Source of the DNA: Flammeovirgaceae bacterium BBD 1991-12
Lineage (GTDB): Bacteria; Bacteroidota; Bacteroidia; Cytophagales; Cyclobacteriaceae
Reading direction: 5' to 3'
Length of the DNA: 64,000 bases
Assembly (NCBI GenBank): GCA_001657315.1
Contig: LYSV01000038.1
Location: 1 to 64,000, forward strand
Shown: positions 1 through 64,000 of the stretch, piece after piece
Position numbering within the stretch: the first letter of the stretch is position 1
Layout of the letters: each line of letters opens with the position of its first letter
The notes under the pieces: generated by a model
The model's input: only the letters and a program-made list of their open reading frames with translations
Told to the model about the DNA's origin: nothing
The model's database searches: none
Program-made: the position numbers and the translations under genes

Positions 1-2557
1 TACCGAGTGTGGTAGTGGTGAACTCGCTGTTTTCAAAATCATAACCGGAATTGAAATTCACCTTCCATTTTTCACTAAGGGCCAGATCACCTGAAAACCG
101 AAGGGTTTGGACAATCTCGGAACTGGCCAGGCCTTGCTTCGAGTAACGGAGGTTATAGTTGATCCGCAGGCTCCATGGGATCTCAAAATCAATGTAGGCA
201 TCCGGATTGTTGAGAAGAAAATCCTTGTCTTCCTGGCTCAGCTCTGAGTTAACGATCTTATCGGTATTTTTAGCATCTGACTCCCTTGCTTTGGGACTCA
301 GGTTGGTGCTCAGGGCTATGGTAGCCGAGGTGAGCTGGCCCAGCCCGTTTCCGTTGTTCCAGGTATACTGGTCGATCCTCCTGCCACTTTCGCTTGATTC
401 ATCCGGCACATATACATACGGATCCAGCGTGCCGTTAAAGTTAATGGTCAGCTTTTTCTGAAAAACGGCTGTATTTGCCCTCAGGCTGATATTTTGCAGC
501 TGAAATGAATCGGCCACCAGATTGTAGCTTGTGCTGAATCCAAAATTGTTGAGTATCGGTACCTTCCTGGCCTGATCAGACGTATCTTTTTTGGTCTTGA
601 TCTTCATCTCCAGCGTATTGGTAAGGGAGAATCCGATAGAACCACTTTCACCACGGGGAGCATTGCCATACTGAAAGCCCTGGAACGAGTTAGCGATGAT
701 CTCTTCACCCTCCTCTGTCTCAAGTCTTTCGTAGAATCCAAACTTTTCATCGCTGAAATCAGGTGTATAGCTAAATGACAGGCTGGGATTCATGACGTGG
801 CGTATGGCCTGTATGCTTCCTTTTTTGAAGAATTTGGTCCCGTAAAGACGGGTATTGATGCCCATACCCATACTGTAGTTATACACCCGCTCGAACCCGT
901 TCAGTGTGTCTACGACTACGGCACTGTTCGGATTTTCAGGATCGATCTCATGGTCGAGCTTTTCAAAATACCAGCGCTCCTGATAGTTGAATGAAGGGCT
1001 GGCAGTAAGATGCTTCAGCAATTTGAACGAGGTGGAGATAGGGATCCTGTTGTTAAAACCACGGCTGGCATTTTTGAAAAACGTGCTCAGGTTGCTGAAA
1101 TCGAAAGGTGCGATACTGTCAGTGGTAGAGTCACCGATACGTCCAAGGTTATTGGAGATCTCGTTGTTACCCTCCAGTGTGTATCTTACGTTCAGCTTAT
1201 CCAGTACACCGTTTCCTCCCCCTGACTTTCGCTGAAAAGGATAAATATTGGACATATTAAAGGTCATGGACGGCAGCAGAATATCTACTTCCCTCGTCCC
1301 TACGTTCTGATTGTGGCGTGCACTCAGCCCCAGCGAAAACAACGTACCAAATGTGGTGGAAAAACTAACGTTGGAATTAAGGTTCTGGGTAAAAGCATCA
1401 AGACGCGTACTGTTGGGATCATTGTTTATTCCCAGGAAGTTATTGGTGTTATAGGTAGATGTGGCTGCATTTACGGAGGCTGAGAACCGGCTTCTGCCCT
1501 TTGTCTGGGGTGTGTGAGTCCATGTAAGTCGATAATCATTCTGGCTGTTGTCCACCTCTATGTTTTGGCCGGTCCTTAGCTTGGTATAGTTGAAATTGAA
1601 GGTGCCGTTGTAGGCGTACCGTTTCCGGTACGCAGTACTCATGTTCAGGCCGTGCCCTCCTTTACTGTAGATATCCCCACGCAGGGTTGTCTTCACATAG
1701 TCACTGATGTCAAAGAAATACCCGCCACCCCTGAGAAAAAAACCTCTTCTTCGCTCTTCGCCATAGGACGGAACTATGATGCCCGAGCTGGCTTCATTCT
1801 TGGCGGGGAACATTCCGAAAAAGAAACCCAGCGGGGTGGGTACATCATTGATCTCAAGATTGAAAGGACCGGAAACGATCTTGTCATCCGGGATGGCCTT
1901 GGTACGTTTCGCCTTGATCCTAAAGTGCGGATGCCGCAGGTTGCATGTGGTGTAGGTGTTGTCTATACTGAACAGCTCATTTCTTTCATTCTTATAGACA
2001 GTCTCTCCATGCAAAAATCCATCTCCCTGCTGGGTGACCACTTCGGTAATTCTGGCTCTGCCCGTCTTAAAATTGTAGACAATATCCCTCGTTTCATATA
2101 CCTCTGCCCCGTTTTTGAATATAGGAAACCCTATTCTCGTACCAGTGCTGTCCACCTTGCCACTGGCAGAGAGGGTATTTTCGTTATAGTCTATGATAAT
2201 ATGGTCAGCTTCCAGCTCTATGCTTCCGTAGGTGATCTTTGCATCACCGTAAAGCTTCACGATTTTGGTGTCGAGGGAAAAGTTGATAGAATCCCTGGCA
2301 GAGTAATTGATGGTGGTTTCTATATCTCCCGAGGGAGCCGGTTCCACATCAACGGAATCTATAGCTTGACTGGCAAGTGAATCGACAACAAGTGCTGTGG
2401 AATCCGTACCGAGTGTATCAGCAACCAAAGCCTGGCGGCCCAGCAACTCTTCGGGTACATTGACATTTTTTTCAGGGACCTGACCAAAAACAGCAGAAAT
2501 GAAAAAAAGTAAAAATACACCGATACAGCCAATCTTCTCCAAAGCCCGGGAAATCAA
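1..2557 (-). CDS. lptD: LPS-assembly outer membrane protein LptD (C-terminus beyond window)
   Basis: LptD inserts lipopolysaccharide into the outer leaflet of the outer membrane. The reverse strand reads open from about 2557 to base 1 (about 852 codons) and continues past the window. A hydrophobic signal-like stretch (GCIGVFLLFFISAVFG) comes first, then an OstA/LptA-like section (KLYGDAKITYGSIELEADH), then a long beta-barrel with motifs such as NMSNIYPFQRKSGG. No ATG precedes the signal peptide in frame, so the likely start is TTG at 2557; an in-frame stop lies a few codons further upstream. The ORF track lists only plus-strand shadows here. It is divergent from the amidase gene, an arrangement suited to two envelope functions sharing a promoter region. 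The family call is confident; the exact start is uncertain. Confidence 0.88.
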   Translation of the reverse strand, partial: MISRALEKIGCIGVFLLFFISAVFGQVPEKNVNVPEELLGRQALVADTLGTDSTALVVDSLASQAIDSVDVEPAPSGDIETTINYSARDSINFSLDTKIVKLYGDAKITYGSIELEADHIIIDYNENTLSASGKVDSTGTRIGFPIFKNGAEVYETRDIVYNFKTGRARITEVVTQQGDGFLHGETVYKNERNELFSIDNTYTTCNLRHPHFRIKAKRTKAIPDDKIVSGPFNLEINDVPTPLGFFFGMFPAKNEASSGIIVPSYGEERRRGFFLRGGGYFFDISDYVKTTLRGDIYSKGGHGLNMSTAYRKRYAYNGTFNFNYTKLRTGQNIEVDNSQNDYRLTWTHTPQTKGRSRFSASVNAATSTYNTNNFLGINNDPNSTRLDAFTQNLNSNVSFSTTFGTLFSLGLSARHNQNVGTREVDILLPSMTFNMSNIYPFQRKSGGGNGVLDKLNVRYTLEGNNEISNNLGRIGDSTTDSIAPFDFSNLSTFFKNASRGFNNRIPISTSFKLLKHLTASPSFNYQERWYFEKLDHEIDPENPNSAVVVDTLNGFERVYNYSMGMGINTRLYGTKFFKKGSIQAIRHVMNPSLSFSYTPDFSDEKFGFYERLETEEGEEIIANSFQGFQYGNAPRGESGSIGFSLTNTLEMKIKTKKDTSDQARKVPILNNFGFSTSYNLVADSFQLQNISLRANTAVFQKKLTINFNGTLDPYVYVPDESSESGRRIDQYTWNNGNGLGQLTSATIALSTNLSPKARESDAKNTDKIVNSELSQEDKDFLLNNPDAYIDFEIPWSLRINYNLRYSKQGLASSEIVQTLRFSGDLALSEKWKVNFNSGYDFENSEFTTTTLG

Positions 2558-2596
2558 ATTAAACAGCGTATTTTTCGGTTTTAGGGAAAAATTTAC

Positions 2597-2612
2597 AACT
2601 TTGTTCAAAGTT
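2597..2612. promoter_or_regulatory. Inverted repeat in the lptD/amidase divergent promoter region
   Basis: AACTTTG and CAAAGTT face each other across two bases, midway between the lptD start and the amidase start. Each arm also resembles part of a Bacteroidota promoter element (TTTG), so this may be two overlapping divergent promoters rather than an operator. Confidence 0.3.
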
Positions 2613-2642
2613 ATCGGAATAACTATTAAGAAGCGAAAAATT

Positions 2643-3443
2643 GTGAAGAATATTGCCATGGTGTTCATTCTGATAGCAATAACCTTGCTAACTTCTTCAA
2701 CTCCCATTCCTACTTCTGATTTTAAAGTAAAAACGGTGATCATAGATGCCGGTCACGGTGGTTTTGATCCTGGCACAATGGGAAAATACACCAAGGAAAA
2801 GGATGTGGTATTGACCGTAGCGCTCAAGCTGGGGCGATATATCAACCAGTATCTGCCCGATGTAAAAGTGATCTATACCCGGACCACAGACGAGTTTGTC
2901 ACACTCAAGGGCAGGCCTAAGATCGCTAATGATAATGAGGGTGATGTTTTCATTTCTGTTCACGCGAATTCATTACCTGAGGATACCAGTGAAAAGCGCA
3001 AGAGTGTCATTTATGGTACCGAAACCTATGTGATGGGTGCGCAGAATACAGGGAGGAACCTGGAGGTGGCTAAAAGGGAGAACTCCGTGATCCTGTTGGA
3101 AGAGGATTATGAAAAGGAATATGATTTTGACCCTAACTCTCCGGAATCAGCCATTTTGTTTTCACTTACCCAGTCGGCATTTCAGGATAAAAGCATACTG
3201 CTCGCCACAAAGATCGAGGATCAGTTCAAGCGTCGGGCAGGCAGAAAGAGTTTAGGGGTAAAGCAATCCAGCCTGTATGTGCTATGGAGTACCGCCATGC
3301 CCAGTGTATTGGTAGAAATTGGCTTTCTCTCCAACCCCAAAGAGGAGAAGGAACTGAACGACCCATCGATACAGGGGAATATCGCCTCGGGAATATTCAG
3401 GGCCTTCAGGGATTACAAAAACGAAATTGAATCCTTAAATTAG
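2643..3443 (+). CDS. N-acetylmuramoyl-L-alanine amidase (Amidase_3 family)
   Basis: This zinc amidase cleaves the bond between N-acetylmuramic acid and L-alanine in peptidoglycan. From GTG 2643 (266 aa) the protein starts with a membrane/signal segment (NIAMVFILIAITLL). The zinc motif DAGHGG is at about residue 38, followed by KEKDVVL with its glutamate, ISVHANS at about 104 and VEIGFLSN near the C-terminus, the usual Amidase_3 order. The ORF track start at 2499 would overlap the beginning of divergent lptD and adds an unusual basic N-terminus, so GTG 2643 or ATG 2658 is preferred. The MCE gene follows after 4 bases, which implies co-transcription. Confidence 0.9.
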   Translation: MKNIAMVFILIAITLLTSSTPIPTSDFKVKTVIIDAGHGGFDPGTMGKYTKEKDVVLTVALKLGRYINQYLPDVKVIYTRTTDEFVTLKGRPKIANDNEGDVFISVHANSLPEDTSEKRKSVIYGTETYVMGAQNTGRNLEVAKRENSVILLEEDYEKEYDFDPNSPESAILFSLTQSAFQDKSILLATKIEDQFKRRAGRKSLGVKQSSLYVLWSTAMPSVLVEIGFLSNPKEEKELNDPSIQGNIASGIFRAFRDYKNEIESLN

Positions 3444-3447
3444 CGGG

Positions 3448-4404
3448 GTGAGATTTTCAAAGGAATTCAAAGTTGGATTGTTCATGGTGACCACCATAGC
3501 GGTCCTCTACCTCGGCTTCAACTATCTCAAAGGGATAGATTTTTTTTCCAGCAGCAATAAATACTATGCCATCTATGAAAATGTAAATGGCCTCAATGTA
3601 TCCAATCCTGTATTGATCAACGGGTTTGCCGTAGGCCGTGTGAGCCAGATCAGACTGCTTCAGGAACAGACCAACCGGATCCTGGTGGAGCTTGACATTT
3701 CAGGTGATATTGTACTCGGGGACTCGGCTACCGCTACATTGAACAGCGATTTCCTGGGGAATAAATCCATATTGCTGGGTACCGGTGATATCGCCAGGCC
3801 TATTGAAGCCAGGGATACGATCATCGCCGTGCTGGACCGTGGCATAACGGATATTCTGGCTGAAAGCGCACAGCCTGTCGCCAATAACCTTGAATCTACT
3901 ATTAAGAAGATCAATACCGTTCTCGATCAGCTGGCCGGTGAAAAGGGCAAGATCGATAGTATTCTTATCAGTGCGAGACGGATGACTGAAAATGCCAGTT
4001 ACACCATAAGCCGTGTCCGGAATAACCTTGATACACTAACCGGTACGTTCAACCAGGCGGGTGCTACCATAAAATCCCGGCTGGATGACCTCAAGCCTTT
4101 ACTTGCGAACATGACGCAATTCTCGGATTCACTAAAGGTGCTGGAACTGAACAAAACCCTTGGTGAGGTAAATAATACCCTGGAAGCGTTGAACAGTGCA
4201 GTGGAAAAATTTGGCAGTGAACAGGGTACCCTCGGTAAGCTCATTCACAGCGATTCACTTTATGTAAATCTTAACAATGCGGTGAAAAGTCTGGATCAGT
4301 TGCTGATCCACATGGATACACAGCCCAAACATTTTTTTGCTCCCCTGGGCAAAAGCAGCCGTAAAATCGAGCGCGACCGGAGAAAAGCCGAGAAGGGAAA
4401 ATAA
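3448..4404 (+). CDS. MCE/MlaD family lipid-transport protein
   Basis: MCE-domain proteins are anchored in the inner membrane and bind or tunnel phospholipids across the periplasm. The 318 aa protein has a single N-terminal membrane helix (VGLFMVTTIAVLYLGFNYL). An MCE domain follows at about residues 35-115 (YAIYENVNGLNVSNPVLING, then LGDSATATLNSDFLGNKSI). The rest is a long helical, coiled-coil-rich tail (about 130-290) and a basic end. The start is GTG. It sits 4 bases behind the amidase, a pairing that fits envelope maintenance. The partner permease and ATPase (MlaE/MlaF types) are not in this window. Confidence 0.87.
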   Translation: MRFSKEFKVGLFMVTTIAVLYLGFNYLKGIDFFSSSNKYYAIYENVNGLNVSNPVLINGFAVGRVSQIRLLQEQTNRILVELDISGDIVLGDSATATLNSDFLGNKSILLGTGDIARPIEARDTIIAVLDRGITDILAESAQPVANNLESTIKKINTVLDQLAGEKGKIDSILISARRMTENASYTISRVRNNLDTLTGTFNQAGATIKSRLDDLKPLLANMTQFSDSLKVLELNKTLGEVNNTLEALNSAVEKFGSEQGTLGKLIHSDSLYVNLNNAVKSLDQLLIHMDTQPKHFFAPLGKSSRKIERDRRKAEKGK

Positions 4405-4475
4405 TCATCCGTCTCCATTATTTTCTTGGCGGGATCGTTTAATTTTCAATTTTCTAAATGAAATGATCTTCCTGT

Positions 4476-6101
4476 ATGGATATTGAATTCAATAAGAACG
4501 AAGACCACAACAAACAGCTTGTTTTTCAGCTTAAATCGCGACTGGCAAAGGTGCACCTGGGTGGTGGGGAAAAGAAGATCGAATCCCATCACAAAAAGGG
4601 AAAGCTTACTGCCCGCGAAAGAATAGCCTATCTTACCGATGATGATACGGAGTTTCTTGAGATCGGTGCGCTGGCTGGTGACGGCATGTACAAAGAGGTG
4701 GGGGGGTGCCCTTCCGGTGGGGTGGTTACAGGGATTGGATATGTTCAGGGGCGACAGTGCGTGATCGTTGCCAATGACGCCACGGTAAAGGCAGGTGCAT
4801 GGTTTCCCATTACGGCCAAAAAGAACCTGAGGGCTCAGGAGGTTTCCATGGAGAACAGGCTACCTATTATCTATCTGGTTGACAGTGCCGGAGTTTTTCT
4901 CCCCATGCAGGATGAAATATTTCCGGACAAGGAACATTTCGGTCGGCAGTTCAGGAACAACGCCAGAATGTCGTCTATGGGTATTGTGCAGATAGCGGCG
5001 ATCATGGGTAGTTGTGTAGCAGGTGGCGCCTACCTTCCGATCATGTCAGATGAGGCCATGATCGTAGACAAAACAGGATCGATATTTCTGGCCGGGTCTT
5101 ACCTGGTAAAAGCGGCTATTGGAGAGGATATCGACAATGAAACGTTGGGAGGAGCCACTACACATTGTGAGATATCGGGTGTTACAGATAACCGTTTTGA
5201 GAATGATGAAGCTTGCCTGGACTACATAAAATCCATTTTCAATAAGCTGGGTGAAAATGAAAAGGCCGGTTTTGACAGAATAGAAGCCGTTCCGCCAAAG
5301 CAGGAAACAGCGAAACTGTATGGTATATTACCCGATGACAGGGTAAAGCCGTATGATACTGTTAAGCTGATCAAAAGCCTTGTAGATGGCTCGGAGTTTG
5401 ATGAATACAAAAAGCTCCACGGGAAAACCATTGTCTGCGGTTATGGAAGGATAGAAGGCTGGGCTGTGGGTATTGTGGCTAATCAGCGTAGGGTAGTGAA
5501 AACCAAAAAAGGTGAGATGCAGATGGGCGGTGTGATCTATTCCGACTCGGCCGATAAGGCCGCCAGGTTCATCATGAACTGCAACCAGCGGAAGATCCCT
5601 CTGGTCTTTCTTCAGGATGTGAGTGGTTTTATGGTGGGCAGCAAGGCAGAGCACGGAGGCATAATAAAAGACGGAGCAAAAATGGTGAACGCCATGGCCA
5701 ACAGTACCGTTCCGAAATTCACGTTTATCGTAGGGAACTCCTATGGTGCCGGTAACTATGCCATGTGTGGAAAAGCCTATGATCCACGGCTGATCTATGC
5801 ATGGCCATCTGCACAGATTGCTGTTATGAGTGGTGCTTCAGCCGCTAAGACCCTGCTTCAGATAAAGGTGGCTACGCTAAAAGCCCAGGGTAAGGAATTG
5901 TCTGCTGAAGAAGAGACTGCTTTGCTCAAGGAGATCACTGACAAGTACGATGAAGAGCTGAGTCCCTACTATGCAGCATCGCGGTTGTGGGTAGATGGTA
6001 TAATAGATCCGGTAGAAACGAGGAAGGTGGTATCCATGGGGATAGAGGCTGCCAGTCATGCACCGGTGGAGAAGTTTAATGTAGGGGTAATACAAACGTA
6101 G
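4476..6101 (+). CDS. Acyl-CoA carboxylase, carboxyltransferase (beta) subunit
   Basis: This protein transfers carboxyl from biotin to an acyl-CoA, as in propionyl-CoA or 3-methylcrotonyl-CoA carboxylase. The 541 aa length is normal. Two crotonase-like halves are visible: the N-terminal half with LTARERIAYL, GGVVTGIGYV and GSCVAGGAYLP, and the C-terminal half with GYGRIEGWAVGIVANQ, FLQDVSGFMVG and GNSYGAGNYAMCG. The order and the PYYAASRLWVDGIIDP ending resemble methylcrotonyl-CoA carboxylase beta more than propionyl-CoA carboxylase, but the substrate is not certain. The biotin-carrying alpha subunit is not adjacent. The left repeat of the S23 element begins 4 bases after the stop codon. Confidence 0.88.
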   Translation: MDIEFNKNEDHNKQLVFQLKSRLAKVHLGGGEKKIESHHKKGKLTARERIAYLTDDDTEFLEIGALAGDGMYKEVGGCPSGGVVTGIGYVQGRQCVIVANDATVKAGAWFPITAKKNLRAQEVSMENRLPIIYLVDSAGVFLPMQDEIFPDKEHFGRQFRNNARMSSMGIVQIAAIMGSCVAGGAYLPIMSDEAMIVDKTGSIFLAGSYLVKAAIGEDIDNETLGGATTHCEISGVTDNRFENDEACLDYIKSIFNKLGENEKAGFDRIEAVPPKQETAKLYGILPDDRVKPYDTVKLIKSLVDGSEFDEYKKLHGKTIVCGYGRIEGWAVGIVANQRRVVKTKKGEMQMGGVIYSDSADKAARFIMNCNQRKIPLVFLQDVSGFMVGSKAEHGGIIKDGAKMVNAMANSTVPKFTFIVGNSYGAGNYAMCGKAYDPRLIYAWPSAQIAVMSGASAAKTLLQIKVATLKAQGKELSAEEETALLKEITDKYDEELSPYYAASRLWVDGIIDPVETRKVVSMGIEAASHAPVEKFNVGVIQT

Positions 6102-6208
6102 TTACAATGAGTGAATCGGTGAATTTTGAATGAGTGAATGAGTAAATTGAGAACTGGGGAATATAGACTTACATAATGATTTTACTGATAACAAAAAAAT
6201 GAATAATT

Positions 6209-6571
6209 ATGGCAGATAATGAAAAAGTAAAGTTTATTGAATCAATGCGAAGAAGGACAAAGCATATTGGCTTGTCTGCCATTAGAGTCTTCAGAAAATT
6301 GCCACGTAATGAGGAAACCAGAATTGTAGGAAAGCAGTTTTTAAGATCTGCACTGTCGGTTGGGGCAAACTACAGGGCTGCCTGCAGGGGCCGTTCAAGG
6401 GCGGAATACTTTTCAAAGTTGAGTATAGCCGTTGAGGAGGCTGATGAAGTTCAGTTTTGGATAGAGATCATGGAGGAAAGTGAGATGATCACTTTTGAAA
6501 TCGATCATTTCAAAAATGAAGTAAATGAGATCCTGGCGATATTATCAAAAGCAAGAAAGAACACAAAATAG
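6209..6571 (+). CDS. Four-helix bundle protein (S23 / 23S rRNA intervening-sequence family)
   Basis: This is a 120 aa basic, all-helical protein. It has the family pattern: MRRRTKHIGLSAIRVFRKLP, then QFLRSALSVGANYRAACRGRS, EYFSKLSIAVEEADEVQFWIEIM and FKNEVNEILAILSKA. Known relatives are encoded in intervening sequences of 23S rRNA, and the accessory protein Avd of diversity-generating retroelements has the same fold. Their biochemical role is poorly defined, although nucleic-acid binding is documented for Avd. Here the gene stands alone between protein-coding genes, inside inverted repeats. No reverse transcriptase or template repeat is nearby, so a retroelement role is not supported. Confidence 0.85.
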   Translation: MADNEKVKFIESMRRRTKHIGLSAIRVFRKLPRNEETRIVGKQFLRSALSVGANYRAACRGRSRAEYFSKLSIAVEEADEVQFWIEIMEESEMITFEIDHFKNEVNEILAILSKARKNTK

Positions 6572-6596
6572 CCCATTTCCAATTCACTCATTCATA

Positions 6597-6650
6597 ATTC
6601 ACTCATTCACTCATTTACTCATTTACTCATTTACTCATTTACTCATTCAA
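6597..6650. repeat. Tandem 8-nt repeat (ACTCATTY)
   Basis: About six copies of an 8-base unit, ACTCATTT or ACTCATTC, lie directly downstream of the S23-family gene and form the inner part of the right arm of the element. The left arm has fewer copies, so the arms differ by whole units. Copy number is likely unstable through slippage. Confidence 0.85.
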
Positions 6651-6680
6651 AATTCACCTCATTCACTCATTGAATTCGTT

Positions 6681-7535
6681 ATGGACGTAAAAGAACTAAA
6701 AGCCCTGATATCACTGCTTGATGATGAAGATGCGGAAATTGTATCTCATGTAGAGCAGAAGATAGCTTCGCTGGGTGAGGAGATCATTCCCTACCTTGAA
6801 GAGGAGTGGGAGAGTAATCTGAATCCTTTGGTGCAGGGCCGTATAGAGGATCTGGTGCATACATTGCAATTCGATCTGCTACGGCAGCGGTTGAATACCT
6901 GGTATGAAAGTGAGTCAGATGATCTGCTCAAAGGCATGTGGCTTGTGGCCAGTTATCAGTATCCCGACCTGGAGTACCTCAAGCTGAAGCAGGACCTCGA
7001 GCAGATCTACTACGAAGCATGGGTGGAATTCAAGCCGGACGCTCATCCGTATGACCAGGTGAAGATCCTGAACAGCGTATTGTTTGGGAAGCTGAAATTC
7101 GCTGCCAATACCAAGAATTTTCATTCACCGGCCAACTCCATGATAAATTGTGTATTGGAGTCGCGAAAGGGTAATCCCATAAGCCTGTGTGTGGTGTATA
7201 TGCTGGTGGCGCAGAAGCTTAAACTGCCTGTTTACGGAGTGAACCTGCCCAATCTTTTCATTCTCACCTATAAGGATCCTGCCTACACCCAGTTCTATAT
7301 CAACGCCTTCAACAGGGGGCTGATATTTTCCAGAGATGATATAGAAAACTACATCGGTGAGCTGCGTATTACACCTCAGGAAGCTTTTTTTGAGCCCTGT
7401 GACAACAGAGAGATCATTAAGCGTTCGCTGCGCAATCTGATCCATTCCTTTGAAAAAATAGGTGATCACGCCCGCGAGGAGGAAGTAAAAACCTTGCTGT
7501 ATCACATTACCGGCCAGAGTCTTTCCGGGCTTTAA
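6681..7535 (+). CDS. SirB1-family transglutaminase-like protein
   Basis: The 284 aa protein carries the SirB1/transglutaminase-like core: FHSPANSMINCVLESRKGNP, then ISLCVVYMLVAQKLKLPVYG and QFYINAFNRGLIFSRDDI. A helical N-terminal region (LKALISLLDDEDAEIVSHVE) looks like a short HEAT-type repeat. The family's function is not firmly established. The ORF track runs back to 6525 through the tandem repeats and the S23 gene; ATG 6681 is the credible start because the region upstream is repeat sequence. No cysteine is visible in the core segment at the position expected for a classical transglutaminase, so enzymatic activity is doubtful. Confidence 0.8.
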   Translation: MDVKELKALISLLDDEDAEIVSHVEQKIASLGEEIIPYLEEEWESNLNPLVQGRIEDLVHTLQFDLLRQRLNTWYESESDDLLKGMWLVASYQYPDLEYLKLKQDLEQIYYEAWVEFKPDAHPYDQVKILNSVLFGKLKFAANTKNFHSPANSMINCVLESRKGNPISLCVVYMLVAQKLKLPVYGVNLPNLFILTYKDPAYTQFYINAFNRGLIFSRDDIENYIGELRITPQEAFFEPCDNREIIKRSLRNLIHSFEKIGDHAREEEVKTLLYHITGQSLSGL

Positions 7536-8092
7536 CCCTTGATCATACAACCCACCGGCCTTCCCCCCGATACAGCCGGACCACCCGATAGCAGCGCTTC
7601 TAAATTGTCTCTTAAATACCGGAGTTTAACATCTGAGGCTACCTGTGGATTGTTGTCAATAGCTCCTTTGTAAAAAATACCGAATGAGCTGCTGTTTTTC
7701 CTGAGAAGGAACACCTCCGGGCTCTTTCTGGCGCCGAACTGTTTCATCACCACTTGGTTTTTGTCGGCCAGATACGGTACGTCAAGTCCCCAGGTGGAGA
7801 TCTTGTTGGCCATCTCCTGGTTCGATTCTTTAGGTTCCTTATGACTGTTGATCAGCACAAACTGGATGCCTCTCCCCGCATAATCTGCCACAAGCTGGGT
7901 GATCCTGCCTTCATAATACACGGAATAGGGACATACATTACTGGTGAATATTACCACCACCCCCTTTACATTGGTGTAGCCGGATAGTGTGACCATTTTC
8001 CCGTTACGAACGTCTTCAAGGGAGAAATCCTTCACCTGAGCCATACTGTTTAACGACAACAAAACAACAATAAGGGTAATTATTCTGCTCAT
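7532..8092 (-). CDS. Secreted redoxin-family (thioredoxin-like) protein
   Basis: The 186 aa protein has a signal peptide (IITLIVVLLSLNSMAQ) and an AhpC/TSA-like thioredoxin fold. The peroxiredoxin-style motif TSNVCPYSVYYEGRI is near residue 52, and a second conserved cysteine is in the C-terminal PVGCMIKG. This pair is characteristic of a Bacteroidota redoxin group in which the C-terminal cysteine probably acts as the resolving residue. It likely works in the periplasm, in thiol redox or peroxide chemistry. It overlaps the end of the SirB1-like gene by 4 bases in convergent orientation. The substrate is unknown. Confidence 0.8.
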   Translation of the reverse strand: MSRIITLIVVLLSLNSMAQVKDFSLEDVRNGKMVTLSGYTNVKGVVVIFTSNVCPYSVYYEGRITQLVADYAGRGIQFVLINSHKEPKESNQEMANKISTWGLDVPYLADKNQVVMKQFGARKSPEVFLLRKNSSSFGIFYKGAIDNNPQVASDVKLRYLRDNLEALLSGGPAVSGGRPVGCMIKG

Positions 8093-8112
8093 AAAACTTT
8101 TTTATTCAGGGG

Positions 8113-8748
8113 CTATATATTGTATGCAAGTATGAATTCCTGCTCGATTTTATACCGTAAGTTATAGCTTTTTTTTAAACCGTTGGCAATTATACTGCCA
8201 GAGATGATGCCGGAGTCACGTAGCGTAAATGGTTTAAGGTGCAGATGTTCTTTGAAGAGCAGGCCACGTTTGCTGTATATTTTATAAAGAGACTCCTTGG
8301 CACACCAGCAGATACAGAGCTTGTGAAGATCATTTTGAACAAAACGGCGCTCCCCTTCATTCAAAAATCTGTCTGCTATTTTCAGGAGCTTGTTCTTGGG
8401 CTGCTCCAGGTCTATCCCTACTTCCTCAGAATGATCCAGAATGGCGGCTACCCATGGAAAGGAATGAGTGAGTGAAACCTCTGCGCTGCTGCCGTTTAAA
8501 AGAGGTTTGCCCTGCCCGTTTTTGGATATTCCATTATACGGTATCCCCCGGTGTTCGGCCAGATACTTCAGTGTAAGCCTTCCGGTAAGCCATTCCAGTT
8601 TCTTTTGTTCACTTTTGTAGCTTTCTACTTCCCCTGGATCTTCACCGGCAGTCTGAAGTTGTGTGGCCAGTGTCGTGTAACTTTCCGTTATCTTCCACAA
8701 AGCCATGAAACGTTGATCTCCGACCTTTTCTATTTTAAGTAGTGGCAT
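8113..8748 (-). CDS. 4'-phosphopantetheinyl transferase superfamily protein
   Basis: This enzyme transfers phosphopantetheine from CoA to a serine of acyl or peptidyl carrier proteins. The 211 aa protein carries the Sfp-type signature: VSLTHSFPWVAAIL, then GIDLEQPKN with the metal-binding Asp and Glu, and WCAKESLYKIYSKRG with the catalytic Lys and Glu. It could serve fatty-acid ACP or a secondary pathway. It lies 20 bases upstream of the redoxin gene on the same strand, so the two may be co-transcribed, with no obvious functional link. Divergent from the WD40 gene. Confidence 0.88.
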   Translation of the reverse strand: MPLLKIEKVGDQRFMALWKITESYTTLATQLQTAGEDPGEVESYKSEQKKLEWLTGRLTLKYLAEHRGIPYNGISKNGQGKPLLNGSSAEVSLTHSFPWVAAILDHSEEVGIDLEQPKNKLLKIADRFLNEGERRFVQNDLHKLCICWCAKESLYKIYSKRGLLFKEHLHLKPFTLRDSGIISGSIIANGLKKSYNLRYKIEQEFILAYNI

Positions 8749-8816
8749 TTGATTAGCTGAATGGAAACTTGCTTCTTTGCGGCTAAGTTAGAGATTGTGA
8801 AAGGTAAATCCCTGAT

Positions 8817-9731
8817 ATGAGCAAGGTAAACGTGTCAAAGATCCATAGTTTGACCGGGCATAATGACTGTGTCTATACCCTTGAGTCCTCTCAGTACCCC
8901 AATATTTTCTTCTCCGGTGCCGGAGATGGTATGGTGGCGTCGTGGGACCTGAATGATCCGGAAAATGGTACGTTGATTGCCAAACTGCCCAACTCAATCT
9001 ATGGATTACACTATGCCAGCAATGAGGGAATATTGATTGCCGGTCATAATTACGACGGTATACATTTGATCGACTGGCAACACAAAAAGGAGGTAGGTTC
9101 ATTGAATATGACGGAATCCGCCATATTTGATATTCAAACAGCAGACGGTCTGGCCTACGTGGGTGATGCTTCCGGCACGATCACAGTAGTGGATATGGCC
9201 AAACTGGTAATAGTAGCGAGGATAAAGGAGTCGGCCAAAAGTGTGAGGTCCATCGCTGTAAATAAATCGACCAATGAAATAGCGGCCGGCTACAGCGACC
9301 ACAGGATAAGGATATTTGATAAGTCAGATCTTACGCTGAAACATACGCTTGAGGGGCATGCCAATTCCATCTTTACCCTGAAATATTCACCGGATGAGCA
9401 ACTGTTGCTTACCGCCGGTCGTGATGCTCACATTAAGATCTGGGATGTTGGTGCCGGGTATATGGTGTTGCAGGATATTGTGGCCCATATGTATGCTATA
9501 AATAACATCGATTATAGCCCGGATGGCAAACATTTTGTAACTTGTAGTATGGATAAATCGATAAAAGTATGGGATGCACGGTCATTTAAGCTTTTGAAGG
9601 TCATAGACAAGGCAAGGCATGCAGGGCATGGCACTTCGGTAAATAAGCTGCTATGGTCTTCGCACAATGATCTGTTGGTGAGTGCGAGTGATGACCGGAC
9701 CATATCCGTTTGGGATTTGAACTTTGTATAA
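8817..9731 (+). CDS. WD40-repeat beta-propeller protein
   Basis: The 304 aa protein is made of about seven WD40 blades. Clear repeat ends include VASWDLND, IRIFDKSD, IKIWDVGAG, IKVWDARS and ISVWDLNFV, each preceded by GH-type turns (GHNDCVYTLE, GHANSIFTLKYSPD). There is no signal peptide, so it is probably cytoplasmic. WD40 propellers are protein-interaction scaffolds, and nothing in the sequence identifies the partner. It is followed by a 200-base gap before the DivIVA-like gene. Confidence 0.9.
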   Translation: MSKVNVSKIHSLTGHNDCVYTLESSQYPNIFFSGAGDGMVASWDLNDPENGTLIAKLPNSIYGLHYASNEGILIAGHNYDGIHLIDWQHKKEVGSLNMTESAIFDIQTADGLAYVGDASGTITVVDMAKLVIVARIKESAKSVRSIAVNKSTNEIAAGYSDHRIRIFDKSDLTLKHTLEGHANSIFTLKYSPDEQLLLTAGRDAHIKIWDVGAGYMVLQDIVAHMYAINNIDYSPDGKHFVTCSMDKSIKVWDARSFKLLKVIDKARHAGHGTSVNKLLWSSHNDLLVSASDDRTISVWDLNFV

Positions 9732-9932
9732 GATCCCTGTTTTAACTAAAATAATACTGGTTTGGGAAACCGGCAGGTGCTGAAAGGTATGCAAAAGGAA
9801 GGAATGGATTTTTTTATCGTTTCATTAACTTACCCCTCAGAAAATATTTATTGTTTTTTGTCAATAGGCTCGATTATATCAAATTTAATGACAAAATATC
9901 GTTAGTAGATAGTTGGTTAATTTTTTAGGCTC

Positions 9933-10664
9933 ATGAAGATCACCCCATTGGAAATACGGCAGAAAACTTTTGAAAAGGTTTTCAGAGGTCTCGACAAGGA
10001 CGAAGTAAATGCATTTCTGATCACGCTTTCACAGGAATGGGAAAAACTTCTGGACGAGAATAAGGAGCTGAAAATAAAGCTGGAAGCTTCAGAAAAAGAG
10101 GTGGCTAAACTTCGTGAGGTGGAGAACTCACTTTTTAAAACATTGAAGACGGCCGAGGATACAGGTGCCAACATGATCGATCAGGCTACACGCACGGCAG
10201 AGCTGCATATGCGTGAAACACAGATAAAGTCCGAGGCTATGATCAATGATGCAAGGTCCAAGGCAAAGGACATGATAGAGGAGGCCGAAATGCGATCCAG
10301 GAATATTATGGATGATATGGAGGAAAGGGTAAAATCGCTGGCACATATCTACCGTACCCTCGAGAATGTCAGGGATGATCTGCTGTCTGACATTAGAAGC
10401 TTCGCCAACGACGCCCTTGAAAAAGTAGACCGGGCAAAGTCTCAGATAAAAAAGGTAGACGTAGAAGAAGAGCTGGTGAAGATCAAGCGCGACAATATGG
10501 ACCGCTCAAAGCCCAGGGTCATGGATGTAGAACTCGGACAGTCCAGGACAAAACCTGGAGCCAAAGAGTCCCAAAAAAAGAAAGTGAGTCCGGGTGAAAA
10601 TCATGCTGATAGTCCTGCCGGTAAAGATACCTCATCCAGCTCATTTTTTGATGATATTGAATAA
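9933..10664 (+). CDS. DivIVA-domain protein
   Basis: The 243 aa protein begins with the DivIVA signature (MKITPLEIRQKTFEKVFRGL, then DKDEVNAFLITLSQEWEKLL). A long coiled coil (about residues 30-190) follows, then a charged, proline-containing tail (SRTKPGAKESQKKKVSPG). DivIVA proteins mark curved membranes and poles and recruit partners in Gram-positive bacteria. In Bacteroidota such proteins are short and their role is not well established. The stop is directly followed by the folB start, so the two genes are almost certainly co-transcribed. Confidence 0.85.
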   Translation: MKITPLEIRQKTFEKVFRGLDKDEVNAFLITLSQEWEKLLDENKELKIKLEASEKEVAKLREVENSLFKTLKTAEDTGANMIDQATRTAELHMRETQIKSEAMINDARSKAKDMIEEAEMRSRNIMDDMEERVKSLAHIYRTLENVRDDLLSDIRSFANDALEKVDRAKSQIKKVDVEEELVKIKRDNMDRSKPRVMDVELGQSRTKPGAKESQKKKVSPGENHADSPAGKDTSSSSFFDDIE

Positions 10665-11021
10665 ATGGGGAAGATCTCTCTCAAGGGCCTCAGGTTTAAG
10701 GCCTATCATGGGTATTATGATGAGGAACGTCAGTTGGGCAATACCTTTGAGGTAGACATCACTATAAAAACGGATTTTCACAAAGCGGCTATCCATGACG
10801 AACTCCCGGAAACGGTAGATTACGAGAGTTTATATGCCATCATTAGGGAGGAGATGGCTATTCCTTCAAAACTACTTGAACATGTAGTGCAAAAAATTGT
10901 GGACCGTGTTATAGATGAGCTGGTGGCCGTTAATTCGGTAAAGGTGAAACTCTCAAAGTTCAATCCGCCGATCAATGGAGAATGTGAAAGGGCTGTGGTG
11001 AGCCTGAGCAGAAGAAAATAA
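10665..11021 (+). CDS. folB: Dihydroneopterin aldolase
   Basis: FolB converts dihydroneopterin to 6-hydroxymethyl-dihydropterin in folate synthesis. The 118 aa length is typical. The motifs are ISLKGLRFKAYHGYYDEERQ near the start, ETVDYESLY in the middle (the family's VDY substrate-binding segment), LLEHVVQKIVDRV, and a final KFNPPINGECERAVVSL with the conserved Pro-Pro-Ile turn. It abuts the DivIVA-like gene and converges on recA. Confidence 0.93.
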   Translation: MGKISLKGLRFKAYHGYYDEERQLGNTFEVDITIKTDFHKAAIHDELPETVDYESLYAIIREEMAIPSKLLEHVVQKIVDRVIDELVAVNSVKVKLSKFNPPINGECERAVVSLSRRK

Positions 11022-11052
11022 CACAGTTTTCCTTCCTCTACCAGCCTTTGCC

Positions 11053-11078
11053 AGTCATAAAGCAAACGCCTTATGACT
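11053..11078. terminator. Hairpin between convergent folB and recA
   Basis: AGTCATAA and TTATGACT form an 8-bp stem with a 10-base loop in the gap between the ends of folB and recA. There is no clear T-tract on either side, so termination strength is uncertain. Confidence 0.4.
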
Positions 11079-11089
11079 ATACTCTACGG

Positions 11090-12118
11090 TTACTCCTGAG
11101 CAGGAATAGGCTTCTCGAGATCTTCTCCCTTGATTTTGGCCTTGATCTTCTCTTCCAGTTCCTCCATAAGCTCAGGATTGTCTTCAATCAGCGCTTTTAC
11201 GGCGTCCCTCCCCTGGCCCAGCTTGTTACCGTCATAGGAAAACCATGAGCCGGATTTGTTAATAACATCCAGTTCCACTCCCAGGTCAATGATCTCACCT
11301 ACCTTGGAGATACCCTTGCCATACATGATGTCGAATTCTACTACCTTGAAAGGAGGAGCTACCTTGTTTTTTACCACCTTCACACGCGTCCGGTTACCTG
11401 TGATGTCTGCCGGGCCTTCCTTGATCTGACCTATCCTTCGGATGTCAAGCCTTACCGATGCGTAGAACTTAAGGGCATTACCTCCGGTGGTGGTTTCCGG
11501 GTTGCCGAACATCACACCGATTTTTTCCCTCAGCTGATTGATGAATACGCAGGAGCAGCCGGTTTTGTTGATGGTACCTGTAAGCTTACGCAATGCCTGA
11601 GACATGAGTCTGGCCTGTAACCCCATTTTGCTATCTCCCATTTCACCTTCCAGCTCTCCCTTGGGCACCAATGCGGCTACAGAGTCGATCACGATGATAT
11701 CAATGGCGCCGGACCGGATCAGATGCTCGGCGATCTCCAGAGCCTGCTCCCCATTGTCCGGCTGTGAGATCAGCAGATTCTCTGTGTCGATGCCCAGTTT
11801 TTCAGCATAACTCTTGTCAAAAGCATGCTCGGCATCAATAAATGCCGCCAGACCGCCTGCCTTCTGTGCCTCGGCTATGGCATGCATGGAAACGGTCGTT
11901 TTACCCGAAGACTCAGGTCCGTAGATCTCTATGATCCTGCCTCGTGGTATACCTCCTATTCCAAGAGCGATGTCCAGGCTCAGCGATCCGGTGGATATGG
12001 CGGGAACATCTACTACACGCTCGTCACTAAGCTTCATTACCGTGCCCTTTCCGTAGGTCTTCTCAAGCTTGTCAATGGTTAGTTGTAGTGCCTTCAGTTT
12101 TGCTTCCTGTTCGCTCAT
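11090..12118 (-). CDS. recA: Recombinase RecA
   Basis: RecA is the DNA-strand-exchange ATPase and SOS co-protease. The 342 aa protein is full length with Walker A GPESSGKT at residues 67-74, Walker [13 protein letters not shown], the L1 region [21 protein letters not shown] split across the usual place, and L2 [18 protein letters not shown]. The C-terminus is acidic ([19 protein letters not shown]), as in other RecA proteins. No intein or insertion is present. I did not see a convincing LexA-type palindrome upstream. Confidence 0.98.
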
Positions 12119-12352
12119 TATCCTGTGAAAATTAGATTGCCTTCAAAAATGGTGAAGTTAACAAGTTCCCTGCATAAAATTGGTTTCCGGTGTTACATAT
12201 TTTATTCAATAAAGCAGTCAGGTCTGCCTTGATCGTTGCTGTAGAATTCGAAAACAGCATATTCCGGTTCAAACCATCTTACAGGTTGTGGTATAAATTA
12301 AATCTGTTTCAAGTATCGATATGTTTTCACATGCTTCCCTATATTGCGGGGA

Positions 12353-13489
12353 ATGAAAAAAACGCTCTTACTGGTTTTGCTGGTCATGGGTATTATTTAT
12401 CCGTCAGTAGCGCAATTGGACAATACCGCTTTTGACCAGTTCCAGCCCATCATTCCGGAGGACACCAATGCACTTTATCTCGAACTAAACGCACTGGGTT
12501 TTACTAAAAACAACGAATATTTCAACAAGATAGCAGATGGTTTCACACTCTTTGGCTATCAGTTCAACCCTTATTTCAGCTATCAGGTTGGAGATCATTT
12601 TAAGATATCGGGCGGAGTATACCTGCAAAAGGATTTTGGGAATGACGACTTCAACGAGATAGCGCCAACTTTCACGGTGTCCTATGAGTTCCTGCATGGG
12701 AGAGTACTCTTCGGTACACTTGAAGGAAGTACTTCTCACCGGCTTGTAGAGCCATTGTATGATTTTGAGAGGGTACTTATCGATAGGCTGGAAAATGGCT
12801 TTCAGTTCAAAATAGAAAAACCAGCGCTGTTTCTGGATGTGTGGGTGGATTGGCAGAACATGATCTATGAAGGTGATAATGATCAGGAAGAGGTGACGGC
12901 CGGGGTGTCCGTGAATAAGCTGGTGCATGACGGGAAAGTGCGGGTGGAATTACCTTTTCAGGCCTTGGTTTTTCATCGTGGTGGTCAGATAGACACCAGC
13001 CCTCTGCCATTACAGACGTACCTCAACAGCGCCGTAGGGGGGATCATTGAAAAAAGGATATCAGAAAACACTTTTATACGATCCCTGAAGCTGGAAGGCT
13101 ATCACATCTACTACAGGGATTTTTCCAACTCGCAATTACGGACCTTTCAGGATGGTGCCGGGATATACCTTAATGCTACTGTCAAAACCGGTATTGACAT
13201 GGACATTATGGCCAGCTACTGGCGGGGTAATGAATTTATTTCCATCACAGGGGGGCAATTGTACCCTTCTGTATCCAGTACGTTTAAAGACCCATTCAAT
13301 GTGGAGCCGGACAGGGAGCTGCTGATCCTTCGCTTCATGCATACGTTGAAAATCACTGATAATATCCTTGTCTCCACGCGCATCGAGCCCTATTATGATT
13401 TTGGCAATGCCCTTTTTGAATTTTCTCATGGCTTTTACGTTAATTACAGACCACAGTTTTTTATAAGCAGGTTAAAAGCTCGCCGATGA
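12353..13489 (+). CDS. Predicted outer-membrane beta-barrel protein
   Basis: From ATG 12353 (378 aa) the protein has a clear signal peptide (MKKTLLLVLLVMGIIYPSVAQ). Alternating hydrophobic/polar strands with aromatic girdle residues fill the remainder (for example GYQFNPYFSYQVGDHFKISGG and LVSTRIEPYYDFGNALFEF). It ends with FSHGFYVNYRPQFFISRLK, consistent with a barrel embedded in the outer membrane. I do not recognise a named family. It overlaps the start of the aminopeptidase gene by 4 bases, so they share a transcript. The upstream TTG in the ORF track adds only three residues and is not preferred. Confidence 0.7.
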   Translation: MKKTLLLVLLVMGIIYPSVAQLDNTAFDQFQPIIPEDTNALYLELNALGFTKNNEYFNKIADGFTLFGYQFNPYFSYQVGDHFKISGGVYLQKDFGNDDFNEIAPTFTVSYEFLHGRVLFGTLEGSTSHRLVEPLYDFERVLIDRLENGFQFKIEKPALFLDVWVDWQNMIYEGDNDQEEVTAGVSVNKLVHDGKVRVELPFQALVFHRGGQIDTSPLPLQTYLNSAVGGIIEKRISENTFIRSLKLEGYHIYYRDFSNSQLRTFQDGAGIYLNATVKTGIDMDIMASYWRGNEFISITGGQLYPSVSSTFKDPFNVEPDRELLILRFMHTLKITDNILVSTRIEPYYDFGNALFEFSHGFYVNYRPQFFISRLKARR

Positions 13490-14499
13490 TCAGAAAAATC
13501 CTTGGTGTTTTGGCTGTGTTGCTGATCATAGTCATTCTCTGGCACCACGATTTGGTGTACTATGGCCTTGTTCAGGGAAAGGGGCAGCTATCCATTGTCT
13601 GGAATGCAAGACCGGTGGAGGATTTCCTGAATGACCCTGATACTCCTGACTCTATTAAACAAAAGCTGACGTTCATTGCGGAGGTAAGGGAGTTTGCGGT
13701 GCAGGAGCTGGGCCTTAATGACACAGAAAACTACACCACTATGTATGATCAGAAAGGTAAGCCGGTGCTGTGGGTGGTCACGGGCTGCGAGCCTTATGCC
13801 TTTGAGCCAAAGGTCTGGAGGTTTCCGGTGGTGGGTGGCATGCCGTACAAGGGGTTTTTCATCCAAACTATGGCTGACAGGGAAATCGAGCGTCTGAAAA
13901 AGCAAGGGTATGATGTTGGAGTGAGAACAGTGGGTGGCTGGTCTACTCTGGGTTGGTTCACAGACCCCATTTTGAGCAATATGCTGGGCAGAAGCTATGG
14001 AGATCTCGCCGATCTTATTATCCACGAATTGGTACATGCTACCGTTTTTGTTAAAGACAGCGTGGATTTCAATGAAAACCTGGCCACTTTTATTGCCGGC
14101 AAGGGAGCACACAGGTTTCTGGAAACATATTATCCTGATACTCATCTGATCGATTATAGGAATGAAGTGAACGATGAAAAGAAATATGCAGATCACGTGT
14201 TGATGGGGGCAGATAAGCTCGACTCCCTGTACCGGTCTTTTGACAGGGACACACTGAACCGGTCACGGCGAAAGGAGGAAATGATACGGCACATTATCCA
14301 TAAAATGGATACCCTGTCATTGTCGGATAACTCATTTCTGAACCGGATCAGGGAACGTGAGATCAACAATACCTATTTTATGTCGTTTTTACGATATCGT
14401 TCCAAACAGGTATCTTTACAGGAACTGTATGCAGACCGGTTTAATGAAAACTTAACAGCTTTCGTACAATACCTAAAGGAAAAACATCCGTTTCTTTGA
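13486..14499 (+). CDS. Predicted aminopeptidase (COG4324-like)
   Basis: The 337 aa protein has an N-terminal membrane anchor (IRKILGVLAVLLIIVILW). It also has a zinc-metallopeptidase motif, LIIHELVHATVFV, followed about 15 residues later by FNENLATFIAGKGA, which supplies a glutamate typical of gluzincin-like enzymes. The GGWSTLGWFTDPILSNML segment before the motif is characteristic of this predicted aminopeptidase family. The active site probably faces the periplasm. The gene is translationally coupled to the barrel gene upstream and followed 4 bases later by a DUF3108 gene, so the three form one operon. The substrate is unknown. Confidence 0.8.
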   Translation: MIRKILGVLAVLLIIVILWHHDLVYYGLVQGKGQLSIVWNARPVEDFLNDPDTPDSIKQKLTFIAEVREFAVQELGLNDTENYTTMYDQKGKPVLWVVTGCEPYAFEPKVWRFPVVGGMPYKGFFIQTMADREIERLKKQGYDVGVRTVGGWSTLGWFTDPILSNMLGRSYGDLADLIIHELVHATVFVKDSVDFNENLATFIAGKGAHRFLETYYPDTHLIDYRNEVNDEKKYADHVLMGADKLDSLYRSFDRDTLNRSRRKEEMIRHIIHKMDTLSLSDNSFLNRIREREINNTYFMSFLRYRSKQVSLQELYADRFNENLTAFVQYLKEKHPFL

Positions 14500-14503
14500 G
14501 TGC

Positions 14504-15301
14504 ATGAATTTTTTAAAGGTAATCATATTTGCTTTGCTCATGGTCACCTTGCTTGCAGGTGACAGGGTAAGGGAGAAATACCGCTTTGTAAAAAACAAAA
14601 GCTTTCAAAAAGGAGAGGTACTGGAATATAAGGTGCACTACGGATTTGTAAATGCAGCCACTGCGAAAATGGTGATCAGTGATGATCTGGCTGAGATAAA
14701 TGGCAGAAAATGTTACAAGATCGAGGTAACAGGCCGGTCCGTGGGCATGTTCGATCTCTTTTTGAAGATCCGGGATACCTGGGGAACATATCTTGATACA
14801 GCTTCTATTATTACCCATAAGTTCTACAGAAAGCTGCAGGAAGGCAAATACCGTAAACATGAGATCGTGGATTTCGATCATAAAAACAAACTGGCCAGGG
14901 TACGGACTTTTCACAACAAGAAAAAACAGTGGAGACCTGTTGAGACCTTCACGATCCCTGAAAATGTGCAGGACCTTGTCAGCGGCTATTATTATCTGAG
15001 GACCGTCGATTTCAGCTCCGTGAAGTCAGGGGATATCATTAAAATAAATGCCTTTTTTGATGATGAGCTCTACGACTTTACCATCAAGTTCGTAGGCAGG
15101 GAGGAGCTTAAAACAAAGCTAGGTAAAATAAGGAGCCTTGTGCTATCCCCGGTTATGCCTGAAAACAGCCTGTTTGATGGTGAAAATTCCATTCGGGTAT
15201 GGCTGTCAGATGACATCAATAAGGTGCCGCTAAAGATCAAGGCAGAGATGTTTGTAGGCGCTGTGGAAATAGACATAACCGATTTCAAAAAAGGGGATTA
15301 A
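14504..15301 (+). CDS. DUF3108 domain-containing exported protein
   Basis: The 265 aa protein has a short N-terminal signal (FLKVIIFALLMVTLLAG). The beta-rich DUF3108 fold follows: FQKGEVLEYKVHYGFVNAATA, IEVTGRSVGMFDLFLKIRDTW, and a C-terminal PLKIKAEMFVGAVEIDITDF. Members are periplasmic and structurally resemble lipoprotein-carrier-like half-barrels, but their function is not established. It is the third gene of the barrel/aminopeptidase operon and is followed by a 109-base gap before the response regulator. Confidence 0.85.
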   Translation: MNFLKVIIFALLMVTLLAGDRVREKYRFVKNKSFQKGEVLEYKVHYGFVNAATAKMVISDDLAEINGRKCYKIEVTGRSVGMFDLFLKIRDTWGTYLDTASIITHKFYRKLQEGKYRKHEIVDFDHKNKLARVRTFHNKKKQWRPVETFTIPENVQDLVSGYYYLRTVDFSSVKSGDIIKINAFFDDELYDFTIKFVGREELKTKLGKIRSLVLSPVMPENSLFDGENSIRVWLSDDINKVPLKIKAEMFVGAVEIDITDFKKGD

Positions 15302-15383
15302 GGAATTGTTAATATATTGTTACGTTCTTTCCATTGCATGATTTTCTCCATACTTTTATTTTTTTTTAAATTGCTGTCAGTAT

Positions 15384-15391
15384 TAATTTTG
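15384..15391 (+). promoter_or_regulatory. Bacteroidota -7 promoter motif upstream of the response regulator
   Basis: TAATTTTG matches the Bacteroidota -7 consensus TAnnTTTG and lies 19 bases before the start codon at 15411. The -33 side is a run of T without a clear TTTG, so the match is partial. Confidence 0.45.
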
Positions 15392-15410
15392 GTAATCAAA
15401 CTCAGTATTT

Positions 15411-16100
15411 ATGGGTAGCAAGCAAAACCAAAAAGTGCTTGTAGTTGACGATGAAGAAGCAATATTGGAACTTCTTAAATACAACCTGGAAAAACAGGGA
15501 TATGAAGTCAAAACGGCGGCCGATGGTTTTGAAGGAGTAGAGGTAGCCAAAAAGCTTCAGCCAGACCTGATCTTACTGGATATTATGATGCCCAAGCAGG
15601 ATGGTGTGGAAACCTGCCGGCAGATCCGTGAGATCCCGGAGCTATCCAATACATTTATCATCTTTCTCACAGCACGATCAGAAGAATATTCGGAAATAGC
15701 CGCTTTTGATGTAGGAGCGGACGATTATATTACCAAACCCATCAAACCCAGGGCGCTAATGAGCCGGATCAGTGCATTGTTCCGGAGAGACTCGAAAAAG
15801 AAGACCGTCACCAATCAGATCAGTCTGGGAGGACTGCTCATTGACCGTTCGAGTTATACCATCAAAATGGAGGGACGAGAAATAACCCTACCCAAAAAGG
15901 AATTTGAGCTTCTTTACTTTCTGGCTCAGAATCCCAACAAGGTCTTTGGCCGGGATGAGTTGCTTCAGAACATCTGGGGCTCCGATGTGTATGTACTCGC
16001 CCGGACTGTGGATGTTCACATCAGAAAGGTCAGGGAAAAAATAGGTGACGATTATATCAAAACCGTAAAAGGAGTAGGTTACAAGTTCAGTTTAAACTAA
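15411..16100 (+). CDS. Response regulator, OmpR/PhoB type
   Basis: The 229 aa regulator has a receiver domain at residues 1-120. It shows VLVVDDEEAILELLKYNL, the phospho-acceptor Asp57 in LLDIMMP, the Thr in FLTARS and the Lys in DYITKPIKP. A winged-helix DNA-binding domain fills residues 130-229 (KKEFELLYFLAQNPNKVFGR, ARTVDVHIRKVREKIG, IKTVKGVGYKF). The kinase gene follows after 3 bases, so the two form a cognate pair. The overall look is PhoB-like, but without Pho genes nearby the signal (phosphate or envelope) cannot be read from the sequence. Confidence 0.93.
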   Translation: MGSKQNQKVLVVDDEEAILELLKYNLEKQGYEVKTAADGFEGVEVAKKLQPDLILLDIMMPKQDGVETCRQIREIPELSNTFIIFLTARSEEYSEIAAFDVGADDYITKPIKPRALMSRISALFRRDSKKKTVTNQISLGGLLIDRSSYTIKMEGREITLPKKEFELLYFLAQNPNKVFGRDELLQNIWGSDVYVLARTVDVHIRKVREKIGDDYIKTVKGVGYKFSLN

Positions 16101-16103
16101 TTC

Positions 16104-17162
16104 ATGGTATTTAGTTCGAGGGTCATAGCACTATTGCTGGCGCTCTGCATTGCTATAGTTACTACCGCATTCCTGTCTTTGTTTAAAGAAGTGACCCAAA
16201 ATGCGCTTATTGTTACTTTCTTTATCAGCGGGTCCATTTCGTATATGCTGGGATTCATTATCCTGGAGTTTTTGATCTTCCGGGAGATTGACAAGATCTA
16301 CAATCTGTTTGACAAGTTGCGTAAAAAGGAACTCAAGGCCCTCGGAACCGAAAGGTCCAACCCTTTTAATCCACTCAAGAAAATAAACGAAGAGATCTTC
16401 TCCTATGCGGCATTGAAACAAAAGGAAATAGACGAACTTAAAAAGATCGAGGCCTTCCGGAGAGAATTCATAGCAGATGTCAGCCACGAACTGAAAACAC
16501 CAATTTTTGCAGCACAGGGCTTTGTGCATACCCTCCTGGATGGTGCCGTGAAGGACAAGAATGTACGTACACGGTTCCTGAAAAAAGCGGCCAAGAGTCT
16601 CGATGGCCTCGATATGCTCGTGCAGGACCTTTTAACACTTTCGCAGATAGAAACGGGCGAGATAAGAATGCACTTCGAGTATTTTGATATCAAGCAGATG
16701 ACCACGGATGTCATAGAGCAGTTTGAAAACAAGGCGGAGAAAAAGGATATCATACTCAGATTCGAGGAGAATACGCCTGACAGGGTGCTCGTATATGCAG
16801 ACTGGCAACGGATCAATCAGGTATTGACAAATCTGATCAGCAATGCACTAAAATACAGTAATGATGGTGGAAATGTGTGGGTTGACTTTGAGATACAGAC
16901 AGATGACGTATTGGTCAGGGTAAGGGATGATGGTGAAGGTATCCCCGCTGCAGATATAAACCGTATCTTTGAAAGGTTTTACAGGGTAGACAAAAGCAGA
17001 TCCCGTGAAAAAGGAGGTACAGGCCTTGGCCTGGCTATTGTCAAGCATATCATGGAAGGACATGGCTCCAAAGTAGAGGTGAAAAGTAGCCTGGGGCGTG
17101 GCTCGGAGTTCAGCTTTAAACTGCCATTGGGTAAAGAAGAGGATGAGCAACCAGAGGTATGA
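16104..17162 (+). CDS. Sensor histidine kinase, PhoR-like
   Basis: The 352 aa kinase has two N-terminal membrane helices (RVIALLLALCIAIVTTAFLSL and ALIVTFFISGSISYMLGFIIL) with almost no periplasmic loop. The HisKA domain has His128 in FIADVSHELKTP. The HATPase domain has N-box LISNALKYS, G1 VRDDGEGIP, F-box FERFYRVDKSRS and G2 GGTGLGLAIVKHI. The lack of a sensor loop suggests sensing within the membrane or through a partner, as in PhoR with the Pst system. It pairs with the regulator directly upstream. Confidence 0.92.
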   Translation: MVFSSRVIALLLALCIAIVTTAFLSLFKEVTQNALIVTFFISGSISYMLGFIILEFLIFREIDKIYNLFDKLRKKELKALGTERSNPFNPLKKINEEIFSYAALKQKEIDELKKIEAFRREFIADVSHELKTPIFAAQGFVHTLLDGAVKDKNVRTRFLKKAAKSLDGLDMLVQDLLTLSQIETGEIRMHFEYFDIKQMTTDVIEQFENKAEKKDIILRFEENTPDRVLVYADWQRINQVLTNLISNALKYSNDGGNVWVDFEIQTDDVLVRVRDDGEGIPAADINRIFERFYRVDKSRSREKGGTGLGLAIVKHIMEGHGSKVEVKSSLGRGSEFSFKLPLGKEEDEQPEV

Positions 17163-17186
17163 GATCCCGAAATCTTAAATCTGCAC

Positions 17187-17900
17187 ATGGCAAAAAGGAT
17201 ATATTTTAAAGATCTTGTGATCTGGGAAGATGCTGATTATGTTCTGATCAACAAGCCTCCCTTTATCTCCACGTTGGAAGACAGGAACGATCCCTACAAT
17301 ATTCTGGAGATGGCCCGTGACACCATCCCGGAGGCCCAGGTAGGGCACAGGCTGGATAAGGAAACATCAGGTATACTGGCTATTGCCAAAAACCCTGAGG
17401 CCTACAGACATCTGTCCATCCAGTTCGAGAACCGGGAAGTCAGGAAGGAGTACCATGCGGTGAGTGACGGTATTCATGACTTCAGGGATCTGGCCGCCGG
17501 GGAAAGGATACTCAAGTTGTCCAACGGTACAGTACGTATCGACAGAAAAGGTAAGGAAGCAGAAACCATCTTTAATACGCTCCATGCCTACCGCAGGCAT
17601 ACCTTCATCCGGTGTGAGCCCATTACAGGCCGTATGCATCAGATCCGCATACATCTTGCTCACAGGAAAGCCTCTATTAGCGGAGATCCGCTTTACGGAG
17701 GAAAGCCCTTCTATCTGTCAGACATAAAGCATAACTATTCACTTGGAAAGTGGCAGGAAGAACAGCCGCTGATCAAACGACTTGCCCTCCACGCGTTTAG
17801 TCTTTCATTTAAGGGTATGAATGGGAGTATTGTAGAGGCAAGAGCAGAATATCCAAAAGACTTCAGGGTAATGCTCCTTCAGCTTGATAAAAACATGTGA
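17187..17900 (+). CDS. RluA-family pseudouridine synthase
   Basis: The enzyme isomerises uridine to pseudouridine in RNA. The 237 aa protein has no S4 domain. It has the catalytic motif VGHRLDKETSGILAIAK with the essential Asp, then REVRKEYHAVSDG, EPITGRMHQIRIHLAH and ISGDPLYGG, the usual RluA-family order. Whether the target is 23S rRNA or tRNA cannot be decided here. It starts 24 bases after the kinase and may be read from the same transcript. Confidence 0.9.
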   Translation: MAKRIYFKDLVIWEDADYVLINKPPFISTLEDRNDPYNILEMARDTIPEAQVGHRLDKETSGILAIAKNPEAYRHLSIQFENREVRKEYHAVSDGIHDFRDLAAGERILKLSNGTVRIDRKGKEAETIFNTLHAYRRHTFIRCEPITGRMHQIRIHLAHRKASISGDPLYGGKPFYLSDIKHNYSLGKWQEEQPLIKRLALHAFSLSFKGMNGSIVEARAEYPKDFRVMLLQLDKNM

Positions 17901-18070
17901 TAACCTTACATGAATGTTTTGCAAGACTTCAGCAAACCATCAAAATGACGGTGCACGGTACAGGTAAGCATATCAAAAGTATACGAATGTGTGTAATGTT
18001 ATATATGCCAGGTTTAAAACAAATCACATACTCTGATTTTGTTCTTTTAAATACATAGTATCAGTTGGCA

Positions 18071-19030
18071 TTATCTGATAAACTTATATTTTGTCAACCG
18101 TTTGTCCCCGGTTTTTCTTAAAATTCCTTGCTCAACAGCACTCTTCAAGTCTCTGCTTGCAGTTGCGGGTGATATGTCCTTATTGTGTCTTAAATAGTCT
18201 TGTCTGGAAAAATAATCAGCGTCAATTATTTTTCTAAATACTTCAATCCTTTCGACGTTGGTTAAAGTCAGATTTTGAGTACTTAATAAATCCTCAAGTG
18301 CCTGATTGACAATCTCAAGCATGAATTCAATAAAACTGGTTGAGTTTCCCTGATTGTCGGATTTGGCAAGGGCATTATAATAATCCTGTTGCCTTTCTTT
18401 GATCAATGTCTCGACTGGCAGGAACTCAAAAACCGGCGAATAATCCTTTAAAATCATCGTTTGCCAAAGTCTACCCATTCTTCCGTTCCCATCCGGGAAA
18501 GGATGTATGAATTCAAACTCGTAGTGAAAGACACAACTCTTTATAAGGAGCAGGTCATTATAGTTTTGAAGATAATAAAACAGATTATTCATCAGAGGAT
18601 AAACCATATCACCTGAAGGAGCAATATGAGTGACATCATCACCTTTTACAATTCCAACAGATGTTTTTCTCAGGTTACCAGCATTGTCCAATAATCCATC
18701 CATTAGAACACGGTGAGCATGGCAGAGTGAATCCAGCCTGTAAGGGTCAAGCTTGTCAAGTATGGAATACACTTTAATAGCATTCTTAACCTCAAGAATA
18801 TCCTTTTTAGGGGCTAAGATCCTCTTGTTATTGATTAGATCTGTAATCTGTTCAACTGTAAGCGTATTGCCTTCAATTTCAAGTGAAGATTGAATAGTTT
18901 TGATCCTGTTTCTCTTTCTTAGCTCAGTTGGAGGTTTTGTCAAACGTGCTGATCTAACCTCTCCGACCTTCTCAGCAATCGAGGAGATCAATCCAAGGAT
19001 CTTATTGTTTACACTGTAGGGAGGTTTCAT
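18071..19030 (-). CDS. Fic-domain protein with C-terminal winged helix
   Basis: Fic proteins usually transfer AMP from ATP to a target protein. The 319 aa protein has the inhibitory motif SLEIEGN at residues 49-55, matching (S/T)xxxE(G/N), so it is a class II (N-terminally self-inhibited) Fic protein. The core HPFPDGNGRMGR is intact at 176-187. The C-terminus (about 255-319) reads as a helix-turn-helix with a wing: FSRQDYLRHNKDISPATASR, then DLKSAVEQGILRKTGDKR. A long perfect palindrome lies 9 bases upstream of the start, which suggests self-regulation. No toxin-antitoxin partner is adjacent. Confidence 0.92.
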   Translation of the reverse strand: MKPPYSVNNKILGLISSIAEKVGEVRSARLTKPPTELRKRNRIKTIQSSLEIEGNTLTVEQITDLINNKRILAPKKDILEVKNAIKVYSILDKLDPYRLDSLCHAHRVLMDGLLDNAGNLRKTSVGIVKGDDVTHIAPSGDMVYPLMNNLFYYLQNYNDLLLIKSCVFHYEFEFIHPFPDGNGRMGRLWQTMILKDYSPVFEFLPVETLIKERQQDYYNALAKSDNQGNSTSFIEFMLEIVNQALEDLLSTQNLTLTNVERIEVFRKIIDADYFSRQDYLRHNKDISPATASRDLKSAVEQGILRKTGDKRLTKYKFIR

Positions 19031-19038
19031 TCTTTTTG

Positions 19039-19066
19039 TTTGATACTATCATATGATAGTATCAAA
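19039..19066. promoter_or_regulatory. 28-bp perfect palindrome, likely operator of the Fic gene
   Basis: The left half TTTGATACTATCAT is followed directly by its exact reverse complement, with no spacer. It lies 9 bases upstream of the Fic start codon. It has inner repeats of ATACTATC type, fits a dimeric helix-turn-helix binding site and would overlap the core promoter. Confidence 0.65.
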
Positions 19067-19169
19067 AATAATAAAGTCCAGGGCATTCACCTTGAAACCC
19101 GGTCAGAATCAGGCCTCACATAGGCATAAAAATCACCTCCGGCTCCCGTCTAAATAATTTAAGAGGCCT

Positions 19170-19201
19170 GTTGCATTTCAAAATATATCAATCTATCTTT
19201 G
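19170..19201 (+). promoter_or_regulatory. Promoter of the rplM-rpsI-rpsB ribosomal genes
   Basis: GTTG (19170-19173) and TATCTTTG (19194-19201) are separated by 20 bases. They match the Bacteroidota promoter pattern TTTG-N19/20-TAnnTTTG with one change. The transcript would have a leader of about 50 bases before the GTG start of rplM. Confidence 0.65.
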
Positions 19202-19257
19202 CAATCCCTTTTTCGGAAGGGCTTGTATTGATTTGTAAAAATTAAGCTTTTAAAAGC

Positions 19258-19701
19258 GTGGATAGTTTAAGTTATAAGACCGTTTCGGCGAACAGGGCGA
19301 CGGCCAATAAGGAATGGGTGGTAGTAGACGCGGATTCCAGAGTATTGGGTCGTTTAGCCAGTGAGGTGGCTAAGATAATACGGGGCAAGAATAAGCCTGA
19401 CTTCACTCCTCATGTGGATTGTGGAGACAATGTGATCGTGATCAATGCTGATAAGGTACGTCTTACTGGTAAGAAATGGACGGATAAGTTTTATGTATCG
19501 CACACAGGTTATCCCGGTGGACAGCGTAGAACTACACCGAGACAGTTAAAGGACAAGTCTTCAACTCTTTTGGTAGAAAGGGCAGTCAGGGGAATGTTAC
19601 CAAAGAACAGACTTGGTAGAGCTTTATTCAGAAATCTGTATGTATATGAGGGTGCAGAGCATCCGCATCAGGCTCAGCAACCTAAGGAAATTAAACTTTA
19701 A
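19258..19701 (+). CDS. rplM: 50S ribosomal protein L13
   Basis: L13 is an early-assembling large-subunit protein that binds 23S rRNA. The 147 aa protein has the usual pattern: WVVVDADSRVLGRLASEVAK, GDNVIVINADKVRLTGKKW, and RGMLPKNRLGRALFRNLYVY with the conserved MLPKN. The start is GTG. It is followed after 2 bases by rpsI, the standard rplM-rpsI order. Confidence 0.97.
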   Translation: MDSLSYKTVSANRATANKEWVVVDADSRVLGRLASEVAKIIRGKNKPDFTPHVDCGDNVIVINADKVRLTGKKWTDKFYVSHTGYPGGQRRTTPRQLKDKSSTLLVERAVRGMLPKNRLGRALFRNLYVYEGAEHPHQAQQPKEIKL

Positions 19702-19703
19702 TA

Positions 19704-20090
19704 ATGGAAGTAATTAGCTCAATAGGAAGAAGAAAAACCTCGGTAGCACGTATATACATGTCTGCCGGTAAGGGAGATATTACCGTGAACGGTCGAACGG
19801 TAGAAGATTACTTTCCTTCCGAAATTTTACAGACTATAGTTAAGCAACCTCTCAATGCTGTGGAATCAGTTGCCAGCTTTGACTTAAAGGTGAATGTTGA
19901 AGGCGGAGGACCTTCAGGGCAGGCTGAGGCCATTAGGCTGGCCGTTTCACGTGCCCTTGTAGAGGCAGACGGTGAAAATCGTGGAGTCCTGAAAAAGGAA
20001 GGCTTCCTCACCAGAGATCCTAGGATGGTGGAGAGAAAGAAATACGGAAGAAGAAAGGCGAGAAGAAGATTCCAGTTCAGTAAGCGTTAA
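19704..20090 (+). CDS. rpsI: 30S ribosomal protein S9
   Basis: S9 lies in the small-subunit head, and its C-terminal tail contacts P-site tRNA. The 128 aa protein starts SSIGRRKTSVARIYMSAGKG and includes GGGPSGQAEAIRLAVSRAL. It ends with the basic tail KKYGRRKARRRFQFSKR, where the final SKR is the conserved tRNA-contacting end. rpsB follows 30 bases downstream. Confidence 0.97.
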   Translation: MEVISSIGRRKTSVARIYMSAGKGDITVNGRTVEDYFPSEILQTIVKQPLNAVESVASFDLKVNVEGGGPSGQAEAIRLAVSRALVEADGENRGVLKKEGFLTRDPRMVERKKYGRRKARRRFQFSKR

Positions 20091-20120
20091 TTCTTCCGAA
20101 GGATAGAAAAACAAGTATTA

Positions 20121-20891
20121 ATGGCAAATAAACTAGAGTACAAAGACTTACTGGATGCTGGTGTTCATTTTGGACACTTGACGAGAAAGTGGGATCCCAA
20201 AATGGCTCCGTATATTTTTATGGAGAAGAACGGGATCCATATTATTGATTTAAATAAGACCCTTGAGTGCCTCGAAAAAGCATCCTATGCACTTAAGAAC
20301 ATTGTGAGGTCCGGAAGGAAAGTATTGTTTGTAGCTACCAAGAAGCAGGCTAAGGATGTTGTTTCCACCGAAGCCAGGCGACTGAACATGCCCTTTGTGA
20401 CAGAAAGATGGCTTGGTGGTATGCTTACCAACTTTTCCACGATCCGAAAATCGCTGAAGAAGATGACCTCTATCGACAAGCTGATGAAGGATGAGTCCTA
20501 CCTGAACCTTGCGAAAAGAGAAAGGTTGATGATCTCCAGGGAAAAAGATAAGCTGGAGCGGGTTTTGGGTGGTATTTCCGATCTGAACAGACTGCCTGCT
20601 GCGCTTTTTGTGATTGATGTAAAGCGGGAGCACATCGCTGTCAAGGAGGCTCAAAAGCTGAACATCCCTGTTTTTGCGATGGTCGATACCAATTCGGATC
20701 CTACCGGTGTGGACTTCCCTATTCCTGCCAATGACGATGCGTTCAAGTCTATTTCACTGATCACAGAGTATGTAGGGAAGGTAGTGGAAGAGGCACTGAT
20801 CGAGCGTAAGAAAGACAAGGAAGAGGCCGCGCTGCAAAAGGAACAGGAAGCCAAAAAGAAGGCGGATGAAAAGGAGGCTGTAGAAGAGTAA
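20121..20891 (+). CDS. rpsB: 30S ribosomal protein S2
   Basis: S2 binds at the head-body junction of the 30S subunit and interacts with S1. The 256 aa protein shows LLDAGVHFGHLTRKWDPKMAPY split across its start, then FVTERWLGGMLTNFSTIRKS and PVFAMVDTNSDPTGVDFPIP. It has a lysine/glutamate-rich C-terminal extension (EAALQKEQEAKKKADEKEA), common in Bacteroidota. A hairpin with a T-tract follows before tsf. Confidence 0.97.
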   Translation: MANKLEYKDLLDAGVHFGHLTRKWDPKMAPYIFMEKNGIHIIDLNKTLECLEKASYALKNIVRSGRKVLFVATKKQAKDVVSTEARRLNMPFVTERWLGGMLTNFSTIRKSLKKMTSIDKLMKDESYLNLAKRERLMISREKDKLERVLGGISDLNRLPAALFVIDVKREHIAVKEAQKLNIPVFAMVDTNSDPTGVDFPIPANDDAFKSISLITEYVGKVVEEALIERKKDKEEAALQKEQEAKKKADEKEAVEE

Positions 20892-20930
20892 GCCGGAAAA
20901 TTCCTATAGTAATAAGCAATGAATAAGAAT

Positions 20931-20976
20931 TGAACATCGCTCCGGTTACTATCGGAGTAGTGTTCAATTTTTTTTA
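20931..20976 (+). terminator. Terminator-like hairpin between rpsB and tsf
   Basis: GAACA-tcg-CTCCG pairs with CGGAG-tag-TGTTC around a short loop and is followed by ATTTTTTTT. The two 5-bp stems flank a 3-base internal loop. It probably ends or attenuates transcription from rpsB, making tsf expression partly independent. Confidence 0.7.
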
Positions 20977-21019
20977 TTAATAACCGTATCATTTTAGAAT
21001 AAACAAATACTTTAAAACT

Positions 21020-21853
21020 ATGGCTATTACTGCGAAAGATGTAAATAAGCTGAGGCAAATGACAGGTGCCGGAATGATGGACTGCAAAAAAGCATTGACT
21101 GAAGCAGAAGGCGACTTCGATAAGGCTATCGAGATACTGAGAAAGAAGGGGCAGAAGGTTTCAGCTTCAAGAGCAGACAGAGATACAAAAGAAGGTTCGG
21201 TATTTATCAAAACCAGCAATGATAATACTGAAGCAATATTGATCGCACTGAATTGTGAAACGGATTTCGTAGGTAAGAATGAAGAGTTCCAGGCATTGGG
21301 TAATACTATTCTGGAAGTGGCCTTTGAGAAGGCCCCTGCTGATGTGGCCGGCCTGCTGAATGAAACTGCCGGTGATACCACAGTAGCAGAAAAGATCACT
21401 GAGCTGGTAGGCAAGATCGGTGAAAAAATAGAAGTGAGCGAATATGTAAGACTGAAGGGAGAAGCGGTAGTGCCCTACATTCATGCCGGCAATAAACTGG
21501 GAGTACTGGTATCGCTAAAAGGTGTGAACGGATCCGATGTGACAGAAGCTGGCAAGGACGTAGGCATGCAGATAGCAGCTATGAACCCTGTAGCTGTAGA
21601 TGAGAATGGGGTGGACGCCTCTGTAGTAGAAAAGGAACTGGAAATAGGCAGGGAGCAGGCACGGGCTGAAGGAAAACCGGACAACATCATTGATAAGATC
21701 GCTCAGGGAAAACTCCAGAAGTTTTACAAGGAGAATACCCTGCTTCATCAGCAATTTGTGAAGGACAATGGCCTTACCGTAGCCAAATACCTCGATAGTG
21801 TAAGCAAGGGTCTTACTGTAGCAGAGTTCAAAAGAATTGCGATAGGCGGATAA
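21020..21853 (+). CDS. tsf: Translation elongation factor Ts
   Basis: EF-Ts is the nucleotide-exchange factor for EF-Tu. The 277 aa protein has the N-terminal UBA-like motif VNKLRQMTGAGMMDCKKALT and the core motif LIALNCETDFVGKNEEFQAL, where TDFV contacts EF-Tu. A second core segment contains YIHAGNKLGVLVSL, and the end is HQQFVKDNGLTVAKYLDSV-like. A strong terminator follows 24 bases after the stop. Confidence 0.97.
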   Translation: MAITAKDVNKLRQMTGAGMMDCKKALTEAEGDFDKAIEILRKKGQKVSASRADRDTKEGSVFIKTSNDNTEAILIALNCETDFVGKNEEFQALGNTILEVAFEKAPADVAGLLNETAGDTTVAEKITELVGKIGEKIEVSEYVRLKGEAVVPYIHAGNKLGVLVSLKGVNGSDVTEAGKDVGMQIAAMNPVAVDENGVDASVVEKELEIGREQARAEGKPDNIIDKIAQGKLQKFYKENTLLHQQFVKDNGLTVAKYLDSVSKGLTVAEFKRIAIGG

Positions 21854-21876
21854 AATCTAAAAGGATGATCATGCCG

Positions 21877-21902
21877 GGGGAGCTTCATAGCTCCCCTTTT
21901 TA
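21877..21902 (+). terminator. Intrinsic terminator of tsf
   Basis: A perfect 7-bp stem, GGGGAGC/GCTCCCC with a 6-base loop, is followed by TTTTTAT. It overlaps the end of the convergent small gene by a few bases. Confidence 0.85.
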
Positions 21903-22172
21903 TTTAAAGGCCGAATCAAAGGCTTTTTTCAGATCCTGTGCCGCTTTCTTAAGGCTGGACTCTACCTCATCGATGCGGTCCTGATGCTTTTCCCTAAAAT
22001 TGGAAAACTCCTCCTTCAGCTTCTCACCATTTCTTTTCAGTTCCTCAATACGATCGGAATACTCCTCTTCAGCGTTATTACTGGCCTCTTTGAGGTCGCC
22101 CAGTAGCTCGTCAATCTTTTTTCCGATGTTTTTAAACATTTTTTCAGCTTTTCCTTCCGGTTTTCTTCCCAT
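21900..22172 (-). CDS. Small coiled-coil protein of unknown function
   Basis: The 90 aa, highly charged protein is predicted to be almost entirely helical (KMFKNIGKKIDELLGDLKEA, then LKKAAQDLKKAFDSAF). It has no signal peptide or membrane segment. The amphipathic lysine/glutamate pattern resembles small stress or apolipoprotein-like helical proteins, but I do not recognise a family. It is divergent from the 228 aa hypothetical gene and converges on tsf. Confidence 0.65.
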   Translation of the reverse strand: MGRKPEGKAEKMFKNIGKKIDELLGDLKEASNNAEEEYSDRIEELKRNGEKLKEEFSNFREKHQDRIDEVESSLKKAAQDLKKAFDSAFK

Positions 22173-22229
22173 AGTTTTCCGTAGTTTAACTTAATTCACA
22201 ATACGTATGCAACATAACAAAGTTCAACG

Positions 22230-22916
22230 ATGAATCAGCAAGATCCTTTATCCTATATCGCTCATCAGCTTCATACCAAATCTTCCGTTAAACAAAAGAC
22301 CTATAAAAACCTTTGCCATACCTTCAGACAACTGGAGCGCCAGACGAAGGCAGTGACGGAACAGATCAATCTAAAGATCAAAGATCTGAGGGAAGACGTG
22401 ACCGTAAAGATGACGAGGGAAAACCCTCAGGAATTCCATCTGAAAGTGGCCGGTGATCTTCTGGTTTTTGTTATGCACACCAATATCATCACCCTTGACA
22501 AGGCCCATGGCTACAACAAAAGCAAGTATGTGGAAGAAGATGGTCATCGCAGGTATCTCGGTCAGATCAATGTCTATAATTTCATGGCGGATTCCTTCCG
22601 GTACAACCGGCTCAATGATCCGGGGTATTTGCTTTCCCGGCTGTTCATTAATCATGAAAATCATTTTCTGGTGGAGGGAGAACGTCAGCTTGATTTCATG
22701 TACGAGGAGGTGTCCTCCAAACCAGTGGAACCATCCGACCTAAGCATCTTTATACAATTACTGATTACACAGGCCATTGAATCCGATCTTATTACTCCTG
22801 CTTTTCCGGATATAAGGGCCATTTCCGTGAGGGAAAAGCTGGAAAAAACCCAGCAGTTGGGCGCCGGTAGCAAAATAGGTTTCCAGATGCAGGGTACACC
22901 CTCGGCAAAATCCTGA
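22230..22916 (+). CDS. Conserved hypothetical protein
   Basis: The 228 aa protein looks soluble and cytoplasmic. It has a helical N-terminus (YKNLCHTFRQLERQTKAVTE) and a mixed alpha/beta middle (FHLKVAGDLLVFVMHTNIIT, RRYLGQINVYNFMADSFRYN). I recall similar proteins being conserved in Bacteroidota, but no function comes to mind and no catalytic motif is visible. Codon use and base composition match the neighbours. Confidence 0.7.
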   Translation: MNQQDPLSYIAHQLHTKSSVKQKTYKNLCHTFRQLERQTKAVTEQINLKIKDLREDVTVKMTRENPQEFHLKVAGDLLVFVMHTNIITLDKAHGYNKSKYVEEDGHRRYLGQINVYNFMADSFRYNRLNDPGYLLSRLFINHENHFLVEGERQLDFMYEEVSSKPVEPSDLSIFIQLLITQAIESDLITPAFPDIRAISVREKLEKTQQLGAGSKIGFQMQGTPSAKS

Positions 22917-22991
22917 TTTATTGAATAAATGTCATGGTCAAAGACAACCAATATCAATTATATTTGTTCTCTCATCAACAGGATAAGACTC

Positions 22992-23114
22992 GTGAGGAAG
23001 TTAGTGGTTTGCATTGTTTTGCTGACCTTGCTCATATCATGTGCAACAAGTCAGAAACGTAACGGTAAATTGAAAAGGGGAAAGCCAATACCTTGCCCGG
23101 TAAAAGACTGTTAA
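22992..23114 (+). CDS. Very small lipoprotein
   Basis: Reading from GTG 22992 gives a 40 aa protein with a lipoprotein signal (VRKLVVCIVLLTLLISC) and lipobox LISC. A 23-residue basic mature part ends in IPCPVKDC. The ORF track start at 22929 adds a polar stretch before the signal, so the internal start is preferred. It lies 10 bases upstream of cmk and may be in the same transcript. Function unknown. Confidence 0.6.
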   Translation: MRKLVVCIVLLTLLISCATSQKRNGKLKRGKPIPCPVKDC

Positions 23115-23124
23115 AACGCCAGAA

Positions 23125-23829
23125 ATGAACAAAATAGTAATTGCTATTGATGGCTATTCAGCCTGTGGCAAGAGCACCACAGCCAGGGAAGTGGCCAGTG
23201 TGCTGGGGTACACCTATATTGATTCCGGGGCAATGTATAGGGCCGTGACCTTGTACTTCCATGAGCATCATGTCAGCCTGACCAATGAAAAGGACGTCGT
23301 CGGTGCCATTGAAAACATTGGAATTGATTTCAGGGTTAATAAAGAAGCCGGTCGGTGTGATACATATCTCAATGGCATGAATGTGGAAAAGGAGATCCGG
23401 GAGATGTACATATCGGAGAATGTGAGTCAGGTGAGCCGTATAAGGGCCGTGCGTGAGGCCATGGTAAACCAGCAAAGGAAACTTGGAAGGAAAAAAGGAG
23501 TAGTGATGGACGGACGTGATATCGGCACAGTTGTGTTCCCCGATGCGGAACTGAAAATCTTCATGCTGGCAGACATATACGTTAGGTCTGTAAGGCGTCA
23601 GAATGAACTTTACGAAAGGAATCAATTGGTCGATCTTCAGGAGATCAGAGAGAACCTGGAAAAGCGCGACCGTATAGACACTTCAAGGGAGATCGGTCCC
23701 CTTAAACAGGCTGATGACGCTGTTGTTCTTAACACCACCTTCATGACACTGGAAGAACAGGTAGACGAGGTCGTAAACCTGGCATTGAGCAAGATCGTAG
23801 GCAAAAAAGAAGTAAGCCTGGGGACCTGA
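23125..23829 (+). CDS. cmk: Cytidylate kinase
   Basis: CMP kinase phosphorylates CMP and dCMP using ATP. The 234 aa protein starts with IVIAIDGYSACGKSTTAREV, whose P-loop is GYSACGKST. It has YIDSGAMYRAVTLYF, the VVMDGRDIGTVVFPDA motif and RRQNELYERN in the lid region, all typical of bacterial Cmk. Next come 109 bases and the nqr operon. Confidence 0.95.
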   Translation: MNKIVIAIDGYSACGKSTTAREVASVLGYTYIDSGAMYRAVTLYFHEHHVSLTNEKDVVGAIENIGIDFRVNKEAGRCDTYLNGMNVEKEIREMYISENVSQVSRIRAVREAMVNQQRKLGRKKGVVMDGRDIGTVVFPDAELKIFMLADIYVRSVRRQNELYERNQLVDLQEIRENLEKRDRIDTSREIGPLKQADDAVVLNTTFMTLEEQVDEVVNLALSKIVGKKEVSLGT

Positions 23830-23892
23830 AAATGAGGAAATCCAATTATCTGAATTATAAATCAATCAAATTTTAATTGTAGGAAAAATTAT

Positions 23893-23900
23893 TAATTTTG
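23893..23900 (+). promoter_or_regulatory. -7 promoter motif upstream of nqrA
   Basis: TAATTTTG matches TAnnTTTG exactly and lies 39 bases before the nqrA start. A good -33 TTTG at the usual spacing was not found. Confidence 0.4.
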
Positions 23901-23938
23901 CCCACGATTTATAGATAAATCTGAATCTTAAGAGAAGC

Positions 23939-25303
23939 ATGTCTAAATTCATCAGGCTGAAAAAAGGGTTTGATATCAACTTAGCCGGAAAAGCAGAAAA
24001 AAAGATAGCTGAAGTTGAACAGCCAGAGACCTTTGCCTATAAACCCACCAGTTTTCATGGAATATTAAGACCCAAGTTAATGGTGGCAGAGGGTGACAAT
24101 GTAAAAGCAGGAACGCCCATTTTATTTGACAAGAAAAATGAGCAGGTGATGCACGTGGCACCGGTAAGCGGTGAGGTCGTGGAGATCAGAAGAGGAGAAA
24201 AGAGGAAGCTGCTCGAGGTTGTGATCCTTGCTGACAAACAGATAGAATACGAGAAGTTCAATAGCCATTCCGTCTCCGATCTGACAGGTCTTACAAAAGA
24301 TCAGATCATTGAGCAAATGTTAAAAGGCGGAGTTTGGTCCAATTTAATACAACGACCTTACGGAGTGATAGCCGACAAGGAGGCTACCCCCAAGGCGATC
24401 TTTATCTCTGCATTTGACAGTCATCCGCTGGCTCCTGATTACCAGCTTCTTTTCAAGGGGCAGGATCAATATTTTCAGGCAGGGATAGACATCCTCAAAA
24501 AACTTACCTCAGGATCGGTCCATTTGAATATCGATTCGAATGCGGAGGTTTCTCAGATGTTCGCTCATGCCAAAAATGTGGTACTCAATAAGTTTTCAGG
24601 CCCTCACCCTGCAGGCAATGTAGGTGTACAGATCCACCATCTGGATCCGATAAACAAAGGAGAGGTCGTCTGGACCATTAATCCCTTTGGTGTTGTTCAG
24701 GTAGGAAAACTGTTTCTGGAAGGTATTTATGACGCTTCCAAAGTGATTGCCCTTACAGGCTCGGAGGTCAGCAGCCCGCAATACTATAAAACATATATTG
24801 GTGCTTCTATCAAAAAGTTTGTTGAAGGTAATGTGAAGGAAGGTAGTCTTCGGTATATCTCAGGCAATGTGCTCACGGGGGAAAAGATTGCCAAAGATGG
24901 TCATATGGGCTACTTTGACCACATGGTCACGGTTATACCGGAAGGAGATTACTATGAAATGTTCGGCTGGATAAAACCAAGTACAAAGAAGTTCAGCTTC
25001 CAGCGGGCTTTTGGGCTCCTTTCCTACCTGAACCCGAAAAAGGAGTATGTTATAGATACCAACACCAAAGGGCAGATCAGGGCATTCGTACAAACCGGGG
25101 TGTTTGAAAGAGTGCTCCCTATGGATATACTTCCCACCCATCTGCTCAAAGCCATCCTCGCTGAAGATTTTGACGATATGGAAGCTCTCGGGATCTACGA
25201 GGTCATTGAAGAAGATATGGCTCTTTGTGAGTTTGTAGACGTTTCCAAGCACGATGTACAGGAGATCGTGCGCGATGGACTTGATTTAATGCAATACAGT
25301 TAA
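23939..25303 (+). CDS. nqrA: Na+-translocating NADH:quinone reductase subunit A
   Basis: NqrA is the peripheral quinone-associated subunit of the sodium-pumping NADH dehydrogenase. The 454 aa length and sequence fit: LKKGFDINLAGKAEKKIAE at the start, then VAPVSGEVVEIRRGEKRKLL (a lipoyl-like turn). Next come FISAFDSHPLAPDY, VHHLDPINKGEVVWTI-type segments, and FQRAFGLLSYLNPKKEYV near the end. It is first in an nqrABCDE gene order. Confidence 0.95.
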   Translation: MSKFIRLKKGFDINLAGKAEKKIAEVEQPETFAYKPTSFHGILRPKLMVAEGDNVKAGTPILFDKKNEQVMHVAPVSGEVVEIRRGEKRKLLEVVILADKQIEYEKFNSHSVSDLTGLTKDQIIEQMLKGGVWSNLIQRPYGVIADKEATPKAIFISAFDSHPLAPDYQLLFKGQDQYFQAGIDILKKLTSGSVHLNIDSNAEVSQMFAHAKNVVLNKFSGPHPAGNVGVQIHHLDPINKGEVVWTINPFGVVQVGKLFLEGIYDASKVIALTGSEVSSPQYYKTYIGASIKKFVEGNVKEGSLRYISGNVLTGEKIAKDGHMGYFDHMVTVIPEGDYYEMFGWIKPSTKKFSFQRAFGLLSYLNPKKEYVIDTNTKGQIRAFVQTGVFERVLPMDILPTHLLKAILAEDFDDMEALGIYEVIEEDMALCEFVDVSKHDVQEIVRDGLDLMQYS

Positions 25304-25327
25304 TTCAGAAAGTTATAGTAAACAGGT

Positions 25328-26533
25328 ATGAAGTTTTTAAGAGATGCGTTGGACAGTGTTAAGCCACATTTCGAGAAGGGTGGTAAGTGGGAGAAGTTCT
25401 ACTACATATACGAGGCACATGATACACTGCTCTTTGCTCCCAAAGATACTACCAAGGCAAAGGGAGTACAGATAAGAGATGCTATAGACATGAAGAGGCT
25501 GATGATGACAGTGATCATCTCCCTCATCCCATGTTTGCTCTTTGCTATTTACAATACCGGTTATCAGCATTTTATAGCCATAGGCCAGCCGGATGCCGGT
25601 GTAATGGATATTGTCTGGATAGGGCTGCTGAAGGTCATCCCTATTGTGGTTGTTTCATATGCTTCCGGTCTTACCGTAGAGTTCATTTTTGCAACGATCA
25701 GAAAACATGAGGTGAATGAAGGGTTTCTGGTCTCCGGTATGCTTATCCCACTGGTAATGCCGCCGGATATACCACTATGGCAGGTAGCATTGGGTACCAT
25801 ATTTGCCGTAATTATTGCCAAAGAGGCTTTCGGAGGCACAGGTATGAACATTCTCAATGTAGCCCTCACGGCGCGCGCATTTCTGTATTTCGCCTATCCG
25901 GGGCAGATCTCAGGCGACGTGTGGACCTACATCGGCTCAGGTAATGAAGCCGTGGCTGGTTTTACAGGTGCCACGCCGCTATCCATAGGTGCGGAAGCAG
26001 TAACTACCGGTGAAAATGTGGTGGCTTCCCTCAATACCTACGGACAGGGATGGGCAGATGGACTGTTCAGCTTTTCCAATCTCTTCTGGGGGTTCTATCC
26101 CGGATCCATAGGAGCTACATCAGTCCTTATGTGTCTGATCGGAGCTGTCATTCTATTTGTTACCGGAGTAGGCAGCTGGAAAATAGTAGTGAGCGTTTTC
26201 GCAGGCGCTTACGGTATGGGGCTGCTTTTTAATGCTATAGGAGCCAATGCCTTTATGGATCTACCGGCTCATTACCACCTCGTTATGGGAGGGTTGGCTT
26301 TTGGAGCTGTCTATATGGCCACCGATCCGGTGAGTGCTGCGCAGACAGAAACCGGTAAGTGGATCTACGGCATCCTGATCGGGGTACTTACTGTACTCAT
26401 CAGGGTTCTTAACCCCGCCTATCCGGAGGGGATCATGCTGGCAATACTCTTTATGAATGTATTTGCCCCGTTGATTGATTATTATGTAGTGAACGCCAAC
26501 AAGAAAAGGAGGTTACAACGTGCAACAGTCTAA
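25328..26533 (+). CDS. nqrB: Na+-translocating NADH:quinone reductase subunit B
   Basis: NqrB is an integral membrane subunit carrying covalently bound FMN and riboflavin. The 401 aa protein has many membrane helices and the FMN-attachment motif GFTGATPLS at about residue 215, where the Thr is esterified in characterised NqrB. FGGTGMNILNVALTARAFLY and YMATDPVSAAQTETGK are further family signatures. It overlaps nqrC by 14 bases. Confidence 0.95.
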   Translation: MKFLRDALDSVKPHFEKGGKWEKFYYIYEAHDTLLFAPKDTTKAKGVQIRDAIDMKRLMMTVIISLIPCLLFAIYNTGYQHFIAIGQPDAGVMDIVWIGLLKVIPIVVVSYASGLTVEFIFATIRKHEVNEGFLVSGMLIPLVMPPDIPLWQVALGTIFAVIIAKEAFGGTGMNILNVALTARAFLYFAYPGQISGDVWTYIGSGNEAVAGFTGATPLSIGAEAVTTGENVVASLNTYGQGWADGLFSFSNLFWGFYPGSIGATSVLMCLIGAVILFVTGVGSWKIVVSVFAGAYGMGLLFNAIGANAFMDLPAHYHLVMGGLAFGAVYMATDPVSAAQTETGKWIYGILIGVLTVLIRVLNPAYPEGIMLAILFMNVFAPLIDYYVVNANKKRRLQRATV

Positions 26534-27281
26534 CACCTATATCATTATTTTCACTGCGATCATGACGATCGTGGTAGGAGGATTGCTTTCCCTGGCCTCT
26601 CAGGGACTGGCTCCCGCTCAGAAGAAATCCATTGAGCTGGATACAAAAACACAGATCCTGGCATCCGTAATGGACAGGGAACAGTTGAAAAAGATGAAGC
26701 CTAACGAGATCCTGGCGTTGTACAATGAAAGGATCACTTCTTTGGTCGTGGATATTGAAGGAGCGGAGATCACCAAAGACGAGAAGGGAAATGATATTGT
26801 AGCCGAAGAGGTAAGTATTCAAAAGAATTACAAAAGGGATCCCAAAGACAGGCAGTATCCGGTTTTCAAATATGTAAACGAAAATGATCCTTCTAAAGTA
26901 GATGCCTACATTTTGCCGCTTTACGGAGCAGGGCTATGGGATAAGATCTGGGGTTACGTGGCGCTGGAGGCCGATCTGAACACTATAGCAGGTACCGCCT
27001 TTGACCATAAGGCCGAAACGCCTGGCCTTGGGGCACGAATAGGCAGTGCAGAAATACAGAACCGGTTTGTAGGCAAACACATTTATGACAAGCAGGGTAA
27101 TCTTGTGTCAGTGACTATGATAAAAGGTGAGGGTAACGCCGGGCTGGATGACCATCAGGTAGATGGTATGTCCGGTGCCACCATAACCGGAAGAGGGCTG
27201 AGTGAAATGCTTAAAAACTACCTCGGTTACTACGAGGCATACTTTAAAAAGATAAATTCAGGATCAATGGCCAAACTTTAG
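26520..27281 (+). CDS. nqrC: Na+-translocating NADH:quinone reductase subunit C
   Basis: NqrC has one N-terminal membrane helix (TYIIIFTAIMTIVVGGLLSL) and a periplasmic FMN domain. The 253 aa protein has the attachment motif DGMSGATITGRG near residue 222, where the second Thr carries FMN in known homologues. YGAGLWDKIWGYVALEADLN and ETPGLGARI are further family features. The start is GTG, inside the end of nqrB. Confidence 0.95.
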   Translation: MQQSNTYIIIFTAIMTIVVGGLLSLASQGLAPAQKKSIELDTKTQILASVMDREQLKKMKPNEILALYNERITSLVVDIEGAEITKDEKGNDIVAEEVSIQKNYKRDPKDRQYPVFKYVNENDPSKVDAYILPLYGAGLWDKIWGYVALEADLNTIAGTAFDHKAETPGLGARIGSAEIQNRFVGKHIYDKQGNLVSVTMIKGEGNAGLDDHQVDGMSGATITGRGLSEMLKNYLGYYEAYFKKINSGSMAKL

Positions 27282-27325
27282 CGTTGGATAATTGGTTTAT
27301 TAATCTGAAAATAGACATAGATATC

Positions 27326-28003
27326 ATGAGTACGGAAGCTTTGGAACAAACCCAGGAACAGGTAATTGAAAAGCCGCAAGAGGAGTTATTTTCAAAACGC
27401 AGAAAGAGACTTATTTCGGATCCGCTGAATGAGGACAACCCTATTACCGTGCAGGTGTTGGGAATCTGTTCGGCATTGGCTGTTACAGTGAAAATGGAGC
27501 CCACATTGATCATGTCGATCGCGGTGGTCTTTGTTATCGTATTCTCCAATCTCATCATTTCCCTTTTGAGGAACCTTATTCCCAACAGGGTAAGGATCAT
27601 TGTTCAACTGGCTGTCATCGCTACATTGGTAACGCTGGTAAGCGAGGTGCTAAAGGCCTACAATTATGAGATGTACAAGGTACTGGGAGCTTTTGTGGGG
27701 CTGATCATTACCAACTGTATTGTCATGGGACGGCTGGAGGCTTTTGCTATGGGGAATAAACCTTATGATTCAATTCTCGATGGTATTGGCAGCGGTTTTG
27801 GTTATGCATGGATCATCCTTACCGTGGCCTTTTTCAGGGAGTTGTTTGGTTCCGGCTCTGTTTTCGATTTCAAGATCTTCGAAGCCATTGGAATGGCCAA
27901 TTTCCCTACCAACGGACTGATGGTGGATTCCATAGGGGCATTTATGGTTTTAGGTATTCTCATCTGGATACAACGCTCAAAAACAGGTTACGTAGAACAC
28001 TAA
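27326..28003 (+). CDS. nqrD: Na+-translocating NADH:quinone reductase subunit D
   Basis: NqrD is one of the two Rnf/Nqr-type integral subunits holding the membrane Fe centre. From ATG 27326 (225 aa) a charged cytoplasmic N-terminus precedes the usual helices. Family segments are NPITVQVLGICSALAVTVKM, NCIVMGRLEAFAMGN and DGIGSGFGYAWIIL. The ORF track start (TTG at 27284) lies just after nqrC and is less likely. Confidence 0.94.
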   Translation: MSTEALEQTQEQVIEKPQEELFSKRRKRLISDPLNEDNPITVQVLGICSALAVTVKMEPTLIMSIAVVFVIVFSNLIISLLRNLIPNRVRIIVQLAVIATLVTLVSEVLKAYNYEMYKVLGAFVGLIITNCIVMGRLEAFAMGNKPYDSILDGIGSGFGYAWIILTVAFFRELFGSGSVFDFKIFEAIGMANFPTNGLMVDSIGAFMVLGILIWIQRSKTGYVEH

Positions 28004-28014
28004 GATAGTATACA

Positions 28015-28626
28015 ATGGATTTAGTAAGTTTAGGGATAAAGTCAATTTTTGTTGACAATATGGTTTTCGCCTACTTCCTTGGCATGTGCTCCTTTCTGGC
28101 CGTTTCCAAGAAAGTGACCACTGCCATAGGCCTGGGAATGGCAGTAGTGTTCGTACTTACCATTACAGTACCGATCAACTGGATCATTCAGGAGAATGTT
28201 CTTAAGGAGGGAGCTCTGGCATGGATGGGCCCAGGTTTCGCTGAAGTTAATCTGGAATTCCTTCAGTTTATTATGTTCATCGCCATCATTGCAGCTATGG
28301 TACAGCTGGTAGAGATGGTGGTGGAAAAAGTTTCTCCTGCCCTGTATGGTTCTTTGGGGATCTTTCTTCCACTAATTGCGGTGAACTGCTCCATTCTGGG
28401 AGGGTCACTCTTTATGGTTCAGCGTGACTATACCATTGCAGAAGCATCCGTTTTTGGATTTGGCTCCGGTATGGGGTTTGCCCTTGCCATTATCGCGCTT
28501 TCTGCTATCAGGGAAAAACTAAAGTATTCAAATGTGCCTGACGGACTGAAAGGGTTGGGTCTGACTATGCTGATCACCGGCCTTATGGGGCTCGCCTTTA
28601 AATCATTTATCGGTATTGCCATTTAG
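28015..28626 (+). CDS. nqrE: Na+-translocating NADH:quinone reductase subunit E
   Basis: NqrE pairs with NqrD in the membrane. The 203 aa protein shows [20 protein letters not shown] with the conserved Cys, [20 protein letters not shown] and [21 protein letters not shown] strong terminator follows 26 bases after the stop. The NADH-oxidising subunit gene nqrF, usually next, is therefore not part of this operon and is not elsewhere in the window. Confidence 0.95.
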
Positions 28627-28651
28627 CATAGTATCGGCTTACAGGATATGG

Positions 28652-28677
28652 GGCGTTTCATCTGGAACGCCTTTTTT
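28652..28677 (+). terminator. Intrinsic terminator after nqrE
   Basis: GGCGTT and AACGCC form a perfect 6-bp stem with an 8-base loop followed directly by TTTTTT. It closes the nqrABCDE transcript. Confidence 0.85.
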
Positions 28678-28760
28678 ATTTGCCTCATAATTTATTTCTT
28701 CAAAAATGATATAAATTGACGGGCAGTTCATAAAGTTTTGGTCTGACCCGTCTACAAGAT

Positions 28761-29369
28761 ATGTCCCTACTCTACATCCTTGACCTGATCGGTACTTTTG
28801 TTTTTGCTATCAGCGGATTACGGTTGGCCGCAAAAAAGGATATGGATCTGTTTGGGGCTGCAGTTGTGGCCTTTGTTACAGCCGTAGGAGGAGGCACCAC
28901 CAGGGATGTTTTGCTGGGCAGCCATCCTGTAGCATGGATGAATGACATTAACTATCCCATCGCTATACTGGCTTCCCTGCCTTTTACATGGTTGTTCAGA
29001 AAGTATATTGTCAATCTGAAAAGAACGTTTTTTATTTTCGATACCATTGGGATCGCCCTGTTCACGATCAGTGGAATGCAAAAGGGACTGGCCTTTGACC
29101 TGCATCCTGCCCTTGCTATAGTGATGGGCATGGTATCTGCTACGGTAGGAGGCGTGATCCGGGACATACTGTGCAATGAAATACCATTGATCTTTCGTAA
29201 GGAGATATATGCTACCGCCTGCCTTTTGGGTGCGGTGGTGTATTACTGCCTGGACCTTTATACAACATTAAGTGAAAATACCATCTATCTGGTCACCACA
29301 GCTGTGATCATTACGATTCGAATTGTGAGTATCAGGTTCAAACTGTCCCTTCCGAAGATGAAGGGGTGA
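28761..29369 (+). CDS. TRIC-like cation channel (UPF0126 family)
   Basis: The 202 aa membrane protein is a tandem of two similar three-helix units. Each has the glycine-rich signature of bacterial TRIC channels: AAVVAFVTAVGGGTTRDVLL in the first and ALAIVMGMVSATVGGVIRDIL in the second. Characterised prokaryotic TRIC proteins are trimeric cation channels. The physiological role here is unknown. It has its own spacing after the nqr terminator. Confidence 0.9.
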   Translation: MSLLYILDLIGTFVFAISGLRLAAKKDMDLFGAAVVAFVTAVGGGTTRDVLLGSHPVAWMNDINYPIAILASLPFTWLFRKYIVNLKRTFFIFDTIGIALFTISGMQKGLAFDLHPALAIVMGMVSATVGGVIRDILCNEIPLIFRKEIYATACLLGAVVYYCLDLYTTLSENTIYLVTTAVIITIRIVSIRFKLSLPKMKG

Positions 29370-29438
29370 ATGGGCATCTAAAGCAAAGATCCCGATTAAA
29401 CGTATAAATTGTCGGGTGTCACAAAGCTTCAAAGACAC

Positions 29439-29469
29439 AAAAAAGCCATCTTCTGTTTGAGAAGATGGC
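29439..29469 (-). terminator. Intrinsic terminator of the glutamine synthetase gene
   Basis: On the minus strand a perfect 10-bp stem GCCATCTTCT/AGAAGATGGC with a 5-base loop is followed by TTTTTT, 51 bases after the glutamine synthetase stop codon. Confidence 0.85.
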
Positions 29470-29519
29470 CTTCTGATTACATCAGGTTTTGGTTTAGGCT
29501 AAGGCAATCAGATTGGTTG

Positions 29520-30536
29520 TCAGGCAGGAACTGCTGCCGTTTTTACTGTTTTAATGATCCTTGCCGCTATCTTGTATGGATCTCCGTTGGATGCAGGCCT
29601 TCTGTCTTCCAGCCAGCCTTTCCAGCCGTTTTCTACGGTAGCGATAGGGATACGGATAGAAGCTCCTCTGTCGGAAACACCGAAGCTGAATTTATCAATA
29701 GACTGGGTTTCATGTGCCCCTGTCAATCGCTGATCATTATCTGCTCCGTAAACAGCAATATGCTCCTTTATGTAAGGCTCGAAGCCGGAGCAGATCGCAT
29801 CGTAAGTGGCCTTGTCACCTGCCTCTCTCAGTAGGCCGTTGGAGAAGTTGGCATGCATTCCGGATCCGTTCCAGTCACCTTTTATAGGTTTAGGATGCCA
29901 GTTGATGGCCATACCGTATTTCTCCGCGGTCCTTTCCATCAGGTAGCGGGCCACCCATATCTGGTCACCGGCTGATCTGGCGCCTTTGGCAAAGATCTGG
30001 AACTCCCACTGTCCGGCGGCTACTTCAGCATTGATGCCCTCCACGTTGATCCCGGCTTCAAGGCACAGGTCGAGGTGCTCCTCGATGATCTCACGGCCGT
30101 AGGCGTTGCTCGCACCTACGCCGCAGTAGTAAGGTCCCTGTGGACCGGGGTAACCATTGGCAGGGAATCCAAGTGGCCGGTTGGTCTCAGGATCCCACAG
30201 GAAGTACTCCTGCTCAAATCCAAACCAGAAGTCATCGTCTTCGTCATCAATAGTGGCACGGGCATTTGACTCGTGAGCTGATCCATCAGCGCTTAAAACC
30301 TCGGTCATCACAAGGAAAGCGTTTTTGCGGGCCGGATCAGGGAACAAAGCCACGGGCTTCAGTAAACAGTCGGAAGAACTGCCATCAGCCTGCTCTGTTG
30401 AGCTTCCGTCAAAAGACCACATTGGACATGCTTCCAGTGTGCCATCGAAATCTGAAACGATTTTTGTTTTACTTCTCAGACTCTGGGTGGGCTTGTAGCC
30501 ATCCAACCAGATGTATTCAAGTTTAGTCTTCGCCAT
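29520..30536 (-). CDS. Glutamine synthetase, type II (eukaryote-like)
   Basis: The enzyme joins ammonia to glutamate with ATP. The 338 aa length is that of GSII, much shorter than GSI or GSIII. Signatures are EYIWLDGYKPTQSLRSKTK, PMWSFDGSSTEQADGSSSD, FWFGFEQEYFLWDP with metal-binding glutamates, and NGYPGPQGPYYCGVGA. The NWHPKPIKGDWNGSGMHANF segment contains the ATP-site histidine. No adenylylation-type tail is present. It heads a minus-strand group including an ammonium transporter, so it likely assimilates imported ammonium. Confidence 0.95.
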   Translation of the reverse strand: MAKTKLEYIWLDGYKPTQSLRSKTKIVSDFDGTLEACPMWSFDGSSTEQADGSSSDCLLKPVALFPDPARKNAFLVMTEVLSADGSAHESNARATIDDEDDDFWFGFEQEYFLWDPETNRPLGFPANGYPGPQGPYYCGVGASNAYGREIIEEHLDLCLEAGINVEGINAEVAAGQWEFQIFAKGARSAGDQIWVARYLMERTAEKYGMAINWHPKPIKGDWNGSGMHANFSNGLLREAGDKATYDAICSGFEPYIKEHIAVYGADNDQRLTGAHETQSIDKFSFGVSDRGASIRIPIATVENGWKGWLEDRRPASNGDPYKIAARIIKTVKTAAVPA

Positions 30537-30586
30537 AATAATGTTTATTTAGAAAATCTACTTAGTGTTTCAATCAATTAAGCTTA

Positions 30587-30594
30587 CAAAAATA
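30587..30594 (-). promoter_or_regulatory. -7 promoter motif upstream of the glutamine synthetase gene
   Basis: On the minus strand TATTTTTG matches TAnnTTTG exactly, about 50 bases upstream of the start codon. A convincing -33 element was not seen. Confidence 0.4.
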
Positions 30595-30695
30595 GAAAAT
30601 GGGTTAAAAAATACCCTGATACTTTCTTTTTTTTGTTAGTACATAACGTTTATGGTTCTAAAATTATCCATAACTGATAAAACAAATATATTAAA

Positions 30696-31250
30696 CTACC
30701 ATTCGTCATCAATTTTTACTGATGGAGGGGTTTTTTCTTCCTCCTTTGACTCTTCGCTCATCTGAAGTTTAATGTCTTCAATGAGCTGCTCCATTTTTGT
30801 GAGGATAGTTTCCCTGTGTCTCTGCCATGTTTTATCCGGTTCCTTCAGGTATGGCTCCAGCTCCCTGGGTCCGCTGCGGGTTTTTACAAACCGGCTGTAC
30901 CGGTTCTTTTCCAATGGGTGGAACCTGAAGTCAGTGATGATATATCTATAGCGGTTTTCACGTACCTCCAGCCTGATGGAATAGGAAAGCTCACCATGCG
31001 GCGTCTTGCCCAGCCGTTTTTTATACAGTCTGAATGAAGATGTTTTCTTGAATTTTCCGTTTTCTTCAGCGGTCTGGTTTTCCTTTGCTTCCATTAGTGC
31101 TGAAGCATTGGTCAGTAACTTTTCATGAACAAGCCTGGTTTCCACCACCTCCATGAAAAGGATATGACCGTTTTCATCATATTGATACTCCAGCCCTTTC
31201 TGAGCCAGGGTATCGATGAAAACGGTCAAAATCAACAAACCAAATCGCAT
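30696..31250 (-). CDS. Secreted hypothetical protein (DUF4468-like)
   Basis: The 184 aa protein has a short signal (FGLLILTVFIDTLAQ). The mature part has alternating beta/alpha elements including LSYSIRLEVRENRYRYIITD and FRFHPLEKNRYSRF, which resemble DUF4468 proteins of Bacteroidota. The C-terminus is acidic and probably unstructured (MSEESKEEEKTPPS). It lies between the porin and the glutamine synthetase gene on the same strand. The family assignment is tentative. Confidence 0.55.
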   Translation of the reverse strand: MRFGLLILTVFIDTLAQKGLEYQYDENGHILFMEVVETRLVHEKLLTNASALMEAKENQTAEENGKFKKTSSFRLYKKRLGKTPHGELSYSIRLEVRENRYRYIITDFRFHPLEKNRYSRFVKTRSGPRELEPYLKEPDKTWQRHRETILTKMEQLIEDIKLQMSEESKEEEKTPPSVKIDDEW

Positions 31251-31262
31251 AGAACGATATTT

Positions 31263-32426
31263 TTAAAACGAGTACACCGCTGCCAGCACAAAGGAAGACA
31301 GACTTTTGGTATTGGGTGTACCCGGTGAATCATTGTCAGAAAAACTATCTTCTGAGGTGCTATCCAACCGCAGCTCTGGAATAAGGGTCAGATCACCTAC
31401 CTTGTATTGTCCGGTGAGGGTAATATCAATAACACTCCCATCACCATCGGTGTCCACGCCGATCACATCCAACCCGTTGTTGAATACATTAAAGTATTCC
31501 ACCCGTGTACCCACTGAAAACACATCGGAAGTAGCTACCTGGAAATAACCTGCCAGACCGTAAAAGCCAGCATCGTCACCGTCCAGATCGATAATGGATG
31601 TACCGTCAAAACCTTCTCCGGGGCTGGTTGTGTTATACGTGGCGTTAACACCAAGATAGAGTGTTTCGGAAAGGTCCCACCCGGCAGTAAGGTCTACCTG
31701 AAAGGTATTGCCGGCGGAAACATCAGCTGTGGATGGTGCGAAGTCCTCATCAAGCTTACCGTCCTGGTCACCATACAGGAAGTTCAGATAGATACCTTTA
31801 TATCCCAGCTGAGCTCCTACGGTATATGAACCTGTAAGGTTGAATTCCGTCATGTCAGTTGGGTTCATTAAGGCCACCATGGCAGACAGATCATCCGACA
31901 GAGCGATATCCGCCTTCAGCCCGGTATGTGAAAAGGGACCGTAGCTGAACATATAGGATGTTGAATAGTTGAAATTGGAAGCAGGTGATATCACTTCATA
32001 TCCCAGGAAAGTATTGAAATTCCCAAGAGTAAGAGTTACGACGTCACTTACATTCCAGTAGGCATACAACTGGTTCACGATCTGTGCGCTTCCACCTTCC
32101 GCATCGTTGAATACGGAATTCATAGGTGATCCGAATACTGCATCTTCCCCTCTTGGGCCAAATACCAGATCAGCAACAAAACCTGCCTTTTCCCCCTCCT
32201 TTGCAATGACCAGATTCGCCATGCCCAGTGAAAAGCCGGGTCTGTTGGCAAACGAAGTGCCCGGAGCTTCGGGATCAAACTTATTGGGTGATCCCAGATT
32301 CGCCCTGAAGTAGGCATCTATGGAACCTGATATGGTCACCGGAGAAGATTCTTCGTCATCCTGGGCCAGAGAAAGGGTTATCGACAAGAAAAAAACCATA
32401 AATGACAGTATGTATCTGTTTTTCAT
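31263..32426 (-). CDS. Outer-membrane porin-like beta-barrel protein
   Basis: The 387 aa protein has a signal peptide (MKNRYILSFMVFFLSITLSLAQ). The barrel strands are long, for example VTISGSIDAYFRANLG, QLYAYWNVSDVVTLTLGNFN and YKVGDLTLIPELRLDSTS, and the final strand ends in VLAAVYSF with a C-terminal Phe. It fits the Bacteroidota BBP2-like porin group. The position between amtB and the glutamine synthetase gene suggests uptake of a small nitrogen compound, but that is context only. Acidic, calcium-site-like turns (DTDGDGS, DLDGDDAG) are present. Confidence 0.75.
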   Translation of the reverse strand: MKNRYILSFMVFFLSITLSLAQDDEESSPVTISGSIDAYFRANLGSPNKFDPEAPGTSFANRPGFSLGMANLVIAKEGEKAGFVADLVFGPRGEDAVFGSPMNSVFNDAEGGSAQIVNQLYAYWNVSDVVTLTLGNFNTFLGYEVISPASNFNYSTSYMFSYGPFSHTGLKADIALSDDLSAMVALMNPTDMTEFNLTGSYTVGAQLGYKGIYLNFLYGDQDGKLDEDFAPSTADVSAGNTFQVDLTAGWDLSETLYLGVNATYNTTSPGEGFDGTSIIDLDGDDAGFYGLAGYFQVATSDVFSVGTRVEYFNVFNNGLDVIGVDTDGDGSVIDITLTGQYKVGDLTLIPELRLDSTSEDSFSDNDSPGTPNTKSLSSFVLAAVYSF

Positions 32427-32465
32427 TTTATTTTTGAGTTGCAGTTAATAATTATTTTAATTGTG

Positions 32466-32515
32466 GAAAAAGCCTCGGTCTGATCAGGGGTCCAATCTGT
32501 GTCAGACCAGGCTTT
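32466..32515 (-). terminator. Intrinsic terminator of the ammonium transporter gene
   Basis: On the minus strand AAAGCCT-GGTCTGA pairs with TCAGACC-G-AGGCTTT across a 19-base loop and ends in a T-run. It separates amtB from the porin gene. Confidence 0.75.
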
Positions 32516-32531
32516 TGTATTTTCAGGTCTA

Positions 32532-33872
32532 CTACTCGTCGTAGACGATAGTATATCCCCGTATGCCATGTTCATGGCTGTCCATGCCGGCTTCTTCGTG
32601 TTCTGCTGATACTCTGATGCCGGAGATCTTGTCCATAACAAAGAAGATCAGGTAAGCGGCGGCAAAGGCTACAGCCCCACATATAGCCACTCCTTTTAGC
32701 TGAGTGAAGAAGGAATGTTCCGGGTTTGAGGAGAAGATTCCAACGGCCAGTGTGCCCCAGACACCACAGGTAAGGTGTACAGAAACGGCACCCACAACAT
32801 CATCCAGCCTGAACTTGTCCAAAGTAACGGCAGACAGCACCACCAACACCCCTGCTACGAGACCTACAAACAAGGCCCAGCCAGGTGATATCACATCCGC
32901 GCCTGCGGTAATGCCTACCAATCCGGCCAGCAGGCCGTTTAATACCATGCCAAGATCAAGTCTCTTAAACACCGCATAACCTGCGATAAAGCCACCCAAT
33001 GCCCCTGTACAGGCCGCGAGAGATGTGGTTACCAGCACAAAGGATGTAGCGCCGGGATCTGCGGAAAGCACTGAGCCGCCGTTAAATCCAAACCAGCCCA
33101 GCCACAGCAGAAAAACTCCGATCACAGCCAGAGGAACGCTGGAGCCTGGTTTATCGACAACTTTGCCATCCACATATTTACCTATTCTGGGACCGAGCAC
33201 CATAATACCGGCCAGTGCCCCCCAACCTCCTACGGAGTGTACGAGGGTAGAACCTGCAAAGTCATGAAAACCCATATCATCGAGGAATCCGTATCCCCAT
33301 TTCCAGCTTCCGATGAGCGGATATACAAATCCTACAAATAACAGAGTAAAGATCAAATAAGAGGTGATCTTGATCCTTTCTGCAACAGCACCTGATACAA
33401 TGGTGGCAGCCGTAGCGGCAAACATGGCCTGGAACAAAAAGTCCGTCCAGTAGGTGTAACCTCCTCCCACATAGTCTACAGTGGTTCCCCCTTCAGGAAG
33501 TGTCAGGAACCATCCGGCAAACCCAAACCATTCGTAGCCTTCTCCTTCTACAAATCCGGGATACATCAGGTTAAATCCAAGAATGAAGTAGGTAATGATC
33601 CCTATGACAGGAGTGAGGGTATTTTTAAAGAGAATGTTGACCGTGTTTTTGGCCTGGCCAAATCCAGCCTCTACACCGGCAAATCCAAGGTGCATGATAA
33701 AAACCAGTGCGGTACACAGCATCATCCATACATTGTTGGCTGTTAAAAGAGTGTTTGCAATAGCTGCCGCCTCTTCAGCTGCCATGGTGCCGGCTGCTTC
33801 GGTGACTTCTGCAGCAGAAGCAAATCCCAACAATGAACTGGAATAAAATTCTGCAAGTAAAACTTTGTTCAT
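32532..33872 (-). CDS. amt: Ammonium transporter (Amt/MEP/Rh family)
   Basis: Amt proteins conduct ammonium across the inner membrane as trimers. The 446 aa protein has about 11 membrane helices. The twin-histidine pore residues are in GSTLVHSVGGWGALAG and AVSVHLTCGVWGTLA, with the family segments MLCTALVFIMHLGFAGVEAG and WLGWFGFNGGSVLSA. The C-terminal tail (EHEEAGMDSHEHGIRGY) resembles the regulatory tail of other Amts. No PII gene (glnK) is adjacent, which is unusual for bacteria. A 1-kb gene-free region lies upstream. Confidence 0.95.
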   Translation of the reverse strand: MNKVLLAEFYSSSLLGFASAAEVTEAAGTMAAEEAAAIANTLLTANNVWMMLCTALVFIMHLGFAGVEAGFGQAKNTVNILFKNTLTPVIGIITYFILGFNLMYPGFVEGEGYEWFGFAGWFLTLPEGGTTVDYVGGGYTYWTDFLFQAMFAATAATIVSGAVAERIKITSYLIFTLLFVGFVYPLIGSWKWGYGFLDDMGFHDFAGSTLVHSVGGWGALAGIMVLGPRIGKYVDGKVVDKPGSSVPLAVIGVFLLWLGWFGFNGGSVLSADPGATSFVLVTTSLAACTGALGGFIAGYAVFKRLDLGMVLNGLLAGLVGITAGADVISPGWALFVGLVAGVLVVLSAVTLDKFRLDDVVGAVSVHLTCGVWGTLAVGIFSSNPEHSFFTQLKGVAICGAVAFAAAYLIFFVMDKISGIRVSAEHEEAGMDSHEHGIRGYTIVYDE

Positions 33873-34460
33873 AATAATATTTCGTTAAATTGTTGAAAGT
33901 CAGAATTTAATTTTTAATCAATAGACAAATAAAAAAGAGTCAAGACAATAAACAAAGTAAAGAAAGGGGTTAAATTTTAACCAATTGATGTGCTATTTTG
34001 ATCGAAAACGTTTGAACAAGGTTAAAATAACATCACATATGATGGCAAAAAACAAATTTTATGTGTTTTTTGGATCAAAATTTAACCAAAGAAGATTTTA
34101 TTGTTGAGAAAAAAGTAAAACCCCCTTGTTTTTTGAGCTTCGATGTGTAGTAAGAGAGTGTTTTACAAGAGGTTAGGGTATTTCTTGCACGAAATGAGTA
34201 GTGGGAAAGGCCGGATACCAGGAATTTCGGTTCTGAAAGGGAAGATAGGGGTAATTTTACCTCTTTATAGTAGAATGAACAAGAGTAAGGTATATCCAGA
34301 AGGTTACTGAATTACCCGGTGCATAAATAATCAATTACCCAATAACTCTGGGATAATTTAAAGCGCAGTGTATTAATTTGTTGTGAGTTGAAAAATGTAG
34401 TTAAGGAGCCACTGAAAATTGTTTTTGTTACCCCAGGTTCTCAGTTCTTTTCATTTTTGG

Positions 34461-34491
34461 CTTGATCCAAAAACGAAACAAAAAGATCAAG
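34461..34491. repeat. Short inverted repeat CTTGATC/GATCAAG
   Basis: Seven-base arms flank an A-rich 17-base spacer (CAAAAACGAAACAAAAA). I have an impression of similar intergenic sequence in other Bacteroidota genomes, but this is memory, not a search. Confidence 0.4.
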
Positions 34492-34509
34492 ACTGTGAGT
34501 AAATAGCTA

Positions 34510-34593
34510 AATTTCAGCACCTTACAGACACAGATCACAAACTCGCTGCGCTCAAACAATGTGATCAACTCAGTACAGCGTTATGCTGAAATT
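34510..34593. repeat. Nested inverted repeats, possible structured RNA or cruciform
   Basis: The outer arms AATTTCAGCA and TGCTGAAATT (10 bp, perfect) enclose the inner arms GATCACA and TGTGATC (7 bp, perfect) at 34533-34539 and 34560-34566. The inner loop contains ACTCGCTGCGCTCAAACA. No gene overlaps it. Confidence 0.5.
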
Positions 34594-34758
34594 CTTAACG
34601 CTATTGACTCAAGGTCGAAGAGCAAACCCCAAAATTTTGAATAATCGACCAAATCCGAGGTTTTCTATTTCTGAAATTGGTCATTAAAGTATTTAAAAAA
34701 GACCCCAAGAGATGTTTCTGGTATAAAAACAATTATCAGGGGAGCCCTAGTTAAAATT

Positions 34759-34833
34759 AGGAACAGAAAGTCAGAAGCCAGAAGTAGGATCTCACATCCA
34801 GCTTCTGGCTTCTGACTTCTGACTTCTGTTCCT
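34759..34833. repeat. Inverted repeat built from 7-nt words (GTCAGAA)
   Basis: Both arms start AGGAACAGAA and end GTCAGAAGCCAGAAG when read outside-in. The right arm has one extra GTCAGAA unit and lacks one A. The arms flank a 17-base loop. The structure resembles the S23-element repeats but without a gene inside. Confidence 0.75.
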
Positions 34834-34865
34834 CCAGTCTTATCTGGAGACAATGATCAATTCTT

Positions 34866-35441
34866 TTAATTATTTCCCATTTTCTCCATTTCCTCTTCGA
34901 AAGTCTTCTTGAACTTTTCGTAGTCGTAGTCTATTTTCAGCCGGTCATCCTTGGAGAGCCGCTCATTGTAGGCCGTCACCAGCTTGTCCGCAGAGAGCTC
35001 TATGGCTATGTATGACTTGTAACGTCCCTCACTGGTGCGGGTATTCTTTTCGCATATCACCTTGGTACCGGACAGCTCCTGATTTACTACTTCACGGTTC
35101 AGGCTTTCAAAACGCTCCTCAATCTCTTCCCGATTGTTGAACTCCCTGGAGTTAACGTAGTTATCAGTTACCGCCTTCACCGTAGTCTGAATAGCAGAGG
35201 CCAGTTCCGCCCTTGCATTACTCAACGATTTTTTCTTGGCCGTTACCTGGTCAGAACTTTCACCTATTGAATTAGCCCTGAAGGCCTTGTTACTTGTAAA
35301 AAATTCACTTCCTGAGCAAGGGATCACCACTTCCACCTCGTCCGGAGGTGTGGGTTGTTTGGCTACTTTAGAGCTTTTACATCCCCACGCCATCACCACT
35401 ACCATAGCAGTCATGACAAAATAAGTTGCTTTTCTATTCAT
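34866..35441 (-). CDS. Lipoprotein, LPP20-like
   Basis: The 191 aa protein has a lipoprotein signal (TYFVMTAMVVVMAWGC) with lipobox AWGC. The mature part resembles LPP20/DUF400-type lipoproteins: IPCSGSEFFTSNKAFRANSI, then LSNARAELASAIQTTVKAVT, the family's alanine-rich helix following an export-associated turn. Charged helices end the protein (EKFKKTFEEEMEKMG). It is the last gene of a minus-strand lipoprotein locus, 30 bases after the 458 aa lipoprotein. Function unknown; anchoring to a membrane leaflet is predicted. Confidence 0.65.
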   Translation of the reverse strand: MNRKATYFVMTAMVVVMAWGCKSSKVAKQPTPPDEVEVVIPCSGSEFFTSNKAFRANSIGESSDQVTAKKKSLSNARAELASAIQTTVKAVTDNYVNSREFNNREEIEERFESLNREVVNQELSGTKVICEKNTRTSEGRYKSYIAIELSADKLVTAYNERLSKDDRLKIDYDYEKFKKTFEEEMEKMGNN

Positions 35442-35471
35442 AGTTCTAAAAATTAGGTTCTACATTAAACA

Positions 35472-36848
35472 TTAGTACAGATTTTTCCAGATGCTGGGCG
35501 CCAGTTCCTTTTCTATGCGTTCACGTGCATCCTGATAGGCTTTTATGCCAGCCTTTTCATATGACAACTGAATACCTTTCAGGTCATAAATCGAATCAGC
35601 ATATATTTCCTTGTTGCTGGACTGGTCCACTACCTGCACGGTTACATCAAGGAATGTGGTAAACAGTCCTGATAATTCAGATCCTTTTCTTGTATCGGCT
35701 GTTACCTTCATCACCAGGTCTGCCTCCTGTTTTGAGTCAGTGAACACAGCTCCTTGCTGGCTCAGGGCACCAACCAGCATGGAATTAAGCAGGTCTGTGC
35801 CCAGTGGCTTGCCCAGATTACTTTCCCTGGAAGAGATAAACAAGGTAAGGGTTTTGGTCCCGACCAGTATCTCTTTTTTGAGAACCGGTAGCTTTTGCAA
35901 TATCGATCCTATCAATTCCGAACGTGTGGAATTAAGCCTCCTCACATCAGCTTCAACCATCACCGATCCGTTGCCTGCACTAAGGCTGCCGTGGCTGATC
36001 AGAAAGCGCCCCGTAGGGTCTGTTGTTTTGCTGCTTTTTTTTGAAGCAAGAGCCGTGCCGTAAAGGCTCACGGGCAGATTCTCCACCGGAGAATTATCAT
36101 ACTTTGCCTCGACTGATACATTATCCTGTGATGAAGACCGGCTACGTAAAGTGACCTTATCAGGTGCCTGGAAACGGATATTGCCCAGGGTATTTTTAAG
36201 TCCTGCATATGCTTCATTGGCCAGCAGTATGGAATTACCTTTATACGTTACCCGGGTGTCCTCGCCGAGGTAATTTTCAATAGCCGCCAGCGTCTGTGTG
36301 AACCAGGATATGGCGAGTGTATAATTTTTACTCTCTAAATTATTCATTGCTCTGGTGTAGAAGTCCAGTCCCTTGTTCAGAGCTGTACTTTTCTTTTGTT
36401 CGAGGCGCTGCTGATGCTCAGATTTTGACAACCGGTAATACGCCCAGTACATTTGACCATCCTGCCAGCTATCCACCAACTCATGTCCCTCCAGTTGCTG
36501 GTCTACATCTGCTTTTATCGCATTCTGATATTCTTCCCTGAAGGTGTCCCCAAGATCAAGCTGGTAGAGCAGGGATGACGATGATATGGTCACACTGATC
36601 TCCGCGGCAAGATCATCCAGCGCCTCGTTGCGTGCGGTTTGTATATAGTCGGGATCACTCATGCTGGCATTGCCAATACCCTGATAGTACAGACCTGATT
36701 GCGGCTTTTGCAGTAACCACGATGGTTTTTCTACTGTCCTGACATCAGGAGTAGGTTCATCAGGAACACGGGTAGACTGTGGCACAGTAGATCTGCAGGA
36801 TACAAAAGCCAGCGATAACAAAAAGATATATAAAGGAAACCTTGCCAT
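35472..36848 (-). CDS. Large LPP20-family lipoprotein
   Basis: The 458 aa protein has a lipoprotein signal with lipobox FVSC (FPLYIFLLSLAFVSC). The LPP20-like domain follows at about 40-140 (SGLYYQGIGNASMSD, ARNEALDDLAAEISVTISSS). Next come a TPR-like helical part (FYTRAMNNLESKNYTLAISW), a beta-sandwich segment (LPVSLYGTALASKK) and a C-terminal domain resembling the alpha/beta fold of secretion-associated lipoproteins (LLNSMLVGALSQQGAVFTDS). It starts 3 bases after the CsgG-like gene, so the two are co-transcribed and probably act together. Confidence 0.7.
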   Translation of the reverse strand: MARFPLYIFLLSLAFVSCRSTVPQSTRVPDEPTPDVRTVEKPSWLLQKPQSGLYYQGIGNASMSDPDYIQTARNEALDDLAAEISVTISSSSLLYQLDLGDTFREEYQNAIKADVDQQLEGHELVDSWQDGQMYWAYYRLSKSEHQQRLEQKKSTALNKGLDFYTRAMNNLESKNYTLAISWFTQTLAAIENYLGEDTRVTYKGNSILLANEAYAGLKNTLGNIRFQAPDKVTLRSRSSSQDNVSVEAKYDNSPVENLPVSLYGTALASKKSSKTTDPTGRFLISHGSLSAGNGSVMVEADVRRLNSTRSELIGSILQKLPVLKKEILVGTKTLTLFISSRESNLGKPLGTDLLNSMLVGALSQQGAVFTDSKQEADLVMKVTADTRKGSELSGLFTTFLDVTVQVVDQSSNKEIYADSIYDLKGIQLSYEKAGIKAYQDARERIEKELAPSIWKNLY

Positions 36849-36851
36849 ACG

Positions 36852-38198
36852 TCAGAATTTTTTCATTAAGAATTCATTCAACGAACCGGCGATTTTTGAC
36901 GCAACATTGGTTTGTAACCTGAAGTCCAACTCTTCCTGAGAGGCTATTTCACGTTTGGAGCCAAATAGCTCCAGAAAATCCTGACGTTCCTTGCCTGTCC
37001 GGTAGATCAGCTCACCTTTGGCAGGGTAGAGCCTGTTGTAGTCACCATTGTATTCGGCATAGACCATTTCGTCAAACATCTCTTCATGGATCACATCAGC
37101 AGCCAGTACCTCGGACGTTTCAGAGGAAATGAGCTGATACTGAACGGATACCTGCATGGAGCTGGTCTGGGAGAACTCGCGGTATTTTACAGGCCTGAAG
37201 CGTGTGTTGTAGCTGGTATACCCCGAACTGCCACTGTAGGCAACTTTTTCCGTTTCTACCAGCTGGCCCGGGGAGTAGTTGTAGTTCACCACTTTGGTGA
37301 CCAACACAGATTGTGCCCCGATGATCTGGCCTACACGGGCGGCAGTTTTTTCGTCTACAAAGCCGGTAAGGCCCAGCTTTTGCTCTTCAATGATCAACTC
37401 CAGATTTTCCCTGTCCACCAGCTTGATGAAAGGGCTTTTTAGCTGACTAAGCTGCGCCACAATATTGGATCTGAGTTTCCATTCGGATTCGTGAAAATTC
37501 GTTTGTGCCGGTAGTACGGACATGGTGATACGGAGCTCATCCACGATCTTCTCCATGTAATTTTTTGCGCTGTTGTAATTGGCGTCATCAGGTTTGAGTT
37601 CCCTGAATTGCTGCCATGCCAGTACGTAATTCTGATTTTCAAAAGCCTCAACGCCTCTTTTGTAGTATGGCGCCGTGGTGGTGGCATCTCTTAACTCCAG
37701 TGCATCCCTGTAGTCGGGATCTACAGACAGGATCTGTGTATAGAGGCTTTTGGCGGCATCAAATCTTCCTTCGGCAGAAGCCAGCCGGGCTTCTTCGTAC
37801 CAGCCGCTGAGCAGCTTCTCCCGGTCTTCCGCATAGTCCTTTTCATAATAATCCGGGATGTTCAACTCTACCTTAAAATAGCTTATACGCTCTTTGTAAA
37901 ACCGTGCGTCCTCATAGTACTTCAGGGCCTTTTGCAGTTCGCCTGTGTTTCTTGCCTGGAAATAGTTACTGAGCATGTCATCCAGTATTTTCTGTGCCGT
38001 GCGTTGCAGTCCCTGTCGCCCTGTGAGATTGGTGCTGTTTCTGTAAAGCGCGTCCATGTATCTTTCGGAGGCGTCCTCATAAAGTCCGGCCTTTTCCAAC
38101 CGGGCGGCCTGTTTCAATATTTTTTTCTGGGCCATACAGGTTGACAGCACCATGATCATGGAAAAACATAATAAAAATAGCCTCATAAACGGTAGCAA
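36852..38198 (-). CDS. CsgG-like outer-membrane/secretion protein
   Basis: The 448 aa protein has a signal peptide ending at STCMAQ. TPR-like helices cover about residues 25-220 (EDARFYKERISYFKVELN, AWQQFRELKPDDANYNSAKN). A CsgG-type domain follows at about 230-448: LVDRENLELIIEEQKLGLTG, then AARVGQIIGAQSVLVTKVV. CsgG forms the curli export pore; family relatives serve as lipoproteins of unknown function in Bacteroidota. The cysteine in STCMAQ could be a lipidation site, but the signal is borderline. It heads the lipoprotein transcript. No curlin-like substrate gene is visible. Confidence 0.75.
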   Translation of the reverse strand: MLPFMRLFLLCFSMIMVLSTCMAQKKILKQAARLEKAGLYEDASERYMDALYRNSTNLTGRQGLQRTAQKILDDMLSNYFQARNTGELQKALKYYEDARFYKERISYFKVELNIPDYYEKDYAEDREKLLSGWYEEARLASAEGRFDAAKSLYTQILSVDPDYRDALELRDATTTAPYYKRGVEAFENQNYVLAWQQFRELKPDDANYNSAKNYMEKIVDELRITMSVLPAQTNFHESEWKLRSNIVAQLSQLKSPFIKLVDRENLELIIEEQKLGLTGFVDEKTAARVGQIIGAQSVLVTKVVNYNYSPGQLVETEKVAYSGSSGYTSYNTRFRPVKYREFSQTSSMQVSVQYQLISSETSEVLAADVIHEEMFDEMVYAEYNGDYNRLYPAKGELIYRTGKERQDFLELFGSKREIASQEELDFRLQTNVASKIAGSLNEFLMKKF

Positions 38199-38663
38199 TG
38201 TTTTATGCTGATGACTTTACAAAATCTGTTCCAATCTAATTCTAAAAAGTAAAAGGGCCAAGATCTTTGATTGGATTCATTGAATTAAAAAAAGATTTTT
38301 CTTAAATCAACACAGAGCATAACCTGTGGTACATCAGGTTTGCCAGTGATCGTGGTATCCTTCATATTAACTCAAAAAAATAGACGTCTGTTCCCCTGGA
38401 AACCTGTTTCTGTCTTCTTTTACCATGTTAAGGTCAAAGCTTGTTTTTTCAAGAACGGGCCAGCACCCCATGGTGTTCAAAAATATCAGGAATTATCATC
38501 TCAAAAATTAAGCAAAAATCCCAGGGCTAAAAATCCACGCATCCCTTTCAAATTCTTATGGAGCAGAATTATCTGCTATATTTCTCTTTTCTCCTCACAT
38601 TGTCAGATGCAGATATCAGGAGGGTGCAGGGTAGTACTTTGTTTAAAAGATATCACGGAGACA
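38199..38663. other. Gene-free stretch upstream of the CsgG-like gene
   Basis: A 120 aa plus-strand ORF here is rejected as a chance reading frame. I see no clear promoter motif, repeat or RNA gene. The stretch probably contains the promoter of the minus-strand lipoprotein locus and the end of the DUF4476 transcript. Confidence 0.5.
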
Positions 38664-39563
38664 CTACTGAGACTCCAGAAAGCGGTTGAGTTCTTCTACT
38701 GATTCAGAATAGGTAAGTGCATCATTGACCTGATAATAGTTGCCCTTATCCGTGGTCCTGACATAGGCTGCCTTGGCTACGTCCAGCTTGTTCTCTTCAA
38801 AGGTGAACAGATCTATGAAGCCAATTACCTGATCCACAGAGACACAATTGGCCCTTAAAACCTGCCTCACGATAGTCATTTTTTCGTCGGCAAAGGCCTT
38901 GTTGCTGATCGACTTTTTTGCTCTTGTATAATCTGCAGTGCTCATGGCTGCACACTCCACGATCTGCGACTCCTGTGAAACAGGCTCCGGATCTTCCGGT
39001 GCCGTGGAATGGGTTTCCTTGAAACTTCCGCTTACCTCTACTTTTACCTGCATGTTTACATTATTCTGGCCATCGGATACGCCTATCCCTACACTTACCT
39101 GATCATCACCTCCCTGTGCCTGACCGCCTGCACTAACCGTGGATGAGCTGGCTGAGATGCTGGTACCAGCCGGTTTTTCAGAAACAGTGGCATCTTCAAT
39201 ACGGACTGTTTCCGTCTCTGATATTGAAGCTACAGGCACTGAACTGACCGGGCGCATGACATACCGGCCCTTTTTGTTTTTCCGTATCACACTCGTCATC
39301 TGCATACCCGGATCGATCATCATCTGCTGTGTAAGCACAGGAGCGCCCGGATGTTCAAACCGTACCTTTACCTGGGCAAAATCTGAGTTTATACCCGATG
39401 CGGTCACTCTGGTGAGGGGAGCATCGTTTTTCTGATCTCCGTCAATAAATAAAATGAACTTTTCTCCGTCTTCAGTAAAAAAAATCAAATTGGAGGATTG
39501 GGCAAACAGTTGTACTTGCACCAACAGGGCGATAATTAAAAAATAGGTTCTTTTCATGTTCAT
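38664..39563 (-). CDS. DUF4476-domain secreted protein
   Basis: The 299 aa protein has a signal peptide (YFLIIALLVQVQLFAQ). The N-terminal beta-rich part (NLIFFTEDGEKFILFIDGDQ) reads like a peptidoglycan- or surface-associated domain. A serine- and glycine-rich linker follows (SASSSTVSAGGQAQGG). The C-terminal DUF4476 domain is at about 210-299 (KKSISNKAFADEKMTIVRQV, QVIGFIDLFTFEENKLDVAK). DUF4476 has no assigned function. The gene lies between the TPR/LuxR regulator and the CsgG-like locus, all on the minus strand. Confidence 0.8.
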   Translation of the reverse strand: MNMKRTYFLIIALLVQVQLFAQSSNLIFFTEDGEKFILFIDGDQKNDAPLTRVTASGINSDFAQVKVRFEHPGAPVLTQQMMIDPGMQMTSVIRKNKKGRYVMRPVSSVPVASISETETVRIEDATVSEKPAGTSISASSSTVSAGGQAQGGDDQVSVGIGVSDGQNNVNMQVKVEVSGSFKETHSTAPEDPEPVSQESQIVECAAMSTADYTRAKKSISNKAFADEKMTIVRQVLRANCVSVDQVIGFIDLFTFEENKLDVAKAAYVRTTDKGNYYQVNDALTYSESVEELNRFLESQ

Positions 39564-39718
39564 TGTAATTTGTCATACTTAATGTATCAGCAAAAGACGA
39601 ATTACAGGACTTTTGCTGCAAATAGGAATTTTTCCTACTCTACATTATCACTACATCGGGATTTTTCAGAGGATGGTGCACAGCTTTCCCGGGCAGAATT
39701 GTATGCAGACCCTACCCA

Positions 39719-41662
39719 TCAGATCGATTGCAAAACAGCAACAAGATTGGCCTCATTTTCGAGCCCCATCTTTTTTCTCAGCCGGTACCGGTTCATGTCT
39801 ACACTTTTAGGGGATATGTTCACTACGGATGCAATTTCCTTTGAGCTCAGATTCAGGCGCAGCAGGGCGGCCAACCTTTTTTCGGACTGTGAAAGACCAG
39901 GATACCGGTCCTCCAGTCTTTTGAAAAAGGCATCGTAAACATTTTCCACATGAGCATTGAATTCTTCCCGTTGTTTTGAAATACTAAGATGATCTTTTAC
40001 CAGTATGGCCAGTCTTTGTACTTCCTCAGGGCTTTCTGTAAGCGCGCTCCGTATCGTACCTATCTGATCATTCAGCAGGTCGATGAACTCGTTCTTTTCA
40101 GTGATCTGAACAGCGAAATTGACGATCTCTCTGTTTTTGTATTCGAGTTCCCCGGCTATTTTGGCCGCTTTTCCTTCGCTGATCTCAAGTGCCATTTCAG
40201 CCAGCTTTCGCTTATGAAGCTGTACCCGGTAAGCCAGCAGGATCATACCCGCAAGCAGAAGGGCAGCGATTACTGAAAACACGATCATACCATGCTGTCT
40301 TTTGATAGTTTCGGCCTTTAGTTCGGCATCTTTCTGCAGCACAAGGTTCTCCTGCTCCCTCAGCGCCAGTTTTTGTTCGGCTTCCAGGCCCCCTACAATA
40401 CCAGCTTTTGTTTCGTTGTACGTGCTGTCCTGCTTTCTTGTGTACAACATCAGGTATTTATAGGCATTGGCCATATCACCCCTGGCCTCATGGATCTGAT
40501 ACAATCTCTCGAGTGATAAACGGATCATAGGATTATATTCTTCTTCTGAGGCGAGATTATACGCTCTTTTAGCATGGGTAAGGGCTCTGCTGTATTGCCC
40601 GGTTGCCAACCAGGCTTCAGACAGGTAGATTTGGGTCAATTCATGCCGGGGCAGATCATTTTCAACGGTGAGTACCCCGAGTGTCTCCTGCAGCATTTGT
40701 ATTCCCTTTTCATATTCCTTTTTAGCCACGAAGTACCTGCCTTCAAGCTGGTCTGCTAAAGCGTACCTGTACTCGTCCGTACTCAATTGCCGGTAACCGT
40801 CTATGTGTATTTTCATGGAGTCCAGGTAGCCCAGCGTCAAATAGTCATTGGCCAGCATACGGTGGCAGCTTCTTTGCCATCCGGGAAGGTCATGCTCCTG
40901 TGACAGCCGGAAGGCCTCCTTGCTGGTCTTTAAAGCCATTTCCGGTCTTTTCTGGAAGTGATAGAGATTGTTTATGTTGTAATATGGGGGTTCCAGTTTA
41001 TGATACTGTGCAAGTTGCTTGCGAATGGCTATGGCTTTATTGTAATATTCAATGGCCTTGGGATAATTATTGTAAACCTTGTAAATGATCCCAAGATTAT
41101 TGTAGGACTTTGCGAGCTTTAAGGGCAGGTTCAGTTCTTCATAAACCTGACGGGCTTCAAGGTAGTGTTCGAGAGCATGTAAAGTATTTCCCTGATAGTA
41201 GTGTACGACTCCCATAGCGTTGATCGCATCTGCTTCAAGGACAGGCCTGCCTTTTTTTTGCGCATACTCCCGGGCTGTAATATAACGGTCAATGGCTTGG
41301 TGGTAGAAGCCTGACCGTCGATTGTGTATCCCCATTTCAAACAATGTCTCAAAGGCGAGGCTGTCTTTCTGGTTTAGATCATACAGCTCGAATGCCCTGG
41401 TATAAAATGCATGGGAAGAATCGAGGTTCCCCGCAGTGTACCACGCCTCGCCCCATGTTTTAAACAAAGCAGCCTGCCGGAGGTCATGGAGATCATAGTA
41501 TTCGGACAATGCTTCCAGTGTGTCAAACGCAGCATCCACATCTCTGTCGATCAGCGCCTCAACTTCCTTTAATCTGTTTTCGAATTCATCAGGCCGGACT
41601 TTCTGAGCATAAAGCCAGCCGGAACCCAGTAAAACCAGTACCAGAATATATGGGTATTTCAA
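39719..41662 (-). CDS. TPR-containing membrane regulator with LuxR-type HTH
   Basis: The 647 aa protein has a signal/anchor (YPYILVLVLLGSGWLYAQ). Eight or so TPR units fill about residues 40-400 (AINAMGVVHYYQGNTLHALE, KSYNNLGIIYKVYNNYPKAI). A membrane helix follows (MIVFSVIAALLLAGMILLAY), then a coiled coil, then a C-terminal helix-turn-helix (LNLSSKEIASVVNISPKSVD, YRLRKKMGLENEANLVAVL). The arrangement places TPRs outside and a DNA-binding domain in the cytoplasm, a one-component sensor common in Bacteroidota. A role in regulating the downstream surface-protein genes is plausible but unproven. Confidence 0.85.
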   Translation of the reverse strand: MKYPYILVLVLLGSGWLYAQKVRPDEFENRLKEVEALIDRDVDAAFDTLEALSEYYDLHDLRQAALFKTWGEAWYTAGNLDSSHAFYTRAFELYDLNQKDSLAFETLFEMGIHNRRSGFYHQAIDRYITAREYAQKKGRPVLEADAINAMGVVHYYQGNTLHALEHYLEARQVYEELNLPLKLAKSYNNLGIIYKVYNNYPKAIEYYNKAIAIRKQLAQYHKLEPPYYNINNLYHFQKRPEMALKTSKEAFRLSQEHDLPGWQRSCHRMLANDYLTLGYLDSMKIHIDGYRQLSTDEYRYALADQLEGRYFVAKKEYEKGIQMLQETLGVLTVENDLPRHELTQIYLSEAWLATGQYSRALTHAKRAYNLASEEEYNPMIRLSLERLYQIHEARGDMANAYKYLMLYTRKQDSTYNETKAGIVGGLEAEQKLALREQENLVLQKDAELKAETIKRQHGMIVFSVIAALLLAGMILLAYRVQLHKRKLAEMALEISEGKAAKIAGELEYKNREIVNFAVQITEKNEFIDLLNDQIGTIRSALTESPEEVQRLAILVKDHLSISKQREEFNAHVENVYDAFFKRLEDRYPGLSQSEKRLAALLRLNLSSKEIASVVNISPKSVDMNRYRLRKKMGLENEANLVAVLQSI

Positions 41663-41916
41663 GCCAATAATAGGTTAAGTGAACAGGTAAATTTATTATT
41701 TAATCCATTGCCATGCCATTGATGAGCGGGCATTCATGGGTAAATGCATTTCAATTGTACCAACCAGCCTATATATTGCATATACAGAAATTATTCAGGG
41801 AGCGTCATTTTACAGCTTCTGGCCTGATATCAGGCGGTAAAACAAAAAATTCTGTAACCATTTCTTCTACCCTGAGTATCCAGAGTCGAAACAAAAAAGA
41901 TCAAGATCCTTAATTG

Positions 41917-42462
41917 ATGGTCATATCCGATGAAACGCTTATGCAGCAGGTAAAGCAGGGCGACCTGAGAAAAGCCAGCGACCTGTTTGACCGGTACCAT
42001 AAGCAGCTCTACAACTTCTTTGTAAAGATCGCTTTTGACAGAGAGCTGGGACATGACCTGACACAGAATGTATTTTTAAGAATGATCAAATACCGCAAAA
42101 CATACAACGAGAACAAAGCCTTCAAATCATGGATATACCAGATGGCACGCAATGTTTATGCGGATCATTACAGGAAAAACAAAATGCTTCGTGCGGACCT
42201 GGCCGATGTGGAGCAGATAAGGCATCAGCTCGCCTCAGTAGATGAAAGAATGGTGCAGGATGAACGTGAAAAGCTTTTGTATATCTCACTTTTCCGTCTT
42301 TCTACGGAACAAAGAGAGATACTCATCCTGACCCGGTTCCAGCAAATGAAATATGAAGAGGTGGCGCATATTATGGATATCACTGTGGCCAATGTGAAAG
42401 TAAAGGTGCACCGTGCTCTGCACAAGCTTAGGGAAACATATTTGGAATTAGAAAAGATCTGA
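41917..42462 (+). CDS. ECF-type RNA polymerase sigma factor
   Basis: The 181 aa protein has sigma region 2 (LMQQVKQGDLRKASDLFDRY, LGHDLTQNVFLRMIKYRKTY, FKSWIYQMARNVYADHYRKN) and region 4 (LSTEQREILILTRFQQMKYE, VAHIMDITVANVKVKVHRAL). It lacks regions 1 and 3. The ATG at 41917 is preferred over the TTG one codon earlier. The anti-sigma candidate starts 2 bases after its stop. The pair and the two DUF4097 genes downstream are probably one regulatory module. Confidence 0.95.
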   Translation: MVISDETLMQQVKQGDLRKASDLFDRYHKQLYNFFVKIAFDRELGHDLTQNVFLRMIKYRKTYNENKAFKSWIYQMARNVYADHYRKNKMLRADLADVEQIRHQLASVDERMVQDEREKLLYISLFRLSTEQREILILTRFQQMKYEEVAHIMDITVANVKVKVHRALHKLRETYLELEKI

Positions 42463-42464
42463 CT

Positions 42465-43271
42465 ATGGATGCTAAAATGAAGGAATTGCTTATCGACTAT
42501 ATTGATGGAAATCTGACGGGCGAACTGCAGGAATTTGTACAGAAGCAGATCTCGAAAAATGAAGAGGTACGGCAGGAATATAGCCAATTGAAGGAGATCT
42601 CCGAACTAATGGGATCCGATATCGAACTGGAGCCCGACAGCACATTACAGAGTGACTTCCTTTTGGCTATTGAGGAGGAACTGGAGCGTATTAAAGAGGT
42701 GCCGGGCAATGTTGACAAGACCCTTGACAGTGGAAAAGCCAGGGTTATTGGTCTGAGTATTCCATGGAAAGTAGCGGCCGCCATTGCCTTTGTGGTTACA
42801 GGATTTTTTGCGGGAAAATGGGTTTTTCAGCAAAGCACGGAAAATCAGGAGCTCATGGCCTTGAAAAAGGAAATGGAAGAAACAAAAGGGCTGGTCATTG
42901 CCTCGTTGGAAAACAAAACTTCAGCCAGCACGAGACTTTACGGTGTGAACGTAGCATACAAGGCAGAAAGTGCAGATTCCGAGATCATCAGGGTGCTGGT
43001 AAAGGCCATGAATGAGGATGAAAATGTAAATGTACGCCTTGCTGCGGTTCAGGCGCTGGCCAGATTCAGCGATGAACCCGGTGTGATGAATGCCCTTATT
43101 CATGCGCTGGAAGTGCAAAAGGAAGCATTGGTTCAGATTGCCCTGATCAATTTAATGGTGGAGCTGAAGGAGCAGCGGGCACTGGATAAACTTGAACAGA
43201 TCATACATGATGCCGGCACCCTGGAAGCTGTACGGGATGAGGCTCATATGGCTGTATTTAAACTGTCATGA
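42465..43271 (+). CDS. Putative anti-sigma factor with HEAT-like repeats
   Basis: The 268 aa protein starts with a short cytoplasmic zinc-less anti-sigma-like helix set (ELLIDYIDGNLTGELQEFVQ). One membrane helix follows (VAAAIAFVVTGFFAGKWVF, about 98-118). The outer part is HEAT-repeat-like: ADSEIIRVLVKAMNEDENVN, VRLAAVQALARFSDEPGVMN and KEQRALDKLEQIIHDAGTLE. Position 2 bases after the ECF gene supports an anti-sigma role. HEAT repeats on the periplasmic side are an unusual sensing architecture. Confidence 0.8.
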   Translation: MDAKMKELLIDYIDGNLTGELQEFVQKQISKNEEVRQEYSQLKEISELMGSDIELEPDSTLQSDFLLAIEEELERIKEVPGNVDKTLDSGKARVIGLSIPWKVAAAIAFVVTGFFAGKWVFQQSTENQELMALKKEMEETKGLVIASLENKTSASTRLYGVNVAYKAESADSEIIRVLVKAMNEDENVNVRLAAVQALARFSDEPGVMNALIHALEVQKEALVQIALINLMVELKEQRALDKLEQIIHDAGTLEAVRDEAHMAVFKLS

Positions 43272-43361
43272 TTTAACAATAAACCGGAAGGTATGCCTTC
43301 TTTGGAATTGCAACAATGAACAACACTCAAATAAATAGGATAACAACAAAATAGAGAAAAC

Positions 43362-44132
43362 ATGAACAAGCAGATCAAAAAAGCGGGACTATTATTATTG
43401 CTGGCTGTATGGATCATTCCTGGCCAGGCTCAACACAAGATAGCCATGAGCAGCGGGATCCTTGAATTCAAGGAGCTCATGGAACTGGAGGTGGAAGGTT
43501 ATGACGGGAATGAGGTGATCCTGGAAACCGCCGATAACTACAGGATACCGGAGAGGGCAAAGGGACTAAGACCGGTCAATGGAATGGGGCTGGTGGATAA
43601 CACCGGCATTGGACTGGCAGTTCAGGAGGAATCCGGAGATTACCGGGTAGTCTATCAGGTGGCAAGGAACTCCGATGCAAAGTACAAGGTGAGGGTGCCT
43701 AAGGGTGTTAAACTGAAGTACGTCAACTCCTCCATTCATGGTGATGATTTTTATGCAAAGAATATCTCCACTGAAATCGAAGTGAAAACCCATGGCGGAG
43801 ATATACGTCTGACAGATGTCACCGGACCTGTGGCCGCCAATTCCGTACATGGTGATATTGACGTTATCTTCACGTCAGTAACTCAGGAGCTGCCCAGCTC
43901 CATTGCCTCCGTACATGGTGACGTGGATATTGCCGTGCCTGCTTCCACCAATGCGAACCTCACTATTAAAACTTCCTGGGGTGAAGTTTATTCAGACATG
44001 GATATTAAGGTAGACAGCCCGGACGGGATGAGGGTTTATGGGGCTAAAAAGATCAATGGAAAGCTGAATAGCGGAGGTGTGGCCTTATCCATTTCGTCCA
44101 CTCATGGCAATGTCTATCTGAGAAAAAAATAG
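43362..44132 (+). CDS. DUF4097-family exported beta-helix protein (1)
   Basis: The 256 aa protein has a signal peptide (AGLLLLLAVWIIPGQAQ). DUF4097-type beta-solenoid turns repeat around an SVHGD/STHGN motif (NSSIHGDDFYAKNI, KTHGGDIRLTDVT, VHGDIDVIFTSV, STHGNVYLRKK). These proteins are thought to lie in the periplasm or outer membrane, often beside ECF sigma or two-component genes. It lies 90 bases downstream of the anti-sigma gene and is paralogous to the next gene; both end in xGNVxLRKK. Confidence 0.8.
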   Translation: MNKQIKKAGLLLLLAVWIIPGQAQHKIAMSSGILEFKELMELEVEGYDGNEVILETADNYRIPERAKGLRPVNGMGLVDNTGIGLAVQEESGDYRVVYQVARNSDAKYKVRVPKGVKLKYVNSSIHGDDFYAKNISTEIEVKTHGGDIRLTDVTGPVAANSVHGDIDVIFTSVTQELPSSIASVHGDVDIAVPASTNANLTIKTSWGEVYSDMDIKVDSPDGMRVYGAKKINGKLNSGGVALSISSTHGNVYLRKK

Positions 44133-44181
44133 GGATACTCAGGACGTCATCCCTAATAGGTGGCGTCGTGGACTTTCTGTA

Positions 44182-44949
44182 ATGCAAACCCACAAAGTAA
44201 TGAGACTTTATATGATCGTGCTGATGCTGTGCTCTTGTTTTGCACTCTTCAGTCAGACTAAAATAGATGAGACCTTCGATCCCCAGCAGGCGACTACGAT
44301 AAAGCTGGATTTCAAATGGCCGGAATTGATCCGACTCTCTTCCTGGGACGGTACTGAAGTAAAGATCATGGGAACAGCCATGATAAACAACGGAGAGCAT
44401 GATGAGGCATTCAGGATCAGGTCCTCCCTGTCCGGTGGTGTGCTGAACATCTATTCCGAAATTGAAAACTTCGATGACCTGCCTAAGCGGATCACTGTAA
44501 AAAAAGACGGCATGGTATACTACTTTAACACGGACGACTGGCATGATCCGGAGGTGCAGAAATTTATTCATAATGATGAAGGAGGCACAAATGAATATGT
44601 CTCTATGGGGGTGGTTAAGGAGATAAAACTGGATGTACAGGTACCAAAGGATCAGCAAATAATGATCAGTTCCAAATATGGATTGCTGGAGGTAAAGAAC
44701 TTAAAAAACGATCTGGATGCCAATTCGAAATACGGCGGTATTGACATTACCGTGGAAGGCGACCAGAAAGCTTTAAAGGCCAAAACCAGGTACGGTGAAA
44801 TATACTCCAACCTTCCCCGGGATCTGAAAAGCGAAGGTGATCAGCTCTTTGATCGTAACAAATGGGTTGTGGTAGGCTCTGAAGGGAACTCAGGGTTTCT
44901 TCATCTGGAATCGAAGTATGGCAATGTATTCCTAAGAAAAAAAGAGTAG
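44182..44949 (+). CDS. DUF4097-family exported beta-helix protein (2)
   Basis: The 255 aa protein has a signal (MIVLMLCSCFALFSQ). Its solenoid uses SKYG turns instead of HGD turns: SKYGLLEVKNL, SKYGGIDITVEG, TRYGEIYSNLP, SKYGNVFLRKKE. It is the second of a paralogous pair after the ECF/anti-sigma genes, 49 bases downstream of the first. The divergence of the repeated turn motif between paralogues may reflect different ligands. A 7-nt-word inverted repeat lies directly after the stop. Confidence 0.8.
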   Translation: MQTHKVMRLYMIVLMLCSCFALFSQTKIDETFDPQQATTIKLDFKWPELIRLSSWDGTEVKIMGTAMINNGEHDEAFRIRSSLSGGVLNIYSEIENFDDLPKRITVKKDGMVYYFNTDDWHDPEVQKFIHNDEGGTNEYVSMGVVKEIKLDVQVPKDQQIMISSKYGLLEVKNLKNDLDANSKYGGIDITVEGDQKALKAKTRYGEIYSNLPRDLKSEGDQLFDRNKWVVVGSEGNSGFLHLESKYGNVFLRKKE

Positions 44950-44962
44950 AAGAGCGCTCAAG

Positions 44963-45017
44963 GTTGAAAGTTCAATGTTCAAAATCTGACGGAACTTTCA
45001 ACTTTGAACATTGAACT
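44963..45017. repeat. Inverted repeat built from 7-nt words (GTTSAAW)
   Basis: The left side reads GTTGAAA-GTTCAAT-GTTCAAA. The complement of the right side reads GTTCAAT-GTTCAAA-GTTGAAA. Two alternative stems exist: an 11-bp one (44963-44973 with 44992-45002) and a 15-bp one (44969-44983 with 45003-45017). It lies between convergent genes and could act as a terminator, though it lacks a T-tract. Confidence 0.75.
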
Positions 45018-45035
45018 GAGAACTGAAAACATAAA

Positions 45036-45518
45036 TCAATCACCCTCCTTCAGTAGCTTCTCAGCCTCCTCCAGAGAATTATACATCTGATCCTTTACCG
45101 CCTTGATCTTTTCTTCCTGATCTTTGTAATAATCAATGACGGTCTGATGATCCTTTACGTCATCCTGAGGTTTGAAATTGCGCATCCATTGCATCATGGC
45201 TTCATCAGCTTCGGTAAGTGATGTAGTAGCCTCTTCCATCGCACTGACCAGATTCTCATTACCGTTGATCTGACGCAGGGAATCCAGCCTTTCCTGAAGC
45301 TGTCCCTTTGCTTTCATTATATTATCCATTTTTGGCATGATCTCGTCATGGATCTGCATCACCTGATCGTAAAGTGCCTTCTCTGCCCTTACCTCTTCGG
45401 GGGCCTCTTTATCGTCAATTGCTGTTTCCGGGTCAGTATTGTTTTTCGGACTATTGCAGGAAGCCCAGAGGAGAACCAAAGCCGCAGAAAACATTAAGTT
45501 GAAATAATTTGCTTTCAC
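45036..45518 (-). CDS. Small helical lipoprotein
   Basis: From GTG 45518 (160 aa) the protein has a lipoprotein signal (NLMFSAALVLLWASC) with lipobox WASC. An acidic linker follows (PETAIDDKEAPEEV), then charged helices (AEKALYDQVMQIHDEIMPKM, LEEAEKLLKEGD). The ORF track start at 45572 adds 18 polar residues before the signal and is less likely. It has no recognised family and looks like a periplasmic coiled-coil protein. It converges on the DUF4097 gene. Confidence 0.65.
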   Translation of the reverse strand: MKANYFNLMFSAALVLLWASCNSPKNNTDPETAIDDKEAPEEVRAEKALYDQVMQIHDEIMPKMDNIMKAKGQLQERLDSLRQINGNENLVSAMEEATTSLTEADEAMMQWMRNFKPQDDVKDHQTVIDYYKDQEEKIKAVKDQMYNSLEEAEKLLKEGD

Positions 45519-45725
45519 TTTTTTGTCATTTTTGGTTTCGTCAAAGCTAGATAGAATAGTGTTCAACGGCAAACGTGTATTCTTTTAACGACCCGGTCCG
45601 GGGGTGGATAGTCGTACCGGATATGTAACCGTTATTTGTTGATGGTCAATCCCGCTCTGTCAAGCTAAGAAACAAGGCCTGAATACTGAAAATCAGTCCA
45701 CCGGACGTTCCGCAGGGTACGCACT

Positions 45726-45743
45726 GGGTTCCGTGAATGCGAA
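45726..45743 (+). repeat. Dispersed intergenic repeat (copy 1)
   Basis: GGGTTCCGTGAATGCGAA matches GGGTTCTGTGAATGCGAA at 57788-57805 in 17 of 18 bases. Both are intergenic and preceded by GGA-rich, C/G-rich sequence. Confidence 0.45.
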
Positions 45744-45999
45744 GAGAAAAGCAGAAAACGTCAGTATCTCAAAGATCAGTGATCTCTGGATTGGAGATTG
45801 ACGATTTATAGAAAAAAATTAGAAGCCGCGTGGAGTGAGGTCTTGATTTTAAAAAATTTGAGATAAGAATTAATCTGCCAGGGCAGAGCTTTCGTGACCC
45901 CGATGATACAACGAACTCTTAACCACTGTCTTAACAGCTCCCTGTAACGTTTTTTGTTGAAGCGGACGGTAGCTGCAAGTGAGATTTTTTGTATAATAA

Positions 46000-46031
46000 T
46001 TTGCTGAATTCTAATAAGTTAGCTACCTTGG
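46000..46031 (+). promoter_or_regulatory. Promoter of the SPOR/OmpA triplet
   Basis: TTTG (46000-46003), a 20-base spacer and TACCTTGG (46024-46031) fit the Bacteroidota promoter pattern with one mismatch in the -7 element. The predicted transcript has a leader of about 70 bases. Confidence 0.5.
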
Positions 46032-46041
46032 CTTGATGATA

Positions 46042-46075
46042 AGCTGGAATCAGCTGCTGTAACAGCTATTTTTTT
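46042..46075 (+). promoter_or_regulatory. Possible attenuator with two exclusive hairpins
   Basis: AGCTG-gaat-CAGCT (46042-46055) and AGCTG-ctgtaa-CAGCT (46052-46067) share bases 46052-46055, so only one can form. The second is followed by ATTTTTTT, like an intrinsic terminator, and lies 33 bases before the start codon of the first gene. Confidence 0.4.
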
Positions 46076-46108
46076 GACTTCAGCACTATTTTTTAAACTG
46101 TGTAAACC

Positions 46109-47335
46109 ATGAAACCTCAGAAGATACTTTCGGGGTTCGTCTTGTGGTCTGCGTTGCTGGTTTATTTCACATTTCTGAGTATTGATCAGTTGGAAGCAGG
46201 TCCGGATAGGCCCGAACGTTCGGCTTATTATATTGTAATTGGAGCGTTCAAGTTTCAAAAGAACGCTGAGCGTTATATTGCGTTTGCCAATGAAAAGGAA
46301 GCATCCTATGAGCTCAACCCCTACAGGCAGTTATTTTATGTATACGTGTTTGCTTCGGCAAACAAAGGTCTGGCCCTTGACGAGCTGCGTGCAGTCCGTA
46401 GTCAGTATTTGGAGTTCAGCGATGCATGGATTTTTAAAGGTACTCTTGGCGACATAAGCGATAATGTGGTCATAGAGGAGCCAACTGTCCAACAGGATAT
46501 TGCGACAAGATCCAATGAGGGAGATCCGGTTCAGGAAGAAGATATAGCAGTGGAAATAATTGAGGAAGAAGTCCCACAAAGTCTGTCCGGGATCCCGACG
46601 GAGCTTGAAAAGAAAGAGGGCTTTCGTCATTTTTATTTCAATACCTATCATGAAAGAACGGGTGAGGAGATCGACGGTAAAATAAAGATCATCGATCCTG
46701 TGCGGGCAAAGAGAATTGCAGAAAGAGAAACGCATGATATAGTACAGGTACCGGAGCCGGACAATGGCTCCAATACAATAAAAGTGTCAACAGATATTTT
46801 CGGATTCAGGGAAGTACAGCATATTATTGATCTCAACAATCCTGTCACGGATTCCACGGATGCTTTTGTAGAAATGATCGGAGATTCGATCATTGTTGAT
46901 TTTGGATTACACAGGTTTAAAAAAGGAGATGTGATCGTCATGTACAATGTATATTTCTATCGTGATGCGGCCATTATGAGGTCAGAATCCCTGTATGAGC
47001 TGAATGCTCTTGCGGATATGCTGAATGAAAACAGCAATTACAAGGTGACTATCCATGGACATACCAATGGCAACGCTCCGGGTAAGATAATTCGTTCTGA
47101 TGAAGAGAGTAAAAACTTTTTCAGCCTCAAGGGAAACCTCGAGGAGGATTTTGGCACTGCAAAAAAACTGTCCTTCTACCGGGCCTCGACCATTAAACAA
47201 TGGTTGATGCAAGAGGGTATTGCGGAAGACCGGATGGAGGTCAAAGGCTGGGGTGGAAAGAAAATGATACATGATAAAAACAGCAGCCAGGCTGCCAAAA
47301 ACGTAAGAGTAGAAATAGAGATAACTGCTGACTGA
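46109..47335 (+). CDS. SPOR-like/OmpA-like exported protein (1 of 3)
   Basis: The 408 aa protein has a signal (FVLWSALLVYFTFLSIDQLEA). A SPOR-like domain covers about 35-115 (SAYYIVIGAFKFQKNAERYI, RQLFYVYVFASANKGLALDE). An acidic linker and a beta-sandwich-like domain follow at about 170-265 (FRHFYFNTYHERTGEEIDGK, KVSTDIFGFREVQHIIDL). The C-terminal OmpA-like domain is at about 285-408 (LYELNALADMLNENSNYKVT, IHGHTNGNAPGKI, RASTIKQWLMQEGI, NVRVEIEIT). OmpA-like and SPOR domains both bind peptidoglycan, so it probably links the cell wall to another structure. The next paralogue starts 1 base after the stop. Confidence 0.8.
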   Translation: MKPQKILSGFVLWSALLVYFTFLSIDQLEAGPDRPERSAYYIVIGAFKFQKNAERYIAFANEKEASYELNPYRQLFYVYVFASANKGLALDELRAVRSQYLEFSDAWIFKGTLGDISDNVVIEEPTVQQDIATRSNEGDPVQEEDIAVEIIEEEVPQSLSGIPTELEKKEGFRHFYFNTYHERTGEEIDGKIKIIDPVRAKRIAERETHDIVQVPEPDNGSNTIKVSTDIFGFREVQHIIDLNNPVTDSTDAFVEMIGDSIIVDFGLHRFKKGDVIVMYNVYFYRDAAIMRSESLYELNALADMLNENSNYKVTIHGHTNGNAPGKIIRSDEESKNFFSLKGNLEEDFGTAKKLSFYRASTIKQWLMQEGIAEDRMEVKGWGGKKMIHDKNSSQAAKNVRVEIEITAD

Positions 47336-47336
47336 T

Positions 47337-48539
47337 ATGTTGAAACAAAAATTTCATTTCGGGAAAGTTCTGACATCGTTGGGTTTGATACTTTTATTGA
47401 GTGGAAGTCACAGCCTGTATGCCCAGCCTGAGCCGGAGTATTACAGCTATGTGATCATTGGTACCTTTAAACTAAGGTCCAATGCCGAGAGATTTGCTAC
47501 CGTCTATTCCGGAGAGGGTTTGAGGACAAACATTCGTCAGAATTCGTACAACGACCTTCACTATGTTTATGCGTTTAAATCAGGAGAGGTGGAAAACGCA
47601 AGGAGAGAAGTATTTAAGATCCGTGCCAAATACCCGGTTTTAAGGGATACATGGTTGTACAATGGAGATTTTAAAGGACCTCACATACCTTCTGCCGATT
47701 TTGTTACGCTCGCACAAGCACAAAAGAATGTGCCTGCAAAAAATAAGGAGGCCGAAGAGATACCGGTGGAGGAGGTATCAGTTGAAGAACCTCAGACTGA
47801 GGTAATGGCCAGTAAACCGGAAGAAGGGGTTTATACTTTTTATTTCAATGCCATTCATGCCACTAATGCCAAGGAAGTAACAGGTGATATCAAGGTATTT
47901 GATGCGGAAAGAAATAAGCTTATAGGTACTTACAAGACGCATGAAAAAATACAGTTAAAGCAACCCGACAATGGCACGCACAGGGTCAGGTTTGAAACGG
48001 ATATTTTTGGTTTTAAAGGGGCAGAACACATCATCGATCTCGATGAAATAGACCAGCTGGACTCAAGACACTTTAGCAAGGAGGACGATGCAACAGTTGT
48101 GAACTTCAACATGGTTAGAGTATTGAAAGGTGATGTTATCACCATGTGGAGAGTATATTTCTACATTGACGCTGCCATCATGAAAGAGGAATCCGTCTAC
48201 CAGCTGAATCAGCTGCTGGATATGATGCGGGAGAACCCCAATATGAAGGTCATGATCCATGGCCATACCAATGGTAACGCCTCAGGAGAAGTATTACATC
48301 TGGATATGGAAGATAAAAATTTCTTTTCGCTAAGTGGTACTCATAAAAAAGCAAGGGCCAGTGCTAAAAAACTCTCACTTTACAGAGCCTTTACCATTCA
48401 GCAATGGCTTGTGGATCAGGGTATACCGGAGGGTCGTATGGAGATCAGGGGCTGGGGTGGAAAGAAAATGATATATGACAAGCATGACAGTCAGGCCGAC
48501 AAGAATGTCCGGGTGGAAATAGAGATTATTGAAGAATAA
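47337..48539 (+). CDS. SPOR-like/OmpA-like exported protein (2 of 3)
   Basis: The 400 aa protein has the same layout as the preceding gene: signal (VLTSLGLILLLSGSHSLYAQ), SPOR-like part (YYSYVIIGTFKLRSNAERFA), acidic linker, middle domain (YTFYFNAIHATNAKEVTGDI, RFETDIFGFKGAEHIIDLDE) and OmpA-like end. The OmpA-like end contains VMIHGHTNGNASGEV, LYRAFTIQQWLVDQGIPEGR and WGGKKMIYDKHDSQADKNVR. The first two genes are close relatives (WGGKKMI.DK is shared exactly). It is part of the same operon. The differences concentrate in the linker and the SPOR-like part. Confidence 0.8.
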   Translation: MLKQKFHFGKVLTSLGLILLLSGSHSLYAQPEPEYYSYVIIGTFKLRSNAERFATVYSGEGLRTNIRQNSYNDLHYVYAFKSGEVENARREVFKIRAKYPVLRDTWLYNGDFKGPHIPSADFVTLAQAQKNVPAKNKEAEEIPVEEVSVEEPQTEVMASKPEEGVYTFYFNAIHATNAKEVTGDIKVFDAERNKLIGTYKTHEKIQLKQPDNGTHRVRFETDIFGFKGAEHIIDLDEIDQLDSRHFSKEDDATVVNFNMVRVLKGDVITMWRVYFYIDAAIMKEESVYQLNQLLDMMRENPNMKVMIHGHTNGNASGEVLHLDMEDKNFFSLSGTHKKARASAKKLSLYRAFTIQQWLVDQGIPEGRMEIRGWGGKKMIYDKHDSQADKNVRVEIEIIEE

Positions 48540-48593
48540 TTAGTATATTATCGCCCGACATGGGATCAGACATCCCCAAAGAGAAAAGGTAAG

Positions 48594-49892
48594 ATGAATT
48601 TTTTTAACATTTTTAAGTTGTCGGTTGTCTTTTTTGCCTTTTTTATTTTTCCTGAGTTCCATTATGCCCAATCCGGAGCCGAGCTGGAAGAGGGCTATTA
48701 TGTTGTTATAGGTGTCTATTCACAAAACAAGGAATCCTACGCCCAAAAGTATACCCACACCGTATCAGATGGTGGATATGACGTTAGCTACGGCCTGAAT
48801 AGCACGAAGGGATTTTATTACGTCTATGTATATTCTTCCAACAATATACAGTCGGCCATCCGCAGAATGCGGCAGACAAGACAAAATAAGAAATTTGGTG
48901 ATGCATGGGTATTTGTTTGTGATGGTGGCGTTAACAATACTGTCAAAAATCGGGCAGTGACTCATGCCGGATCAGAAGCTGGCGCAAACGAACCAGATCA
49001 AACCAACGCTCAGGCCAGCAGAGAGAAACCAAAGCCAGGTCAGCAGGATCCGGCGAAAACAGCTTCTGCAGTAGCCGGTGAGGTGGAAGAAGCTTCTGCG
49101 AAAATGGTAGAGGAAACAGTTGAAAATGAACAGGCTTCCAACAGTGCTGTACCGGAAGATGGAGGCGTTGCCACGTTATCTGACCTTAAGGTCTATCTCA
49201 ATCTTTTCAATGCCAGAAACAATGAGGAAGTAGCGGGTAATGTCCAGGTCATCGATACAGAAAAAGGCAGATACCTGAAAACGGAAAATGGTGGTGAAAA
49301 CATATCCATAACACGCCCTCAGGGTGAAGCAGGCAGGATATCCCTCATTTGTGATGTGTTTGGTTTCAGAAAGCAGCAGAAGGAGATCAGTTACTTCAAT
49401 CCGTTGAATGACACTACCAGGGGTTATGTTGACTATGCTGATGGTGTATATACCGTAGATTTTGACCTTGTCCGCTACCGTGCGGGAGATATTGCGGTGA
49501 TGTATAACGTTTCATTCTTCAGAGATGCGGCAATTATGCGTCCGGAGTCGAAATATGAGGTAAACTCTCTCCTGGAAATGATGGAGGAGAATCCCGAACT
49601 GAAGATACGGATACATGGTCATGTAAATGGAAGACAGCCAGGAAAGATCATTGACAGGGGGGCAAGCGATAATTATTTTGCCCTGTCCAATGAAAACAAG
49701 CAGAACTTCGGAACGGCCAAAGATCTTTCACGGAAAAGGGCTGAACTGATCCGGCTGTACCTTATCGATCAGGGCATAGGTGAAGACAGAATGGAGATCA
49801 AGGCGTGGGGAGGCAAAAGGATGTTATATGACAAACTCAGCACCCGGGCTGATGAAAACGTAAGGGTAGAAATTGAGATCCTCGAAGAGTGA
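48594..49892 (+). CDS. SPOR-like/OmpA-like exported protein (3 of 3)
   Basis: This 432 aa paralogue has a signal (SVVFFAFFIFPEFHYAQ) and a SPOR-like part (GYYVVIGVYSQNKESYAQKY). An extra-long acidic, alanine-rich linker covers about 130-195 (ASREKPKPGQQDPAKTAS). The middle domain (VYLNLFNARNNEEVAGNVQV) and OmpA-like end follow (IRIHGHVNGRQPGKI, RAELIRLYLIDQGIGEDRM, AWGGKRMLYDKLSTRADENV). It is the most diverged copy and starts 54 bases after the second. All three have FYRDAAIM- or FYIDAAIM-type segments before the OmpA-like part. Confidence 0.8.
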   Translation: MNFFNIFKLSVVFFAFFIFPEFHYAQSGAELEEGYYVVIGVYSQNKESYAQKYTHTVSDGGYDVSYGLNSTKGFYYVYVYSSNNIQSAIRRMRQTRQNKKFGDAWVFVCDGGVNNTVKNRAVTHAGSEAGANEPDQTNAQASREKPKPGQQDPAKTASAVAGEVEEASAKMVEETVENEQASNSAVPEDGGVATLSDLKVYLNLFNARNNEEVAGNVQVIDTEKGRYLKTENGGENISITRPQGEAGRISLICDVFGFRKQQKEISYFNPLNDTTRGYVDYADGVYTVDFDLVRYRAGDIAVMYNVSFFRDAAIMRPESKYEVNSLLEMMEENPELKIRIHGHVNGRQPGKIIDRGASDNYFALSNENKQNFGTAKDLSRKRAELIRLYLIDQGIGEDRMEIKAWGGKRMLYDKLSTRADENVRVEIEILEE

Positions 49893-50175
49893 CCCGTTGT
49901 CTATGCCTGAGACACCAGAAGTCCTTCCATGCCATTTGTTGAAGGGATCCGGGAATAGTCCCGCGATAAAGTAACTTTTCAAAAACTACTTGTGAGATGA
50001 GACCAGTGTTCCTGCATTGATCAAGTCAACAATCCGGGACTACATTCTGTTATTCGGATAACCTGTTTGGTGCAAGACTGAAAACGACTTGTTTCAGTGT
50101 TTACCACTTCCAGCAGACCGGAAAGTGAGGTGCTATGAAACCTCTCTCGTAACAAAATTTAAATAGAGAAGCCTG

Positions 50176-51000
50176 ATGAGCAAAACAGTATTAATAACAG
50201 GAGCTTCGTCCGGCATAGGCAAGTCCGTGGCAACATATTTTCATTCCCGGGGATGGAATGTAGCTGCTACCATGCGCAGACCGGAAAATGAACACGATCT
50301 TTCACAATTGGATAGGGTGAAACCTTTCAGGTTGGACGTACTGGATGAGGATACCATAGAAAGTGCCATAAAAGATACTGTACAGCATTTTGGACAAGTG
50401 GACGTAGTGGTGAATAATGCTGGTTATGGTTTGGTAGGCCCCTTTGAAGCCTCTACGGGTGAACAGATCAAAAGACAGTTTGATACCAATGTATTCGGCT
50501 TAATGAACGTCACACGTGCAGTACTGCCATTGTTCAGGGAGAAAAAGGAAGGCGTTATTGTTAATGTGGCCTCCGTGGGTGGGCGGATCACTTTTCCATT
50601 GTATAGTCTTTATCATGGCACAAAATGGGCTGTAGAGGGTTTCTCCGAATCGTTACAGTATGAGCTGAAACAATTCGGGATAAAGATAAAGATTGTAGAA
50701 CCCGGTGCCATCAGAACGGATTTCTATGACAGGTCCATGGACCTGATGAAAAAGGAAGGTCTCACAGCTTATGACAGTTATGCAGACATGGCTTTTAACA
50801 ATATGCAGGACATTGGTAAAAAAGCCCCTGGCCCGGATATCGTAGCCAGAAAGATCTACAAGGCAGCCACTGATGGAAGCTGGAGGATGCGATACCCGGT
50901 CGGCAGTGGAGCACCAATGCTGCTTTTTATGAGAAGGATCATCCCCAACAGTTGGTTTTTCCGAATGGTGAGAATGGTGGTTGAGAAAAAGAGAGGGTAA
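50176..51000 (+). CDS. Short-chain dehydrogenase/reductase
   Basis: The 274 aa oxidoreductase of the classical SDR family has cofactor motif TGASSGIGKS at residues 7-16, then VVNNAGYGLVGPFE. The catalytic Ser is in VNVASVGGRITF and the Tyr-Lys pair in YSLYHGTKWAVEGF. It probably uses NADP(H), since MRRPEN after strand 2 has an arginine pair. The substrate is unknown; the best resemblance is to SDRs annotated as acting on carbonyl or retinol-like substrates. It is separate from its neighbours by about 280 bases on each side. Confidence 0.9.
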   Translation: MSKTVLITGASSGIGKSVATYFHSRGWNVAATMRRPENEHDLSQLDRVKPFRLDVLDEDTIESAIKDTVQHFGQVDVVVNNAGYGLVGPFEASTGEQIKRQFDTNVFGLMNVTRAVLPLFREKKEGVIVNVASVGGRITFPLYSLYHGTKWAVEGFSESLQYELKQFGIKIKIVEPGAIRTDFYDRSMDLMKKEGLTAYDSYADMAFNNMQDIGKKAPGPDIVARKIYKAATDGSWRMRYPVGSGAPMLLFMRRIIPNSWFFRMVRMVVEKKRG

Positions 51001-51286
51001 GATCAAGATCACACCCTTTGATTGCCGTTCCTGCTGCATCACTTCCTGTTCTGCTCAGGAATATAGAAAGATCTGTCTGCCATCAGAGCCGGGATCAGGT
51101 TAGGAGAGCAATAATACTGTCACTTCCGGCCTTACACATATGCCCCCGCTTTTGAGGTGCCCGGCAGGTTTTCCCCTGTTCAGGATTTTGTCTGTACCTC
51201 CTGGTGGCTTCTAATATAAAGTGATCCCTGTAGGTTGGCCGCTACTGTATTCCGTCTTAACAAAACCACCTCAATATAAACCGATA

Positions 51287-52507
51287 ATGAACAAGCATAC
51301 TACCCGCAGGAACTTTCTTTCCACTCTGGGTCTCACAGTTGCTGGTACTGCCGCCATGGCAAGGCAGCCTTCCACATTCCACAATTCGGAAAACGACCCG
51401 AAATTACATTCGGCGCCGACTGATATCAGGATCACTGCCGTAAAAACCTTCAAACTCGGCAGGGCCATCATTACCAAGCTGGAAACGAATATTGGCGTTT
51501 CCGGATGGGGAGAATCCAGCCCCAACAGCCGCAGGATCGTTGAGGCCTTTATCCATGATAAGTTGAAAAAAGTAGTGATCGGACAAGACCCTTTTAATGT
51601 GGAACCATTGTGGGATCAGCTTTTCTGGGGTGAACATGACCTGGGTCCGTCAGGCGCATTGCCCTATTCCATAGCGGGGATAGACCTTGCTATGTGGGAC
51701 ATAAAGGGAAAAATACTGGATCAGCCGGTGTACAGACTTCTGGGTGGGCAATATCGCAACGAAATACTGGCCTATGGTGGTATTCCGTTAAGAGGTGGAA
51801 AGATTCCTGTGGAGGAGGCCATTGAGAGGGCACTAAAGCTCGTTGATTTTGGGTTCAGGGTGATCAAACTGCGAATGCAGATCCGGGAATATAACCTGGA
51901 CCCTATACCAGACCCCACCTTAAAGTATTATACGGCAGTACGAAAGGCGTTGCCGGATGACGTGGAACTGTTTGTTGATCCCAATGAAGGGTATACGGCT
52001 GCCAGAGCTATACAAATAGGGAAAGAACTGCAGCAAATGGGTATGAAATATTATGAGAGCCCCTGCCCGCTGGAAAATCACCGTGACACAGCTGAGGTGG
52101 TAAGAGCCCTGGAGATCCCTGTAATGGCCGGTGAAAAATGCTACACCCGGTGGCAGGTCCGTGACCTGATCCTTGAAGCCAATCCGGATATCATTCAGCC
52201 AGACCTTATCAAGGCCGGAGGAATAACGGAGGTGAAAAAGATAGCTGCCCTCGGGCAGACCTTCTTCAAGACGCTGGCTCCACACAACACCAAGCCCACA
52301 CTTGGCACAGCCGCAGCACTCCATCTGATGGCCTCCATATCCAATGCCGGGCCGTTTCTGGAATACGTAGAACTGGATACCTATCAGGATGTGCTGAGCG
52401 TCTTTGATACACTAATAGAGTTTAGGGAAGGTAAATTACAGGTGCCTGAAACCCCGGGGCTGGGTTTGGTGATCAACGAGAAGAAGCTTGAAAAGCTGGC
52501 AGAATAG
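51287..52507 (+). CDS. Mandelate racemase/muconate-lactonising-type enolase-superfamily enzyme
   Basis: From ATG 51287 (406 aa) the protein starts with a Tat-type signal (HTTRRNFLSTLGLTVAGTAA). The enolase-superfamily barrel follows: SGWGESSPNSRRIVEAFIHD, the KLRMQ segment, metal ligands in VELFVDPNEGY, YYESPCPLEN and VMAGEKCYTRW. A base-type His lies in LAPHNTKPTLG. It resembles sugar-acid dehydratases such as galactonate dehydratase, but the substrate cannot be assigned. Export by Tat would place the enzyme in the periplasm. The ORF track start at 51221 lies before the signal. Confidence 0.82.
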   Translation: MNKHTTRRNFLSTLGLTVAGTAAMARQPSTFHNSENDPKLHSAPTDIRITAVKTFKLGRAIITKLETNIGVSGWGESSPNSRRIVEAFIHDKLKKVVIGQDPFNVEPLWDQLFWGEHDLGPSGALPYSIAGIDLAMWDIKGKILDQPVYRLLGGQYRNEILAYGGIPLRGGKIPVEEAIERALKLVDFGFRVIKLRMQIREYNLDPIPDPTLKYYTAVRKALPDDVELFVDPNEGYTAARAIQIGKELQQMGMKYYESPCPLENHRDTAEVVRALEIPVMAGEKCYTRWQVRDLILEANPDIIQPDLIKAGGITEVKKIAALGQTFFKTLAPHNTKPTLGTAAALHLMASISNAGPFLEYVELDTYQDVLSVFDTLIEFREGKLQVPETPGLGLVINEKKLEKLAE

Positions 52508-52645
52508 CAGAACATTGATTTGAGCCATCCTGGCAGGTATATAGGCCTGCAAACCGTTCCATATTATAGCTCATAAATGCTTTTTGATTTTTGTTATTGC
52601 GATCTTGTCGCGATAACAAAAATATTTCCTATCTTGGCCGCAGGT

Positions 52646-53668
52646 ATGAGCAAACACAGGCTCACAAGGAGGCAGTTCACAAACCGGAGCCGTTTCATTC
52701 TGGCGGGACTGGCATTAACGGACCCTTTTTTAGCTTTTAAGAACTTTAAATCTATGACTGATACAAATCATTTCGATGTAATCATTGTTGGCGGGAGCTA
52801 TGCGGGATTATCTGCCGCCATGGCTTTAGGCCGTTCCCTGAGAAATGTACTTGTCATTGACAGTGGGAAGCCCTGTAACAGACAAACTCCGCATTCGCAT
52901 AACTTCATTACACAGGACGGAGTCGCACCAAAAAAAATTGCTGAAGCAGCAAAGGAGCAGGTGCTTGAATATGATACAGTAAAGTATAGGAATGGACTGG
53001 TAACCAAAGCCGGGAGACTGGATACAGGCTTTGAGGTGGTCACGGATGAAGGTGAACGATTTCGGTGTGAAAAAGTGTTGTTTGCCACGGGGGTGGAGGA
53101 CCTTATGCCGGAAACAGCAGGCTTTTCCGAATGCTGGGGCATCAGTGTATTGCATTGCCCCTATTGTCATGGTTACGAAGTGAGGAACGAGAATATCGGG
53201 ATACTCGCCAAAGGAGAAATGGCCACTGAACTGTGCAGGCTCATTCAAAACTGGAGCAAAACCCTTACGCTGTATACTAACGGAACATCAGATCTGTCCC
53301 GGGAGCAGAGACAAATGCTGGACACGTTGAACATTAATGTAGTAGAAAAAGAGATCGCAAAGCTTCATCACAATTCCGGGTATGTGCAGGAGATTGTGTT
53401 TAATGACGGAACTTTGGCACCCGTTTCTGCTCTTTTTGCAAGAGTTGGCTTTCGGCAGCACTGCGATATACCGGAAAAATTGGGCTGCGAGTTAACGGAA
53501 CAGGGGCATCTGGAGGTAAATTTCATGGGTAAAACGTCTGTTGCAGGGGTTTTTGCTGCGGGTGATAACACCACACCCTTCAGATCGGTTTCCCTGGCAG
53601 TTTCTGCTGGTACCGTGGCAGGAGCTGCCATCAACATGGAACTGATTGAAGAGGAAATTGGAAGCTGA
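52646..53668 (+). CDS. Thioredoxin-reductase-like NAD(P)/FAD oxidoreductase
   Basis: From ATG 52646 (340 aa) the protein may begin with a Tat-like segment (HRLTRRQFTNRSRFILAGLA). The FAD motif is DVIIVGGSYAGLSAAMALGR, the redox-active motif is LHCPYCHGYEVR and the C-terminal FAD segment is VFAAGDNTTPFRSVSLAV. The CPYC pair matches a thioredoxin-reductase-like group, whose electron acceptor is not clear. A shorter protein from ATG 52754 (MTDTNHFDV) is also possible, which would make it cytoplasmic. It follows the enolase-type gene after 138 bases. Confidence 0.85.
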   Translation: MSKHRLTRRQFTNRSRFILAGLALTDPFLAFKNFKSMTDTNHFDVIIVGGSYAGLSAAMALGRSLRNVLVIDSGKPCNRQTPHSHNFITQDGVAPKKIAEAAKEQVLEYDTVKYRNGLVTKAGRLDTGFEVVTDEGERFRCEKVLFATGVEDLMPETAGFSECWGISVLHCPYCHGYEVRNENIGILAKGEMATELCRLIQNWSKTLTLYTNGTSDLSREQRQMLDTLNINVVEKEIAKLHHNSGYVQEIVFNDGTLAPVSALFARVGFRQHCDIPEKLGCELTEQGHLEVNFMGKTSVAGVFAAGDNTTPFRSVSLAVSAGTVAGAAINMELIEEEIGS

Positions 53669-53810
53669 TTGCTCCAGGGATGCTGGATCATCATAGTGGC
53701 CTGAGATGAAGCCAGCATACGTTCTGACATCTCCCAGCGATTAAATATCAGTTTCGTCTTGTTCTTTATTCCGAATTATGTTATTTCCCGGCACATTTTA
53801 TTGCCGGAGC

Positions 53811-55022
53811 ATGTCTGTTATACTTCGTTCGTTGTTGTGGTACCGTCAGTCATTTACAGGATTTTCCTTACAGATCTGGTGGCTGGCGCTGGTTACACTG
53901 ATCAACCGGGCAGGAGCTATGGTCATTCCATTCCTCTCCCTGTACCTGACAGCTGACCTTGGATTTTCCCTGGAGAGGGTAGGGTGGGTCATGACCAGTT
54001 TTGGGGCAGGGTCATTGGTCGGCGCATGGATCGGCGGCAGGCTTACGGATGAGTTGGGGTTTTATAAAATAATGATCCTGAGTATGCTCTCCTCTGGATT
54101 GATCCTGTTTGGTATCAGCTTTCTTGAAAATTACTGGCTCATCGTGGTAGGGGTCTTTTTCTTTACTCTGACCAGTGATGCCTTTCGGCCACCGGCCTAT
54201 GTGGCTATTGCTGCCTACAGCAGGCCAGAGAACAGGACCCGTGCGGTAACCCTGATACGGCTGGCCATTAATCTTGGGTTCTCTTTGGGACCCGCTTTGG
54301 GAGGCCTGATCATTTCGGGACTGGGTTACAGCCTGCTTTTTTGGGTGGATGGCGCTACCTGCATCATAGCGGGCCTGCTTATTTTCATCTTGTTAAATCC
54401 AAAAAATGACGTGAACCGTGTAGTTGATCGGCCCGATCCTTCGGCACAGGTAGTCCCTTACGGGGATTATCATTATCTCATCTTCCTGCTGGGGCTGTTT
54501 GTGTTTGCCACCATGTTTTTCCAGTATTTTTCGGTAATGCCGGTATATTACAAAGTTTCCAGGGGACTATCTGAGAATGAAATAGGGGGGCTGATGGCCA
54601 TTAATGGTTTGCTGATCTTCTTTTTTGAGATGCCGCTGATCTATGCATTGGACAACAGAAACCGGTTCTCCAGGTTCTTTATCCTGCTTTTCGCGGTGCT
54701 ATTGCTGGGTGCAGGTTTCCTTATCCTGAATTTTTCCGGTTGGGAGGGTATACTGGTTGTGGGTATGACACTGGCTACGCTGGCCGAGATGCTGTGTTTT
54801 CCCTTTGCCAATGCCGTAGCCATGGAACGCGGCGCCAGGGGGCATACAGGCATGTACATGGCGTGGTTCCAGATCGCTTTCTCACTGGCTCACCTCGTTG
54901 GTCATAATGTTGGCATGCAGCTTTCGGATAACTTCAGCTATCCCACCGTTATGTATCTGTTCACCGCAGGGTCCCTTATATCCGGTTTTTTGTTTTGGGC
55001 AGGCAGGAACAAGGTGCTCTAG
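53811..55022 (+). CDS. Major facilitator superfamily transporter
   Basis: From ATG 53811 (403 aa) the protein has about 12 membrane helices. The loop between helices 2 and 3 carries the MFS motif GAWIGGRLTDELGFYKIM with conserved Gly, Asp and Arg residues. RTRAVTLIRLAINLGFSLGP is typical of helix 5 of drug/proton antiporter-like MFS members. The substrate is unknown; multidrug export or sugar transport are both possible. The ORF track start at 53778 adds a short polar leader and is less likely. Confidence 0.85.
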   Translation: MSVILRSLLWYRQSFTGFSLQIWWLALVTLINRAGAMVIPFLSLYLTADLGFSLERVGWVMTSFGAGSLVGAWIGGRLTDELGFYKIMILSMLSSGLILFGISFLENYWLIVVGVFFFTLTSDAFRPPAYVAIAAYSRPENRTRAVTLIRLAINLGFSLGPALGGLIISGLGYSLLFWVDGATCIIAGLLIFILLNPKNDVNRVVDRPDPSAQVVPYGDYHYLIFLLGLFVFATMFFQYFSVMPVYYKVSRGLSENEIGGLMAINGLLIFFFEMPLIYALDNRNRFSRFFILLFAVLLLGAGFLILNFSGWEGILVVGMTLATLAEMLCFPFANAVAMERGARGHTGMYMAWFQIAFSLAHLVGHNVGMQLSDNFSYPTVMYLFTAGSLISGFLFWAGRNKVL

Positions 55023-55110
55023 ATCCTTTTTATCTTCCTGACCACTTATCAAATCTTCATTTTTTACTGCCCGGTGTGTTTTTATTTTGTTATCAAAATT
55101 TTGGATCATC

Positions 55111-56691
55111 ATGAAACACATTCTGCCCACCCTGCTGGTATTGTCATTATTCACATTTTCAAATGCCCAGATCGAAAAAGCTCCCGAGGTAAAAGAAGGG
55201 GACGGGCCATGGCCCCAACTGATCATCCGCGGGGTTACCGTCATCAAGGGGGATGGTGCGCCTCCTATAGGTCCTGTGGATGTGGTGGTAGAGAATAACA
55301 GGATACGTCAGGTGAAAGTAGTTGGGTATCCTGGAGTCGACATTGATCCCGATCGCCGGCCTCAGTTGAAAGCCGGTGGGAAGGAGCTGGACGCCAGTGG
55401 TCTGTATCTGCTGCCGGGGTTCGTGGATATGCACGGGCATATAGGCGGGAAGGCGCAGGGCGTGAATGCAGAGTATGTTTTTAAGCTGTGGATGGCACAT
55501 GGTATCACTACCGTACGTGATCCCTCAGCAGGGAACGGGCTGGATTGGGTGCTGGACCAAAAGAAGAAAAGCAATAGGAATATGATCACAGCGCCGCGTC
55601 TGCTCGCTTACACAGCCTTTGGTCAGGGCAGTGATAAGCCGATCAGCACACCGGAGATGGCTCGTGAATGGGTAAGGAAAAATGCTCAAAAAGGGGCCGA
55701 TGGCATTAAATTCTTTGGTGCTGCTCCGGATATCATGGCTGCTGCTTTGGATGAAAACAAGAAACTGGGCCTGCGTTCCGCATGTCATCATGCTCAAATG
55801 GATGTGGCCCGTTGGAATGTACTGAATTCTGCCCGTGCAGGACTCACCTCTATGGAGCATTGGTATGGCCTGCCGGAAGCACTGTTCAACGACCGGATAG
55901 TACAACACTATCCGCCTGACTACAACTACAATAATGAGCAGCATCGGTTCAGTGAGGCAGGCAGGCTTTGGAAGCAGGCAGCCCCTCCGTTCTCCGACCA
56001 TTGGAACACTGTAATGAATGAGCTCCTCGAGCTGGACTTTACGCTCGACCCCACTTTTAACATCTATGAGGCCAGCCGTGACCTGATGAGGGCGAGAAGA
56101 GCAGAATGGCATGAAGATTATACCATGCCCAGCCTTTGGGAGTTCTACCAGCCCAGTAAGATATCGCATGGATCATACTGGCATTACTGGGGTACCGAGG
56201 AAGAGGTGAGCTGGAAGGAGAATTATCGCCTGTGGATGGCATTTATCAATGAATATAAAAACCGCGATGGCCGTGTTACTGCTGGCTCAGACTCAGGGTT
56301 TATATTCCAGTTGTACGGTTTTGCGTATATACGGGAACTGGAGTTGCTGAGAGAAGCAGGGTTCCATCCGCTGGAGGTGATAAGGTCTGCTACACTGAAC
56401 GGCGCTGAAGCACTGGGCATGGAAGATCAGATCGGTACGGTGGAGGTAGGCAAGCTGGCAGACTTTGTTATCGTGGAAGAGAATCCACTTCAAAATCTCA
56501 AGGCACTCTACGGCACCGGAGCTATTAAGCTTACCGAAGCTAATGAGGTTGTGCGGGTAGGCGGGGTCAAGTATACTGTCAAGGACGGTATCATCTATGA
56601 TGCTAAAAAACTCCTGGCTGATGTGAAGAAAATGGTGGATGAGGAAAAAGCAAAAACAGGTTTCAAAATTACCCAACCCGGCCTGAAATGA
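55111..56691 (+). CDS. Exported amidohydrolase-superfamily enzyme
   Basis: From ATG 55111 (526 aa) the protein has a signal peptide (ILPTLLVLSLFTFSNAQ). The metal ligands of an amidohydrolase are in GFVDMHGHIGG (HxH), SACHHAQMD, TSMEHWYGLP and TAGSDSGF (Asp). The barrel is closed by VEVGKLADFVIVEENPLQNL, a typical C-terminal strand set. It probably hydrolyses an amide or ester in the periplasm; imidazolonepropionase-like and related exported amidohydrolases look similar. Its last 4 bases overlap the TPR lipoprotein gene, so both are co-translated. Confidence 0.87.
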   Translation: MKHILPTLLVLSLFTFSNAQIEKAPEVKEGDGPWPQLIIRGVTVIKGDGAPPIGPVDVVVENNRIRQVKVVGYPGVDIDPDRRPQLKAGGKELDASGLYLLPGFVDMHGHIGGKAQGVNAEYVFKLWMAHGITTVRDPSAGNGLDWVLDQKKKSNRNMITAPRLLAYTAFGQGSDKPISTPEMAREWVRKNAQKGADGIKFFGAAPDIMAAALDENKKLGLRSACHHAQMDVARWNVLNSARAGLTSMEHWYGLPEALFNDRIVQHYPPDYNYNNEQHRFSEAGRLWKQAAPPFSDHWNTVMNELLELDFTLDPTFNIYEASRDLMRARRAEWHEDYTMPSLWEFYQPSKISHGSYWHYWGTEEEVSWKENYRLWMAFINEYKNRDGRVTAGSDSGFIFQLYGFAYIRELELLREAGFHPLEVIRSATLNGAEALGMEDQIGTVEVGKLADFVIVEENPLQNLKALYGTGAIKLTEANEVVRVGGVKYTVKDGIIYDAKKLLADVKKMVDEEKAKTGFKITQPGLK

Positions 56692-57629
56692 AGTATTTGT
56701 ATTTGCCTCTTCTCGCGCTTGCTACATTTGCTGGATGCGAGAAGCCCACTCAGAAGGCGGTAGATATAGTAGATCTGGAGGCAATATCCCTGCTTGGGGA
56801 TTCATTATTTACACCGGAACACAATACGGATACTACCTCCCGGCTTTTCATCAATATGAGAAATGCGGAAAGGCGGCTCAGGCAGCATCCCTCCGAAGAG
56901 AACTTTGTATGGTTTGGGAGAAGACTGGCCTATCTCGGGCGTTACCGGGAAGCTATTGACACCTACGAGCACGGACTGCAGCAATATCCTGGATCGTACC
57001 GATTGCACCGTCATAAAGGACACCGGTATATTACATTGCGGCAATTCGACAAGGCAATAGCTGATTTTCAGCAGGCGGCCGGGCTGATGCCCAGGGATAC
57101 GATCGAAACAGAACCGGACGGTATTCCCAACAAGGAAAACCGGCCGCTTTCATCCACCCAGTTCAATGTGTGGTACCATCTGGGGCTGGCCCACTATCTG
57201 AAGGGTGATTTTGAAGAGGCCCGCAATGCTTATGAACAGTGTATGAAGGTGTCCGTCAACGATGATCTGCTTTGTGCCACGGCCGACTGGCTTTACATGA
57301 CCTTACGCAGACTGGGAAGTGAACAGCAGGCTATTGATGTACTGGATACTATTCATGATGATATGAATATCATTGAAAATGATGCTTACTTTAAAAGATT
57401 GATGATGTATAAGGGAGCGCTGGACCCCGACTCTCTCCTCTCTGTGAGCCCGGATGATCCAGATCCTGACCTGGCGATAGCTACACAGGGATACGGCGTG
57501 GGCAATTGGTATCTCTGCAATGGAGACACAACACAGGCGGTTGAAGTATTTCGGAAGGTAGTGGAAGGCAGGCACTGGGCGGCTTTTGGATACATTGCTG
57601 CTGAGGCGGAGCTTGCGAGGCTGTGGTGA
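56688..57629 (+). CDS. TPR lipoprotein
   Basis: The 313 aa protein has a lipoprotein signal (YLYLPLLALATFAGC) with lipobox FAGC. TPR-type repeats follow (FVWFGRRLAYLGRYREAIDT, QQYPGSYRLHRHKGHRYITL, FDKAIADFQQAAGLMPR, YHLGLAHYLKGDFEEARNAY). TPRs mediate protein contacts; the partner is probably the amidohydrolase with which it is translationally coupled (ATGA overlap). The C-terminal part (NWYLCNGDTTQAVEVFRKVV) adds another repeat. Function unknown. Confidence 0.8.
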   Translation: MKYLYLPLLALATFAGCEKPTQKAVDIVDLEAISLLGDSLFTPEHNTDTTSRLFINMRNAERRLRQHPSEENFVWFGRRLAYLGRYREAIDTYEHGLQQYPGSYRLHRHKGHRYITLRQFDKAIADFQQAAGLMPRDTIETEPDGIPNKENRPLSSTQFNVWYHLGLAHYLKGDFEEARNAYEQCMKVSVNDDLLCATADWLYMTLRRLGSEQQAIDVLDTIHDDMNIIENDAYFKRLMMYKGALDPDSLLSVSPDDPDPDLAIATQGYGVGNWYLCNGDTTQAVEVFRKVVEGRHWAAFGYIAAEAELARLW

Positions 57630-57743
57630 CTGGCTTCTGGTTTACTGGATGCCGGGTACCGGTTTGAGCATGGCGCATAGAGCCTGGCGCATGCGAACCT
57701 GAAGAAATCCCCGATTTGTTGAATGCCCTTTGCCAATTGTCCG

Positions 57744-57805
57744 CTGGACTCCCCACGGGGTCCAGTGGATCCACAGGATTCCCCACGGGGTTCTGTGAAT
57801 GCGAA
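57744..57805 (+). repeat. Two successive C/G-rich hairpins and dispersed repeat (copy 2)
   Basis: CTGGA-ct-CCCC-ac-GGGG-TCCAG (57744-57765) and CACAG...CCCC-ac-GGGG...CTGTG (57772-57797) are two consecutive variant copies of one 25-30 base unit. The second runs into GGGTTCTGTGAATGCGAA, shared with 45726-45743. The block lies in the gap between the TPR lipoprotein and the second sigma factor gene. Confidence 0.55.
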
Positions 57806-57914
57806 TGTGAGCCGACTTATATGACTGTATGTGGGTTTAAGGTGTTGATATGCGGGTTAATCCATTTTTTTCAAGGTCCCTGTCATATAAACCGCTGGTT
57901 ATTCAGACTAACTT

Positions 57915-58409
57915 ATGGTTATGAATAAAAACTGGCTCAATTATGTTTTGGAGCAACTTCACAGGGAGGCTTTCATTTGGGCCAGGCAATGCTGCCGCTA
58001 TGATGACGAAATGGCGAAAGAGGTGCTTCAGGTGGTCTATCTGAAAATGCTCGAGGGCAGAGCCCGTTACAGGAACAGGTCGAAGATAAAAACCTGGTTG
58101 TTTTCAGTGATCAGGTTCACGGCTATCGACCTGCTAAAGGAAGATTGGCAATTCACCGGGCTGGATCAGGTGGCAGATACCGCTGAGGAGAAAGATGATC
58201 ACAAGGATCATAATTATGAGCAGCTATTGCAGAAATTATCGCCGCGGCAACATCAGGTGCTGGTGTTGGCCTTTTACCATAACCTGACACTGGCGGAAAT
58301 TGCCGAAGTGACCGGAGCAGGTATTGGCACGGTAAGGACACATTATGACCGGGGTAAGAAAGCGCTTAGGGAGCTTATTGTAAATACAGGAGTATATGGA
58401 GAAGGATAA
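57915..58409 (+). CDS. ECF-type RNA polymerase sigma factor (second)
   Basis: The 164 aa protein has region 2 (REAFIWARQCCRYDDEMAKE, VLQVVYLKMLEGRARYRN, IKTWLFSVIRFTAIDLLKED) and region 4 (LSPRQHQVLVLAFYHNLTLA, EIAEVTGAGIGTVRTHYDRG). The start is ATG 57915 or 57921. It overlaps the next small membrane-protein gene by 14 bases, typical for a sigma/anti-sigma pair. Regions 1 and 3 are absent. It is diverged from the ECF factor at 41.9 kb, so the two are probably not recent duplicates. Confidence 0.9.
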   Translation: MVMNKNWLNYVLEQLHREAFIWARQCCRYDDEMAKEVLQVVYLKMLEGRARYRNRSKIKTWLFSVIRFTAIDLLKEDWQFTGLDQVADTAEEKDDHKDHNYEQLLQKLSPRQHQVLVLAFYHNLTLAEIAEVTGAGIGTVRTHYDRGKKALRELIVNTGVYGEG

Positions 58410-58710
58410 AACAATACAGGAATTTTTTGATGGGATGAAAAGATCGGATGAAAAGCTGATCATTCCTGAATACCCTATGAAGCGGCGGAGGAAAACCCTA
58501 TGGCTTCTCCCGCTGGGTACGGCGGCGGCACTGATCATTCTGGCGGTTTCCTTGTTCTTTCCGAGGCAGGGAACTGAAGAAAAACCAGAGTATGAGGTTA
58601 TTCTCACGCTTTCAACGGATCAGGACTGGACCACAGCGTCGCTTGCCCCGCCTGAGAGTACCCTTGACACATGGGAGTCGCCCACAGGTTCGTTGATCTC
58701 AGATTTCTAA
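58396..58710 (+). CDS. Small membrane protein, putative anti-sigma factor
   Basis: The 104 aa protein has a short basic cytoplasmic N-terminus (MEKDKTIQEFFDGMKRSDEK), one membrane helix (LWLLPLGTAAALIILAVSLFF) and a short acidic periplasmic tail. It overlaps the sigma gene by 14 bases, so it is likely its membrane-bound regulator. It lacks a recognisable anti-sigma zinc motif and is shorter than most known anti-sigma factors. Confidence 0.6.
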   Translation: MEKDKTIQEFFDGMKRSDEKLIIPEYPMKRRRKTLWLLPLGTAAALIILAVSLFFPRQGTEEKPEYEVILTLSTDQDWTTASLAPPESTLDTWESPTGSLISDF

Positions 58711-58760
58711 TGATAAACTAAATAAAATATAAGTTATGAAAAGGTTTTTTTTATTGCTCC

Positions 58761-59387
58761 TTGACGGGAGCTTTTGTACACGCTCAGGATGTTTTTCAAA
58801 AACAATTATTTTCAGTAGATCTGATCCTGAAATATGCCGATGATATTGATCTTACCGATCAGCAGGAAGCTTCGGTAAAGAGAATATACAATGATCATAT
58901 CACGGAGTTCAACTCACTGAAATGGGACCTGGATGCCCAGATCGTGAAAATGGAACGGCTTATAGCCGCCAGCCAGATAGATGACGCAGAGGCACTAAAG
59001 AAGATGGATGATGTATTAAGCCTTGAAAACAAGCTTAAAAAGATGCGTTTTGAGATGATGCTTGCATTGAAAAATCAGTTGACGGCGGTACAGCAGGAGA
59101 AGCTTGAAGAGCTCAGATCGGAAGATGATGCGTCGGGCCTTAAACTGATCACCCCCATGAATGAGAATCCACGTGTTATGCTGAAGGTTGACGGGCCTGA
59201 ATCAGCGGGTCAGCCACTTTACATTATTAAAGACAAACAGGGACAGCACCGTGCAAGCTCCCTGGGGGAGTTGAATCCACAGGATATTGAAGCCATTGAA
59301 GTGATCAAGGGTGAGAAGGCGCTTGAGCAGTATGGCGGGGAGGGTAAAAACGGAGTGGTCATTATTACCTTGAAGTCCGGGCTTTGA
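58761..59387 (+). CDS. CpxP/Spy-like protein with C-terminal plug-like motif, apparent frameshift in signal
   Basis: The long frame starts at TTG 58761 and gives 208 aa: TGAFVHAQDVFQKQ, then LTDQQEASVKRIYNDHITEF and LTAVQQEKLEELRSEDD, two LTxxQ-type motifs of Spy/CpxP periplasmic sensors. The end (IEAIEVIKGEKALEQYGGEG, KNGVVIITLKSG) matches the plug signature seen in SusC/TonB receptors and BlaR-like proteins. A good signal start, ATG 58736 (MKRFFLLLL), is in another frame; removing one base between 58745 and 58762 would join them. This could be a sequencing error, slippage at the T8 run (58745-58752), or a real truncation. It follows the ECF/anti-sigma pair. Confidence 0.65.
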   Translation: MTGAFVHAQDVFQKQLFSVDLILKYADDIDLTDQQEASVKRIYNDHITEFNSLKWDLDAQIVKMERLIAASQIDDAEALKKMDDVLSLENKLKKMRFEMMLALKNQLTAVQQEKLEELRSEDDASGLKLITPMNENPRVMLKVDGPESAGQPLYIIKDKQGQHRASSLGELNPQDIEAIEVIKGEKALEQYGGEGKNGVVIITLKSGL

Positions 59388-59398
59388 CCAGGTCAAGG

Positions 59399-59431
59399 AA
59401 CCTTACTAAGCTTCAAAAGCTTAGTAAGGTT
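59399..59431. repeat. Perfect 15-bp inverted repeat between convergent genes
   Basis: AACCTTACTAAGCTT, a CAA loop, then AAGCTTAGTAAGGTT. The two 15-base arms match exactly. It sits between the ends of the plug-like gene and the permease gene. It could act as a two-way terminator, though no T-tract follows, or be a REP-like dispersed element. Confidence 0.75.
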
Positions 59432-59508
59432 TAGGAGATCAGATCATTTACAATCGTGCCTTTTGTCTGACTTTTTAAATTTTTTTACCTCACTCTGGTG
59501 TGTGTTTT

Positions 59509-62127
59509 CTATTCATTACGCAGAGAATCTACCGGATTGGCTAAGGCCGCTTTGATCGATTGAGAACTAATGGTAAAGAAAGCGATGACCATGGCCATAA
59601 CGCCTGCGGAAGCGAACATCCACCATTCCAACTCTATACGATAGGCAAAGTCCTGCAGCCATTGGTGCATGACATACCAGGCGATCGGTATGGCAATGAG
59701 GAACCCATAGAGTACCACCTTTAGGAAATCTTTGGCAAGGAGAGTTACAATTCCTTTTACCGTACTTCCCAACACTTTGCGTATACCAATCTCCTTTGTA
59801 CGCTGTCCGGCTGTGAATGCTGCCAGTCCAAAAAGTCCCAGTGAAGCGATGAGGACAGAAAGCACAGTGAAAAAACCTAACAACTCACCTAATCGTAGAT
59901 CTGCCTTGTAGAGTCGGTCGAATTGTTCGTCAAGGAACTGGTATTCAAAAGGATAGGGAGAATATTTTTTGATCGAGTTTTCCAGATAGGTGAGGGTTTC
60001 TGCCATGTTCTGAGAATGAACTTTTACAGAAATGTAATTGAAATAATTCTTCTTCAGTCGAATCATCAATGGTCCGATTTTCGTGTGCATAGAGTGCATG
60101 TGAAAGTCCTCCACAACACCAATAACCGTTTCTGTACCCTCGTGTGTAAACTGCTGGCCTATTGCCTCTGCGGGTGTCCATCCCATTATTGCGGCAGCAG
60201 TCTCATTGAGAATATAACCTTCTTCTATGTCAGTTTTGATCATAGGAGAGAAGTTGCGACCAGCTATTAACTTAATTTCGAATACATCAAGAAAGTCATA
60301 ATCGACACGGACGCGATAAATATTCAAGTCATCTTCTTTGTTATTTCCGTTATCATCATTAATAATCGTACTTGATGTAATGCTTGTGGGTAAATCGCTT
60401 GATGTAGTGGCCAAAACTATGCCTGGATTATTTTTCCATTCATTTTTCAGCACATCTAAATGCTTCTGTAGATGTCTGTCAAAAATTGGAATGGTAATTA
60501 TCTGCTCCTTGTCGTAACCCAGTTCCTTTTCCTGAATAAACTGAAATTGCTGATAGATCACCAGACTGCCAATGATCAAAATAATGGATATGGTATACTG
60601 TCCTACAATCAACAAACGCTGTATTTTTGTACCTGAAAATCGCGCGTTCGTTTTCCCCTTGAGTACCTGAACGGGCCGTTGGGAAGACATGAAAAATGCC
60701 GGATAACTTCCTGAAAGAATCCCTACTATGATGATCAGCAGCAATGATCCTGGCAATAAGAGAACATTTTCTCTCAAATCCAGTTCAAGAGGGCGTTCCA
60801 GCAAACTCCCAAAATAAGGAGATAGGAAATGAGCCAGGCCCAATGCCAATACCATGGCTAAAAATGTAATTAAAATGGATTCTGCAATGAACTGACCCGC
60901 CAACTGTGAACGCAGCGCACCGATTACTTTTCTTACTCCCACTTCACGACCCCTGTTAACTGAACGGGCTATAGCCAGGTTCATATAATTGGCACACGCC
61001 AGCAGCAGGACGAATATGGCAACCAATGAAAACAGAGTCATATAATTGGGGTTTCCTTTCAGTCCTATATCATGTCTGATCCTGGTTTCGAGGTGTATTT
61101 CGGATAAGGGTTGTACAAAGTACGTATCCTGAAATGGATAAGAATCGTCATGCCCCTGATATTTTAGCAAAAAGGCCGGCAATTTCTTTTGAAGTGCCAA
61201 TGGATCCTTCTCTATGGCCAGTGTAAAAAAGGTGTGATATGAGTTATTCGTCCACTTTTCTCCCTTTTTATCACTTATGTATTGGCGGTGGGATTGAATA
61301 CTGGCAACAAATGAAAATTTCAGAGAGCTATTAGCGGGCAGATCTTTTACTATACCCGTAATTTCATACTGAACTCCATTCCGGAAGGTTAAAGTTCGCC
61401 CAATGGGGTTTATGCCACCAAAGATCTTTTGAGCCAATGATTCGGTCAATACAATACTTTCCGCGTTTGCAAGGGCGGCTTTCTGACTGCCCTGAATAAA
61501 AGGACAAGGCAACACATCAAAAAAACTGGCATCTGCCCAAAGGCCTTTCTCCCAATAGTGATCCTCCTCGTAACTCAGTAACACAGTTTGTTCTTTAATT
61601 GAAGTGGCATGGCTTACTTCGGGGAATTCTTCAGTGAGTGCAGCCGCCAGGGGTGCAGGAAGTACGGCAGAATAATCTGTGACTAAAAAGGAAACATTAC
61701 TGACCTGACTTTTGTAAATACGGTAGATCTGGTCTGCATTGTTGTAAAACCGGTCATAGGAAAGCTCGTGCCAGACATAGAGATATACCATGATAGAACA
61801 GGTCAGGCCCACCGAAAGTCCTCCAATGTTGATAGAGGAGTATAGTTTTTGTTTCAAAAGGTTTCTCCATGTGATCTTGAAATAGTTTTTAAACATGCCA
61901 TAATGATTTGTTCGTTGATGTCCTTCTATTGACCGGATGAGCCCCGGTCTGCAGAGCTGTATTACCTCTTTTGTGAATCCCCACCGTGCGGTACGGAGAC
62001 CATATTTCTCAGATCTCCTTTCAAACCTCTCCATCAGATCGCCTTCAATATCCTCCTGATAGTCCGGGTGGCAGTACCAGCGGAAGAAGCGAAGGGCGAG
62101 TTTCGGTGGAGAAGTACTTTTATTCAT
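59509..62127 (-). CDS. ABC transporter permease (MacB/FtsX type) with prefix domain
   Basis: The 872 aa protein begins with a prefix domain at about 1-80 (PPKLALRFFRWYCHPDYQED, IEGDLMERFERRSEKYGLRT) and then a MacB-like periplasmic part. Two FtsX permease blocks contain the repeated motif NRGREVGVRKVIGALRSQL and QRTKEIGIRKVLGSTVKGIV. Four membrane helices per block are visible. Such permeases work with a separate ATPase, which is not in the window. It overlaps the following minus-strand permease by 8 bases, so they are co-translated. The family handles lipoprotein export, antimicrobial peptides or cell-division signalling; the role here is unknown. Confidence 0.88.
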   Translation of the reverse strand: MNKSTSPPKLALRFFRWYCHPDYQEDIEGDLMERFERRSEKYGLRTARWGFTKEVIQLCRPGLIRSIEGHQRTNHYGMFKNYFKITWRNLLKQKLYSSINIGGLSVGLTCSIMVYLYVWHELSYDRFYNNADQIYRIYKSQVSNVSFLVTDYSAVLPAPLAAALTEEFPEVSHATSIKEQTVLLSYEEDHYWEKGLWADASFFDVLPCPFIQGSQKAALANAESIVLTESLAQKIFGGINPIGRTLTFRNGVQYEITGIVKDLPANSSLKFSFVASIQSHRQYISDKKGEKWTNNSYHTFFTLAIEKDPLALQKKLPAFLLKYQGHDDSYPFQDTYFVQPLSEIHLETRIRHDIGLKGNPNYMTLFSLVAIFVLLLACANYMNLAIARSVNRGREVGVRKVIGALRSQLAGQFIAESILITFLAMVLALGLAHFLSPYFGSLLERPLELDLRENVLLLPGSLLLIIIVGILSGSYPAFFMSSQRPVQVLKGKTNARFSGTKIQRLLIVGQYTISIILIIGSLVIYQQFQFIQEKELGYDKEQIITIPIFDRHLQKHLDVLKNEWKNNPGIVLATTSSDLPTSITSSTIINDDNGNNKEDDLNIYRVRVDYDFLDVFEIKLIAGRNFSPMIKTDIEEGYILNETAAAIMGWTPAEAIGQQFTHEGTETVIGVVEDFHMHSMHTKIGPLMIRLKKNYFNYISVKVHSQNMAETLTYLENSIKKYSPYPFEYQFLDEQFDRLYKADLRLGELLGFFTVLSVLIASLGLFGLAAFTAGQRTKEIGIRKVLGSTVKGIVTLLAKDFLKVVLYGFLIAIPIAWYVMHQWLQDFAYRIELEWWMFASAGVMAMVIAFFTISSQSIKAALANPVDSLRNE

Positions 62128-64000
62128 CTTTGAGAGAATCTACCGGATTATTTAATGCAACTTTGAGTGATTGCCAGCTTACTGTAAGCCAGGCAATAAG
62201 CAGGGCCCCTATTCCAGCCAGTAAGAACACCCATGGGCTAATATCAGCGCGAAAAGCAAACCCCTGGAGCCATTTCTGTATGATAAAATATGCTACAGGT
62301 ATGGCTAACACGAAAGCAACGATCACCAGCCTCGTAAAGTCTTTGGATAACAAAAGGATTACGTTGGTTGCCGAAGCCCCCATCACTTTGCGGATACCGA
62401 TCTCTTTGGTACGTCGTTCAGCTATAAAAGCAGCTAATCCTAAGAGTCCGAGACAGGCTACCATAATGGCCAGTCCGGTGAAGATGGAAAATACTTTACC
62501 AAGCCGTTGTTCAGCCCGGAACAAAGCATCGTAATTATCGTCCAGAAATGCATATTGAAAAGGTTGATCCGGAGCATATTGATCCCATAGGCTTTCTATC
62601 CGGGCTACGGTAGCCGGTACATCATCAGTGGTAATCCGTACCGAAAGACAAAACCCCTGGGTAGTTAGCGTTAAAGCCAGGGGCTGTATTTCTTTACGCA
62701 AGGTCTCAAAATTAAAATCCTTGAATATCCCAATCACTTTGTAGGATTTGCCCGAACCAGCATGGAATACTTCTTCGTTCAAAAGATTTTCTGCGCCAAA
62801 TGCCCTGGCGGCTGTTTCATTGAGTAGGATAGCCACTGTGTCCATTGGAAAACTGCGTGAGAAATTTCTTCCTTCCAGGAGTTCAATTTGCATGGTAGGC
62901 AGATAATCATGATCAACCTTATACGTATATAGAATGGCATCTTCTTCTGTGGCTGTTTTTCTAAAGATAGTAGTACCGATGGAGCCTGGAGGAATGTTGT
63001 TGGAAATACTGGTATTCACCACTTGCGACTGGTTGAGTAACGATTGTTTGAAGACAGCTTGCTGACCATCGGTCAGGCGCTGGACTCCATACATGACCAT
63101 AATATTCTCCTTCTCAAACCCCATGTTTTTCTTACGGGCGTAGTCCAGTTGCTGATAAACCAGCAGGGTACAAATAATCAGAGTAATGGAAACAAAGAAC
63201 TGGAAAATGACCAGCACATTGCGGATACCGCTACTTTTCGTGCCTGCGTTCAATCTTCCTTTCAGCACTTCTGCCGGGCGGAAAGAAGACAGAAAAAAAG
63301 CCGGGTAACTGCCAGCAAGCACTCCCACGATGAGCATCAATCCCAGTAAGCTTAACAGGAACCAGGCGTTGGTAAATAATTCACCGGAAATCTCTTTGCC
63401 CGCAATGTTACTGAAAGGTGAAAGCAGTAGGCCAACTGCTACCACAGCCAATATAGTGGCGATCAGACTCAGCAATACCGATTCGGTCATGAACTGCCAG
63501 ACCAGACTGGATCGTAATGAACCCAGCGTTTTCCTTACACCTACTTCTTTGGCGCGATTGGCCGAACGCGCGGTAGCCAGGTTCATAAAGTTGATACAAG
63601 CCAGCAAGATGATAAAGAAGGCAATCGCCCCAAAAATATAGATATAGGTAATATCACCATTGGGTTCCAGCTCTTCCTTCAGGTTGGAGTATAAATGAAT
63701 ATCTAATAGTGGTTGCAGAAAGTAGCCGTACTGATTACCCTGTTGGGAAAACGTTTCCAGAGAAATTCCCATGTATTGCTGCACTTCCGGCCCTACATAT
63801 TTTTCTACCAACCCGGGTAACTTAGCTTCCAGCGATGAAGGGGATGTGCCCTCATATAGCAGGAGATAAGTGATAAAGCTATTGCCCATCCACTCATCAT
63901 CCCTGCTTAATTCCAGCGAAGCCATCGACCGCAGCATGTTAAAGCGAAAATGTACGTTGGAAGGAATATTTTCCAAAACCCCCGTTACTTCATGTGGTAT
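62120..64000 (-). CDS. ABC transporter permease (MacB/FtsX type), 5' part beyond window
   Basis: The minus-strand reading frame is open from 62120 to the right edge (IPHEVTGVLENIPSNVHF continues into the ORF track protein), so the first part of the gene lies outside. Visible parts are the periplasmic MacB-like domain and two FtsX blocks (NRAKEVGVRKTLGSLRSSLV, ERRTKEIGIRKVMGASATNV). The C-terminus ends NPVDSLKDE, close to NPVDSLRNE of the next gene, so the two are paralogues. The ORF track's TTG start at 63976 is only an internal codon. It probably also starts with a prefix domain. Confidence 0.88.
   Translation of the reverse strand: MPHEVTGVLENIPSNVHFRFNMLRSMASLELSRDDEWMGNSFITYLLLYEGTSPSSLEAKLPGLVEKYVGPEVQQYMGISLETFSQQGNQYGYFLQPLLDIHLYSNLKEELEPNGDITYIYIFGAIAFFIILLACINFMNLATARSANRAKEVGVRKTLGSLRSSLVWQFMTESVLLSLIATILAVVAVGLLLSPFSNIAGKEISGELFTNAWFLLSLLGLMLIVGVLAGSYPAFFLSSFRPAEVLKGRLNAGTKSSGIRNVLVIFQFFVSITLIICTLLVYQQLDYARKKNMGFEKENIMVMYGVQRLTDGQQAVFKQSLLNQSQVVNTSISNNIPPGSIGTTIFRKTATEEDAILYTYKVDHDYLPTMQIELLEGRNFSRSFPMDTVAILLNETAARAFGAENLLNEEVFHAGSGKSYKVIGIFKDFNFETLRKEIQPLALTLTTQGFCLSVRITTDDVPATVARIESLWDQYAPDQPFQYAFLDDNYDALFRAEQRLGKVFSIFTGLAIMVACLGLLGLAAFIAERRTKEIGIRKVMGASATNVILLLSKDFTRLVIVAFVLAIPVAYFIIQKWLQGFAFRADISPWVFLLAGIGALLIAWLTVSWQSLKVALNNPVDSLKDE

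Follow-up and report, generated by a model that had tools for sequence, protein, structure and literature searches.

Inverted arrays of lineage-specific short words flank S23-family genes in operon junctions and probably form cassettes akin to rRNA intervening sequences

The window (the whole stretch of 64,000 nt that was analyzed, at the start of contig LYSV01000038.1 of Flammeovirgaceae bacterium BBD 1991-12) contains a gene encoding a 120-residue four-helix-bundle protein of the S23 (23S_rRNA_IVP) family (6209–6571, + strand; PF05635, TIGR02436, AlphaFold). Its upstream neighbor encodes a carboxyl transferase subunit (4476–6101, + strand; PF01039, 1.9e-150) and its downstream neighbor a Transglut_core2 or SirB1-like protein (6681–7535, + strand; PF13369, 1.3e-44). 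Both neighbors lie outside a compact cassette composed of the S23 gene, an upstream arm of 8-nt words (AATGAGTG) that is G-rich and C-poor when read inward (6105–6147, + strand), and a downstream arm array of 11.4 copies of ATTCACTC (6581–6672, + strand), in which 6629–6672 is the best match to the upstream arm. The cassette starts 3 nt past the stop codon of the carboxyl transferase gene and ends 8 nt ahead of the ATG codon of the SirB1-like gene. The latter gene is present in 15 of the 16 genomes of the genus, and its adjacency to the carboxyl transferase gene is conserved in relatives.

The arms gave the best match in a gapped alignment of the 350-nt flanks of the S23 gene. The inverted match of 6105–6147 with 6629–6672 comprised 41 identities, 2 mismatches, and one single-base indel (score of 70). 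Among 300 intervals of gene size placed at random in the window, the median score was 18 and the 99th percentile 29; the one control interval that reached 70 was apparently the window S23 locus itself. Tandem Repeats Finder assigned a period of 8 to both arms, with 5.4 copies of AATGAGTG at 6106–6147 and 11.4 copies of ATTCACTC at 6582–6671. Given these copy numbers, the length of the downstream array is roughly double that of the upstream arm, and the two can pair in several registers. The RNA fold of 6085–6700 gave a z value of –9.45 relative to shuffled sequence, with the arms paired. Thus, an earlier note on this DNA, which had described near-perfect inverted arms of 8-nt words around an S23-family four-helix gene, had seen the unit fit exactly between a stop and the next start, and had proposed to fold the transcript, was borne out on each of these points. 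No Rfam family matched the arms, and Rfam detected no rRNA at the cassette, which is flanked by protein genes. No transposase was found in the cassette, S23 being the sole gene inside, and a simple pattern, which is a weak test, gave no match to a Bacteroidota-type promoter within it.

S23 proteins have been found in 23S rRNA insertions since 1993, and we know of no function assigned to them since that date. The window protein matched PF05635 (8.9e-16, 58.5 bits for a curated cut-off of 33.8) and TIGR02436 (1.1e-23, 83.5 bits for a curated cut-off of 24). Its AlphaFold model, computed as a monomer, was a confident four-helix bundle (pLDDT of 96). The nearest solved structures were S23 proteins (2rld, TM of 0.82; 2gsc, TM of 0.79), followed by the Avd subunits of the ribonucleoproteins of diversity-generating retroelements (DGRs), which have the same four-helix fold (8ub7, 8ub8, and 4dwl; TM of ~0.65). 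In contrast to Avd, the window S23 gene adjoins the carboxyl transferase and SirB1-like genes and no reverse transcriptase gene. The motif RxxxSxxxNxxE, derived from GxxRxxxSxxxNxxE (PMC3936711), was partly represented, by R46, S50, and N54, the position of the final E being occupied by A57. The pN/pS ratio was 0.20 between the window protein and its ortholog in genome G013, within a range of 0.08–0.20 for S23 genes. Judged by these ratios, the S23 protein is under purifying selection.

Eleven S23 genes were found in the host genome, and between 0 and 9 in each of the other genomes of the genus. Several of the other S23 genes of the host genome and genus were located between inverted arms of other words (e.g. 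TTAGAAG, CTGGTTA, and GTGTTAAA). A 464-kb sample of the host genome that avoided the other S23 genes contained the window arms as the sole pair of periodic arms spanning a gene. S23 loci were then gathered irrespective of their flanks. An inverted repeat spanning the gene with a score of at least 30 was detected for 55.6% of 198 S23 genes versus 1.9% of 583 control intervals (Mann-Whitney p = 5e-70), the controls being shifted along the same loci. Among the 135 S23 loci with a score of at least 26, the period of the upstream arm was 7 in 95, 8 in 12, and 9 in 2. The set was enlarged to 311 S23 genes from Bacteroidota, Cyanobacteria, Spirochaetota, candidate-phyla bacteria, and others. The search for arms at other S23 genes, also proposed in the earlier note, was positive for 194 of the 311 genes, leaving ~38% without arms at the threshold used; both arms had a period of 7 in 151 loci, 8 in 33, and 9 in 6. 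The 8-nt word of the window thus differs from the 7-nt word of most S23 loci. Arms were present at 25/30 S23 genes in cyanobacteria, 11/27 in spirochaetes, and all nine of the plasmid-borne loci fetched (cyanobacteria, Chloroflexota, and Bernardetia). Armed loci also came from Acidobacteria, Desulfosarcina, Oryzomonas, Peregrinibacteria, Uhrbacteria, and a planctomycete metagenome-assembled genome (MAG), some of the MAG taxon labels being possibly wrong.

The commonest layout was one spanning pair of arms. A general plan with two hairpins per cassette was rejected, as an upstream or downstream hairpin of its own occurred in only 7–10% of the loci. Three loci (L216, L227, and L356) displayed a four-arm layout, with a complete word hairpin on either side of the S23 gene and no single spanning pair. 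A match to a group II intron was located ~2 kb from an S23 gene in a contig of a planctomycete MAG (L287, 3637–3736). Among 50,697 phage records, there was one weak S23 match.

Across S23 loci, the arms read inward were G-rich and C-poor. The G-richness of the upstream arm was considered as a signal of gene direction and dropped, because an inverted repeat reads alike on both strands and has equal polarity on each. Phase alignment of the words of 98 heptamer loci gave the consensus W-N-T-N-A-G-W, with G in 96% and the preceding A in 74% of the loci; its information content was 3.03 bits versus at most 2.10 bits in controls permuting word columns within loci. The distance between words increased with the distance between proteins (Mantel rho of 0.31, permuted maximum of 0.19). 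Words, proteins, and sites were compared for 142 heptamer loci. At one site, the word was shared in 0/77 pairs with a protein identity below 40% and in 13/13 pairs with an identity of at least 80%. At unrelated sites, it was shared in 13/17 pairs with an identity of at least 70%. As locus pairs are not independent, these counts give the pattern and not exact probabilities. Different S23 lineages with different words occupied the same site within the genus of the host genome (e.g. L012 versus L020 and L024; L072 versus L039, L068, and L071; L038 versus L046). Conversely, the proteins of L230 and L237 were 88% identical and had a word family in common, in non-homologous flanks. Periods 7 and 8 clustered on the S23 tree (12 changes versus 23.5 for shuffled labels, 0/500 as low). 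Relatives of the window protein occupied sites elsewhere and likewise had arms; in its nearest relatives, the arms consisted of TGA-core octamers, as in the window. This comparison of loci showed that the word tracks the protein lineage rather than the site. This coupling needs no more than joint inheritance of gene and arms as a unit. If the S23 protein recognized the word, the likeness of the two arms and the AG core common across phyla would be explained as well. The coupling suggests that the target of recognition is the word, in the form of DNA or RNA, more than the stem named in the earlier note.

Comparison of relatives, as proposed in the earlier note, revealed empty or decayed versions of the carboxylase/SirB1 site. 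Intact S23 genes occupied this site in genomes G000 and G013, with 72% identity and related but different words. In G002, the S23 gene was deleted and the arms remained visible. G012, the closest relative based on the SirB1-like protein, kept what by eye appeared to be a short remnant. The spacer was ~11 nt in G004, G008, and G009, and the remaining genomes were devoid of an S23 gene at this position. In another species of the genus (G011, L049), the carboxylase/SirB1-like junction contained an unrelated segment of ~1.1 kb. At the site of L039, G015 harbored an internal deletion keeping the start of the S23 gene and G007 had lost the start. Some seemingly empty sites represent older copies that have undergone internal deletion. 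No target-site duplication and no fresh insertion were found at three sites, the relatives showing deletions or remnants or being too diverged, and none of the sites compared revealed a precise insertion that distinguished close strains. The number of S23 copies varied from 0 to 11 within the genus. These site comparisons indicate long-resident S23 cassettes that decay and are replaced by others. Empty, decayed, and re-occupied sites all exist. A mobile element, as suggested in the earlier note, may be moving at present, but the sites record ancient presence and loss as much as gain.

The S23 gene was on the same strand as the upstream gene in 141/149 loci (95%) and as the downstream gene in 143/149, according to a simple ORF caller. 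It was co-directional with both neighbors in 136/149 loci versus 235/292 background triplets (Fisher p = 0.004). The median distances were 3 nt from the upstream stop to the arms and 8 nt from the arms to the next start, as in the window. This co-direction and tight spacing indicate that host operon and cassette are read together. Such a placement fits an RNA-level element or an element that depends on a host promoter. No excess of G-U was observed between arms (160 G-U versus 168 A-C mismatches); hence, there was no sign of selection on the pairing of the sense RNA. The proposal of a small mobile or RNA-level element was accordingly upheld only for its element-like nature, gene and arms having one history across sites, the wobble test for RNA pairing being negative.

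In cyanobacterial and Chloroflexota plasmids, S23 cassettes were located within defense operons (L356, L357, L359, and L363), with the gene orders drmD-S23-mmeI, DUF1156-S23-Swt1-HEPN (twice), and csx2-S23-cas1. Across Bacteroidota, an apparent fatty-acid degradation operon harbored S23 cassettes of differing lineages at one site, immediately ahead of a thiolase-like start, in 28 loci (L012, L020, L024, and L219–L292), an apparent hot spot.

Arrays of the same type also occurred without a gene. Bulk DNA remote from S23 genes was sampled in 20-kb stretches. It contained 15 arrays with a period of 7 or 8 in 1000 kb of S23-rich genomes and one in 640 kb of S23-free genomes, a roughly tenfold difference (Poisson p = 7e-4). 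Other periods were nearly absent, save for a block of period 9 in one S23-free sample and for period 14, which echoes period 7. Several of the solo arrays were themselves hairpins. The window contained a gene-less hairpin of heptamer words (CAGAAGC / GCTTCTG; 34759–34833, no strand assigned; period 7; DNA fold z of –7.9), which is probably a solo relative of the arms of S23 cassettes. Elsewhere in the host genome (G000), single arms with the word of the window (ATTCACTC / GAATGAGT) were present at C168:10540–10636 (L002) and C63:12323–12363 (L008), and no S23 gene was found beside either. Many contigs of G003, the genome of L039, carried a total of more than a dozen dispersed CTGGTTA-like arrays without S23, and their word was that of one of the two S23 cassettes of this genome. 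Paired palindromic repeats of the GGGGCAATTCATGAATTGCCCC type, unlike the word arms and perhaps REP-like, were observed in the host genome (L110, 8046–8676 and 3216–3945).

Leptospira, in addition to Coxiella, carries an S23-encoding intervening sequence (IVS) in 23S rRNA. As in these IVSs, the window cassette contains one S23 ORF within complementary terminal arms, a likeness that had been pointed out in the earlier note and that extends to the word arrays. In the Coxiella IVS, the S23 ORF lies inside a 28-bp terminal stem and is preceded by tandem heptamers (GACAGAT), and RNase III cleaves within the stem (PMC4990558). The window cassette differs by its location in a protein operon instead of rRNA and by arms consisting of longer word arrays. 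This location rules out an IVS proper; by analogy, the cassette may work like one, with excision by RNase III. An Rfam scan detected no S23 gene inside 23S rRNA in 49 other sources, some of them overlapping. In a spirochaete (L457, 656–1158), a decayed S23 cassette with AAGTNNN arms was located in the 23S-5S rRNA spacer; it appears to be a bridging case between operon cassettes and rRNA IVSs. Like MITE and REP-type elements, S23 cassettes are short, intergenic, bounded by inverted arms, and accompanied by gene-less derivatives, but they have lineage-specific word arrays as arms and a gene of their own that does not encode a transposase. No earlier description of such a cassette was found in open PMC papers.

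We consider it probable that the locus is an IVS-like S23 cassette, a selfish or semi-domesticated compact element made of an S23 gene and inverted word arms and residing in operon junctions instead of 23S rRNA. The comparisons across sites lend good support to its element-like nature, with gene and arms forming one unit of common history. The cassette would be expressed by read-through from the host operon. The S23 protein, as an Avd-like nucleic-acid binder, would recognize the word in both arms, either as DNA ends or as arms of the transcript, and this recognition would keep the arms matched. The long stem of the transcript could allow RNase III to excise the cassette from between the host cistrons, as in rRNA IVSs. 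A quite possible alternative is an element acting at the DNA level, in which S23 binds the word arrays as terminal inverted repeats, in double- or single-stranded form, much as transposases do with subterminal repeats or hairpins. Cutting would fall to an enzyme of the host or of other origin, and the orientation bias would merely reflect the need of the gene for a host promoter. The symmetric mismatches of the arms, expected in the absence of RNA pairing, the gene-less hairpins and single arms with cassette words in the same genomes, and the dependence of word and period on the protein all agree with such an element. However, the 95% co-orientation with the upstream gene exceeds the expectation for a freely oriented DNA transposon, the cassette encodes neither a nuclease nor a transposase, and target-site duplications were not found at the sites compared.

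The other two explanations dispense with an element. One of them invokes regulatory hairpins, intercistronic stems that pass down vertically and either autoregulate or insulate S23 and the adjacent genes. They would explain the strong purifying selection on S23, the long persistence at the carboxylase/SirB1 site (intact in G000 and G013, decayed in G002 and G012), and the fatty-acid operon site common to 28 loci. Such stems are, however, improbable: the hypothesis was already weakened by the unrelated S23 lineages and words occupying one site within one genus, and it is further at odds with close S23 proteins at unrelated sites (e.g. L230 and L237) and with the variation in copy number within a genus. 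It is highly improbable that the arms are a product of chance or a mutational by-product, in which tandem repeats expanded by slippage became complementary through template switching, S23 being irrelevant. Slippage does generate tandem repeats, and the arms are of low complexity and variable length, but spanning arms were rare in control intervals, only periods 7 and 8 recurred in the bulk DNA of S23-rich genomes, arrays away from S23 were depleted in S23-free genomes, and the AG core was common to several phyla.

The preferred reading, that of an IVS-like cassette, bears on two sets of published observations. Intergenic 7-nt arrays resembling those described here have been reported, with their cause unexplained, in Xanthomonas (GGGAATC), Nostoc (GGGGA(T/C)T), and Beggiatoaceae (TAACTGA), and those of Xanthomonas often form convergent inverted pairs, like cassette arms (PMC4692102, PMC4679880). 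S23 genes go unmentioned in these two papers. In cas loci, 23S_rRNA_IVP genes have been listed as a CRISPR-Cas-associated function (PMC3936711); there, as in csx2-S23-cas1 and drmD-S23-mmeI here, S23 lies between co-directional defense genes. In contrast to this view, the arms around S23 genes of cas and other defense loci suggest that they are inserted cassettes. S23 genes in such operons may therefore be passengers rather than parts.

In a broader and somewhat unlikely extension, lineage-specific words of 7–8 nt would be read by S23 proteins, which would also write and disseminate them by means of their cassettes. This process would explain the excess of intergenic heptanucleotide repeats and make rRNA IVSs a special case. 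Catalogues of bacterial heptamer repeats have offered no cause for them, and S23 has had no known function. The two puzzles are tied together because arms occur at most S23 loci of several phyla, because the word is linked to the protein lineage, and because arrays are rare in genomes without S23. Through this link between S23 and the word, both become testable, and S23 cassettes may explain the excess of 7-letter repeats in bacterial genomes.
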